Shown piece by piece: positions 1-38,188 of a stretch of DNA of 38,188 nt; the stretch's first letter is position 1, and the number at the start of each line of letters is the position of its first letter. Source of the DNA: a virus. The notes below the pieces were generated by a model. It was not told where the DNA came from, searched no databases, and saw only the letters and a list, made by a program, of their open reading frames with translations. Where the stretch lies: positions 1 to 38,188 of the IMG/VR virus record IMGVR_UViG_3300035698_003110. One strand, given 5' to 3'. Both the position numbers and the translations under genes were made by a program.

Positions 1-127
1 TCACAACGACGTGATCGGAACTGCCAAACTTATTGCTGGACTGATTGACGATTACAAGAAAGCAAAAGTGATGGGAGCGAATGCTAGAGAAACCGCAATC
101 AAGTTATTCAATCGCAAAAGATATTCA
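1..127. repeat. Left copy of 127-bp terminal direct repeat (circular contig overlap)
   Basis: These 127 bases are identical to the last 127 bases of the window. The copy lies inside one continuous glycosyltransferase reading frame that reads correctly across the join, so this is assembly overlap of a circular (or circularly permuted) molecule rather than a functional phage terminal repeat. The length 127 equals a common maximum assembly k-mer size. Confidence 0.95.
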
Positions 128-172
128 GAGGATTGGATAAAGTTTTTAACTGATCTAAAAATATTAAAATGA
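2..172 (+). CDS. C-terminal end of glycosyltransferase (continues from 37199-38188 across the circular join)
   Basis: This frame continues the gene starting at 37199. Joined through the 127-bp overlap, the full gene has 345 codons (344 residues). The fragment here holds the C-terminal helices of a GT-B fold protein and ends in TGA at 170-172. It overlaps the next gene's ATG in an ATGA arrangement, which suggests translational coupling. See the entry at 37199 for motifs. Only the position of the arbitrary contig break makes it look truncated. Confidence 0.9.
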   Translation, partial: HNDVIGTAKLIAGLIDDYKKAKVMGANARETAIKLFNRKRYSEDWIKFLTDLKILK

Positions 173-333
173 TAAGAGATGTAAAAGTAAATAAAGATGG
201 CGTTGTAGAAATACAGGGCGACAAGGAATTTCAAGTTAGGGTTAAAATAATATTGAGAACGACTATCGAGAAAGCCGAGGCAAGGGGTAAGGCTAGTGTT
301 ATCAATAATATAATTGAAAAATTATCAAAATAA
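169..333 (+). CDS. Small hypothetical protein, 54 aa
   Basis: ATG at 169 overlaps the TGA of the split glycosyltransferase (ATGA), supporting coupled translation. The product of 54 residues is basic and soluble, begins MIRDVKVNKDG and ends in a helix-prone segment. No membrane segment, cysteine pair or recognisable motif is present. No Shine-Dalgarno is seen. The function is unknown; the call rests on tight packing between two genes on the same strand. Confidence 0.5.
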   Translation: MIRDVKVNKDGVVEIQGDKEFQVRVKIILRTTIEKAEARGKASVINNIIEKLSK

Positions 334-334
334 T

Positions 335-571
335 ATGCAATTAAGATTTATAAATCAATATCAAAACATTGGAAAGGTAATTGCTAAGAAAGGAATTGTT
401 AATTTCAGTCCGTTGATTATCGAATACCGAAGATGTTTTTGTGGGTGCGGGGCAAATACTTTTTTCCTAATTATTCTAGGATTGGGATTTGATATCACTT
501 GGGGGAAAATAGCGGGGATAGAAATATCAAACGTTAAGGGGGTAGTTAATAAATCAGTAATAGAAAAATAA
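335..571 (+). CDS. Small cysteine-motif protein, 78 aa, paralogue of 31469-31633
   Basis: I choose ATG 335, one base after the preceding stop, over an upstream ATG at 314 that would overlap the previous gene. The C-terminal half carries C-x-C-G-C followed by a hydrophobic stretch ending ILGLGFDITW. The same layout (FIN near the start, then C-x-C-G-C, then LGFGITI) occurs in the protein at 31469-31633, so the two look like diverged copies. The short cysteine cluster could bind a metal, but function is unknown. Next gene follows after 4 bp. Confidence 0.6.
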   Translation: MQLRFINQYQNIGKVIAKKGIVNFSPLIIEYRRCFCGCGANTFFLIILGLGFDITWGKIAGIEISNVKGVVNKSVIEK

Positions 572-575
572 AATT

Positions 576-704
576 ATGGATATGGAAATGTTTATAATGA
601 GATTGCTACTTGGAGGTTTGATAACCTTTGGTCTATTTATTATGGTTATTGCCGTGTTTTCTTTAGTGCTAATACTAATCAATTTATTTAAAGGAAATTT
701 ATGA
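576..704 (+). CDS. Single-span membrane miniprotein, 42 aa
   Basis: ATG 576 follows the previous stop by 4 bp. The 42-residue product is almost entirely hydrophobic (residues about 7-37), so it should be a single membrane span with a short cytoplasmic Lys tail. It ends in TGA at 702-704, overlapping the next ATG at 701. Adjacent genes on both sides are on the same strand. It may act with the two-span protein encoded next; no family is recognised. Confidence 0.5.
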   Translation: MDMEMFIMRLLLGGLITFGLFIMVIAVFSLVLILINLFKGNL

Positions 705-913
705 AAAAAAGCTATATAATGTTCACGATGTCGTTAGTTATTTGGATTTTCAATTACTGGCTATTTAAGGAAACAGGAGAGAGCAAGGAATTTTGGAGAC
801 AAATCTATTTTTTCTTTTCAGTTATAATCGCAATCTTCTTAATGATGATGGCGTTTCTTGGAGCGGGAATAGAATATGAACAAGAGGAAAAGAATAAAAA
901 ATTTAAAGAATAA
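701..913 (+). CDS. Two-span membrane protein, 70 aa
   Basis: The ATG overlaps the end of the 576-704 gene, and an AAGGAAA element lies just upstream. Two hydrophobic stretches (residues about 5-22 and 36-56) are separated by a charged turn, and the tail is rich in Glu and Lys. This topology is compatible with a small holin or with a membrane accessory of the neighbouring glycosyltransferases, but there is no diagnostic motif. It lies in the glycan cassette, 3 bp before a glycosyltransferase. Confidence 0.55.
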   Translation: MKKSYIMFTMSLVIWIFNYWLFKETGESKEFWRQIYFFFSVIIAIFLMMMAFLGAGIEYEQEEKNKKFKE

Positions 914-915
914 TT

Positions 916-1743
916 ATGAAAATAGGATTTGTATTATTCGAGCAATACCACCAAAGGAAGAATATAGGATCTTCCCGTATTCGAGGCGACTGGATCATTG
1001 AAAACATCGAGGGGGCAGAAAGATTTAAACAAGGGGCTCAATATGATGTTATCGTTTTCCAAAAAGTTTATTGGAAAGAAATGGCTAGAGCTTTCAAGGG
1101 GTTAAAGATTTTAGATCTATGCGATCCTGATTGGCTAGGAGGTTCGGAAGTGGTTAGTTTTATGGAAGACGTCGACGCTATCACCGTGAATACAGAAAAG
1201 ATGAAAGACATCGTCAGAAAATTTACTGACAAAGAAATCTATATTATTCCTGACGGAGTTAAGTTTGATGGACTGCCAGCACCAAAGATCCATAAGGGAG
1301 ATGCTAAGAAAGTTTGTTGGTTTGGATATAGCGAAAATTCAGATATTTTGGATCAGACATTGCAGAAGATTAAAAAGATGGGATTAACTTTGAAAGTAAT
1401 CAGCGACGGAATTTATCAAACGTCAGAATGCAAAGTAGAAAATATTAAGTGGGACGTTGAAACTGTGAACAAAGAGATCCAAGAGTGCGACTTTTGTATT
1501 TTACCTGATTACCTTAGAGGATTAAATGTTTATAAGAGCAACAATAAAACGATCCAAGCTTGGGCTTTAGGAATGCCAGTCGCAAAGAACCCGCAAGATA
1601 TGGAAAAATTTATGGAGTGGGAGGCTAGACGAGATGAGGGACTAGCTAGATGTATGGAAGTTGATGCTAATTATAATGTAAAGGAAATAGCTAAAAAATT
1701 TCAGGACATAATTGAAATAGAAAATGAAAAAAAGAGAAACTAG
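916..1743 (+). CDS. Glycosyltransferase-like protein (GT-B fold)
   Basis: This 275-residue protein has the layout of a GT-B glycosyltransferase, which moves a sugar from a nucleotide or lipid donor to an acceptor. The N-terminal half shows alternating strand/helix with DLCDPDW near residue 73 and the link IIPDGVKFDG near residue 115. The C-terminal half starts at KVCWFGYSENSD (about 132), the usual start of the donor-binding domain. It ends with NKTIQAWALGMPVAKNP (about 209), matching the conserved region where GT4 enzymes have E-x7-E followed by a G-P-V turn. The glutamate pattern is incomplete, so it may be divergent. It is the last glycan gene of the cassette when read around the circle. 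Confidence 0.7.
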   Translation: MKIGFVLFEQYHQRKNIGSSRIRGDWIIENIEGAERFKQGAQYDVIVFQKVYWKEMARAFKGLKILDLCDPDWLGGSEVVSFMEDVDAITVNTEKMKDIVRKFTDKEIYIIPDGVKFDGLPAPKIHKGDAKKVCWFGYSENSDILDQTLQKIKKMGLTLKVISDGIYQTSECKVENIKWDVETVNKEIQECDFCILPDYLRGLNVYKSNNKTIQAWALGMPVAKNPQDMEKFMEWEARRDEGLARCMEVDANYNVKEIAKKFQDIIEIENEKKRN

Positions 1744-2074
1744 AGAAAAGAAAGACCTCTTGCGTAAAAGCCTAAAAGGGTATATAATAAAGGTGTCAGA
1801 GCACGCAGAGGAAAGGATCATTGAACGAATGGAGTGCTCAAAATCTAAGGTTTATAAAATTGCCTCAAAGGCATTGGTTAGTAAAGAAAAGATAGCTAAC
1901 CTCAATGTCGTTAAGAGGCAATATGTAGACGACTGCGATAATCAGCACAAGACTTACAAATTATTTCTCGGTTGCATATTTGTTTTCGGAATAAAATATT
2001 TACCTGACAATGATAGATACCACGCAGGACTAATCACCGTCTTTAAATATAATAAAAAGAATAAACCAAACTAG
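1724..2074 (+). CDS. Hypothetical basic protein, 116 aa (possible DUF4258-like core)
   Basis: The start overlaps the glycosyltransferase gene by 20 bp. The product is very basic at its N-terminus. It contains SEHAEERIIERM at about residues 25-36, which resembles the H-A-x-x-R-x-x-E-R motif of DUF4258-type small proteins of RelE/BrnT-like fold. The C-terminal half (KYLPDNDRYHAGLITVFKY) could supply the beta-sheet of such a fold. The family link rests on one short motif, so the function (RNA-cleaving toxin, regulator or other) is undetermined. It ends in TAG directly before the next ATG. Confidence 0.5.
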   Translation: MKKRETREKKDLLRKSLKGYIIKVSEHAEERIIERMECSKSKVYKIASKALVSKEKIANLNVVKRQYVDDCDNQHKTYKLFLGCIFVFGIKYLPDNDRYHAGLITVFKYNKKNKPN

Positions 2075-2281
2075 ATGAGTAGAATTCAATCCAAGAATTA
2101 CGGGATAGTTCATTGCCTCGCTAGTTGCCGAGAATGTGATTGGGAGTGTGGCATTCATTCAGACGGAATACTAACGCCCGAAGAATTAAGGAATGAAGTC
2201 AGAAAGCATATCAGAAAAACAAAGCATCGAGTCCACGTCGAAACTGGGACGAACATAGATTATTTCGCATTAAACGATTAA
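2075..2281 (+). CDS. Small zinc-finger-like protein, 68 aa
   Basis: ATG immediately follows the previous TAG. Residues 14-25 contain four cysteines (C-x3-C-x2-C-x3-C), followed by a helix with HIRKTKH. The protein resembles short C2H2-like zinc-binding proteins common in phages, which often have nucleic-acid binding or unknown roles. The Cys/His spacing supports metal binding but not a specific function. It is one of about ten zinc miniproteins in this genome. Confidence 0.6.
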   Translation: MSRIQSKNYGIVHCLASCRECDWECGIHSDGILTPEELRNEVRKHIRKTKHRVHVETGTNIDYFALND

Positions 2282-2298
2282 ATTACCCCCTAAACTTT

Positions 2299-2457
2299 AT
2301 GAGTAAGAAAAAATTACAAAGATGTGTGTGGTGTGGTGGAACTAATATACATAAATGGAAAGATGGAAAAACAATTCTTCTTTCTTGTGTTGGTCATAAA
2401 TTTAATTGTGAGCTTATGAAACATAATAAAAAATCTTTTGATAGTGCTAAAAAATAA
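2299..2457 (+). CDS. Zinc-ribbon miniprotein, 52 aa
   Basis: A 52-residue frame starts 18 bp after the previous gene and ends 5 bp before the next. It has CVWCGG (C-x2-C) near residue 9, then further cysteines in LLSCVG and FNCELM. These four cysteines could form a small treble-clef or zinc ribbon. No Shine-Dalgarno is present, as for most genes here. Function unknown. Confidence 0.5.
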   Translation: MSKKKLQRCVWCGGTNIHKWKDGKTILLSCVGHKFNCELMKHNKKSFDSAKK

Positions 2458-2462
2458 CCCTT

Positions 2463-2675
2463 ATGAACAACAACCCAAACAATATAAAAGTCGGAGATAC
2501 TATTTTCGTAGAGCAAGCTTGGGAAGATGAGAATGGAAACTACCACGATGAATTTGCTAAGGTGATTAAGATGGGAGGCTGTGGAAGATTAACCCTATCG
2601 TTTGAAAAGAATGCTATAACTAATTTTCTATCTACTGCGGAGTTCTTCGCAAAGGATTATAAACCTGAAAAATAA
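2463..2675 (+). CDS. Hypothetical protein, 70 aa (small beta-barrel-like)
   Basis: The product begins MNNNPNNIKVGDTIFV, continues with EFAKVIKMGGCGRLTL, and so looks like a short SH3- or KOW-like beta barrel, in which KVGD..V..A.V is a common opening. That reading is inference from pattern alone. It sits 2 bp before the next gene with the AATTATG start context typical of this genome. No catalytic motif is seen. Confidence 0.5.
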   Translation: MNNNPNNIKVGDTIFVEQAWEDENGNYHDEFAKVIKMGGCGRLTLSFEKNAITNFLSTAEFFAKDYKPEK

Positions 2676-2677
2676 TT

Positions 2678-2980
2678 ATGAAAGTAAAAATTTGGACAGA
2701 TCACGAAACAATGGAAACCAAAATTATTTTCTATGAGGAAAGAGAGGGAAAAAGATTTGCGTATAATCCTATCACTAGAAAAGAAACCTTGATTAACGAG
2801 GGTGCTACTAGAAATTCAGATTTTATTATGAAGATCCCAAGTGATGAAACTACGCAGAATTTATTTGATGCCATAAGCGAATCAGGAATAAGAAGTGAAC
2901 CTGAATACAAAGTGCAGGGACAGATGGAAGCAATGAAAGATCATCTTGCGGATTTAAGAACTTTATTAAAATTAAAATAA
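2678..2980 (+). CDS. Hypothetical protein, 100 aa
   Basis: This acidic-basic mixed soluble protein of 100 residues has no membrane segment, cysteine cluster or known motif. The C-terminal third is helical with heptad-like leucines (MKDHLADLRTLLKL), suggesting a coiled coil or oligomerisation helix. It lies in a compact run of small genes leading into the terminase operon, 2 bp after and 4 bp before its neighbours. Confidence 0.5.
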   Translation: MKVKIWTDHETMETKIIFYEEREGKRFAYNPITRKETLINEGATRNSDFIMKIPSDETTQNLFDAISESGIRSEPEYKVQGQMEAMKDHLADLRTLLKLK

Positions 2981-2984
2981 AATT

Positions 2985-3272
2985 ATGGGTGAAGAAGAAA
3001 AAAAATACTATTGTGAAGAATGTGGAAATGAATTAAATAGTTCTATTGTTGGTGCAGAGAATTTCCCCGCTTTTGTAGGATCATCTATCAATGGGGATAA
3101 ATACGACCATAAGACTGGGAAGAGAAGATATTTTAGAAAATATCTTTGTCCTAAATATAGAAAGAATTTTTTTGGGATAGCAAATGGGCATAGCTCTTTT
3201 AGGAAAACCGATGAAGAGGTAATTTTAAAAGAAGAAGAAGATAACGACTTTGAAGAAATTACTAAAGGCTAA
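2985..3272 (+). CDS. Degenerate zinc-ribbon protein, 95 aa
   Basis: The N-terminus carries YYCEECGNEL, a clear first zinc knuckle (C-x2-C). The expected second knuckle reads LCPKYRKNFF near residue 55, so a single cysteine remains and the fourth ligand is replaced by tyrosine. Metal binding may therefore be weak, use another residue such as the nearby His, or be lost. The C-terminus is strongly acidic. Last small gene before the terminase genes; function unknown. Confidence 0.55.
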   Translation: MGEEEKKYYCEECGNELNSSIVGAENFPAFVGSSINGDKYDHKTGKRRYFRKYLCPKYRKNFFGIANGHSSFRKTDEEVILKEEEDNDFEEITKG

Positions 3273-3298
3273 GTTTAAAAAATATTTAAAATAATTAT

Positions 3299-3892
3299 AT
3301 GGTAGATGAACCAAAAAAAATAATACATTCAATCAAGGGAAAGGTTGAAGAGCAAGGTAAAAAAGTTCAGGAATTAAAGGATAAGAATATTTCCGTAAGT
3401 GAAGAAGAGGAAGTGATTGGTGACGCACCGAACATAGAAGAACTTAACGCTAGGCAGGAAATTTTTTGCAGAAACTACGCAAACAATAAAGAATTCTTTG
3501 CAAATGGTTTAAGAAGCTACTGTGACGCATATAACCTAGACCCTAGGGACGAAAACGACGCTAAGACAGCTAGAGAGTGTGCGTCGAGGCTCTTGAAGAA
3601 TGTCAATGTTTGTCAACGTATTAGCCGACTCTTAGACGATAGTGGATTGAATGATAGCTTTGTCGATAAGCAGATGTTATTTGTTATCTCGCAGAATGAA
3701 AATCTTAATGCTAAGATGATTGGAGTAAAGGAATACAATGCTTTAAGAAAGAGAGTGACTAAGCCGATCGAGCTTATTGTGCCTGATGAAGATGAGAATG
3801 TTTTAGCACAGGTTTTTAAGGCTATGATAAGTTCAAAACAAAACGATGAGCAAAAGAAAAACGATAGCGGAGATAATGGAGTTAAAGGATAA
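3299..3892 (+). CDS. terS: Terminase small subunit
   Basis: The small subunit recognises phage DNA and hands it to the large terminase during packaging. After an acidic N-terminal extension (to about residue 45), the segment starting LNARQEIFCRNYANN matches the helix-turn-helix DNA-binding domain of the small terminase family. That family typically shows a T/N-x-R/K-Q-E-x-F opening, an A-Y motif (here CDAYNL) and the A-S-R-L-L-K-N motif, which is present near residue 97. The C-terminal part would form the oligomerisation and TerL-contact region. The family match and the position directly before terL agree. The last 47 bp overlap terL in another frame. Confidence 0.85.
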   Translation: MVDEPKKIIHSIKGKVEEQGKKVQELKDKNISVSEEEEVIGDAPNIEELNARQEIFCRNYANNKEFFANGLRSYCDAYNLDPRDENDAKTARECASRLLKNVNVCQRISRLLDDSGLNDSFVDKQMLFVISQNENLNAKMIGVKEYNALRKRVTKPIELIVPDEDENVLAQVFKAMISSKQNDEQKKNDSGDNGVKG

Positions 3893-5261
3893 ATCACCTA
3901 GAGATTTTGCTAAATTACTTTGCTACTCATATTTTAAGAATGACTATGGAGCTCCGTTAGAGATAACTGACGGTCAAGCCGATATTTTCTTGTCGGTTTT
4001 TTTGAAGTTAGATCCAAGAGTAAGCATCATCACTTCGACTCAATATGGGAAGTCTACGATTGTAGCCTGTGCCTTAATTGCTCGGAGTATTTTATTTAAA
4101 GAAACTTGGTATATCATTGCAGGGACAGATAAGATTGCTGATATCATTATGGGGAATGTGATCCAACACGTCTTCGATCATAAGTATTGGACTAAGCAGT
4201 TGGAAGTGAACGATGGGCAACCACTCGATAGATTACGCCAAGAGCGAAGTAGTAAAAGATTGACTTGGGTTAAGGGTGGAGAGATAAATAGGATCTCCGC
4301 CCAGTCGAGTAGTAAGAAGAAATTGAAAGATGGATTGGCAGGTCAGGGTAGTCCGAATATTCTAGAAGATGAAGCCTGTCTTATCCCTGATGATTTTCAA
4401 AATATGATTTTAAGAATGTTAGGCGGGCACGCAGTCAACACTTTAGTTAAAGTTGGAAACGCAATCGAAAGAAACCATTTTCATAGAACCAGCACAAACG
4501 AAAAATATTTAAGAATTCTTATAGATTATAAACAGGCTCTAGCCGAGGGCAGATACACTCCTGAATTCGTTGATGAGATTAAAGATGAAAGTATTGGAGA
4601 TCCATCGTTTTTTAAAAATTATTACGAATGCAAATTCCCCGAAGAAAATGAGGTTGATGTTGACGGATACCATCGTTTATTACCTGATACAAATGTTGAT
4701 GCAATGCAGATCAATGATGGCAAGCACGAGGGAGTGAAAAGACTGGGCTTTGATCCGTCGGAGGGGGGCGATGAAAACGCGGGGGTAGTTCGGAGCAATA
4801 AGTTTGCCGAGATCGTTCACCTGTCCCTTGTAGACGATTTAATGAAGCAAGCGGACATAATTGTCCAACTGATGAAAGATCACGGTATAGAGGCTAAGAA
4901 TGTCTTTATTGATGATACTGGTGTAGGGGCTGGAATAGTTGATAGATTGCACCAGCTAAAGCTTCCTGTAAATGGGGTAAAATGGGCTTCAAATGAGAGG
5001 ATCAAAGTAGGGCGAGCGAATAAGAAAGCTGATGGATTTAAGGAAGCGGAAGCGTGGGTTAGAAAAGGTGGAAAGGCTAAGACTGATGTAAAGTGGAATG
5101 AATTAAAGATTATAAAGTGGATAACTAATTCCGTTGGGTTGATCCTTATGGAGTCAAAAGAAAGATTGCGAAAACAAGGAATAAAATCCCCGAATGTAGC
5201 CGATGCCCTTGCATTAACGTTCGATAATCCAAAGCCAGTAGCAAGAGTTTTGGAAACTTAA
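3846..5261 (+). CDS. terL: Terminase large subunit (packaging ATPase and nuclease)
   Basis: This motor cuts concatemeric DNA and pumps it into proheads. The N-terminal ATPase shows a Walker A at QYGKST (residues 66-71) and a Walker B at LEDEA (about 173-177) with the catalytic glutamate after the aspartate. The C-terminal RNase H-like nuclease shows the acidic residues expected: FDP (D303), FIDDTG (D356/D357) and NVADALAL (D453). Length (471) is normal. ATG 3846 lies inside terS; ATG 3876 (residue 11) is an alternative start with no better ribosome site. A promoter follows in the gap before the portal gene. Confidence 0.95.
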   Translation: MSKRKTIAEIMELKDKSPRDFAKLLCYSYFKNDYGAPLEITDGQADIFLSVFLKLDPRVSIITSTQYGKSTIVACALIARSILFKETWYIIAGTDKIADIIMGNVIQHVFDHKYWTKQLEVNDGQPLDRLRQERSSKRLTWVKGGEINRISAQSSSKKKLKDGLAGQGSPNILEDEACLIPDDFQNMILRMLGGHAVNTLVKVGNAIERNHFHRTSTNEKYLRILIDYKQALAEGRYTPEFVDEIKDESIGDPSFFKNYYECKFPEENEVDVDGYHRLLPDTNVDAMQINDGKHEGVKRLGFDPSEGGDENAGVVRSNKFAEIVHLSLVDDLMKQADIIVQLMKDHGIEAKNVFIDDTGVGAGIVDRLHQLKLPVNGVKWASNERIKVGRANKKADGFKEAEAWVRKGGKAKTDVKWNELKIIKWITNSVGLILMESKERLRKQGIKSPNVADALALTFDNPKPVARVLET

Positions 5262-5263
5262 TT

Positions 5264-5292
5264 TTGCTTTTTCTGATAATTTATGCTATAAT
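5264..5292 (+). promoter_or_regulatory. Sigma-70 promoter with extended -10, upstream of the portal gene
   Basis: The -35 box TTGCTT (5264-5269) is separated by 17 bp from a perfect TATAAT (5287-5292), with TGC immediately before the -10 forming an extended -10 element. Predicted start of transcription is near 5299, giving a leader of about 19 nt before the portal ATG at 5318. It lies in the 56-bp gap between terL and portal and should drive the head genes. Confidence 0.8.
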
Positions 5293-5317
5293 TATGTAAA
5301 CATAAAAACAAAATACT

Positions 5318-7624
5318 ATGTCAATTATCAAAGATATTAGAGAAAAGTTTGTTGGGTTTATTGGTGGAGAACAAAAGATTACTGGGAACAATCGAATGAA
5401 GCCCGAAGATCAAGACACAGGTAATTTGGGACACGTTGTCGCCCCGATCTATCAAGAGATCCCACCCGAACCTAAAGCTGGACAATATCTTAAAGAGGGA
5501 ATGAGAAGTTGGGGATACATAGCTATTAGTGCCATTGCAGATGAAATATCTACAATGTGTTTATCTTTATATAAAAGAGTTGGGGACGGAACTGAATGGA
5601 AAGAAATATTTGATAACCCTAAACTCGCTTTAATAAATCACCCAAACCCCTTTCAAACCAAGATTGAATTTTTTTGGTTGATTTCTGCGTTTCTATTATC
5701 CGAGGGTGAAGCACCTGTGCTTTTGAATAAGGCAAAGAACCCAACGAGTATGATCTTACTTAATCCCGCTCATCTAAAGATCGTATATGATAAGGATAAA
5801 ATAATTGGTGGATATAAATATCAGAGGACAGACGGAACGACTGCGACTTTCGATGCAGACTTAATAATGTTTTTGAAATTACCTAACTGGGAAAATCAAT
5901 TCAGAGGGTTAGGAGTTTCAGGTTATATCAAACAGACTTTAGACTTAGATAATTTCATTGAGGAATATCTAAGAATTTTCTTTTATAATAATGCTACTCC
6001 CTCCGCCGTGTTGGAAACTAAAAACATTCTTAACGATGAGGTGATCGAGCGACTTAAAAAACAATTCAAGAAACGTCACCAAGGAATAAAGAACTCTCAT
6101 AAACTTTCTATCTTTGAAGATGGACTTACTTGGAAAAATGTCGGAGACAAACTAAGCGAACTTGATACTACTAAGATTGAGAAATCACTAAGAGATAAAA
6201 TACTTAGTGCTTTTAAAGTTCCTAAATCTGTATTGGGATTAGTTGAAGATGTGAACAGAGCGAATGGAGAAAATGCTGATCGAGTATTTGCCCGTCGAGC
6301 TGTGAAGCCAAAACTATTGATCCTTGAAGAACAACTTAATGAATTTCTTTTAAGTGCTTTCGATGATGGAAACGATTACTGGTTTGAATTTGAAAATCCT
6401 GTAAAGGAAGATGATAAACTTATTGCTGAAACTAGACAGGTGAATATCAATAGCGGAGTTAGGACTGTAAACGAATACCGAGAGGAAGATGGACTTGAAC
6501 CAATCGAAGCAGAAACAGAACCAGTTAAAGAGCCAGCCGAGGGAGAAAAAGAGGTTAGCAGAAAATTCTATCATAAGAACCCTAAGAATATTAACAGGAT
6601 CAGATATGCAAAGGTTAAGGCTAAGACTGTTAATCCTAAAGAGGAAAAGAAAGAACAGGAAAATCCATTCCTTGAAATGTGTAAAGAAGTTGTTGGTGGA
6701 AAATATAAACGAGAATATACTAAAACAGAATTGGATAAATTTCATACTGATAAAGTTATGTTCAGCGATAAGATCGAGGCAAACTTTGTTGAAGACTTGA
6801 ATAAAAATATGGATCGGATCGGTAAAGAAATTATCGCACAGATACCGAGCAAAAAATCAGTCAAGAATAAAAAGGTTGTATTCACTTTAGATACTGAAAA
6901 GGAAATTGGAATAATGGCTGAACTTTCTACTCCATACATTGAGGAGTCAATCGTTAAGGAAAGCATTTTGACTTTCGCTTTATTAGGAGTCGACGATTCA
7001 CTAGATACCCAAGATATCGCGGTCAATGAGTATATTACAGACAGCACCCTTAAATTAGGGAAGTCTTCAACTGCCACTACGGTAGATGGAGTAAATTCCA
7101 TTTTAACCGAATGGGCTAAAGATCCCGACGCATCTATTTCTGATTTGAAAAAACTTTTAAATAATTTCTTACACGACATTAAGAGATCCGAAATGATCGC
7201 TCGAACAGAGGTGAGCAGAGCTACTGGGTTCGCTCAAATTTCAGTCTATAAAGAAGTCGGAGCTTTTGGAAAACAATGGATAACAGCTAGAGATGAAAAG
7301 GTTTGTGAATTCTGCGGTCAACTTGATAAAAGAGTCACCGCCGTAGAAAGTGATTACTTTAAAAAGGGAGATACTTTAGTCGGAGCAGATGGAGGTGTTA
7401 TTAAATTTAACTACGGAAATGTCCCCGCTCAACCATTGCACCCGAATTGCAGATGCGATATGATAGCCGTTTTTGCCAAGACAAATACTATGGCGGAATT
7501 CCGTAAAAAGAATGATCGAGAGGTCAAGAGAGTTGAAGCTATCGAGGCAAGAGAAAATAAAATAAACGAAAGAGAGAACGAGCTTGATGAAGACATAAAG
7601 GAGCTTGAAAAAATTAAAAAATAA
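5318..7624 (+). CDS. Portal protein fused to MuF-like head morphogenesis domain
   Basis: Residues about 1-400 match HK97-type phage portal proteins, which form the dodecameric ring at the capsid vertex. Features include the clip/stem helices around VPKSVLGLVEDVNRANGE near residue 305. After a charged linker (about 400-460), residues about 610-720 match the MuF/SPP1 gp7 minor head domain: SEMIARTEVSRATGFA, the zinc-type pair VCEFCG, and the hallmark HPNCRC near residue 707. The last 50 residues are a highly charged coiled coil. In many phages portal and MuF are separate adjacent genes; here they form one 768-residue polypeptide with no internal stop. Ejected or capsid-internal roles for MuF proteins are known but not shown here. 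Confidence 0.9.
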   Translation: MSIIKDIREKFVGFIGGEQKITGNNRMKPEDQDTGNLGHVVAPIYQEIPPEPKAGQYLKEGMRSWGYIAISAIADEISTMCLSLYKRVGDGTEWKEIFDNPKLALINHPNPFQTKIEFFWLISAFLLSEGEAPVLLNKAKNPTSMILLNPAHLKIVYDKDKIIGGYKYQRTDGTTATFDADLIMFLKLPNWENQFRGLGVSGYIKQTLDLDNFIEEYLRIFFYNNATPSAVLETKNILNDEVIERLKKQFKKRHQGIKNSHKLSIFEDGLTWKNVGDKLSELDTTKIEKSLRDKILSAFKVPKSVLGLVEDVNRANGENADRVFARRAVKPKLLILEEQLNEFLLSAFDDGNDYWFEFENPVKEDDKLIAETRQVNINSGVRTVNEYREEDGLEPIEAETEPVKEPAEGEKEVSRKFYHKNPKNINRIRYAKVKAKTVNPKEEKKEQENPFLEMCKEVVGGKYKREYTKTELDKFHTDKVMFSDKIEANFVEDLNKNMDRIGKEIIAQIPSKKSVKNKKVVFTLDTEKEIGIMAELSTPYIEESIVKESILTFALLGVDDSLDTQDIAVNEYITDSTLKLGKSSTATTVDGVNSILTEWAKDPDASISDLKKLLNNFLHDIKRSEMIARTEVSRATGFAQISVYKEVGAFGKQWITARDEKVCEFCGQLDKRVTAVESDYFKKGDTLVGADGGVIKFNYGNVPAQPLHPNCRCDMIAVFAKTNTMAEFRKKNDREVKRVEAIEARENKINERENELDEDIKELEKIKK

Positions 7625-7626
7625 TA

Positions 7627-10600
7627 ATGTCTAGAAAAGACAGAATACAAAAATTAAAAGATCAACAACTTGATGGGGCTTTGGAGGAAATAAAAGTAGA
7701 ACATTCCCCGAAGATGGAAAAATTAAAGAAACTCGGAGAAGAAATTAAAGCGATCGAAAAGGAAGAGCAGGACGCAGAGATGAGAAAGAGATACCAAGTT
7801 GTTATTGATTATGTCGACAAGCACAAGAAAGAGCTTGCCGTTAAATTAGAAACTTTAGAAATGGACGTCCGAAACTCGGAGTCTATCTTTGCGTTTAAAC
7901 TTCATACTCACGAAAACCTTGAAAAAAGATTTGTGAGCTATTTGTTAAAGGAAGCCTTTGACGATTTTAAAGATGGGATCGCCATTGATTACGAAAAGGT
8001 ATTGAATAGGATCGGTGACATAGAATTATCTGACGAAGCAAAAGAAAAGGAAAACCGACTAAGCTTTCGTGGGCTCAAAACTAGCATTACTCACCTTTGG
8101 AAAAGAATTGATAATATTAAACATAGGGATCTGATCGGCTTAAAATGGAGCGAGGCTGGACATAAGATTGATACGGATATAGAGATGAAGAAACATCGAA
8201 TAGTTGATCTACCCCTACCTGAACAAGCGTCAGAGGCAACCAGTAAGGAATATGTAGACTCATTGATGAATGCTCTTGGACGGAGCTTCCAAACTATAAT
8301 TGGTGGTGGCGGAGGTGAAACTGTGTGGGGTGAAATTACTGGAAATTATTTAGATCAAACGGATATCATCGCCTACATTGATTCACAAATTGCAGGAGAA
8401 AATCATTGGGATATGATTGGTGATTTGTTAGTGCCTCATATTACAGGTAAAGGTATTGATGTGGCTAATTCTTTTGTTAGACAAGCCGACAATACAGAAT
8501 TTATCATTCAAGCAACTGACGGATTGGGATATAAGCAGACTTTTAGAAATATAGCTGGCACTAGATTAGAATGGCTTTGGGGAATAGAAACAGAGGAGGA
8601 CAAATATCTATCATTAAGTTTATCTGGTGGAGAGAATAGATTTGATAATAAAGAGAGAGATTTCAAATTCTTATCTACTGCTGTAAATGATATTTTACAT
8701 CTCAAACACGATACTGGATATATTGGGATTGGAGTAGCCAATCCACAAGCAAGGCTTGATGTCCTAGACGATATTCAGACTGACGCTTTGGAAATGAGAA
8801 TTACTGCGGGACAGACTAAAATTTATGATTACAATACTATAACAGCCCCATCGGATTACTCTCTCGCTTATATGAAAAATAGTTTGACTGCGAGTGATAT
8901 GCTTACTGACCCTACAACTGGTTGGGGTGGGAGAGAATTTACTAATGCCGAGTATTCACTTATTTGGGCAGATAATGCAAATGGTGCTCAAAATCTAGCT
9001 AATGGAACTCCGTTGTATTTGGGTATAATGTGCGAAATGTTTATTGGAGAAAGTGCAAGTCAAATTTCTAACTTGAAAATCGTTATCAATCAATTTAATA
9101 ATGAGTATAGAGTATTTTTTTCACACGCACTTTGGAATTTTACTAATAGCGCTTGGGACAATATAGGGAGTGGATTTAAGATAAATACGAATACGGATTA
9201 CACTTACAATGAGGCTGACATATCAGATTATATAGACGCTGATGGTAGAATTTATATTTTACAATATACTACGAGTGCCACGAGCAGTCTTAATGCTTTT
9301 CGTCTTCTGTATATCTCCTTGACGCCGACATTAACATCAACAATTTCAACCCTTGAAGATAATATCTATGATGATGATTTTATAATCAAGAGAACTTCGC
9401 CACGTGCTTTTCAAGTTTGTCAAAGTGACGGAACGCAGATTGCAAATATAAACACCGCTACTGGTGCTACTGTTTTGAAGACTTTGAATTTGGAAAAAGA
9501 TTTAGTTTCATTAGGACAGGCTTATTTTAAAAATCCGTTAATCGGTATCGGAAGTGGTTTTGCTTATAGTTTTTCCTCTGGTGGAACTCCTACTCTCGGC
9601 TATATAATTAAATCTGCTGTTGGACACGAGGACATAGACACAACAACCTACGGACTTTATTGGGAATACTTTTATTCTCCTACAACTTCGACCATAGCAG
9701 AACATTGGGGAGCGCAATTCCACCACGACCCTACTGGAACAACTAAATACGGAGCTGGAAGTGTGATTGGGAATGTTCATTTTACAATTAAGACTAATTA
9801 CTACGAAAGCTTAACTGGTAGCGTAGATTTAGAATTTATAAATGTCAGAACAAAATTATTTTCTAATTTAGGGTCAGTCACAGGAAAAAGAGCCGTTAAT
9901 GCACTCTTCATTCCCTTTGAGCAAAGTGTTGGGACTTTAACAATGGCAGATGGATTGTTTAATGTCCTTTTGGAAGATAGTGGCACAGGTAGTTTGACTG
10001 GAACTTTGTATCAATTATTTATTGAAAAAACTACAAGTGGCTCGGTTGCAAATTATCAATTTGTGCTAGGTGGATATGATGACGAAACAGGAGTTTATTT
10101 TAATGGAATAACTGGCGCTCATCTTTATAGTAATGGTGCTGATTTATTATTAGATTGTGGAACAGAACAAACATTAGAATTAGTCCAACCAGTTTGGGAC
10201 GATTTAAGAGTTTCAGCAAGTTCAGTTAAGGTGCAAGGGTCAAGTGGAATACCAAGTTATGTTAAATTCAAAGATGACGGGAGTGGTAGCACAGGGGTTT
10301 GGACTTATGATTTTGAGCCTACTAATTTAAACCAAGTTTTCTTTACTGCTCAAATGCCTCATACTTATAAAGAGGGAACTGACTTAATGCCCCACGTCCA
10401 TTGGAGTCCTAAATCAACTAATACGGGAGATGTGGATTGGATTTTAGAATATACAATCGTAAATATAGGTGGGACTTTTGGAAATACTACGACAATCCAT
10501 ATGCTTGATACTGCCGACGGAGTAATTGATAAGCACCAAATTTCAGTTGGTGACGCTATTGACGGAAGTGGATTAGGGATTTCCCATATGATAGTTTGCA

Positions 10601-10728
10601 GATTATATCGGGACGGAGGGGAAGGGGACGACGACTTTACTGGCGACGCTTCATTATTAGAATTTGATTTACATTTTCAAATTGATACAATGGGGTCAAG
10701 GAGAGAACTATATAAAAACCCAGCTTAA
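7627..10728 (+). CDS. Large fibre protein, 1033 aa, located in the head module
   Basis: Residues 1-210 are coiled coil, ending in IEMKKHRIVDLPLPEQASEA plus TSKEYVDS. This matches the P-x-x-x-x-D/E-A-x-x-K-x-Y-V-D collar motif typical of trimeric tail fibres. A Gly run (about 226-230) leads into a long beta-rich shaft with repeated LD/AT strands (about 250-860). A C-terminal domain (about 860-1033) contains FTAQMPHTYKEGTDLMPHVHW and ends GSRRELYK, resembling receptor-binding tips seen in other metagenomic phages (from memory). Position between portal and protease, instead of after the hub, suggests a head or portal-vertex fibre, or simply a moved tail fibre. It begins 2 bp after the portal stop. 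Confidence 0.75.
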   Translation: MSRKDRIQKLKDQQLDGALEEIKVEHSPKMEKLKKLGEEIKAIEKEEQDAEMRKRYQVVIDYVDKHKKELAVKLETLEMDVRNSESIFAFKLHTHENLEKRFVSYLLKEAFDDFKDGIAIDYEKVLNRIGDIELSDEAKEKENRLSFRGLKTSITHLWKRIDNIKHRDLIGLKWSEAGHKIDTDIEMKKHRIVDLPLPEQASEATSKEYVDSLMNALGRSFQTIIGGGGGETVWGEITGNYLDQTDIIAYIDSQIAGENHWDMIGDLLVPHITGKGIDVANSFVRQADNTEFIIQATDGLGYKQTFRNIAGTRLEWLWGIETEEDKYLSLSLSGGENRFDNKERDFKFLSTAVNDILHLKHDTGYIGIGVANPQARLDVLDDIQTDALEMRITAGQTKIYDYNTITAPSDYSLAYMKNSLTASDMLTDPTTGWGGREFTNAEYSLIWADNANGAQNLANGTPLYLGIMCEMFIGESASQISNLKIVINQFNNEYRVFFSHALWNFTNSAWDNIGSGFKINTNTDYTYNEADISDYIDADGRIYILQYTTSATSSLNAFRLLYISLTPTLTSTISTLEDNIYDDDFIIKRTSPRAFQVCQSDGTQIANINTATGATVLKTLNLEKDLVSLGQAYFKNPLIGIGSGFAYSFSSGGTPTLGYIIKSAVGHEDIDTTTYGLYWEYFYSPTTSTIAEHWGAQFHHDPTGTTKYGAGSVIGNVHFTIKTNYYESLTGSVDLEFINVRTKLFSNLGSVTGKRAVNALFIPFEQSVGTLTMADGLFNVLLEDSGTGSLTGTLYQLFIEKTTSGSVANYQFVLGGYDDETGVYFNGITGAHLYSNGADLLLDCGTEQTLELVQPVWDDLRVSASSVKVQGSSGIPSYVKFKDDGSGSTGVWTYDFEPTNLNQVFFTAQMPHTYKEGTDLMPHVHWSPKSTNTGDVDWILEYTIVNIGGTFGNTTTIHMLDTADGVIDKHQISVGDAIDGSGLGISHMIVCRLYRDGGEGDDDFTGDASLLEFDLHFQIDTMGSRRELYKNPA

Positions 10729-10744
10729 TAAATAAACTAAATTT

Positions 10745-11017
10745 ATGACAAATGAAAAATTAGTAGCACTAGGAAAATTGATATATAATAAGATAGAGCA
10801 AGACTATACTTTATTGAAAGCTGGCAAGCCAATACTACCTGCCGAAATGATGTCAAATAGATTGCTTGGTATGATTAGTGATAAGGACAAAGACGCTTTA
10901 TTGATTGAGTTGGCGAAAGCTCAAAAAGAATTAGAGGTGGCAAGTAAAGCAGAAAACATTGACGCAATCGAGGTTAGTGCAGACGCCAAGATTGCTGATT
11001 TAGATAAGTTAATTTAA
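10745..11017 (+). CDS. Hypothetical helical protein, 90 aa
   Basis: The 90-residue product is mostly alpha-helical, with an acidic C-terminus built of alternating Ala/Asp/Glu. No family recognised. It follows the fibre gene by 16 bp and lies before a structured RNA hairpin. Its position suggests it could be a fibre chaperone or small head protein, but only the gene order supports this. Confidence 0.55.
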   Translation: MTNEKLVALGKLIYNKIEQDYTLLKAGKPILPAEMMSNRLLGMISDKDKDALLIELAKAQKELEVASKAENIDAIEVSADAKIADLDKLI

Positions 11018-11021
11018 AAAA

Positions 11022-11054
11022 CCTTGTTTCTATATTCATTAAGAATATGCAAGG
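11022..11054 (+). promoter_or_regulatory. Hairpin sequestering the ribosome binding site of the 11067 gene
   Basis: CCTTG (11022-11026) pairs with CAAGG (11050-11054), and ATATTC (11032-11037) pairs with GAATAT (11043-11048) to close a short loop. The outer 3' arm overlaps the Shine-Dalgarno AAGGGGAG (11051-11058) of the next gene. Folding would limit ribosome access, giving a possible RNA thermometer or translational switch. It lacks a following U-tract, so it is not a standard terminator. Confidence 0.55.
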
Positions 11055-11066
11055 GGAGAGAAAAAA

Positions 11067-11423
11067 ATGAAAATAAAAGTATTGCTAGAGATAGCAAAGG
11101 GAATTAAAACCCTAGAAAAAGTTGTAGCGGGCAAGGCGACTTATGCAATCGCTAAAAACAAAAGAACTATCAAAGGGCTAGTTGAACCAATCCTTGAAAC
11201 TATCAAGGCTATGCAAGAGAAATATGCAGAAAGGGACGCAGATGGTAAAACCATAATGGAGGGACACGGAATTAAGATGAAAGATCTTGCGGGATTTGAA
11301 AAAGAATATAAGGAATTTATCGAGAAAGAAGAAGAAATTAAAATTCATTATATTAAGGAGGAAGATTTGCCAAAAGATCTAAGTGTGGAACAAGCAGACG
11401 CTATTCTATATTTTGTAAAATAG
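11067..11423 (+). CDS. Hypothetical protein, 118 aa (DUF1617-like?)
   Basis: Preceded by AAGGGGAG at suitable spacing, one of the few genes here with a Shine-Dalgarno. The protein is helical and charged, with EKYAERDADGK near residue 53 followed by FEKEYKEFIEKEEEI. This pattern resembles DUF1617-type phage proteins of unknown function (from memory, weak). Expression may be controlled by the overlapping hairpin at 11022-11054. It sits in the head module before the zinc-ribbon gene. Confidence 0.6.
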   Translation: MKIKVLLEIAKGIKTLEKVVAGKATYAIAKNKRTIKGLVEPILETIKAMQEKYAERDADGKTIMEGHGIKMKDLAGFEKEYKEFIEKEEEIKIHYIKEEDLPKDLSVEQADAILYFVK

Positions 11424-11428
11424 TTTTA

Positions 11429-11479
11429 TTACTCACTAACGATATAATGTGCGGAAAGCCTCGATGTCGTTAGTAGTAA
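11429..11479 (+). ncRNA. Long imperfect hairpin in the leader of the 11489 zinc-ribbon gene
   Basis: TTACT-C-ACTAACGA (11429-11442) pairs with TCGTTAGTAGTAA (11467-11479), with a single bulged C. Three further pairs continue inward, closing a loop of about 18 nt that includes GCGGAAAGCC. The element fills the 65-bp gap before the Com-like gene, ends 9 nt before its ATG and contains or abuts its AAGGA ribosome site. There is no U-tract. It looks like a 5' UTR control element, possibly bound by the protein encoded downstream. Confidence 0.55.
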
Positions 11480-11488
11480 GGAAATTAT

Positions 11489-11662
11489 ATGATTACTCTA
11501 TATTGTCCAAGGTGCAATAAATCTATTGGAGAGGTCGATGGTGTATGCGACGATGGAGTCATTCTTAGAAAGCTTTGTGATGAGTGTGGGAAAACTATTG
11601 ATTTTAAGATAAGGTATAAGGCAAAAGGGGAGGTATTAGTAGAAAAAAATTTGACAGAATAG
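11489..11662 (+). CDS. Com-like zinc-ribbon protein, 57 aa
   Basis: A 57-residue frame with AAGGA upstream. Two knuckles, YCPRCN near residue 5 and LCDECGKTIDF near residue 34, form a four-cysteine zinc ribbon. Size and spacing resemble phage Mu Com, a zinc-finger translational activator that binds mRNA. The link is by general layout only, since Com-type ribbons are degenerate. The sequence encodes its own structured leader directly upstream, and its 3' end holds the -35 box of the 11651 promoter. Ends in TAG. Confidence 0.55.
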   Translation: MITLYCPRCNKSIGEVDGVCDDGVILRKLCDECGKTIDFKIRYKAKGEVLVEKNLTE

Positions 11663-11680
11663 CCTTTATCGTGCTATAAT
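11651..11680 (+). promoter_or_regulatory. Strong sigma-70 promoter with extended -10, upstream of capsid operon
   Basis: Perfect -35 TTGACA (11651-11656), 18-bp spacer, perfect -10 TATAAT (11675-11680), with TGC forming an extended -10. The -35 overlaps the last codons of the zinc-ribbon gene. The predicted start is near 11687. The transcript meets an intrinsic terminator within about 70 nt, before it reaches the protease and capsid genes. Confidence 0.85.
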
Positions 11681-11686
11681 TGTTAT

Positions 11687-11758
11687 ACAATAAAATATTA
11701 AAACATTGTGCTGGAAGCCTATCGGTTGTAATATCGCCGAGATTAAGGGCTTTTTTTT
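11687..11758 (+). ncRNA. Short leader RNA (about 72 nt) between promoter and terminator
   Basis: Transcription from the 11651 promoter should start near 11687 and stop at the terminator ending at 11758, yielding an RNA of about 72 nt with no convincing reading frame. Phage lambda has the same arrangement at pR'-tR', where 6S RNA is made until antitermination by Q opens the late genes. Here the RNA could be either an abortive leader of the capsid operon or a stand-alone small RNA. Confidence 0.55.
11715..11758 (+). terminator. Intrinsic terminator (attenuator) before the protease gene
   Basis: AAGCCT (11715-11720) pairs with GGGCTT (11747-11752), with an inner CGG/CCG pairing (11723-11725 with 11737-11739), followed by eight T residues (11751-11758). 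This is a classical rho-independent terminator. It lies 35 bp before the protease start, between a strong promoter and the genes that promoter would serve. Confidence 0.8.
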
Positions 11759-11792
11759 GTGCAAAAAATTAAGCTTTAAATAAAAAAAACAA

Positions 11793-12464
11793 ATGCTAAA
11801 AAAACTAAAGGGGAATTTGGAAACAAAGGAGGCAGGAGTTATTGAGGGTATTGCGTCGACAGATGCTACCGATCGACACGGCGAAGTCGTTAAGCAAGAT
11901 GGCTGGGACTTGAAAAACTTTAAGGATAACCCCGTTTTAATGCTATCTCACAACTATCAGGAATTTCCAATCGGGAAAGTCACCGACATTAAAGTTGTCG
12001 ATGGAGTTCTGAAATTTAAAGCTGAATTTACCAAAGTGACTGCCGTAGCGAGAGAAGCTTTTGATTTAGTTAAGGAGGGAATTATGAATTGCTTGTCCGT
12101 TGGATTTGTTGCGAAAGAATATGATGAAGCCGATCGAAGAATTATTACAAAAGCAGAATTGTTAGAAATTAGTTTAGTTTCGATACCTGCCAATCAAGAA
12201 GCTGTGATTACAGCCAAAGGAATGGCTAAAGATAATAAACTTGCAGATAGTCTAGTAAAGCATTTTCTAGTTGAAAATCCTGAAATGATTAAAAAAGAAA
12301 TCCCCACCAAAGTTGTCCTTAAAAAAGACAACCAAATAAATGGAGAAGATGGGAAAAAGGTCGATGCAGAAGTCCTAAGTAGAAAGCTGTTGCAAACAAC
12401 AGTCGGACACTTACAGGTCATTTTGTCAAAAACAAAACCTAGAAAAGGAGGTGAACAAACATAA
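11793..12464 (+). CDS. HK97-type prohead protease (peptidase S78)
   Basis: This serine protease cleaves scaffold and capsid N-termini during prohead maturation. Residues 14-40 (EAGVIEGIAST...DRHGEVV) give the typical opening. The catalytic His lies in LMLSHNYQ (H53) and the catalytic Ser in NCLSVGF (S102), followed by ELLEISLVSIPAN, a strongly conserved family segment (about 134-146). Length 223 is normal. It ends in TAATG overlap with the capsid gene, so the two are coupled. It is the first gene after the attenuated promoter. Confidence 0.93.
   Translation: MLKKLKGNLETKEAGVIEGIASTDATDRHGEVVKQDGWDLKNFKDNPVLMLSHNYQEFPIGKVTDIKVVDGVLKFKAEFTKVTAVAREAFDLVKEGIMNCLSVGFVAKEYDEADRRIITKAELLEISLVSIPANQEAVITAKGMAKDNKLADSLVKHFLVENPEMIKKEIPTKVVLKKDNQINGEDGKKVDAEVLSRKLLQTTVGHLQVILSKTKPRKGGEQT
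12445..12454 (+). promoter_or_regulatory. Consensus Shine-Dalgarno of the major capsid gene
   Basis: AAGGAGGTGA, perfectly complementary to the 16S rRNA 3' end, lies inside the protease C-terminal codons, about 9-12 nt before the capsid ATG at 12464. Most genes here have no such element, so it marks the capsid gene for high translation and shows that the host ribosome has a usable anti-Shine-Dalgarno. Confidence 0.85.
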
Positions 12465-13576
12465 TGACGAAAGAAAACGAAATAAAACTTACCGATGATG
12501 AAGTAGCAAAAGCTAAGTTGATGGCAGAAACCGTCAAGGAGGCACTTGGACTCGACAGTATCAAATCGGATTTATCCGAAATGAAAACTGATATGGGCTC
12601 TAAGGCTGACAAGCAGATCTTTAAGGTCTTTGTTGGTGCTGATGTTGAAAAGGAAGTTGGAGATTTAGAACCCGAAGAAAAGGTTAAGGCTTTTTCAAGA
12701 GCTTTGGCTTTCGGAGATGAGGCTTCTATTAAAGCTTTGTCCGAGGGATCTAATCCTGATGGTGGATATACTGTTCCCCAAGATTTTTATAAAAGTTTAG
12801 TTTCAGAAATCACCGAAGAGGCGATTATGAGAAAGAACGTTAAGGTTATAAAAATGAATACAAATGTCTTTACTATGTCCAAAAAAGAGGGACAGGTTAA
12901 AGCCACTTGGACTTTGGAAAATGCAACAAAATCTACTACTACGATGCACTTTTCTCAACCTACTATCACCGCTTTTAAATTGGCGGCGATAATTTATCTT
13001 TCAGATGAATTGATTGACGACTCCGCATTCGACCTTACTGATGTTATCATTAAGGACTTTGCAGACGAGATCGCTTCTATGGAAGATGAAGCTATTGTAA
13101 ACGGAAGTGGAACTGCTCAACCTACTGGATTTTTCCAAGCTGGAACTATCAAAACGGTTAAGTATACTGGAAGTATTGACTTTGATTCTATTATTAACTT
13201 AATTTATGCTCTACCTGCGAAATATCGTAAGGGGAACAAGGCTAAGTTTTTTATCAACACAGATGATATCAAAAATTTAAGCAAGATCAAGGATACTGCT
13301 GGACGTTATATTTGGGCTGAACCTGTATCTGCTGGACAACCTGCTACCATTAAAGGGTTTGCAGTAGTTGAGCAAAGCGACGTGCCCGTCGGAAAGATCC
13401 TCTTTGGGGATACTATGACTGCATATTGGTTAGGGGACAGACAAAATATTACGGTTAAGATTACGCAAGATTCAGAAACAACTTTTACTCAGGATAAAAC
13501 TGGTATTAGAGTTGTAGAACGAATTGGTGGTAATGTTATCATTCCTAACGCTGTTAGAATTCTACAATCAGCTTAA
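12464..13576 (+). CDS. Major capsid protein (HK97 fold) with N-terminal delta domain
   Basis: This protein builds the icosahedral shell. Residues 1-95 are charged and helical, the delta/scaffold domain normally removed by the S78 protease. The mature part probably starts near GSNPDGGYTVP (about 97), the usual opening of mature HK97-type subunits. The family core follows: ITEEAIMRKNVKV, then VNGSGTAQPTGFF in the A-domain/E-loop region, and the C-terminal RVVERIGGNVIIPNAVR. Length 370 is normal. Strong Shine-Dalgarno and a TAATG overlap with the protease gene fit high expression. Confidence 0.95.
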   Translation: MTKENEIKLTDDEVAKAKLMAETVKEALGLDSIKSDLSEMKTDMGSKADKQIFKVFVGADVEKEVGDLEPEEKVKAFSRALAFGDEASIKALSEGSNPDGGYTVPQDFYKSLVSEITEEAIMRKNVKVIKMNTNVFTMSKKEGQVKATWTLENATKSTTTMHFSQPTITAFKLAAIIYLSDELIDDSAFDLTDVIIKDFADEIASMEDEAIVNGSGTAQPTGFFQAGTIKTVKYTGSIDFDSIINLIYALPAKYRKGNKAKFFINTDDIKNLSKIKDTAGRYIWAEPVSAGQPATIKGFAVVEQSDVPVGKILFGDTMTAYWLGDRQNITVKITQDSETTFTQDKTGIRVVERIGGNVIIPNAVRILQSA

Positions 13577-13604
13577 TCAAGCTGGTTTAGTTTGTTAGCT
13601 TACT

Positions 13605-13626
13605 CTGCCGATATCTTCATCGGTAG
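13605..13626 (+). terminator. Small hairpin after the capsid gene (partial terminator or mRNA stabiliser)
   Basis: CTGCCGAT (13605-13612) pairs with ATCGGTAG (13619-13626) around a 6-nt loop. No U-tract follows, so full termination is unlikely. A hairpin just 3' of the capsid gene commonly stabilises its mRNA or lowers downstream transcription, matching the need for many more capsid copies. Confidence 0.5.
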
Positions 13627-13641
13627 GGATAAGATAATAAA

Positions 13642-13839
13642 ATGCAAAAGATAATTTTAAAAAGGACTAAAGAAGTCAAGGACGTTCCTAATAATATCGC
13701 CCATACTTTAATTGATAGCGGGCAAGCAAGTTTATATTCTTACAAGCACGGCGAAGTAAGAAAAGAAACGATCGGAAAAGAAGTGGCAAGTCCGAAGAGG
13801 GACAAGATGATTAAAAAATCTAAGAACAAATCAATATAA
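13642..13839 (+). CDS. Small head-associated protein, 65 aa
   Basis: The product has VKDVPNNIAHTLIDSGQA at residues 11-28, resembling short phage head proteins in which V-P-x-x-x-A-x-x-L-x-x-x-G-x-A is typical of a small fold. The tail is basic (ten Lys/Arg in the last 20 residues). Gene position between capsid and head-tail connector supports a structural or assembly role; there is no firm family. It overlaps the next gene by one base. Confidence 0.6.
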   Translation: MQKIILKRTKEVKDVPNNIAHTLIDSGQASLYSYKHGEVRKETIGKEVASPKRDKMIKKSKNKSI

Positions 13840-14399
13840 TGTTAGTCACCGTAGAAGAAGTTAAAACTTTTTTGGGAATAAAAAACAATACGCAGAATGC
13901 GGTTATTGAAATGCTTATTGGTGCAATGACTAGCTACATAGAAAATCATTGCCAAAGAAAATTCGAAGCTGACGATTATATTGAAAAACAAGACGGAACT
14001 GGAAACTGCGAACTACTTTTAAATCAATATCCTATCAATTCGATAACGAGGTTAGAAAGAAATCAATCCCTTAACAATACAGAAAGTTTTGTCACCGTAG
14101 ACGCAGAAGAGTATTTTAGTGCCGAAAAGAGCGGGATACTTACAAAAATTACTTCTTTTCTTAGAGGTAAGCAAAATTATAAAATAACCTACAATGCTGG
14201 ATATGCAGAGGCAGACGTTCCCGAAGATCTAAAGTATTGTTGCCAAGTTTTAATTAGTGAAGCAATGGGACACCGAAAAAATACTGGACTTAAAAGCGAG
14301 AGCTTGGGCGACCATAGCGTTTCGTTTGGGGCGAGTGTCCAAAGCAATCCAGTAATCAAGAATATTTTATCGGGCTACCGAAAAATACCAATATGTTAA
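13839..14399 (+). CDS. Head-tail connector (HK97 gp6-like)
   Basis: Connector of this family forms a ring below the portal and joins the head to the neck. The opening TVEEVKTFLGIKNNTQNAVIE and the segment MTSYIENHCQRKFE match gp6/gp15-like connectors, which share the helix pair L-K-x-F-L-x-I and I-x-x-Y-x-x-R. The middle holds the beta-hairpin (LLNQYPINSITRL), and the late part carries the conserved DLKYCCQVLISEA. Length 186 and location right after the capsid agree. Confidence 0.88.
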   Translation: MLVTVEEVKTFLGIKNNTQNAVIEMLIGAMTSYIENHCQRKFEADDYIEKQDGTGNCELLLNQYPINSITRLERNQSLNNTESFVTVDAEEYFSAEKSGILTKITSFLRGKQNYKITYNAGYAEADVPEDLKYCCQVLISEAMGHRKNTGLKSESLGDHSVSFGASVQSNPVIKNILSGYRKIPIC

Positions 14400-14713
14400 T
14401 TCAATTAGATAGGACAATTTCTATCCACAGGTTATCAACCGTAGATGGAAATAAAACCTCATACATTACCTACACGACGACGATGGAAGCTACGATCCAA
14501 CCCCTATCTGATTCAAAGGCAGGAATGGCAGGCGGAGCGAGTGGTTCACTATTCAAAATATACCTAGACGCGGGAAAGAATATTCAGGAAAACGACGAAG
14601 TCAGAGATGATGATGGAAATATTTATAAAGTAATTAGCGGAGGAATACATAATAGAAACGATGGATTTGTTGCAGATTATTTAGAGGTCACAGTTCAAAA
14701 GATAAATCAATAA
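14393..14713 (+). CDS. Head-tail adaptor / stopper-like protein
   Basis: A 106-residue beta-rich protein overlapping the connector gene by 7 bp. The Gly-rich segment GMAGGASGSLFKIY and the closing EVRDDDGNIYKVISGG fit the head-closure (SPP1 gp16 / HK97 gp7-like) class, in which a short barrel with an I-x-D-x-x-G-N-x-Y-x-V strand is usual. It would cap the connector and keep DNA in the filled head. Identified by position and fold pattern rather than a strong motif. Confidence 0.75.
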   Translation: MLIQLDRTISIHRLSTVDGNKTSYITYTTTMEATIQPLSDSKAGMAGGASGSLFKIYLDAGKNIQENDEVRDDDGNIYKVISGGIHNRNDGFVADYLEVTVQKINQ

Positions 14714-14714
14714 A

Positions 14715-15113
14715 ATGGTTGTAGTAGTAAAACTCATTAACAAGCGAAGCCTACTAAAATCTTGGGCTATTGCACCTGAAAAGATGGTAAACGGCTTAGA
14801 TGGGGCTGTGAAAGCGACGAGCGTGTTCATTACAGGACTAACAAAGATAAATATAACGACTGGTGAGGGAATGTGGAAGCCACCGATCAAGACTGGGCAG
14901 ATGAGATTAGGCGTTCAACCTCAAAAATTAGGAAGATTGAAAGCAATGGTTAGCACAAGCAGAAGAACTCCTTACGCCGTATTTGTCCACGATGGAACAA
15001 AGAAGATGAGAGCAAGACCTTTCTTTGAAATAACTGCGAAAAGAGGAGCACTAAAGATTCAAAAATTCTTTGGATCGTATATGGATAAAGTAATTAAAGA
15101 TATTTTCCGATGA
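14715..15113 (+). CDS. Neck/tail protein, HK97 gp10-like
   Basis: The sequence shows GLDGAVKATSVFITG (about 25-39), then RTPYAVFVHDGTKKMRARPFF (about 77-97), the hallmark Y-A-x-x-V-H-x-G-T-x-x-x-x-A-R-P-F of HK97 gp10-like proteins, which act at the head-tail junction. Length 132 is normal. It overlaps the following gene in an ATGA arrangement. The family assignment is firm; the exact structural role is inferred from relatives. Confidence 0.88.
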   Translation: MVVVVKLINKRSLLKSWAIAPEKMVNGLDGAVKATSVFITGLTKINITTGEGMWKPPIKTGQMRLGVQPQKLGRLKAMVSTSRRTPYAVFVHDGTKKMRARPFFEITAKRGALKIQKFFGSYMDKVIKDIFR

Positions 15114-15538
15114 GTTTTATAACATTATTAGACAAAATAATATCAGTTCTGAATTCTATTGATGATATTCAAGAGGTTAGCGAATATCCAAATCAGCAAT
15201 TTACTGGATTCCCTGCGGTGATGGTTTCAGGCGACGGCAACACTTCTGATTATGAAACAACCTGTGAGAATAAAGAAGTTTACGCATTTTCATTATTTGC
15301 ATTCTACGACCTAGAATTTCTGAAAGCAAAGAAAAGTTGGAGGGTTATGCTAGAGCTATGCGATACGATAAGAGATACCTTTGACAACGACGAATTTTTA
15401 AATGGAATATTGATGCCTGATGGTCGAGTTTTACTGGGTGTCAGACCAACCGTTTCGCAAATCGCGGAAGACGATAGCGGTAAATATGTCGTAGCCAAAA
15501 TAGATTTAGCAATCCAAGTATCAAAAAAAGTAAATTAA
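15110..15538 (+). CDS. Tail terminator / tail completion protein
   Basis: A 142-residue alpha/beta protein placed between the gp10-like protein and the tail tube, where the tail terminator is normally encoded. The N-terminal helix followed by FPAVMVSGDGN and the YAFSLFAFYDLE strand fit lambda gpU-like terminators, which form a hexameric ring that stops tube growth and joins tail to head. No invariant motif is available for this family, so the identification leans on order and length. Confidence 0.75.
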   Translation: MSFITLLDKIISVLNSIDDIQEVSEYPNQQFTGFPAVMVSGDGNTSDYETTCENKEVYAFSLFAFYDLEFLKAKKSWRVMLELCDTIRDTFDNDEFLNGILMPDGRVLLGVRPTVSQIAEDDSGKYVVAKIDLAIQVSKKVN

Positions 15539-15567
15539 ATTAAATTAAATAAAATTAAAAAAAACGT

Positions 15568-16539
15568 ATGGGAAAATTTATTGGACGCTTAACTAGCGTA
15601 GGGATCGGAAAAGAAACAACAAGAGGCGTTGGAGTGCCTGCTGAATTTTCTTTACCAAAAACATCTATCGACTTTGACGCTAAGGCGAACAAAGCTGTTA
15701 GTGGAGAAAGTCTAGGAGTAATAAGTGAAATGGGAAATCAAGCTATCGTCACAGCAGAATTTTCAGAGGGAAGCATCGAGGGCGAAATCAATGTCAATTC
15801 TTTTGGATTGCTTTTTGTTGCTATCTTGGGAGGAGTTAGTTCAGTAGCAGAGCTAGGAGCTTTTAAACATACCTATTCTCTATTGGAAAGTAATCAACAC
15901 CAATCTCTTTCAGTCTTAATGCAAGATGGAGATTTGGGCGATACAATATTTAAGAATTGTATGGTTGACAGTTTTGAAATGACAGTTGCAATGGAAGATC
16001 CAGTTAAATTTAATGTTGGATTGAAAGGAAAGAAACCGAATACCAGCGACTACACTCCCGTTTATGCCGAGGACTACAAATTTGTTGGAAGAGATTTAGA
16101 ATTCAAAGTTGCAAGTAGTGTTGCAGGTCTAGCAGGTGCTAGTGCAGTTTGCTTGAAAGATCTTAATATCACCATAAATAAAAATGCTGAATACGATTAT
16201 TGCTTAGGAACTCTTGAAGCTGACGACATTCACAATAAGCAAATCAAAATTGAGGGATCAATCACTCTAAATTATGAGGATCGAACTTGGAGAGATTATA
16301 TGTTGAACGGGGATTACAAAGCTATCGGTATCAAGCTTACCAATACTAGAGATGCGATCGGAACAAATCTTCCAAAACTTTATCTTGAATTGCCTAGAGT
16401 TCACTTTAGCGAATGGGAAAGTGCTAGAGAAAATGATGAGATTGCAAAGCAAAGCTTGAATTTCACAGCCTTGTATGATCTAGATAGCGGAAAGTTAATC
16501 TCTGATGCGTATATTGTTAATACCACAGTATCTTACTAA
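15568..16539 (+). CDS. Major tail tube protein
   Basis: The start MGKFIGRLTSVGIGKETTRG matches phage tail tube proteins, whose N-terminus often reads F-x-G-R-x-x-x-x-x-G-x-E-x-x-x-G. Repeated beta-hairpins such as VTAEFSEGSIEGEINV and the YEDRTWRDYMLNGDYKAIGI segment (about 232-251) complete the tube fold. Length 323 is larger than the minimal subunit, leaving room for a surface domain. It sits between terminator and tail chaperones, as expected. The start follows an AT-only spacer without Shine-Dalgarno. Confidence 0.85.
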   Translation: MGKFIGRLTSVGIGKETTRGVGVPAEFSLPKTSIDFDAKANKAVSGESLGVISEMGNQAIVTAEFSEGSIEGEINVNSFGLLFVAILGGVSSVAELGAFKHTYSLLESNQHQSLSVLMQDGDLGDTIFKNCMVDSFEMTVAMEDPVKFNVGLKGKKPNTSDYTPVYAEDYKFVGRDLEFKVASSVAGLAGASAVCLKDLNITINKNAEYDYCLGTLEADDIHNKQIKIEGSITLNYEDRTWRDYMLNGDYKAIGIKLTNTRDAIGTNLPKLYLELPRVHFSEWESARENDEIAKQSLNFTALYDLDSGKLISDAYIVNTTVSY

Positions 16540-16562
16540 TAAAAATAATTTAATATAATCTT

Positions 16563-16916
16563 ATGGAGAGAGAAAAGAATGAGATGGTTCTGCCATCTTG
16601 CAAAAAAAAGGTTAAGATAAAATCCTACTTAAATGTGGGTGAACAAAGAAAACTGTCAGAGGCTTTAATGAGTGGAAAAGATATCAACCCTGATGGGGGA
16701 GATGAATTTAAGATGAGCTATGATGGAATGAACAAATACCAAAATACTCTGATAGAGTTGGCGGTAATTAGTTTCGATGGGCTAGAAGAAAGAATTTTAG
16801 AAAGGATAGAAGATTTAAAAGACATCGAAGACTTTAGAGCTTTAATTGATGAATTGACAAAGCTTACTAAAGATGAAAAAAAAAAGAAATCGACAAAGAC
16901 TATTGGGAACTCCTAA
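16563..16916 (+). CDS. Tail assembly chaperone, short form (gpG-like)
   Basis: This 117-residue protein is the zero-frame product between the tube and tape-measure genes. It starts MVLPSCKKKVKIKSYLNVGEQ after a short leader, a pattern often seen in such chaperones, and has an acidic helical C-terminus. The stop lies at 16914-16916. Such chaperones coat the tape measure while the tube is built and are not in the virion. The longer frameshifted form is given separately. Confidence 0.85.
   Translation: MEREKNEMVLPSCKKKVKIKSYLNVGEQRKLSEALMSGKDINPDGGDEFKMSYDGMNKYQNTLIELAVISFDGLEERILERIEDLKDIEDFRALIDELTKLTKDEKKKKSTKTIGNS
16880..16886 (+). promoter_or_regulatory. -1 programmed ribosomal frameshift site A_AAA_AAG
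   Basis: In the zero frame (codons AAA, AAA, AAG), the heptamer A_AAA_AAG at 16880-16886 is the most efficient bacterial slippery sequence. It lies in a run of ten A residues (16876-16885) followed by G. Shifting back by one at 16886 opens a frame of 62 codons to 17074. Both the site and the location between tail tube and tape measure are exactly those of the lambda G/GT system. No clear downstream hairpin was found. Confidence 0.9.
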
Positions 16917-17074
16917 GAAGAGGAAAGGGTAAAATTTCTAAAGATTTATCAACTGCAATGCTGATTAAAAATACTGGTTGGACTTATCAAGAATATTTGA
17001 TCCAACCAGTATGGTTAATAGAAGCTCTAATAACTATGAATAATTTAGATGCAGAAAAATCGAATAACAAATAA
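16886..17074 (+). CDS. Tail assembly chaperone, frameshift extension (gpT part of GT fusion)
   Basis: The fusion reads 16563-16886, then resumes at 16886 in the -1 frame, ending in TAA at 17072-17074 (170 residues in all). The extension starts EIDKDYWELLRRG and includes GWTYQEYLIQPVWLIEAL, a tryptophan-rich helical segment typical of gpT-like domains that contact the tape measure. The extension has no good start of its own: the -1 frame has a stop just upstream at 16874. This makes expression by frameshift the best explanation. Confidence 0.85.
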   Translation, partial: EIDKDYWELLRRGKGKISKDLSTAMLIKNTGWTYQEYLIQPVWLIEALITMNNLDAEKSNNK

Positions 17075-17083
17075 GATAGCGTT

Positions 17084-19144
17084 ATGTCAACCTCACAAGT
17101 TCAACTTTTAATCCAAGCCCAAGACAATGCTACTAAAGAAATTAAAAGAGTTTCTGGTGAGTTGAACAGACTATCAGCTACTCAATCTAAACTAAATAAG
17201 AAAGCGGTCACCGATACTAATAATTTCAGAGGTAGCATACTAAGCGTAGGAACGGCAATAAAGGGTATTGCTGTTTTAATGGCAGGCAAATTAGCCAAAG
17301 CTATGATTACAAGTGCGTCCTCAATGGAGCAGGCTGGTATCGCCTTTGAAACTATGGTGGGTAATGCTAGGGAAGCCCAAGCTTTATTAAAACAAGTTAG
17401 TGTATTCGCAGAAAAAACCCCGTTCGATTTGCCCGAGGTTGTTTCAGGTGCTAAAAATTTGTTAGCCTATGGTGTAGCAACTCAAAACATTCTACCAACA
17501 TTGAAAGCTTTAGGTGATGTTTCTGCTGGGCTTAGTGTAGATCTGAATAGATTGATCTTGAATTATGGACAGGTTAAAACGCAGACAAAATTGACAGGTA
17601 TGGAGATGAGAGATTTTCTTAGAGCTGGTGTCCCGTTGATTAGTGAGTTAGCTAAAAACTTAGATGTAAGTGAGTCGAAGATCAAGGAGATGGTTAGTGC
17701 TGGTAAAGTTGGTTTTAAAGACGTAGAAAAAGCTTTCCAAACAATGACAGGAGAGGGCGGAAGATTTAAGGATCTGATGGAAAGACAATCAAAAAGTTTA
17801 TCAGGAACATTAAGCAATTTGCGAGATGTGTTTTTTAGGTTAGGAGCTACGATCGTAGGTGTTAGCGAAACTGGGCAGGTTATGGATCATAGCCTATTCC
17901 AAACGCTAATAAATTCTTCACAGCAATTATTGAAAGAATTAGATAAAAATAAAATACAAATAATGCTATGGGGTAATGCCCTAATCCAAGGTTTCACTTG
18001 GGTATTCAGAACTATATTTAACGTAGCCTCAATAATAATTAAATCTATTGTTGGTGCATTAAAAGCTTTTGTTTCTGTATTTATTGACGCTTTTAAGACT
18101 GTTCAAAACGTATTAGACGGAGATTTTTCTGTAAGCACGGAAACTACTAGCAACGCAGTTAGCGATATGGAGGAGTCAATTAAAACTGATATGTTTGATA
18201 TGAAAGACGCTTTTACGGATTCCTTTGTAAGCGTTGAAAATCAATTTAATAATTATGGAGATAATTTAGAGCTTGCTGGACAAGACACAAAAGACTTTGC
18301 TGACGACGCTGAAAGTGAAATGAGCAAGGCAGAGGCTTCTATGGTTAAAAAGATTGATGCTATTGTAAAGAAATTTGGAAAATTAAAGAAAGCATACAAA
18401 GAAAATAAAAAAGATTTAAAAGAGTCTTTTAAGGAAGAACAGGGTGAGGATAGAGTCGCTCTAGCCGAGGGTATCGCTGGTGAGCTTTTAGCAAAGGAGG
18501 AAGAAGTTAGATCACTCACAGATAAAATTTATGAAGCTGAAACCGAAGACGAAAAAGAAGCTTTAATCGAGCAACAGAAAAACGCACAAGCTTTCTTAGA
18601 TGCTCACTTAGCCGATCAAATTAAATATGCAGAAGATATAAAAGAATTAAGAGATTTCAACGATCTAGATGTAATTGAACAAATGAAAGCTCAATTTGAA
18701 AAAGAGCAGGAAGAAAAAGCAGAACAATATAAAGAAGATAAAAAAGAATTAAAGAAAAGATATAAAGAGCAAAAGGAAGATTTAAAGGATCAATTAAAAG
18801 ACCTGATAAAAGAAATGGAAAAGTTTGAGGGATCAAGCGTCTTTAAAAGGATTGCTGAAAAGTTTAGTGCTCTAGGAATAAAGGCTGACAACGACCACAA
18901 GCAATTTGGTGGATCTGTTCAAAGCGGTCAATCTTATGTAGTCGGTGAGCATCGCCCCGAAGTTTTTGTGCCGAGTCAATCAGGAAATATAAAACAAGTA
19001 GAGGGTGGCGGAGGTAAAGAAGTAAATATCAATTTTAATAATGTGAATGTTCGTAGCGAAAATGATTTGAGAAGTATTATAGGTGCAGTAAAGCAAGCCC
19101 TAAAAGTAGATAATTTAAAAGCCCAATATGGGATAAGAACTTAA
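17084..19144 (+). CDS. Tail tape measure protein
   Basis: The tape measure sets tail length and helps DNA entry. Residues about 85-260 match the tape-measure N-terminal domain, with GVPLISELAKNLDVSESKI followed by VGFKDVEKAFQTMTGEGG. Two hydrophobic spans follow near residues 305-345. A long charged coiled coil (about 440-600) leads to the end domain with GGSVQSGQSYVVGEHRPEVF, the familiar G-G-x-V-x-x-G-x-x-Y-x-V-G-E-x-x-P-E motif. At 686 residues and about 0.15 nm per residue, the tail should be about 100 nm, an estimate only. Confidence 0.92.
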   Translation: MSTSQVQLLIQAQDNATKEIKRVSGELNRLSATQSKLNKKAVTDTNNFRGSILSVGTAIKGIAVLMAGKLAKAMITSASSMEQAGIAFETMVGNAREAQALLKQVSVFAEKTPFDLPEVVSGAKNLLAYGVATQNILPTLKALGDVSAGLSVDLNRLILNYGQVKTQTKLTGMEMRDFLRAGVPLISELAKNLDVSESKIKEMVSAGKVGFKDVEKAFQTMTGEGGRFKDLMERQSKSLSGTLSNLRDVFFRLGATIVGVSETGQVMDHSLFQTLINSSQQLLKELDKNKIQIMLWGNALIQGFTWVFRTIFNVASIIIKSIVGALKAFVSVFIDAFKTVQNVLDGDFSVSTETTSNAVSDMEESIKTDMFDMKDAFTDSFVSVENQFNNYGDNLELAGQDTKDFADDAESEMSKAEASMVKKIDAIVKKFGKLKKAYKENKKDLKESFKEEQGEDRVALAEGIAGELLAKEEEVRSLTDKIYEAETEDEKEALIEQQKNAQAFLDAHLADQIKYAEDIKELRDFNDLDVIEQMKAQFEKEQEEKAEQYKEDKKELKKRYKEQKEDLKDQLKDLIKEMEKFEGSSVFKRIAEKFSALGIKADNDHKQFGGSVQSGQSYVVGEHRPEVFVPSQSGNIKQVEGGGGKEVNINFNNVNVRSENDLRSIIGAVKQALKVDNLKAQYGIRT

Positions 19145-19148
19145 AGAT

Positions 19149-19961
19149 ATGTCAAGAACACAAATAACTTTTAATGGAAATAATCTTCAAGGAGATGATA
19201 TAATCATCGGCGAGATTCAACACGAGGACATTGCAAATAAAACTTTGAATATTCAAAAGTTTTCTTCTATGGGTGGAGGCAAATTAAATGATATCGGTTT
19301 CAATAGCAAGAGGATTAAGATGCAAGGAATGATCCGAGGAACTTCCAAGTCTGACTTAGAAAATAGTATTGATGATCTAAAAAGGCTTTTGAATTACAGA
19401 GAGAAAGATTTAGACATAGCTTATGATGGAGGAACTAGGAGATACATCGCGACTCTAAGCTCGATAGGTTTTAACAGAAAATCTTATACTATAACTAATA
19501 TTGAGTTTGAGATTGAGTTTATTATAACTGATCCCGCTTTTGGAACAGCTTTGGATAGTGCAACGATTGAGAGCCTTGGGAATACTGATTCTTCGGTTTC
19601 AACGACAACGATGGACAACGCTGGAAATGCTAATTTCGTTGGGACTATAAAACCTTTTCCGAAAATCAAACTGACAATCAACGCTTGCTTAGGAATTAAA
19701 AGACTCTATTTCGAGAATACAAATGATGAGGGATTTTTTAGCAGAACTAAAATCAATATGCCGAGTGCTAGAAAATTTCAAAATGGTGATATAATAATAA
19801 TAGATATTGAAAACGGGGATATTACCTTGAATGGTGAAGCGGTAGAATATCAAGATGGTTTTCCAAAATTTTCTCTGACTGATAACGACTGGAATTTAAA
19901 GGTAGTAGGACAAAGCTACAATATAGATGTTCAAATAATTTATTACTCATTATGGCTATAA
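19149..19961 (+). CDS. Distal tail protein (Dit-like)
   Basis: Dit proteins form the ring between the tail tube and the hub and often carry host-binding modules. The N-terminal domain shows ITFNGNNLQGDDIIIG, then ISRxx-like strand LNIQKFSSMGGGKLNDIGF. The segment SKRIKMQGMIRGTSKSDLEN and the LKRLLNYREKDL loop are typical of Dit (SPP1 gp19.1 family). The C-terminal beta domain holds the galectin-like half. Length 270 is normal. It follows the tape measure by 4 bp and its end overlaps the hub gene by 10 bp. Confidence 0.83.
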   Translation: MSRTQITFNGNNLQGDDIIIGEIQHEDIANKTLNIQKFSSMGGGKLNDIGFNSKRIKMQGMIRGTSKSDLENSIDDLKRLLNYREKDLDIAYDGGTRRYIATLSSIGFNRKSYTITNIEFEIEFIITDPAFGTALDSATIESLGNTDSSVSTTTMDNAGNANFVGTIKPFPKIKLTINACLGIKRLYFENTNDEGFFSRTKINMPSARKFQNGDIIIIDIENGDITLNGEAVEYQDGFPKFSLTDNDWNLKVVGQSYNIDVQIIYYSLWL

Positions 19962-21820
19962 AATCACAATCTAAAATTTGCAAGAGCGTCGCAGAAGAAA
20001 TTACAGACGACGAGGCTTCTTGGGGTAGTTTAGATAATGCTACAAAAGACGACGGAAACCCAGCCGTTTGCGATAGTGGTGGTTGTTCTACTTGCACACT
20101 ATATTCAAATAGACTTGTCGCTACTAAGTTTGATTTTTTGATACCAAGGAATGCAAAAATAATCGGAATAGTAGCAACGATAAGCCACCAAGATAGTCAA
20201 GTCCTTGGTAATATTTGGGATAGAAGTTTATATTTAATTAGAAATGGCGGAATAGCGGGGGAAGAAAAATCTTATGGTTATTCAGATTGGAACGCCGATA
20301 GTGGAGTATATGAAGAAAGGACTTATCCTCAAAGTGGAGATACTGACGACTTATGGGGACAAGTAGATTTAACTCCCGAGATTGTAAATTCAGAAGATTT
20401 TGGAATTGGATTAGAAGTAGGATTGGGTAGTAGCGTTTTCACAGCCCCGAACGCGTGGGTTAATTTTATGAAGCTTACGATTTATTATGAAGAACCCGAC
20501 GTAATTGAGAGTGGCGATGTAGAAGTCCCGATACCCGAAGATGAACAAATAGTAGACTCAAAAAAGCAATTATTCGCTAAGATTTTTTCCCCTAGCGGTA
20601 AGTATATTACGTCGCTTAATGAAGATGATTTCGTAGATCCTATTTCCTTTACAACAAATATAAACGACGGGCTTTCAGGAATAGAAATGAAGTTAGTCCA
20701 CAAATATAATGATATGAAATATCCTGCTAGTGGTGATATTTCCGTAGGTGGTAAAGAAATATCTACCTACAAAGGATTGGATAAATTATATCTCGGAATA
20801 AGGTTAGGAAATTTAATAGTATTTTACATTTCAGATAGAGAAGTTTTAAATAAGAAAATTTATAGTGGTTATATTGGTGGGTTTAATTTATCTAAGGTTG
20901 GTGAAGCGGAAGAATTAAGCGTTGATGTTATCCCTAATATTACTCGGTTCGCGTCTTCGGTGCTAACAACTGCATCAGGAAAGACTATCGTTCCTTACAA
21001 TAGCCAAGATCCAGCAGATATTCTGAAAGATATAGTCGATAGCTTAAATCTATCTACTACTTACGATGGATTAAGTATCAATGACGTTGGAGTATCTAGG
21101 ACATATTCTTTTAATGGAAGCACCGCTTTGGAAGCTTTAAAAAAGGTCATTCAGTTATGCCCTTACGGTTGGTTCTTCTACATTGGAGGCGACAATCTAG
21201 TTCACCTGAAAAACTTTTTTGATAATACTCAAATAACTGAACACGTTGTCCCAATCCAAAACGTAGTATCTTTCTCTACAAGTAGATCTATATTTAATAT
21301 AAGGAATAGGGTTTACTTTCTCGGAGGTGGAGATCCAGCACTTTATAAAATTTATGAAAAGACTGGGAGTATGCGAACGTATGGAATTTTTGAAGAAAGA
21401 ATTGTAGATGAAAGAGTAGAGCTAGAGGGAACGGCAGATATTATCGCTGAAAGATATTTAAAACAACAATCGAAACCGACAGCCGAATTAGTTATCGAGG
21501 TTATGGATAGCAATTACTCGAAGAAAGGAATTGATATTGAGAACGTAAAGATTGGCGATGTTGTAAAATTGCAAACAGATGAGTTTGATAATTCAGAAAC
21601 TAACTGGGGAGAATTCACTTGGGGTAAAGCATACTGGCTATATAGTTTATATGAATACGCTGGAATTCCCGCTTACGTTCAATCCATAGACTATCAATAT
21701 GATAGAGCTATCCTAAACTGCGTATTTGAACTCCCACAACAAGATAATAGAATTGAAGACATAAATAGGGATTTAACTAAATATAGGTTTAAGGACGCAC
21801 CCGAAAAACCTACATCTTAA
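19952..21820 (+). CDS. Tail hub / Tal-like baseplate protein with extra N-terminal domain
   Basis: Residues about 200-600 match the siphovirus hub family (gp27/Tal-like): FTTNINDGLSGIEMKLV, then a middle segment with PADILKDIVDSL, then the LKNFFDNTQITEHVV strand, and VKIGDVVKLQT near residue 515. The first 190 residues form an additional beta-rich domain with a cysteine-rich loop (CDSGGCSTCTLYSN, about 40-53) and WVNFMKLTIYYEE, looking like a carbohydrate-binding jelly roll. A linker of acidic and Pro residues separates the two. Such an added domain is unusual for a hub and could bind the host surface. The start overlaps Dit. Confidence 0.8.
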   Translation: MAIKSQSKICKSVAEEITDDEASWGSLDNATKDDGNPAVCDSGGCSTCTLYSNRLVATKFDFLIPRNAKIIGIVATISHQDSQVLGNIWDRSLYLIRNGGIAGEEKSYGYSDWNADSGVYEERTYPQSGDTDDLWGQVDLTPEIVNSEDFGIGLEVGLGSSVFTAPNAWVNFMKLTIYYEEPDVIESGDVEVPIPEDEQIVDSKKQLFAKIFSPSGKYITSLNEDDFVDPISFTTNINDGLSGIEMKLVHKYNDMKYPASGDISVGGKEISTYKGLDKLYLGIRLGNLIVFYISDREVLNKKIYSGYIGGFNLSKVGEAEELSVDVIPNITRFASSVLTTASGKTIVPYNSQDPADILKDIVDSLNLSTTYDGLSINDVGVSRTYSFNGSTALEALKKVIQLCPYGWFFYIGGDNLVHLKNFFDNTQITEHVVPIQNVVSFSTSRSIFNIRNRVYFLGGGDPALYKIYEKTGSMRTYGIFEERIVDERVELEGTADIIAERYLKQQSKPTAELVIEVMDSNYSKKGIDIENVKIGDVVKLQTDEFDNSETNWGEFTWGKAYWLYSLYEYAGIPAYVQSIDYQYDRAILNCVFELPQQDNRIEDINRDLTKYRFKDAPEKPTS

Positions 21821-21830
21821 AAATAATTAT

Positions 21831-22793
21831 ATGCCACTACCAAACGAACTACAAAATAATACCTTGGCAGATGCCGAGGAAGTGATGGAAAATTTTAATT
21901 ACCTCGATAATAAATCAAATGGGGTCGGACTTGTGAATGGAAAAATTGTTGTGAGTGTTTCCTCTGACGATTTGATAATCGCGATTAAAACAATGGCGGG
22001 AAATGACCCGAGTGAAGCCGAGCCTGTATTTTGTAGGATTGGGGACGCAATAAGGAAACTTACTTCGGCTTTATCAATGCCGTTAGCCGACGGGACGAAT
22101 TGGTTTAATTCAGCACAAGGAATATTGGACGGACAAGAAATAGATTACTTTGCTTATTTAGGATACAACGTAGATCAAGAGGAGATTACTCTTGCCGTTT
22201 CTAGGATTCCTTGGGCAGAACAATATAGCTATTTCTCTACGACTTCAAATAATAATAAATATGGAGCGGTTAATAATAGGACAGGAGCAGACGCAGACGA
22301 TCCGTATACAAATATAGGTAGATTTTCTGCTACACTTTCCTCTGCTTATGATTGGACTATCGCGGGGACAGAACCTTACCGACTTATTCAAAGACCTATT
22401 TTTGAAACGCGTTGGTTAAGTTTTGACGCGTCTTTTGCAAGTGTGACAAAAGGAAACGGAACTTATAGTGCAAAATATAAAGTGGTTGGCAGGACTTTGA
22501 TTTGGAGAGTAGAATTTACTTTTGGTAGCACCTCGGTAATGGGAAGCAATGCAGGTTTAGGCTCACTTCCATTCACGACAACAGGATCTTCTACTGACGG
22601 AAGAACGCTAGTAGAATACTACGACGCTGGCTCAACCAATCATTATAAAGGTTGTTTTGTTGGGTCAGTTTTTACTCCTTACAATGTGATTGGATCTTAT
22701 GTTCAAGTGACTACTATTAGTTCAACGATACCTTTCACTTGGGCGACTAACGATACAATCGCAATAAGCACAGTAGCGGAAGAAATAACTTAA
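21831..22793 (+). CDS. Tail fibre / receptor-binding protein, 320 aa
   Basis: The N-terminus (MPLPNELQNNTLADAEEVMENFNYL) is the anchor motif found at the start of many phage fibres, in which N-x-x-x-A-D-A-x-x-V/A-x-x-N-F-x-x-L is shared. The C-terminal domain (about 200-320) has GTYSAKYKVVGRTLIWRVEFT and repeated Gly/Ser/Thr strands, like the beta-sandwich tips of fibres. It follows the hub gene by 10 bp and ends the tail module. It could supply or vary the host receptor specificity. Confidence 0.82.
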   Translation: MPLPNELQNNTLADAEEVMENFNYLDNKSNGVGLVNGKIVVSVSSDDLIIAIKTMAGNDPSEAEPVFCRIGDAIRKLTSALSMPLADGTNWFNSAQGILDGQEIDYFAYLGYNVDQEEITLAVSRIPWAEQYSYFSTTSNNNKYGAVNNRTGADADDPYTNIGRFSATLSSAYDWTIAGTEPYRLIQRPIFETRWLSFDASFASVTKGNGTYSAKYKVVGRTLIWRVEFTFGSTSVMGSNAGLGSLPFTTTGSSTDGRTLVEYYDAGSTNHYKGCFVGSVFTPYNVIGSYVQVTTISSTIPFTWATNDTIAISTVAEEIT

Positions 22794-22812
22794 TCAAAAA
22801 AAATGCAATCCG

Positions 22813-23034
22813 ATGGCGACAAAACAAGAATTAAAAAGACAACTGGAAATGAAAAATTGCCAAGAGATTTTAACCGACGAATGCGTCGCAAGAAACAAGG
22901 CAACTATAAAATACGGGGACGAAACTTTTGCAAGGTTGGATATGTTCAATGTGGTAAAGGGTATTGTATTCACGCTTGTCGGACTATTATGCTTTGGTGT
23001 GATTGGTGCGTTAATCAATTTAGTCTTAAAATAA
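22813..23034 (+). CDS. XhlA/holin-like small membrane protein, 73 aa
   Basis: Soluble charged N-terminus (about 1-42), then one hydrophobic span (about 47-70: FNVVKGIVFTLVGLLCFGVI and on) near the C-terminus. This topology, with ARLD just before the span, resembles XhlA, which acts with holin and endolysin to release the lytic enzyme. ATG 22813 is chosen because the shorter spacing suits the next gene's TAATG overlap at 23034. The lysis genes follow. Confidence 0.65.
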   Translation: MATKQELKRQLEMKNCQEILTDECVARNKATIKYGDETFARLDMFNVVKGIVFTLVGLLCFGVIGALINLVLK

Positions 23035-23504
23035 TGAAAGCGAAAATTTCTCATTTTGTCCTGTGCATAGCCTTAGCAATCATTTCGATTGGTGGATTCT
23101 TCTTAATTTATTTGTATTTTATTGACGGCGTTTTTGTCGGAAAACCGCTCACGCATTTTGACTCTACTGTTTTAGAAACGACGCAGTCGGAATATAAAAG
23201 AGGAGAAGCTATAAATGTTAATTGGCATTTTTGCAAAGGTGTGAATGATGTCGCTACAATCAAAGTTAATATGGTTGATGGTGTTGTAGTTTATCTCCCA
23301 AAGATCGAGGGCGTAAGACAAATTGGTTGCTACGATGGAGTCGATAATATTGTTAAATCTATACCTAACACGGTGGACAATGGGCTATACCATATAGAGG
23401 CAGATGTCTACTATCAAGTGAATAAAGTAAAAAGAATTTATTACCATTTTATAAGTAATGATTTTATGATAGTCGGTGGGGCGAAGCCCGACTTTACTGA
23501 TTAG
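23034..23504 (+). CDS. Membrane-anchored protein with extracytoplasmic beta domain, 156 aa
   Basis: I take ATG 23034 (TAATG overlap with the previous stop); the same frame is open back to an ATG at 22803, but that stretch is the other frame of the 22813 gene. A single N-terminal span (about 6-30, with ISIGGFFLIYLYF) is followed by a soluble domain of about 120 residues, beta-rich, with two cysteines (CKGVND, GCYDG) that could form a disulfide. It might be a spanin-like lysis or superinfection-exclusion protein; none of these has a direct motif match. Confidence 0.65.
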   Translation: MKAKISHFVLCIALAIISIGGFFLIYLYFIDGVFVGKPLTHFDSTVLETTQSEYKRGEAINVNWHFCKGVNDVATIKVNMVDGVVVYLPKIEGVRQIGCYDGVDNIVKSIPNTVDNGLYHIEADVYYQVNKVKRIYYHFISNDFMIVGGAKPDFTD

Positions 23505-23528
23505 TCAGTTCTTTGAAAGGAGGGTGCA

Positions 23529-23783
23529 ATGACTAGGGTTTGGAACGATTTAAAACGGGAATGGGAGAAGCGACTCCTATACTGCTATATTTGTTTCAGA
23601 GTTTTAAACTGTGAAAATAAAAAGGGAGGAGGGCAGATCCGTGATTGTGAAAATTGTAGTTGGAATGTGGGTTGCGTTGGCGGTTGTAGGATTGAGAATG
23701 TTTCAGATGGCGAGCTCGTCAAAAACGCCAAAGCCTATCACGCTTGTAGGCATTGCAAAGCCAAGCGTATGGCAAACCCTTAA
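23529..23783 (+). CDS. Cysteine-rich zinc-binding protein, 84 aa
   Basis: The start is set by a strong Shine-Dalgarno (AAGGAGGG) 7 nt upstream. It encodes at least nine cysteines, in CYICFRVLNC, CENCSWNVGCVGGC and ACRHCKAKR. These could form two zinc knuckles. No homologous function is recognised. A shorter overlapping frame at 23611 is a shadow. The strong ribosome site and cysteine content differ from the surrounding tail genes, suggesting a gene acquired as a separate cassette. Confidence 0.6.
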   Translation: MTRVWNDLKREWEKRLLYCYICFRVLNCENKKGGGQIRDCENCSWNVGCVGGCRIENVSDGELVKNAKAYHACRHCKAKRMANP

Positions 23784-23795
23784 AGCTGGGAGGCG

Positions 23796-23984
23796 ATGAT
23801 GGAAGAAAAAAAATTGACAACGATGTATCAATGCCCGACTTGTCAAAGATTTAAGCATTTTAGCGAATGGCTTAAAATTGATGAGATGGAAGACGACGAT
23901 GCCTTAGAACTTATTGTAAGATTTGAAAGAGGCGAAATAATCATTAACGGGACTATCTATTGCCCCAAGCACAGAAAAAAATAA
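23796..23984 (+). CDS. Zinc-ribbon protein, 62 aa
   Basis: A GGGAGG element lies 3-8 nt upstream of the ATG. Residues 12-15 (CPTC) and the C-terminal TIYCPKHRKK give a possible C-x2-C plus C-P-x-H zinc site. The middle is acidic and helical (EMEDDDALELIVRFERGEII). It follows the cysteine-rich 23529 gene by 12 bp, with the same style of ribosome site, so the two are likely a pair. Function unknown. Confidence 0.58.
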   Translation: MMEEKKLTTMYQCPTCQRFKHFSEWLKIDEMEDDDALELIVRFERGEIIINGTIYCPKHRKK

Positions 23985-23987
23985 TTG

Positions 23988-24014
23988 TTAGGGGAGGTAA
24001 TATTTCTCCCCTAA
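23988..24014 (+). terminator. GC-rich hairpin upstream of the endolysin gene
   Basis: TTAGGGGAG (23988-23996) pairs perfectly with CTCCCCTAA (24006-24014) around a 9-nt loop, directly after the zinc-ribbon stop at 23984. The following bases (TCAATTTG) lack a run of T, so it is at most a weak terminator or an mRNA processing signal separating the zinc genes from the lysis genes. Confidence 0.55.
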
Positions 24015-24029
24015 TCAATTTGTTAGATG

Positions 24030-24070
24030 AAATTTGTGGACAATACCCTCTCCCCATTGTCCACGAATTT
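24030..24070 (+). promoter_or_regulatory. 15-bp hairpin in the endolysin leader
   Basis: AAATTTGTGGACAAT (24030-24044) pairs with ATTGTCCACGAATTT (24056-24070) with one U-G wobble, giving 15 continuous pairs in RNA around an 11-nt pyrimidine-rich loop (CCCTCTCCCC). The element lies 23 nt before ATG 24094 and follows a second hairpin at 23988-24014. It may control mRNA stability or translation of the endolysin. No T-run follows. Confidence 0.55.
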
Positions 24071-24093
24071 CTACTAATAAATTAAAAACAATT

Positions 24094-25005
24094 ATGCGTA
24101 GATTATATTTATTCGCCCATAACAAAGAAAATTTTGTTAGCGTAGGCGACAAAGTGAAAGCTTACGAAACAAAGATAGCTTCGATTGGAAAGGGATATCA
24201 AAATCAGTATTCGGCTCACCTCCACCCGTCAATTTCAGATAAATTAACTCCTGAACAAATTAAGGGTTATGTTAATGGCTGGTCTAAAAGTAAAGTCAAA
24301 GAGCATTATACTAAACCGAGCACTCTGATTGATATTGATAGAATGTGTGGAAAGAAAATGGATATTGGAAATTTAGGTTATGCTTGGTTGCAAGATTATG
24401 GTGCTGGATTTCACCCGTCCGAAGATGTTAATTCTCCGCAAGGAGGGGACAGCGATTTAGGATTAGAATTTGATAGTCCTATAAATGGTAAGGTTGTTAG
24501 ATCCGAAAACTGGGGTAGAGGTTGGGGACTGATTATTTTGATCGAGGTGGAAGACGAAGACGATTTCGATTATGGAGAAGCAGAAAATAAAACAGAGGCG
24601 ATTGATAATATTTGTGGGATAGTAGATTATAATTATCATTCTAGATTTGATGATAAAGATACTGACAGGCTGACTGAAATAATCAGAGTGCTTGCACAAG
24701 AACCCGAATGTATTGCAGAGAAGAAAGAGATCGAAATATTGAAAGGAGAAATACTTTTATTGAATGCGGATCTCACTAACTATGAGGCGGTTAAAATTCT
24801 GAACGCTGAATTGGAAGCAAAAGTAATAACACTAGAGGGAAAAATTGAAAACCAAAGATCTCAAATTCTTTCCTTAGAAGAAAAATTGCGTAAGTGTAAA
24901 AAAGAGTTGGAAGTCCAAACTGCGATAGCTGAAAAAAACTTAGAGGCGGTCGGGATCGTAAGACTTCTACAAGAGGCGTTTAAAAAATTATTTAACTACA
25001 AATAA
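24094..25005 (+). CDS. Endolysin with circularly permuted M23 peptidase domain, 303 aa
   Basis: M23 peptidases are zinc enzymes cutting peptidoglycan cross-bridges. Usually H-x3-D comes first and H-x-H about 70-80 residues later. Here HLH (H42, H44) precedes HPSED (H107, D111). The N-terminal part (VSVGDKVKAYETKIASIGKG) matches the normal C-terminal end of the domain, and the region GYAWLQDYGAGFHPSEDVN up to WGRGWGLIILIE (about 96-152) matches its normal beginning, so the domain appears permuted. All metal-ligand and catalytic residues survive. C-terminal residues about 205-290 form a coiled coil. ATG 24094 is chosen over a TTG at 24034 lying inside the hairpin. A holin-like gene follows 1 bp later. 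Confidence 0.75.
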   Translation: MRRLYLFAHNKENFVSVGDKVKAYETKIASIGKGYQNQYSAHLHPSISDKLTPEQIKGYVNGWSKSKVKEHYTKPSTLIDIDRMCGKKMDIGNLGYAWLQDYGAGFHPSEDVNSPQGGDSDLGLEFDSPINGKVVRSENWGRGWGLIILIEVEDEDDFDYGEAENKTEAIDNICGIVDYNYHSRFDDKDTDRLTEIIRVLAQEPECIAEKKEIEILKGEILLLNADLTNYEAVKILNAELEAKVITLEGKIENQRSQILSLEEKLRKCKKELEVQTAIAEKNLEAVGIVRLLQEAFKKLFNYK

Positions 25006-25006
25006 T

Positions 25007-25183
25007 ATGAAACTATTTGAAAGTGCGAGTAAGATTGTTTTTATCCTGATAACGATTTCAGTAATTGTTGGAATGTTTATGGGGATCATCGAGGCGAAAG
25101 ATTATATGCTTTTGGCTACAATGGTTTTCACTTACTACTTCACCAACAAAGGAAACAAGTCAAATGAGTATTTAGGAAAATAA
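25007..25183 (+). CDS. Holin-like small membrane protein, 58 aa
   Basis: ATG 25007 is 1 bp after the endolysin stop. The 58-residue product has two hydrophobic segments (about residues 10-28 and 33-47) joined by a charged turn (EAKD), and a polar tail. Two spans, small size and location beside the endolysin fit a class II holin. There is no family motif, so an antiholin or other membrane role is possible. The lysis operon ends after this gene at a strong terminator. Confidence 0.65.
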   Translation: MKLFESASKIVFILITISVIVGMFMGIIEAKDYMLLATMVFTYYFTNKGNKSNEYLGK

Positions 25184-25234
25184 AAACAAAAGCGGGGTGA
25201 TCTCTTAGTGATTTCATTCGGCAAAATTAAAATT

Positions 25235-25293
25235 AAAAAGCGGTTAGGGAACTGGACAATTCCACCAAGCAGTTCTCCCTATCTGCTTTTTTT
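25235..25293 (+). terminator. Strong intrinsic terminator closing the late operon
   Basis: A long bulged stem runs from AAAAAGC (25235-25241) through GGGAACTG (25247-25254), pairing with CAGTTCTCCC (25270-25279) and GCTTTTT (25285-25291), followed by T residues to 25293. AAAAA pairs with the T tract, so it may also work in the opposite direction. It separates the lysis genes from the early promoter region. Confidence 0.85.
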
Positions 25294-25294
25294 A

Positions 25295-25320
25295 TTTGTT
25301 TACAAACGTTTATAAACAAA
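25295..25320. promoter_or_regulatory. 26-bp near-perfect palindrome and adjoining inverted repeats (operator or origin candidate)
   Basis: TTTGTTTA (25295-25302) is the reverse complement of TAAACAAA (25313-25320), around the self-complementary AAACGTTT (25304-25311); only one base pair (25303/25312) breaks perfect symmetry. Two further inverted repeats follow: AAATAAG/CTTATTT (25319-25325 with 25331-25337) and GGCTTA/TAAGCC (25329-25334 with 25337-25342). They lie just upstream of the early promoter at 25360 and could bind a dimeric regulator or serve as initiator-binding sites. Confidence 0.6.
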
Positions 25321-25359
25321 ATAAGTATGGCTTATTTAAGCCTAATCTAGACATAATGC

Positions 25360-25388
25360 TTGACAAAAAACCAACCATATGCTAGTAT
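25360..25388 (+). promoter_or_regulatory. Sigma-70 promoter of the early operon
   Basis: Perfect -35 TTGACA (25360-25365), 17-bp spacer and -10 TAGTAT (25383-25388), preceded by TGC as an extended -10. Predicted start is near 25395. It lies downstream of the 26-bp palindrome and upstream of the structured leader at 25401. The first gene transcribed would be at 25488. Confidence 0.8.
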
Positions 25389-25400
25389 AGAAACACGGTA

Positions 25401-25464
25401 AGAGATGGGACGGAGCGTTAAGAGCCAATTATAAATTTCTCTTTAAACTATCCGTCCTGCCTCT
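25401..25464 (+). ncRNA. Structured leader RNA of the early operon
   Basis: AGAGATGGGACGGA (25401-25414) pairs with TCCGTCCTGCCTCT (25451-25464), 13 pairs including two G-U and one mismatch. Inside, GTTAAGAG (25417-25424) pairs with CTCTT plus AAC (25439-25448). The element begins about 6 nt after the predicted transcription start and ends 24 nt before the first ATG. No U-tract follows. It could be a protein-binding 5' UTR, a riboswitch-like fold or a stabilising cap; I recognise no known family. Confidence 0.6.
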
Positions 25465-25487
25465 AATTAAATAGTTAATTAAAAACT

Positions 25488-25607
25488 ATGAAAATCATCG
25501 AATATGTAGGGGGAGTTAAGAAGTATAGCTTTGAAATCGGAATGGGAATTACATTGGAGATTATCGTAGAGGGAAAAATGTCGAGAGTAGTATTTAATAA
25601 TCAATAA
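25488..25607 (+). CDS. Miniprotein, 39 aa, first gene of the early operon
   Basis: A 39-residue beta-hairpin-like product beginning MKIIEYVGGVKKYSFEIG. First frame after the structured leader, TAA at 25605-25607. No Shine-Dalgarno is visible. Small first genes in phage early operons are often host-takeover factors, but nothing in this sequence says so directly. Could be spurious given its length. Confidence 0.4.
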   Translation: MKIIEYVGGVKKYSFEIGMGITLEIIVEGKMSRVVFNNQ

Positions 25608-25639
25608 AAAATTTGTAGGGTGAGCAAATTATAAACCAA

Positions 25640-26230
25640 ATGAAAGTTTATAAAAAGCGAAAAGCTAAGAATAAATTTAAGCAGTTTACAATTAGATTAG
25701 TATTGAATGCTCTAGTCTTGATCGGTATGCTTGCATCTCTAAACTTGGGTATAGAGTATGTAAAAACCATCAGGATACATAAAGAGGTTTTAATAATTAT
25801 AGGGGAAAAAATTGACGGTGCGTTGGTGGGTAGATTGGGGGACGAGGGTGAAAATCTATCTTCGAGTTCACAGGTCAAGCCAAGCGGTGAGGAGGGACAC
25901 AGTCCCTCCGAGCCAACGGGATTTAAAGAAATAGTGCAGATCATTTTCAGATTAGAAAGTTCAGGCGGACGAAATGTTAATTGCCCCGAGGGGAAATTTA
26001 ACGGATATGGTTATAGACAAAATACTAAAGAGTGGGTTTGTTATGACACGCAGGAAGAAATAGATTTGATTGTTGAGGCTGACATAAAACACAAACTTGA
26101 AACCTACGATTTGCCGACTGCCCTTTGTGGATATAATATGGGATTTCAACACAAAGACTTTCAGATGTGTCTAGATCAGAAAAAAGAATACCCTTACTAT
26201 CGAGATTATTTAATAATTAAAAATCAATAA
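25640..26230 (+). CDS. Membrane-anchored lytic transglycosylase-like protein, 196 aa
   Basis: A basic N-terminus and one span (about 19-37) lead, via a linker of Gly/Ser/Glu (65-94), to a domain with IFRLESSGG (catalytic-type glutamate E106) and ALCGYNMG (165-168). This corresponds to the E-S and Y-N-x-G motifs of lysozyme-like transglycosylases (SLT fold), which cleave glycan strands. Two cysteines flank the domain (C115, C134). Placement in the early operon, distant from the lysis genes, is odd and may imply a role at the wall during entry or exclusion of other phages. Family match is moderate, as spacing is unusual. Confidence 0.6.
   Translation: MKVYKKRKAKNKFKQFTIRLVLNALVLIGMLASLNLGIEYVKTIRIHKEVLIIIGEKIDGALVGRLGDEGENLSSSSQVKPSGEEGHSPSEPTGFKEIVQIIFRLESSGGRNVNCPEGKFNGYGYRQNTKEWVCYDTQEEIDLIVEADIKHKLETYDLPTALCGYNMGFQHKDFQMCLDQKKEYPYYRDYLIIKNQ
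25891..25909. repeat. GC-rich perfect hairpin inside the transglycosylase linker
   Basis: GGAGGGAC (25891-25898) and GTCCCTCC (25902-25909) form a perfect 8-bp inverted repeat around ACA. It falls exactly in the flexible linker coding region (residues about 84-90), where an inserted palindrome would be tolerated. The surroundings are AT-rich, so the block stands out in composition. It resembles a small mobile palindromic repeat. Confidence 0.6.
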
Positions 26231-26235
26231 AGCGT

Positions 26236-26454
26236 ATGACAAAGGAAATCAAGGTTGGAGTAAGAGAGGTTGGTAAAGAATTATATTTAAGTAAAGATCT
26301 TGGAGAGGGAACGCTAGGAGATACAAAATTTAAGGCAATTCTTAGACTTCCCGATCATAGTATAATTGTGGAAGTAGGTGAGAAAAATTATATAGTTGAG
26401 AGCCAAGATATTATTTCTGCGGTAGTAGAATTTCACGATCAATCTAAAAAATAA
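26236..26454 (+). CDS. Hypothetical protein, 72 aa
   Basis: A small soluble beta-rich protein beginning MTKEIKVGVREVGKELYLSK. No cysteines, span or known motif. It follows the transglycosylase-like gene by 5 bp and the next gene starts 1 bp after its stop, which supports an operon. Function unknown. Confidence 0.5.
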   Translation: MTKEIKVGVREVGKELYLSKDLGEGTLGDTKFKAILRLPDHSIIVEVGEKNYIVESQDIISAVVEFHDQSKK

Positions 26455-26455
26455 T

Positions 26456-26716
26456 ATGCCAAAAGGAGTATATAAACATAAAAAACTTTCAGAGGCTCAC
26501 AAGAAAAAGTTAAGTGAATCTTGGACTTTGGAAAAACGAACATCTTTAGCGATAAAGGTTTCGGGGAGAATGACTCCCAAATTAAAGAGGCACTTGTCCA
26601 AAAAATTGTTGGCTTATAATAAAAGTATCGGAAGAAGTGGAACGGTAGATATTCAATGCACACAATATTGGGATAAGGAGACTAAAAGATTTAAGGTCAA
26701 AATAAAAAATGTATAA
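26456..26716 (+). CDS. NUMOD3-like DNA-binding miniprotein, 86 aa
   Basis: The start MPKGVYKHKKLSEAHKKKLS is typical of NUMOD3-type motifs, which occur with HNH or GIY-YIG homing endonucleases and contact DNA. No HNH motif follows, so this is either a stand-alone DNA-binding protein or a leftover of a homing nuclease. It is very basic, with an amphipathic helix in the middle (TPKLKRHLSKKLLAYN). One bp after the preceding stop, overlapping the next gene by 8 bp. Confidence 0.55.
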   Translation: MPKGVYKHKKLSEAHKKKLSESWTLEKRTSLAIKVSGRMTPKLKRHLSKKLLAYNKSIGRSGTVDIQCTQYWDKETKRFKVKIKNV

Positions 26717-26921
26717 AAGAAAATGGAAAGTTAATGAGGGTAGGCTTGACGGTATCGCATTGAAGCGAGCGATCTTTGCACCGAAGAAAGCAGAAACAAC
26801 TAAGATAAGATTAGCTAGATTATTTGTTGAACATTCTTTAAGTGATTTCTCATCTTGGCGAAGAGAGCGGAAACTTTTAGGAAAATCGCACAGCACGATT
26901 GAATATGTTTTAGGAAAATAA
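26709..26921 (+). CDS. Hypothetical basic protein, 70 aa
   Basis: A strongly basic protein overlapping the previous gene by 8 bp. It contains TTKIRLARLFVEHSLSDFS followed by WRRERKLLGKS, which may form a helix-turn-helix-like DNA-binding unit. No known family. It ends 3 bp before the -35 box of the next promoter. Confidence 0.48.
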   Translation: MYKRKWKVNEGRLDGIALKRAIFAPKKAETTKIRLARLFVEHSLSDFSSWRRERKLLGKSHSTIEYVLGK

Positions 26922-26924
26922 TAC

Positions 26925-26953
26925 TTGACAAAAAACAAAGTATCTGATAAGAT
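26925..26953 (+). promoter_or_regulatory. Sigma-70 promoter with extended -10 upstream of the recombination genes
   Basis: TTGACA (26925-26930), 17-bp spacer, TAAGAT (26948-26953) with TGA immediately upstream. Predicted start near 26960, leaving about 17 nt to ATG 26977. It would transcribe the 26977 gene, the ERF gene and those following. Confidence 0.75.
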
Positions 26954-26976
26954 TAGAATATAATAATAATACAAAT

Positions 26977-27219
26977 ATGGATAAGAGAGTAAAGGTAGAC
27001 AAACAAGATGTCCTAGATTACATAGTAGCCTATGAGCATTTTCATCGGATAAAATTCAAGGTCAAGGGTATTTATCCAAGCTCTAATTTATTGTCATTAG
27101 TTTTCCCGATCGGACTCGAACGGGCAAGACAGATCAGAGTAGAATTAGAGGGTAGATATAAAAAAGTCTTTAGTGAAACAAAGGCTTATCGTAAACCAAC
27201 AATAATTCATAATCCTTAA
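26977..27219 (+). CDS. Hypothetical protein, 80 aa, before the ERF gene
   Basis: A small basic helical protein (residues 5-20 VDKQDVLDYIVAYEHF) without known motif, first gene behind the 26925 promoter. The next gene, the ERF annealing protein, starts 10 bp later, so the two are co-expressed. A recombination or host-takeover role is possible, but unsupported by any motif. Confidence 0.5.
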   Translation: MDKRVKVDKQDVLDYIVAYEHFHRIKFKVKGIYPSSNLLSLVFPIGLERARQIRVELEGRYKKVFSETKAYRKPTIIHNP

Positions 27220-27229
27220 ACAAAATAAT

Positions 27230-28240
27230 ATGGCACAAGGAAAAGGTAAGGAAGTCAAAAAGACTCCCAAGGTAGTCGAACCTAAAAAGGCTATCATCGA
27301 GAAAAAGCCCGAAGCAGTTGTAGTGACTGGCGGGAAGTCTTCAATAGAAAGTTTGATCTCTACGGCGATCAATAATAAAGTTCCAGTTGAAACATTGGAG
27401 CGTCTTATGATTATGCGGAGAGAGCTAAGGGAAGAGCAAGCTAAGATTGATTTCGATATAGCTATGTCAGGCTTCCAAGGTGAGTGTCCAATAATCACTA
27501 AAGGCAAGACGGCTGGAAATAATAATTTTAGTTATAAGTTTGCTTCGCTCGATATGATCGTTAAGCAAGTGAGAGCTACTTTAGCTAAACACGGTTTTTC
27601 GTATACTTTCAATTCTGAAAAGGCTAACGGATCAATCAAGACGATTTGCAATGTGAAACATATTTCAGGACATACGGAAACTAGCATCTTTGAAATTACC
27701 GTAGATACTGGTGCAAAAATGAATAACTCTCAAAAAGACGGATCTGCTTCAACCTATGGTAAGCGGTATGCTTTTTGTAATGCCTTTGGCATTCTAACGG
27801 GGGACGAAGACGACGATGCGGGGCAGGTGGAACAATCCCCTCCAAACGCCCCAAGAGCACCTTACGCCCCATCACAGGACGCACCAGCACCAATTAAGGC
27901 TTATCCTAAAGCACCGCAGACTGGACAATATGGTGAACCCATTAAAGTTTACCCAAAAGCACCAGCACCCGCTAAAGTTATTGAGCCTATATTAGAATAT
28001 CAAATCACTATGATTAAATATAAATGTCAACAAGCGAGCGTTGATATTATGGATATTGAAATGAAGATGAAGAAGACGGTAGAGCAATTTACTTTTGAAG
28101 AAGCAAAGGCTTTCATTGAAAGATTAGATCAGAAAATTGATCCTATGAAAAATTCTGAACCACCAGTCGACACAATCAATCCAAACAACCAACCGCCACT
28201 TGAACAACAGGATCGGTTCAATGTAAAAGATAGCTCATAA
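27230..28240 (+). CDS. erf: ERF-family single-strand annealing protein
   Basis: ERF proteins anneal complementary single strands during phage recombination and genome circularisation. The domain lies at about residues 50-200: REEQAKIDFDIAMSGFQGEC, then the KFASLDMIVKQVRATLAKHG helix, and the signature GSASTYGKRYAFCNAFGI (about 173-190), followed by acidic DEDDD. The C-terminal part is a Pro/Ala-rich linker (about 200-255) and a helical end domain. Length 336 is slightly long for ERF. It is transcribed from the promoter at 26925 with the small gene upstream. Confidence 0.92.
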   Translation: MAQGKGKEVKKTPKVVEPKKAIIEKKPEAVVVTGGKSSIESLISTAINNKVPVETLERLMIMRRELREEQAKIDFDIAMSGFQGECPIITKGKTAGNNNFSYKFASLDMIVKQVRATLAKHGFSYTFNSEKANGSIKTICNVKHISGHTETSIFEITVDTGAKMNNSQKDGSASTYGKRYAFCNAFGILTGDEDDDAGQVEQSPPNAPRAPYAPSQDAPAPIKAYPKAPQTGQYGEPIKVYPKAPAPAKVIEPILEYQITMIKYKCQQASVDIMDIEMKMKKTVEQFTFEEAKAFIERLDQKIDPMKNSEPPVDTINPNNQPPLEQQDRFNVKDSS

Positions 28241-28244
28241 TCCT

Positions 28245-28472
28245 ATGGCTTTATTATTCGCAATAACAACAGTAGTCTTAATGGTGCTCTCATTCAATCT
28301 TGGGCGAGTTGTTCAATACTTTTTGAACTCAAAGCATATTGATAAAATCTCTGAAACTATCGCAACGGAAATGATAAAAGTTGTTAAACTTTCAGAGCTT
28401 AAATTAGAGGATAGAGATAAACTACTCGACTCCTTTAGAAAAGGTTTAGAAAAAATTAAAGACGTAAAATAA
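28245..28472 (+). CDS. Single-span membrane protein, 75 aa
   Basis: Residues about 2-27 form one hydrophobic segment (LLFAITTVVLMVLSFNLG), followed by a charged cytoplasmic coiled helix. It follows the ERF gene by 4 bp and its stop directly precedes the next ATG. No family recognised. An anchoring or signalling role at the membrane is possible. Confidence 0.5.
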   Translation: MALLFAITTVVLMVLSFNLGRVVQYFLNSKHIDKISETIATEMIKVVKLSELKLEDRDKLLDSFRKGLEKIKDVK

Positions 28473-28703
28473 ATGATAGCAGAAAAATGGAACTACAAAA
28501 CAAACGTGTATGACAAAATAAAACTTCCCGATAGGGCGTGCTTATTTACAGAGGATATGGAAAAGATAATTGCCTGTGCTGAATGTGGAAAATTATTAGA
28601 GTTTGGAAGATGTTTTACTTCAAGGGAAATTCATAATTCTATGGGACTTGGATTTGCTGTTTGTGGAGATTGTTATGAGAAAGCTCTCAAAAAAAATCTA
28701 TGA
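28473..28703 (+). CDS. Zinc-ribbon protein, 76 aa
   Basis: The ATG directly follows the previous TAA. Two knuckles, CAECGK (about 35-40) and CGDCYEK near the C-terminus, with a third cysteine in GRCFTS, form a probable zinc ribbon. The end overlaps the phosphoesterase start (ATGA), which suggests coupled translation and perhaps a functional link. Function unknown. Confidence 0.55.
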   Translation: MIAEKWNYKTNVYDKIKLPDRACLFTEDMEKIIACAECGKLLEFGRCFTSREIHNSMGLGFAVCGDCYEKALKKNL

Positions 28704-29197
28704 AAATCTATCTAACAACCGACACCCATTTTGGGCATAAGAAGTTGATAGAATATGGAAGACCTGAAAATTTTGAAGATATTGTTTTTGCTGGGTTGAA
28801 AGAATTACCCGATGATTGCTTGCTAATACACCTAGGAGATGTAGGAATGGGATCAGATGGATCTATCCACGAAAAATTTATCACACCTTTAAAATGTAGG
28901 AAGATCTTGGTTAGGGGTAATCACGATCATAAATCTGATAGTTGGTATATGGAGAGAGGCTGGGATTTTGTTTGCAAAAGATTTGAGGGAAAATATTTTG
29001 GAAAAAAAATTCTTTTCTCTCATATTCCAGTAAAGGACAATAATTTCTACGATGTAAATATTCACGGGCACTTTCACGACTCAACCCATCACACACAAGA
29101 AGCTTTTATTTTGGCTGTAATGAATGATAAACACAAATTACTTGCTCTAGAAAAAACAAATTACAAGCCAGTTAGTTTAGAAAAATTTTTAAAATAA
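28700..29197 (+). CDS. Calcineurin-like metallophosphoesterase
   Basis: All four metal-binding motifs are present: DTHFGH (residues 8-13), GDVG (46-49), RGNHDH (72-77) and the C-terminal GHFH (about 126-129). Length 165 fits the minimal single-domain family. Such phage enzymes cleave phosphodiesters or phosphomonoesters in nucleotides, RNA ligation ends or signalling molecules; the substrate cannot be read from sequence. It starts inside the previous gene's last codon (ATGA). Confidence 0.9.
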   Translation: MKIYLTTDTHFGHKKLIEYGRPENFEDIVFAGLKELPDDCLLIHLGDVGMGSDGSIHEKFITPLKCRKILVRGNHDHKSDSWYMERGWDFVCKRFEGKYFGKKILFSHIPVKDNNFYDVNIHGHFHDSTHHTQEAFILAVMNDKHKLLALEKTNYKPVSLEKFLK

Positions 29198-29201
29198 AAT
29201 T

Positions 29202-29336
29202 ATGAACGCTAGAGTAGAAAAAAAAATTAGACAAAACCTTAGAAAAACATTGGCTCGTATAAAACTTGAAAAGCCTTGGTATATTTCAAGAAAAAGATGG
29301 GCTAGAATAATTGAGAAATTGTTTAAATCAATATAA
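29202..29336 (+). CDS. Basic miniprotein, 44 aa
   Basis: A lysine/arginine-rich peptide (MNARVEKKIRQNLRKTL) with WYISRKRWARIIEK at the end; likely helical and nucleic-acid binding by charge alone. It begins 4 bp after the phosphoesterase stop and ends overlapping the next ATG by one base, a spacing that supports it as a true gene. No family. Confidence 0.45.
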   Translation: MNARVEKKIRQNLRKTLARIKLEKPWYISRKRWARIIEKLFKSI

Positions 29337-29689
29337 TGAAAGGAATAAAATTTGAGGGACAACTAAGCAGTATCAATGCTAAGGTCGATGGATCTCTAGG
29401 GCTAAGGCTATCAACTCCTGAATTAAAATCAGAAGAAAAGGTTTTAATAATGAGTTTGCAAAACTTAAACCTAGACGTTCAACTAAAACCCAAAGGTGTT
29501 GAGGTAAGTAAAATTGAACAGGTTGAGAAAGGGATCAATTCAAAATCCCCGAGTGAAAGATTATACAATGTGATCTTTTGCTACTACAAAAAAATTGAAA
29601 GTATAGAGGATTTTGAAACTTTTTACAAGCGACATATTGAAAGCCATATTGATACCTACAAAGAAAAGCTAGATAATAACAAGGTTTAA
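29336..29689 (+). CDS. Hypothetical protein, 117 aa
   Basis: N-terminal half beta-rich (KGIKFEGQLSSINAKVDGS), C-terminal half helical (YKKIESIEDFETFYKRHIES). The sequence looks like a small regulator or single-strand binding accessory, but no motif supports this. It ends 6 bp before the -35 of the next promoter. Confidence 0.5.
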   Translation: MKGIKFEGQLSSINAKVDGSLGLRLSTPELKSEEKVLIMSLQNLNLDVQLKPKGVEVSKIEQVEKGINSKSPSERLYNVIFCYYKKIESIEDFETFYKRHIESHIDTYKEKLDNNKV

Positions 29690-29695
29690 AACTAC

Positions 29696-29724
29696 TTGAC
29701 AAAAAGCCAAATAAGGAATAGAAT
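29696..29724 (+). promoter_or_regulatory. Sigma-70 promoter of the replication initiator gene
   Basis: Perfect -35 TTGACA (29696-29701), exact 17-bp spacer, -10 TAGAAT (29719-29724). Predicted start near 29731, giving a leader of about 21 nt before ATG 29752. It shares the form and length of the promoters at 26925 and 32511. Confidence 0.8.
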
Positions 29725-29751
29725 GTAAGCATAACTTTTAAAAATAAAAAG

Positions 29752-30486
29752 ATGGCACAAAAAAGAATGTTTAGCAAATCCATTGTAGACACAGATGCTT
29801 TTTTAGAAATGCCACAAACTTCCCAACTGTTATATTTCCACTTAAACTTACAAGCCGACGACGATGGATTTGTTGGTAGCCCAAAAAAAATAATGAGGGG
29901 TGGAGGATTTAAGGAAGATGATCTGAAAGTATTATTAGCAAAAAGATTTCTCCTGTCTTTCGAGAGTGGGGTTGTCGTAATAAAACATTGGAAAATTCAT
30001 AATACTCTTAGACTTGATAGACATACAGCAACAAATTATAAAAAAGAAAAATTAACGCTAAAAACAGGATTAAATAAGGCTTATACTGAAAATGGCAACC
30101 AAGTGGCAACCATTGGTGAACACAGTATAGAAGAGATTAGTATAGATAAGAATAGTAAAGAAGAGAACAGTAAAGAAAAAAAATTGGAATCCTCTTCTGA
30201 ATATTTAAGAAAAGTTCCCGAAGAAGATATTAAAGAATTTGTTTTAAAATTTAATTGTTATGTAAGTGATGTTGTTAGTAAGGCGGAAGATTTAAATGAA
30301 TGGTGTCTGACTAACGGTAAAAGAAAAAGTAATTACAAATCATTTTTAAGATTTGCTTTAAAAAGAGATTTTGGATTGCGACCAGTTGGAAATGAGGCTG
30401 AAAGAAAAAATATCGAAGCCACGCAGAAAAGATATAAAGGATCATCACCCTTTGCAAAAGATTTAACAAAAAAATTTAACGTATAA
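29752..30486 (+). CDS. Phage replication initiator (DnaD/replisome organiser-like)
   Basis: Residues 1-100 carry the phage replication-initiator N-terminal winged helix: FSKSIVDTDAFLEMPQTSQ, LYFHLNLQADDDGFVG and VVVIKHWKIHNTLRLDRH, a conserved set in initiators that bind the phage origin and load the host helicase. A polar linker (about 115-145) leads to a helical C-terminal region with a WCLTNGKRKSNYKSFLRFAL segment. Length 244 is normal. It is the only replication gene recognised, so helicase, primase and polymerase would come from the host. Confidence 0.85.
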   Translation: MAQKRMFSKSIVDTDAFLEMPQTSQLLYFHLNLQADDDGFVGSPKKIMRGGGFKEDDLKVLLAKRFLLSFESGVVVIKHWKIHNTLRLDRHTATNYKKEKLTLKTGLNKAYTENGNQVATIGEHSIEEISIDKNSKEENSKEKKLESSSEYLRKVPEEDIKEFVLKFNCYVSDVVSKAEDLNEWCLTNGKRKSNYKSFLRFALKRDFGLRPVGNEAERKNIEATQKRYKGSSPFAKDLTKKFNV

Positions 30487-30490
30487 TATT

Positions 30491-30679
30491 ATGGAAAACA
30501 TTTTAGATTTCGTTAAGAGGGAAGAACCAAAAGCAAGATCAAAGACAAAAGTTCCTATGATCTGCGAAGAGTGTAGTGCTGAATTTTGGGGAGAGGAATG
30601 GCTATTGAGAGAAAAGGCTGGCGTCACTTGTCCTCGATGTTGGAGATATAAAAAACTAGACGATCAAGAACAAAACTAA
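30491..30679 (+). CDS. Zinc-ribbon protein, 62 aa
   Basis: Contains MICEECSAEF (about 23-32) and VTCPRCWRYK (about 46-55), two C-x2-C knuckles 19 residues apart, forming a typical zinc ribbon. It follows the initiator gene by 4 bp and would be co-transcribed. Similar ribbons are found in primase or transcription factors, but this one lacks other domains. Role unknown. Confidence 0.58.
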   Translation: MENILDFVKREEPKARSKTKVPMICEECSAEFWGEEWLLREKAGVTCPRCWRYKKLDDQEQN

Positions 30680-30688
30680 AATAAATTT

Positions 30689-30880
30689 ATGACGTATGTT
30701 TTTGAAGATAAAGAAACTGGAATTAAACATCTAAGGGCTGACGATTTATCTGTTTGCCTGTGTGGATTATTAGATGGTTGGACTGAACCTGAACAAGAAC
30801 CAGTTAAAGAAAGATATGGAACGACTTGTGTTTCTTGCATTGAAGTTATAAAAGAAATAAAAGCATTAAAACTAAAATAA
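30689..30880 (+). CDS. Cysteine-motif miniprotein, 63 aa
   Basis: Cysteines occur as CLCGLL (C-x-C) and TTCVSCIEVI (C-x2-C), a plausible four-ligand zinc site. The rest is acidic and helical. It lies 9 bp after the previous zinc ribbon gene and 4 bp before the next short frame, all in the initiator operon. No function can be assigned. Confidence 0.5.
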   Translation: MTYVFEDKETGIKHLRADDLSVCLCGLLDGWTEPEQEPVKERYGTTCVSCIEVIKEIKALKLK

Positions 30881-30884
30881 AAAA

Positions 30885-31010
30885 ATGGTGGAAAAATTTT
30901 TAATTAAACTTTGTGATCTATTTACTTATCTAGAAGATCTATCTTGGACTGGGGATATGGAAGTTGAAGAGATGGCTAGAAAAGATGTGGATTTCGATTT
31001 AAAAAGGTAA
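30885..31010 (+). CDS. Acidic miniprotein, 41 aa
   Basis: A 41-residue acidic peptide, MVEKFLIKLCDLFTYLED at the start, with WTGDMEVEEMARKD in the middle. Length is small, but the frame fills the gap between two genes exactly (4 bp before, 7 bp after). No known family. Confidence 0.42.
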   Translation: MVEKFLIKLCDLFTYLEDLSWTGDMEVEEMARKDVDFDLKR

Positions 31011-31017
31011 TAAAAGT

Positions 31018-31467
31018 ATGGAAGAAAAAAAAGCACTATGTCCTCATTGCGGGGCTAAAATGAAAATGTGGAAACACAGTATAACGAGTGGGTTAGTTCA
31101 GAGTCTTATGGTCTTTGCAAAAGCGTTAAAAGAAAAAGGAGTTAATGAAGTGCACTTGCAAAGGGACGCTCAATTAAATAAAAACCAATATAATAATTTC
31201 CAAAAATTAAAATACTTTGGTCTAGTCGCTAAAGTTAAGGACGGTGATGGAAAATTCAAAGCTGGCTATTGGTTATTGACTAGAAATGGATTGGGATTTT
31301 TAAAAGGACAGATAGCAATATCAAGATTTGTTAAAACTTTTAGAAATATAATACAGGAAAGATCAGAGGAAACGGTCGTTATCTCCGATGTTTACAACGA
31401 AAGAATGGAACTGGTTTTTTTCCAAGACGAATTTAATTACGAGATTTATCAAAGTAAATTATTATAA
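31018..31467 (+). CDS. Zinc-ribbon plus winged-helix-like protein, 149 aa
   Basis: The N-terminus has LCPHCGAKMKMW, one C-x2-C half of a zinc site. Residues about 25-90 look like a winged helix: VHLQRDAQLNKNQYNNFQKL (recognition helix) then YWLLTRNGLGFLKG (wing). Such a combination suggests a sequence-specific DNA-binding regulator, perhaps of late or early transcription. This is inferred from pattern, with no named family. One bp before the next gene. Confidence 0.6.
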   Translation: MEEKKALCPHCGAKMKMWKHSITSGLVQSLMVFAKALKEKGVNEVHLQRDAQLNKNQYNNFQKLKYFGLVAKVKDGDGKFKAGYWLLTRNGLGFLKGQIAISRFVKTFRNIIQERSEETVVISDVYNERMELVFFQDEFNYEIYQSKLL

Positions 31468-31468
31468 T

Positions 31469-31633
31469 ATGATAGAAATATACTTCATAAATGAGTTTGC
31501 AATAAAAGATGATCGTGGATCTGACTTCACTTTCATAGAATTATCTGCGGGTAATTGTAAGTGTGGTTGTGAGAAAACCTCTATCTCTTTAATGGTATTG
31601 GGATTTGGAATAACTATAAGATTTAAAATTTAA
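31469..31633 (+). CDS. Small cysteine-motif protein, 54 aa, paralogue of 335-571
   Basis: I choose ATG 31469, one base after the previous stop; a longer upstream start at 31388 would overlap the preceding gene. It encodes IEIYFINEFA at the start, then NCKCGCEKTSISLMVLGFGI at the end. The C-x-C-G-C and L-G-F-G-I-T elements match the protein at 335-571. Function unknown, possibly metal-binding. The two sit at opposite ends of the glycan cassette region. Confidence 0.58.
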   Translation: MIEIYFINEFAIKDDRGSDFTFIELSAGNCKCGCEKTSISLMVLGFGITIRFKI

Positions 31634-31635
31634 TT

Positions 31636-31863
31636 ATGAGCGAACAAAAAAGATACTCCATCGACGAAATGGCAGAAATTTCAGATGAGGCTTGGGATAA
31701 AATGATTAAGGAAGTTAAGAGCGTTAGGGAAGAGCAAAACAAAAAAAGAATAAAGGAGAAAGTTCTTGGTCTTATGGACGACGATAGAATTTACGATCTA
31801 GGGGGAGATATTTCACCAGCTCAATTAGAGCCTATTTTAGAAGAACTAATTAAAAATTTATAA
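31636..31863 (+). CDS. Hypothetical acidic protein, 75 aa
   Basis: A small helical, acidic protein (MAEISDEAWDKMIKEVKSV) in the initiator operon, 2 bp after the preceding gene and 2 bp before the nuclease gene. No motif or family. Coupling with the nuclease is likely by spacing alone. Confidence 0.5.
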   Translation: MSEQKRYSIDEMAEISDEAWDKMIKEVKSVREEQNKKRIKEKVLGLMDDDRIYDLGGDISPAQLEPILEELIKNL

Positions 31864-31865
31864 TT

Positions 31866-32504
31866 ATGCAATTCAATTCAAATGTTGGACTTAAAAAGAA
31901 ATGTAAAATTTGTGGGAGTGAGTATATCAAAACTTCAATTTCAAGATATTGCAGTCCGAAGTGTATGGCGGAAAATTCTGAAAAAAAGAAACCTACCTTT
32001 AAAGAACTCGCCAAAAAGAAAAAGCAACAAGAAACACTAAGAGCATTGTCGGGAGGCAAGCTTGGATCAGTTCCAAAGAATCAAGTTGTTAGTGAGGGGC
32101 TAGGAGAATTCGGAAACAATGGACAATTCCAAAACGTCCAGCGAGGGCATTATGATATTAACGGAATGACGATGTATTTCCGAAGTAAGTGGGAGGCAAA
32201 CTACGCTCTCTATTTAAATTTCCTGATCGACAATAAAAAAATTAAAGACTGGGACTTTGAACCTGACACTTTTGTTTTTGATGGAATAAGTTTTGGAACA
32301 AGAAAGTATACGCCTGATTTTAAAATCAAGAATAATGACGGATCTATTGAATATCACGAGGTTAAGGGATTTATGGACAGCAAGAGCAAGACGAAATTAA
32401 AAAGAATGAAAAAATATCACCCTGACGTTAAGTTGATTTTGATTGATAGCACGCAGTATAGACTAATCAGCAGAGAGATCGGAAAGCTTTGTAAATTCTA
32501 CTAA
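31866..32504 (+). CDS. Zinc-finger plus PD-(D/E)XK nuclease, 212 aa (DUF1064/resolvase-like)
   Basis: N-terminal CKICGSEY and CSPKCM (C13, C16, C29, C33) form a zinc knuckle. After a basic linker, residues about 100-210 show a PD-(D/E)XK nuclease fold: FRSKWEANYA (catalytic-region Glu about 109), YTPDFKI (Asp about 151) and YHEVKGFMD (Glu about 164, Lys about 166). This is the layout of DUF1064-type phage nucleases, thought to resolve branched DNA or debranch concatemers before packaging. No other Holliday junction resolvase was found, so it likely fills that role. It is the last gene before the 32511 promoter. Confidence 0.78.
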   Translation: MQFNSNVGLKKKCKICGSEYIKTSISRYCSPKCMAENSEKKKPTFKELAKKKKQQETLRALSGGKLGSVPKNQVVSEGLGEFGNNGQFQNVQRGHYDINGMTMYFRSKWEANYALYLNFLIDNKKIKDWDFEPDTFVFDGISFGTRKYTPDFKIKNNDGSIEYHEVKGFMDSKSKTKLKRMKKYHPDVKLILIDSTQYRLISREIGKLCKFY

Positions 32505-32510
32505 TAAAGC

Positions 32511-32539
32511 TTGACAAATTAACTACTAACTGATAGAAT
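32511..32539 (+). promoter_or_regulatory. Sigma-70 promoter with extended -10, upstream of the glycan cassette
   Basis: Perfect -35 TTGACA (32511-32516), 17-bp spacer and -10 TAGAAT (32534-32539), with TGA just upstream. Predicted start near 32546. As at 11651, the transcript meets an intrinsic terminator within about 75 nt, before reaching the genes downstream. Confidence 0.83.
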
Positions 32540-32569
32540 TACTGTATATGAAATATTTTATAAATAAAT

Positions 32570-32585
32570 TAAAACCTAGGTTTTA
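32570..32585. promoter_or_regulatory. 16-bp perfect palindrome in the attenuated leader
   Basis: TAAAACCTAGGTTTTA is perfectly self-complementary. It lies about 24-39 nt after the predicted transcription start and 1 bp before the terminator stem. A dimeric protein could bind it as a roadblock operator, or the RNA could fold as an anti-terminator stem. No other copy of it was noticed in the window. Confidence 0.55.
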
Positions 32586-32586
32586 G

Positions 32587-32621
32587 CCACTCTATATCCA
32601 AGTAGTCGGAGAGTGGTTTTT
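32587..32621 (+). terminator. Intrinsic terminator (attenuator) before the glycan cassette
   Basis: CCACTCT (32587-32593) pairs with AGAGTGG (32610-32616), followed by TTTTT (32617-32621). The stem closes a 16-nt loop. Together with the promoter at 32511 it yields a transcript of about 76 nt unless read-through occurs. Downstream gene ATG lies at 32723. Confidence 0.78.
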
Positions 32622-32653
32622 GTTTAAATAGTTTATTCTCACTCTTGATAAAG

Positions 32654-32695
32654 CACCCAGCTCCATTGATGTAAAAGTTGATGGGGACAAGGGTG
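32654..32695 (+). promoter_or_regulatory. Second hairpin in the 218-bp leader before 32723
   Basis: CACCC (32654-32658) pairs with GGGTG (32691-32695) and CTCCAT (32661-32666) with ATGGGG (32681-32686, one G-U). This forms a bulged stem between the attenuator and the first gene. The rest of the 32505-32722 gap is AT-rich spacer with no gene that I can support. The hairpin could shield or present the leader for a regulator. Confidence 0.5.
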
Positions 32696-32722
32696 AAAGT
32701 AAATTATATCTAATAAAAACAA

Positions 32723-33046
32723 ATGATTAACCCAAGAAAAATTTTAGTTAAGTTAAGTTTGTTAAGAGAAAAATATAGGATCATTACTTTGATCGAAATG
32801 GAAAGTGATTTCTTGCACGATAAATATGGTGCTCTAATCGCCGAAGATCTAGAAGTATTACAAGATGAGCTAAAGGAAGTAAACTCTGTTAAGAATCCAA
32901 CATCAGATATTAACAAAAAGAAATTTACTATTCAAAATAGAATTCAAGCAGTTAAGCTTTATCAAAATATGGCAAAGGAAGCAAAGGAAAGTTTGACAGA
33001 TCAAGGCTTGCTTATCGAATCTATGAAAAGGAATCTTTTTAAATAG
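32723..33046 (+). CDS. Coiled-coil protein, 107 aa
   Basis: First gene behind the attenuated promoter. The sequence is largely helical and charged, with heptad-like segments such as EDLEVLQDELKEVNSV and QNRIQAVKLYQNMAKEA, so a coiled coil or helical bundle is likely. No cysteines or spans. It precedes the first glycosyltransferase by 22 bp. It may be a separate phage assembly or regulatory protein; no family is recognised. Confidence 0.55.
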   Translation: MINPRKILVKLSLLREKYRIITLIEMESDFLHDKYGALIAEDLEVLQDELKEVNSVKNPTSDINKKKFTIQNRIQAVKLYQNMAKEAKESLTDQGLLIESMKRNLFK

Positions 33047-33068
33047 GAGAGGATTTAAAAACAAAAGA

Positions 33069-34025
33069 ATGAAAATAAAAGTGCCAAGTTTAGAGAGTCT
33101 AAGCAATTCGGGCGGTGGCTATACATTCATTAGAAACTTAGAAAAAGGTATTAGCCAGTTTGGACACGAATTAGTGTCGGAGGGGGATTATGATATTTTT
33201 TTAATAGCAGGTGCTACTTTATGTTCTCACGAAGAATTCGATGAGGCAAAGAAGATGGGAAAACCCATCATTTTAAGGGTGGACGGAGTTTTAGAAGACA
33301 AGATGAATCGAAATACAGGAATGTCTAGATTAAAGAAATTTTCTAAAGAAGCTACTATTGTAGTTTTTCAAACGCATTGGGTTAAGCGAACAATGGAGGC
33401 ATATTGCGGACAAGGAATGGTTATTAAAAATGGAGTTGATCTGTCTATATTTAAACCGAGAGAGGAAAAGAAGAATTGGGATCGGCTTAGAGTTTTCTAT
33501 GCACGACACTCTCGGGCAGAGCGGAAAAGATTTGATGAGGTGGTTTGGTTTTGGAGAGAATATAATATAAATCGTCACCACGATACTTTAGTTCTAGCTG
33601 GAAAATTTGGAAAAGAAAATCTAGATGTGAATAATCCTTTTGAATTTCACGCTGACGAAAAATTTGAATACAAAGGTAATATAGAAAGTCCACAAGAACT
33701 CGCAGATATTATGAAAAATTGTGATATCGCATTCTTGCCGTATTTCGCCGAGCCTTGCTCTAATTTAATTCTAGAAGCCCAAGCTTGCGGATTGCCTGTT
33801 TTGTTTTCTCCTCACGGTGGATCTAAAGAGATCGTTGTTAATGGTAGAGTTATTGATTGGGCAAACGAAGAACCGATACAGATGGTTGATAAAGCTATCG
33901 CTAGTTCAAAAGCAAACAAAGCAAATTTTAGGCAAGAGCTGGAAGATGAATTTAGTTTGGAAACAATGTGTGAACAATATAACGGTTTATTTTTAACATT
34001 AGTAGATACAGAAATTCAAGGTTAA
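33069..34025 (+). CDS. Glycosyltransferase family 4-like protein
   Basis: A 318-residue GT-B enzyme. The N-terminal acceptor domain opens with KIKVPSLESLSNSGGGYTFI, where the Gly-rich turn after the first strand is typical. The linker VIKNGVDLSIFKP (about 118-130) matches the N-G-V-D-x-x-x-F signature. The C-terminal donor domain has FLPYFAEPCSNLILEAQACG (about 224-243), containing the E-x7-E motif (Glu about 231 and 238) of GT4 enzymes, then LPVLFSPHGG. It would transfer a sugar, retaining configuration, to an unknown acceptor. The stop lies inside a structured RNA element. Confidence 0.88.
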   Translation: MKIKVPSLESLSNSGGGYTFIRNLEKGISQFGHELVSEGDYDIFLIAGATLCSHEEFDEAKKMGKPIILRVDGVLEDKMNRNTGMSRLKKFSKEATIVVFQTHWVKRTMEAYCGQGMVIKNGVDLSIFKPREEKKNWDRLRVFYARHSRAERKRFDEVVWFWREYNINRHHDTLVLAGKFGKENLDVNNPFEFHADEKFEYKGNIESPQELADIMKNCDIAFLPYFAEPCSNLILEAQACGLPVLFSPHGGSKEIVVNGRVIDWANEEPIQMVDKAIASSKANKANFRQELEDEFSLETMCEQYNGLFLTLVDTEIQG

Positions 34026-34117
34026 TGTCGTCGGGCAAGTCCGTTAGGGTTTACTCGATCCTAGCTTTAGTAGGTTTAGTGCTATCCCTACGTTAAAGCC
34101 TTTCCTGACGGCATTAA
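34022..34117 (+). ncRNA. Rod-shaped structured RNA (96 nt) between two glycosyltransferase genes
   Basis: The outer helix TTAATGTCGTCGGG (34022-34035) pairs along 14 bp with CCTGACGGCATTAA (34104-34117), with two G-U pairs. Inside, CG plus TAGGG (34042-34049) pairs with CCCTACG (34086-34092), and ACT/AGT and CCTA/TAGG stems (34053-34063 with 34071-34080) close a 7-nt loop. It starts in the stop codon of the gene upstream. Only a weak T4 follows. I recognise no known RNA family. The element is either a terminator-like processing signal or an RNA regulator. Confidence 0.6.
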
Positions 34118-34134
34118 CTTTTAATTAAGAGTTT

Positions 34135-34248
34135 ATGAAAAACTTTTTAAAAAACTTTCTCTTTAGAAGAGAATACAATTTCATTGAAGTAATCCTTATG
34201 ATTATAGTATATGAGATTTGGGGAGTGATACTTAACATCTTATTTTAA
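34135..34248 (+). CDS. Single-span membrane miniprotein, 37 aa
   Basis: MKNFLKNFLFRREYNFIEV followed by LMIIVYEIWGVILNILF, one membrane span preceded by positive residues. TAA at 34246-34248, 3 bp before the next gene. The short length leaves some doubt. It lies between a structured RNA and the GT4-GT2 fusion and could anchor or accompany the glycosyltransferases. Confidence 0.42.
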   Translation: MKNFLKNFLFRREYNFIEVILMIIVYEIWGVILNILF

Positions 34249-34251
34249 ACT

Positions 34252-35853
34252 ATGAAAATTTTACAGGTGGTTGATATTCCCGACTGGGCAATAGGAAAAC
34301 TAGCAAAAATAAATAGAGATCAAAACGAACACTTAGATATTCGTATTATTGCTATCCACCCAAGAGGACTTAGAAATGAGCCTGAAAAATTTATGGGAAT
34401 ATTTGAGCAAGCCGTTCAGGAGTTTGATCCCGACGTTGTTCATTTTCATTATTGGGATACAGCAAATACTTTATCAAAATCAAAGTTCTGTAATGGCAGA
34501 AAGTTAATGCTGACTCATCATAATCAGAAAAATCTTTTAAGCCACGATTGGAGTAATCTAGATCAACTGATCGTCCATACTCAAACTGCAAAGAAGATCC
34601 TAGAGGGAGCTGGCTATTGGAATGTTGAAGTTATCCAACACGGAATTGATATTAAGGCTCATTGGTATAATGAAAAATACGATCACGATAACCGAACGCT
34701 TGGCTACATTGGTAGGATCGTTCCTTGGAAAGGTCTTAAAGAAATTTTAAAAGCTAGTCGTGAATTAAAAACAGAAACTCTAATAATGGGGCACGTCGAC
34801 AAACCTAAATATTGGGAAGAGTGTCAGGAGTATCAAGACGTGATGGATCTAAGATTTAAAATGCCCGAAGATAAAAAGTTGGAAACTATTTATGAGATGG
34901 GATTTTATGTTGGCAACAGTCGAGATGGATTGGAAGAGGGGACTTTAGGATTTTTGGAAGCTATGTCCTGTGGAATCCCAGTCATTACAACTCCATCAGG
35001 GGAAGCTAAAGATATTATTGTTGACGGAGTGAATGGAATCCTAGTTGATTTTGAAAACTACGATAGCCTAAAGGCAGGAATTGAAAAAGCTTTTTCAATG
35101 ACTCCGCAAGAAAAAGATAAGATGCGACAGAACGCTTGGAACACAGTAAAGAATATGAGCCGAGAGGTAATGGCTAGAAAGTATGAGAGAGTTTATTATA
35201 AGTTGGCTTACGATAAAGATTTGGTAAGCGTTGTTATTCCGACTCACGATAGAAGTAAATCAATCGTAGATATTTTAGAGGGATATAAAAGCCAAACTCA
35301 TAGACCGCTTGAACTTGTAGTCGTTGATGATTTTTCACAAGATTGGGGAGAAACAAGAAAATCTGTCTTGATATTTGCTAAGAAAAATAAATCAGATATC
35401 GCTATTAAATTTCTTCAAACTAAAAACCAAGGCTACGGATTGGCAGAAGCAAGAAACACAGGGATCTTTGAAGCGACTGGACATTATATCGTTTTCTCTG
35501 ACGACAGAATGAAACCGAATGACGACGCGGTAGAATGTTTTGTTGATAGGATTAAGGGTAAAAAAGAAAAATGTGCGGTTTGGGGTGACAAGGGAGCGGG
35601 CAAAAGAGATTTTATAGAAAACTTTTTCATCATTAGAAAGAAAGATATTGTTGACGCTGGAATGTTTAACGAAAGAATAAATCAGTATGGCGGGCAGAGC
35701 CAAGAGATCCGAGAGAGATTGAAGCACCAAGGCTTTAAATTATATTTTGAACCAAGTGCTATGGCTACTCAAATTATTCGTAGCAAGGGAAAGGACGCAA
35801 AGAGATTACCAATATTTATTATGAAAACAAAATTATGGTTGCTGAAAAATTAA
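34252..35853 (+). CDS. Bifunctional glycosyltransferase: GT4 fused to GT2
   Basis: Residues 1-320 form a GT-B enzyme: DVVHFHYWDTAN (about 62), IVHTQTAKKI (about 105), QHGIDIKAHW (about 127), TLGYIGRIVPWKGLKE (about 145), and DGLEEGTLGFLEAMSCGIPV (about 224-243) with the E-x7-E motif of GT4. Residues about 325-533 form a GT-A enzyme of GT2 type: VSVVIPTHDRSKSI, VVDDFSQD and AEARNTGIFEA, then FSDDRMKP, the D-x-D-like metal site. The two active domains in one chain suggest successive sugar additions to one acceptor. It overlaps the next gene by 19 bp. Confidence 0.88.
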   Translation: MKILQVVDIPDWAIGKLAKINRDQNEHLDIRIIAIHPRGLRNEPEKFMGIFEQAVQEFDPDVVHFHYWDTANTLSKSKFCNGRKLMLTHHNQKNLLSHDWSNLDQLIVHTQTAKKILEGAGYWNVEVIQHGIDIKAHWYNEKYDHDNRTLGYIGRIVPWKGLKEILKASRELKTETLIMGHVDKPKYWEECQEYQDVMDLRFKMPEDKKLETIYEMGFYVGNSRDGLEEGTLGFLEAMSCGIPVITTPSGEAKDIIVDGVNGILVDFENYDSLKAGIEKAFSMTPQEKDKMRQNAWNTVKNMSREVMARKYERVYYKLAYDKDLVSVVIPTHDRSKSIVDILEGYKSQTHRPLELVVVDDFSQDWGETRKSVLIFAKKNKSDIAIKFLQTKNQGYGLAEARNTGIFEATGHYIVFSDDRMKPNDDAVECFVDRIKGKKEKCAVWGDKGAGKRDFIENFFIIRKKDIVDAGMFNERINQYGGQSQEIRERLKHQGFKLYFEPSAMATQIIRSKGKDAKRLPIFIMKTKLWLLKN

Positions 35854-36302
35854 AAATTGATTTCGGTGGTGGGGAAGTCCCGCGAATGAAAGACAAGGGC
35901 TATAAGTCCTGTGATATTTTAGAATGTGCAGATTATCCCCGTGTAGATTTTGATAGAAACAGATTGCCATTTTCAGATGATAGCGTAGATGAGGCTTATT
36001 CAAGCCATTGTTTAGAGCATATTGAAAACACTAGATTATTTCTAAACGAATTGCATCGAGTATTAAAGAAAGGAGCGATCATAAGATTTGTCGTTCCCTA
36101 TGGATTGCATCGAGGAAGTTGTAAGCCAGTTCACAAGCAGATGATTTCAGAATGTTGGTTTGATTTTTTAAGGAATCAAAACAGCTATCGAATCTATGGA
36201 TACAAAAGATGGGATATAATTAGTGACAGTTTTGTTTTTAGAAAAGACTCACTAGGTTTAATTTATGAAATGGAAGTCTTGCTGACTCCCGTAAAAGAAT
36301 AG
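35835..36302 (+). CDS. SAM-dependent methyltransferase, short type
   Basis: A 155-residue class I methyltransferase. Motif I appears as KIDFGGGEVPR (residues 6-16), the acidic end of strand 2 as SCDILECAD, motif IV-like YSSHCLEHIENTRLFL and the post-motif KKGAIIRFVVPY. This matches Methyltransf_11-like proteins, which here probably modify a sugar or another small acceptor in the glycan pathway. It is shorter than usual and lacks part of the substrate cap. The start lies in the last codons of the fusion gene. Confidence 0.82.
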   Translation: MVAEKLKIDFGGGEVPRMKDKGYKSCDILECADYPRVDFDRNRLPFSDDSVDEAYSSHCLEHIENTRLFLNELHRVLKKGAIIRFVVPYGLHRGSCKPVHKQMISECWFDFLRNQNSYRIYGYKRWDIISDSFVFRKDSLGLIYEMEVLLTPVKE

Positions 36303-36303
36303 T

Positions 36304-36870
36304 ATGGGATCAATAAGTAGAACTCAATTAGTAGCGATGGTAAAAGAAACCAGCATAGAGGGAAAGACTGTTTTAGATGTTGGAAGTGGTGCGGATAATA
36401 ATTACGCAAGGAATTGGGCTAAAGGAATCCCGCTAGAATATGAAACACTAGATATTAACCCTGACTTCAAGACAACCCATACAGAAGATCTTAACGAGGA
36501 AATAAATTTGGGCAAAAAATTTGATGTGATCTATTGCTTGGAAACTCTAGAGCATATTTGGAATCCCGTGCAGGCTATTGATAATTTGATGATGCACCTT
36601 AAAAAGGGAGGAATGCTTTATATTTCTACCCCATTCATAAACCCGATCCACGACACTCACGACTATTTAAGATTTACTGGCGAGTGGTATGAAAAACTAT
36701 TTGATAGGCATTTTAATACAGATTTAAAGATCACCCCTAGAGTTGCCACTAGAGGAAACCTACAAAAGTTTTATGCAGACGAGGGATTAAGAATGAGCAA
36801 AATTCGAATTGCAAAAGGCGACGGCTACAAGATAGACGACATTGGATATTTTGTCGAAGTAAAAAATTAA
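36304..36870 (+). CDS. SAM-dependent methyltransferase, 188 aa
   Basis: Contains the class I signature GKTVLDVGSGADNNYARNW (motif I, about 19-37), TLDINPDF (end of strand 2), FDVIYCLETLEHIWNPVQA (motif IV region) and KKGGMLYISTPF. Belongs to the Methyltransf_11/23 group, commonly paired with glycosyltransferases in O-antigen or capsule clusters. It follows the first methyltransferase by 1 bp, but the two differ enough to suggest different target positions. Confidence 0.85.
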   Translation: MGSISRTQLVAMVKETSIEGKTVLDVGSGADNNYARNWAKGIPLEYETLDINPDFKTTHTEDLNEEINLGKKFDVIYCLETLEHIWNPVQAIDNLMMHLKKGGMLYISTPFINPIHDTHDYLRFTGEWYEKLFDRHFNTDLKITPRVATRGNLQKFYADEGLRMSKIRIAKGDGYKIDDIGYFVEVKN

Positions 36871-36904
36871 AAACTTTAAATAATAATAAATTAAATTAAA
36901 AAGT

Positions 36905-37198
36905 ATGTGGATATTTGAACTGTTGGGTATTTTATTTGTCTTGATAATTGCTGGTAGCCTAATTGGGGCTACTGTTGAAGCTATCCAAGAAGCTAGAGAA
37001 ATTAAAAGGTGTAAAGCGGAAAGAGAAAAAATTAGAATTTATGGTTTGGAGCAACAACTTAAAAACTCAAACGAAAGATTGGAAACAGCTATCGAGAGTC
37101 TAGATATTCAAAAGAGAATTATCAAAGAGGCTGGAATGGAAGTCAAGGTGACGCACCCAAAAAAACAAAGCTATAAATTAGTTAAAGAAAAAAAATAA
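36905..37198 (+). CDS. Membrane-anchored coiled-coil protein, 97 aa
   Basis: Residues about 3-24 form a span (FELLGILFVLIIAGSLIG), followed by a long helix of heptads (EIKRCKAEREKIRIYGLEQQ and on) to about residue 80. No motif. It sits in an AT-rich spacer after the methyltransferase (34 bp) and its TAA directly precedes the next ATG. A scaffold at the membrane for the glycan enzymes is possible but untested. Confidence 0.5.
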   Translation: MWIFELLGILFVLIIAGSLIGATVEAIQEAREIKRCKAEREKIRIYGLEQQLKNSNERLETAIESLDIQKRIIKEAGMEVKVTHPKKQSYKLVKEKK

Positions 37199-38188
37199 AT
37201 GAGCAAGCGATTAAAAATCTTTAAGACACCTTGGCATATAGGACACGATCACGATTTGATTACTGCCCTGAAAGATGTTGCGGATTTTGATTTGCTCGTT
37301 AATTATACTAGGCGGTGGGACGAAAGAAATCGTCCCCTCCCGTCTAATACTAAATGGGTAAACCACTTTGAAAAGGGAAAGTATGATTTAGCAATTTTGA
37401 ATATCGACCAGCAATGCACCAATCCAAAATTAAATAAATCAATTCTAACCCAAGAGATGAAAGAGGTAATCGAAAAGCTAGAGCCTAGCCTGCCGATCAT
37501 CTTTATTAACCACGCTACTCCCGTCTATCCCGAGAATTTTCCCGACGGAGTTAAGGCGAATGACTATGTATCCCCTACTCTCAAAAAGGAGATAATGGAT
37601 ATCATTGGGAGCTATCCTATGATAGTAAACAGTAAACAAGCACTAAAAGACTGGCATATACCCGATAGGGGAGTGGAACAAGCGATTTGGCACGGGATCG
37701 ACGCAAACGAATGGAAAAACGATAAAGTTAAAGAGCCGAGAGTTTGTTGCTTTATTTCTGCTGGCGGTATTGGTGACAGATATTACAATCGAAGTTATCT
37801 AGTTTCAGTCCAAGAAGAGCTACGGGAATCATTCGGAATTGAATTACAATGGATCAACTCACCGAATAATTGGCACGCTAAAGATATCAAGGACTATAAA
37901 GAATTTTTGGCTAAGAGTTTAGTTTATTTCAATCCAACTTTCGCAAGTCCTATGCCTAGATCTAGGACAGAGGCAATGCTTTCAGGTTGTTGTATTGTCA
38001 CGACTCCCCAGCACGACGCAGATGAATTTATTGTTGATGGGCATAATGGATTTCTAGTTCCTCACAACGACGTGATCGGAACTGCCAAACTTATTGCTGG
38101 ACTGATTGACGATTACAAGAAAGCAAAAGTGATGGGAGCGAATGCTAGAGAAACCGCAATCAAGTTATTCAATCGCAAAAGATATTCA
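37199..38188 (+). CDS. Glycosyltransferase family 4-like protein, N-terminal part (continues at 2-172)
   Basis: The complete protein has 344 residues across the circular join. The acceptor half starts MSKRLKIFKTPWHIGHDHDL and includes FINHATPVYPENFPDG. The linker IWHGIDANEWKNDK (about 161-174) marks the domain boundary. The donor half includes ASPMPRSRTEAMLSGCCIVT, with the E-x-M-x-x-G-x-x-x-V-T region of GT4 enzymes, then DADEFIVDGHNGFLVP, a highly conserved GT4 segment. The first Glu of E-x7-E is replaced by Pro or Arg in this region, so activity may be unusual. ATG follows the preceding stop directly. Confidence 0.88.
   Translation, partial: MSKRLKIFKTPWHIGHDHDLITALKDVADFDLLVNYTRRWDERNRPLPSNTKWVNHFEKGKYDLAILNIDQQCTNPKLNKSILTQEMKEVIEKLEPSLPIIFINHATPVYPENFPDGVKANDYVSPTLKKEIMDIIGSYPMIVNSKQALKDWHIPDRGVEQAIWHGIDANEWKNDKVKEPRVCCFISAGGIGDRYYNRSYLVSVQEELRESFGIELQWINSPNNWHAKDIKDYKEFLAKSLVYFNPTFASPMPRSRTEAMLSGCCIVTTPQHDADEFIVDGHNGFLVPHNDVIGTAKLIAGLIDDYKKAKVMGANARETAIKLFNRKRYS
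38062..38188. repeat. Right copy of 127-bp terminal direct repeat
   Basis: Identical to bases 1-127. The reading frame of the glycosyltransferase continues from base 38188 to base 128 when the copies are merged. See the entry at 1-127. Confidence 0.95.

Follow-up and report, generated by a model that had tools for sequence, protein, structure and literature searches.

Is the catalytic domain of the lysin encoded at this locus an M23 peptidase whose chain has been re-cut in nature, so that its two halves now follow one another in reverse? The question arises in a virus record of 38,188 bases, analysed over its whole length and called here the window, in which the lysin ORF runs from an ATG at 24094 to 25005 and encodes 303 amino acids. 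An alternative TTG start at 24034 is possible, and homologs begin at the ATG position. In solved M23 structures the zinc is held by the histidine and aspartate of an HxxxD motif and by the second histidine of an HxH motif, and the water is oriented by the first histidine of HxH together with a third conserved histidine (PMC5053510, PMC10593780, PMC8269130); the latter role belongs to His78 in EnpA and His219 in Csd1 (PMC8269130, PMC5053510). The window presents these motifs as YxH, HxH and then HxxxD, and not in the canonical linear order of HxxxD, YxH and HxH. Because the motif order is reversed we file the lysin as a permuted variant and not as a canonical member of M23. The domain and its active-site residues lie as follows.

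24094–24558, plus strand: permuted M23 peptidase domain, complete, residues 1–155 (swapped matches to a canonical HMM, cut-point scan, colinear homologs, stand-alone homologs of 153–155 aa)
24118–24120, plus strand: H9, equivalent of the third conserved catalytic histidine, invariant in 10 of 10 members
24217–24225, plus strand: H42-x-H44, the HxH motif, both histidines invariant in 10 of 10 members
24412–24426, plus strand: H107-x3-D111, the HxxxD zinc motif, H and D invariant in 10 of 10 members

The positions given for H42, L43, H44, H107 and D111 in the sequence-only reading of this DNA are exact in the ORF translation. Its statement that all catalytic elements are present also held, but the set it named was one residue short, since H9, within 'LFAHN', is a fifth active-site residue. 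The H107/D111 pair aligns to the canonical HxxxD motif by both BLAST and the canonical HMM, and H9 aligns to the YAHL or YGHL of canonical M23 proteins. All five residues are conserved across the ten permuted proteins described below. The residue between the HxH histidines varies, being HCH in L028 (10001–10717) and L067 and HTH in L053, with both histidines kept.

The swapped order is seen with profiles. A canonical M23 HMM was built from 12 canonical proteins of Thermus and Meiothermus phages and Patescibacteria. The ten candidates for permutation were searched with it, and as controls three canonical proteins kept out of the build and 50 shuffles. Window residues 6–80 match HMM positions 93–166 (38.4 bits, i-E 6e-14) and residues 96–155 match positions 25–85 (35.1 bits, i-E 6e-13), against 3.7 bits for the best of the 50 shuffled sequences. 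The same pair of matches in swapped order was found in all ten permuted proteins (i-E 1e-10 to 1e-18), and the half carrying H-x3-D matches the first half of canonical M23 on its own, with i-E of 1e-12 to 1e-16. The two halves are delimited thus.

24094–24333, plus strand: canonical second half of M23, now first, residues 1–80, with the YxH strand, V-G-D-x-V turn, H-x-H strand and 'SK..V..Y..P' C-terminal extension (canonical HMM, PF01551, hhalign)
24379–24558, plus strand: canonical first half of M23, now last, residues 96–155, with the N-terminal extension, H-x3-D, G-x-V strand and 'WGxxIxIE' strand (canonical HMM, BLAST to Thermus phage M23)

Other comparisons see the same arrangement, or one half of it. 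BLAST against the canonical M23 protein of Thermus phage Cumys pairs residues 107–153 with 35–80 (2e-7) and residues 4–44 with 98–138 (7e-6), with the order reversed, and a weak phmmer match to EnvC has its halves likewise swapped. The Pfam model PF01551 matches residues 5–48 of the window protein, a stretch that takes in HxH, with only the second half of its profile (47–88, E 4.5e-4); the score of 20.8 bits stands against a gathering cut-off of 28.7, and the model aligns only one half of a permuted protein at once. Two relatives, L014 and L019, score 35.2 and 34.7 bits with this model, over the cut-off. With hhalign, likewise, a single half of the permuted family aligns to the canonical alignment (5–77 to 95–164, E 3.7e-16). 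A full-length hhalign match of the family to alignment A1 was discounted, as A1 includes the window sequence itself.

The place of the cut was located by re-cutting the canonical HMM at every fourth column and taking the score of a single alignment. The mean of the ten permuted proteins rose from 46 to 71–75 bits, and no such gain was seen unless the cut fell within the loop around Cumys residues 79–103, just before the YxHL strand. A permuted M23 profile of this kind, which the sequence-only reading had itself put forward as a check, lifts the window protein from 38 to 68 bits, and the same re-cut lowers the held-out canonical proteins from 64 to 34 bits. The parental halves are thus swapped, the parental termini joined and the new termini placed at one loop, as in a circular permutation. 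These swapped matches, the single-loop peak of the scan and nine further proteins of identical order and cut bear out the permutation first suggested. Judged on sequence, we are highly confident that the catalytic domain of this phage endolysin is a naturally circularly permuted M23 zinc endopeptidase of the LytM/lysostaphin type.

The segment connecting the two halves had been taken for a new linker of about 60 residues. It turned out to be mostly ancestral, consisting of the canonical C-terminal and N-terminal extensions joined end to end. In canonical relatives the counterpart of window-protein residues 45–80 is the C-terminal extension ('...GWS..V..YY.PSDFI' in L054), and that of residues ~90–106 is the N-terminal extension ('FGWGYLEYTYGGVYHPGEDWN'). 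The canonical Patescibacterial protein L054 reads '...YNKTFGWGYLEYTYGGVYHPGEDWNGDGGGNTDLGD...' before and through HxxxD and '...AHLHFEVRKKKRGPCDWVTGWSRDEVKNWYYEPSDFIDNH' past HxH; in the permuted proteins the second, C-terminal extension comes before the first, as in L019 ('...AHLHFSISEGLTPEQLKAYISGWSKEKVQKYYQDPRWIDFEKMFGTKVDVGNFGYDWLQWIGYGYHPGVDVNGLGGGNTDFG...'). The true joint spans only about 10–15 residues.

24334–24378, plus strand: joint of the old C-terminus with the old N-terminus, about 15 residues (81–95), partly alignable (gap between the two HMM matches, alignments A1 and A10)

To judge from the aligned sequences, this order of extensions is what a fusion of the old termini should look like.

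Degenerate scans of virus contigs and genome contigs, together with whole-genome surveys, yielded nine other distinct permuted proteins. Seven of them lie on virus contigs and two in prophages within genomes of the tiny Patescibacteria, which makes ten with the window.

L014, virus contig: 46% identity over window residues 1–155 in one alignment
L019/L020 (identical domains) and L021, virus contigs: 49% identity to the window
L025, L026 and L027, virus contigs: same order and cut as the window
L066 and L067, virus contigs: L066 repeats the L028 domain at 100% and so is not counted as distinct
L028, 10001–10717: in a Candidatus Moraniibacteriota MAG (Patescibacteria group), contig of 82 kb
L053, 919–2001, minus strand: in genome G711, from the same order as the host of L028

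That nine relatives share one order and one cut speaks for a real natural permutation and not a sequencing error. The L028 and L053 regions are prophage-like, and both have an integrase gene and host housekeeping genes close by. Whole-genome surveys at three ranks gave full-length permuted matches as follows: phylum, 1 of 380 genomes; class, 2 of 384; order, 2 of 131, two surveys of these same 131 genomes being counted as one. Such sparse counts fit scattered prophages and not a host housekeeping gene. Other searches were less productive: no useful relatives came from single-sequence patterns of the lysin, a tail protein or the terminase scanned against viral contigs, an initial genome-contig scan gave no match, and a plasmid search returned unrelated matches only. 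One apparent relative, L001, was rejected as a chance match from a single-sequence pattern scan, and a first seven-row alignment was dropped as a scan query, being too diverse.

The permuted unit is a complete protein, since four members (L021, L025, L026 and L027) are stand-alone proteins of 153–155 aa that start with the YxHL-side strand, end with the 'GWGNxIxI' strand and contain nothing more. In L014 the start codon overlaps the stop of the gene before it, which leaves no room for a missing upstream half. A leftover second M23 half, such as tandem duplication might leave behind, was looked for and not found, either in the window or beside any homolog. In a tree of the permuted domains and re-ordered canonical domains all ten permuted proteins fall on one side of a single branch (support 100/98), by which the sequences show common descent within a single clade; in its subgroup the window protein has diverged furthest, with a branch of 1.08. 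Nucleotide comparison of permuted lysins gave dN of about 0.14–0.25 with synonymous sites saturated or near-saturated. Where it could be computed dN/dS was about 0.10–0.13, indicating strong purifying selection, also across the joint.

A single metagenomic contig could be misassembled, and the true gene might then be canonical in a rearranged contig. We give this virtually no weight: contigs from several further metagenome samples and two assembled bacterial genomes have the same order and cut, purifying selection runs across the joint, and the independent homologs refute an assembly artefact. It is also very unlikely that the protein consists of two separate domains, an M23-like second half and an unrelated H-x3-D domain, with no common active site. 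Pfam does report the second half only; yet the other half matches the canonical first half independently, one canonical protein matches both halves, and only a cut at the loop improves the profile, by about 30 bits.

Somewhat less remote, and still improbable, is a domain that is permuted yet inactive, a degenerate M23 serving as a binding or regulatory module in the manner of EnvC or other LytM factors. M23 proteins that keep the fold and have lost catalysis do exist (PMC5053510, PMC8416486), and the variable residue within HxH in L028, L067 and L053 could be read the same way. Five active-site residues invariant in ten diverse members would, however, be unusual for degenerate LytM factors, and the stand-alone 153-aa form often precedes small ORFs, some with a membrane segment, as an endolysin would. 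The preferred reading is a permuted and probably active M23 domain.

Predicted structures were obtained with AlphaFold2 from the family alignment. The window domain reached pTM 0.78 and pLDDT 76.9, with one of five runs confident, and L021 reached pTM 0.82 and pLDDT 79.7, with three of five confident. The window model has strands at both chain ends (E3–9, E27–31 and E43–49; E125–127, E132–140 and E145–152). Foldseek searches of the PDB and viral models with the permuted-domain models gave no significant match, and VIA-align returned no M23 chain but only barrel-sandwich-hybrid folds (DUF2118, NqrA, NusG domain 2 and biotin carrier) at Z of 5.7 or less; these matches pair both chain ends together, with an aligned range of 1–153 or 1–155. 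Missing M23 chains are expected of an aligner that keeps chain order, and we do not read them as evidence against M23. SCOP files LytM under 'duplicated hybrid motif', in the same fold class as the barrel-sandwich hybrids. This shared class may be the reason for the matches and offers a lead.

The C-terminal coiled coil, which had been described along with the permuted domain, does not belong to it, as relatives have nothing there or a different domain.

24559–25005, plus strand: acidic stretch and coiled coil, an accessory tail outside the permuted domain, absent or replaced in homologs

The domain is followed by this coiled coil in the window and by short tails in other members. L014 carries a second domain (4460–4876) with 'RQNNPGNL' that matches tape-measure and endolysin PHROGs (phrog_2276 and phrog_873); this domain is probably another cell-wall enzyme, joined by fusion to the permuted M23. 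In L053 (919–2001, minus strand) a coiled coil is followed by a moderately hydrophobic C-terminus, under a simple hydropathy cut-off, and this lysin is possibly fused to a membrane or holin-like segment.

The gene order of the window is siphovirus-like, with terminase, portal, major head protein, tape measure and distal tail protein recognised by PHROGs. The portal is seemingly fused to a head-morphogenesis domain, both PHROGs falling in one 768-aa ORF at 5318–7624. By sequence pattern, several glycosyltransferase-like and methyltransferase-like genes lie near both contig ends (916–1743 and 33069–36870), and perhaps serve surface or DNA modification. Around the lysin three features were identified.

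24017–24083, plus strand: inverted repeat of 28 nt with an 11-nt loop, just upstream of the lysin start, arms 86% complementary
25007–25183, plus strand: 58-aa membrane protein, a possible holin, directly downstream of the lysin, with a strong hydrophobic segment and no named family
25640–26230, plus strand: 196-aa ORF, weakly a possible second cell-wall enzyme, with an N-terminal TM at residue 20 and 'IFRLESSGG'

The region upstream of the lysin folds at -44.9 kcal/mol (z -9.2), and the core palindrome of the inverted repeat occurs once in the window. The repeat is possibly a terminator, a control element or a lysis-timing element. A second hairpin, also upstream of the lysin, lies at about 23987–24015. 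The 196-aa ORF has no Pfam or PHROG match, has a 31% relative in L026 at 7593–7916 and is possibly a membrane-anchored muramidase. In another of the contigs the gene preceding the permuted lysin (L027, 3–494) encodes a hydrophobic N-terminal stretch and the pattern 'YNCVDYA...GHLIYVEEV'; it looks CHAP-like and has no PHROG match.

Simple hydropathy finds no TM segment in the lysin, and downstream of several homologous lysins lie small ORFs, of which some have a TM segment. Together with the adjoining 58-aa membrane protein this makes a holin-dependent endolysin the most likely role. Compared with the L057 prophage, the window has 40% identity over 308 aa in the tape measure, 30% over 328 aa in the tail tube, 26% in Dit and 22% in a tail protein; its tail-fibre-like protein is 39% identical over 284 aa to the counterpart in the L028/L059 prophage. 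As these tail genes resemble genes of Patescibacteria prophages, the host of the window phage was probably a Patescibacterium.

The history and action of the enzyme may be pictured as follows. The N- and C-termini of an ancestral M23 would have been joined through their own flanking extensions, and new termini opened in the variable loop between the strand ending in '(W)GxxVVIxH' and the 'YxHL' strand, so as to give a chain that would run from H9 through the G-D-x-V turn and HxH (H42, H44) to the C-terminal extension, the N-terminal extension, HxxxD (H107, D111) and the last strand. In the folded lysin H107, D111 and H44 would hold one zinc, and H42 and H9 would orient the attacking water, as in canonical M23. 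The lysin would cross to the wall via a holin, cut stem or cross-bridge peptides of its Patescibacterial host and so release virions. Zinc binding, activity, bond specificity, the holin partner and the host are all inferred here.

Set beside known M23 enzymes (Pfam PF01551; LytM, lysostaphin, EnpA and Csd1), the lysin shares HxxxD, HxH, the third histidine, the G-D-x-V turn and two halves each recognisable by profile; it differs in its reversed halves, in its joined old termini and in new termini placed in the loop that precedes the YxHL strand. The closest sequence relatives found were canonical M23 proteins of Patescibacteria (G487/L054 and G095/L044) and of Thermus and Meiothermus phages (Cumys, MMP7 and IN93). 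These share the N- and C-terminal extensions around the domain and, unlike the permuted lysins, keep the canonical order; L054 has 'IGQGYNNEYRAHLHFEV' where the window has 'IGKGYQNQYSAHLHPSI'. A hydrophobic, signal-like stretch opens both L054 and L044 and is lacking in the permuted lysins. PHROG 7767 (metallo-endopeptidase) matches 9 of 9 members and PHROG 14988 (peptidase) 7 of 9, as partial matches to one half each.

A precedent exists in another peptidoglycan-peptidase superfamily, NlpC/P60, for which circularly permuted clades, YaeF/Poxvirus G6R and LRAT-like, are known (Anantharaman and Aravind 2003, as cited in PMC6403190), but that is a cysteine peptidase fold unrelated to M23. In the open-access literature that we searched, no M23, LytM or lysostaphin-type enzyme was described as permuted, and an M23 review on 'one fold, many functions' does not mention permutation (PMC9662197). 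We consider it likely that one ancient event gave rise to an active permuted M23, since fixed as an endolysin lineage in Patescibacteria phages, that this is the first natural permutation known in the M23/LAS metallopeptidases, and that the new C-terminus became a point at which coiled coils, a second catalytic domain or hydrophobic segments are attached.

Ten natural proteins that keep a full active site with the chain re-cut in mid-domain indicate that the M23 fold and its zinc site tolerate permutation, and the cut loop marks a place where the M23 chain can be opened. There is a practical side for annotation, as profiles miss or half-label these lysins, Pfam reporting one half and NCBIfam nothing above cut-off. 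The minimal 153-residue members are directly testable by expression, zinc binding and structure. For Patescibacteria, a large group in which phages and the lysis of the cell wall have received little study, the family further provides a concrete lineage of phage lysins, and it is of real interest both for protein evolution and for Patescibacteria phage biology.
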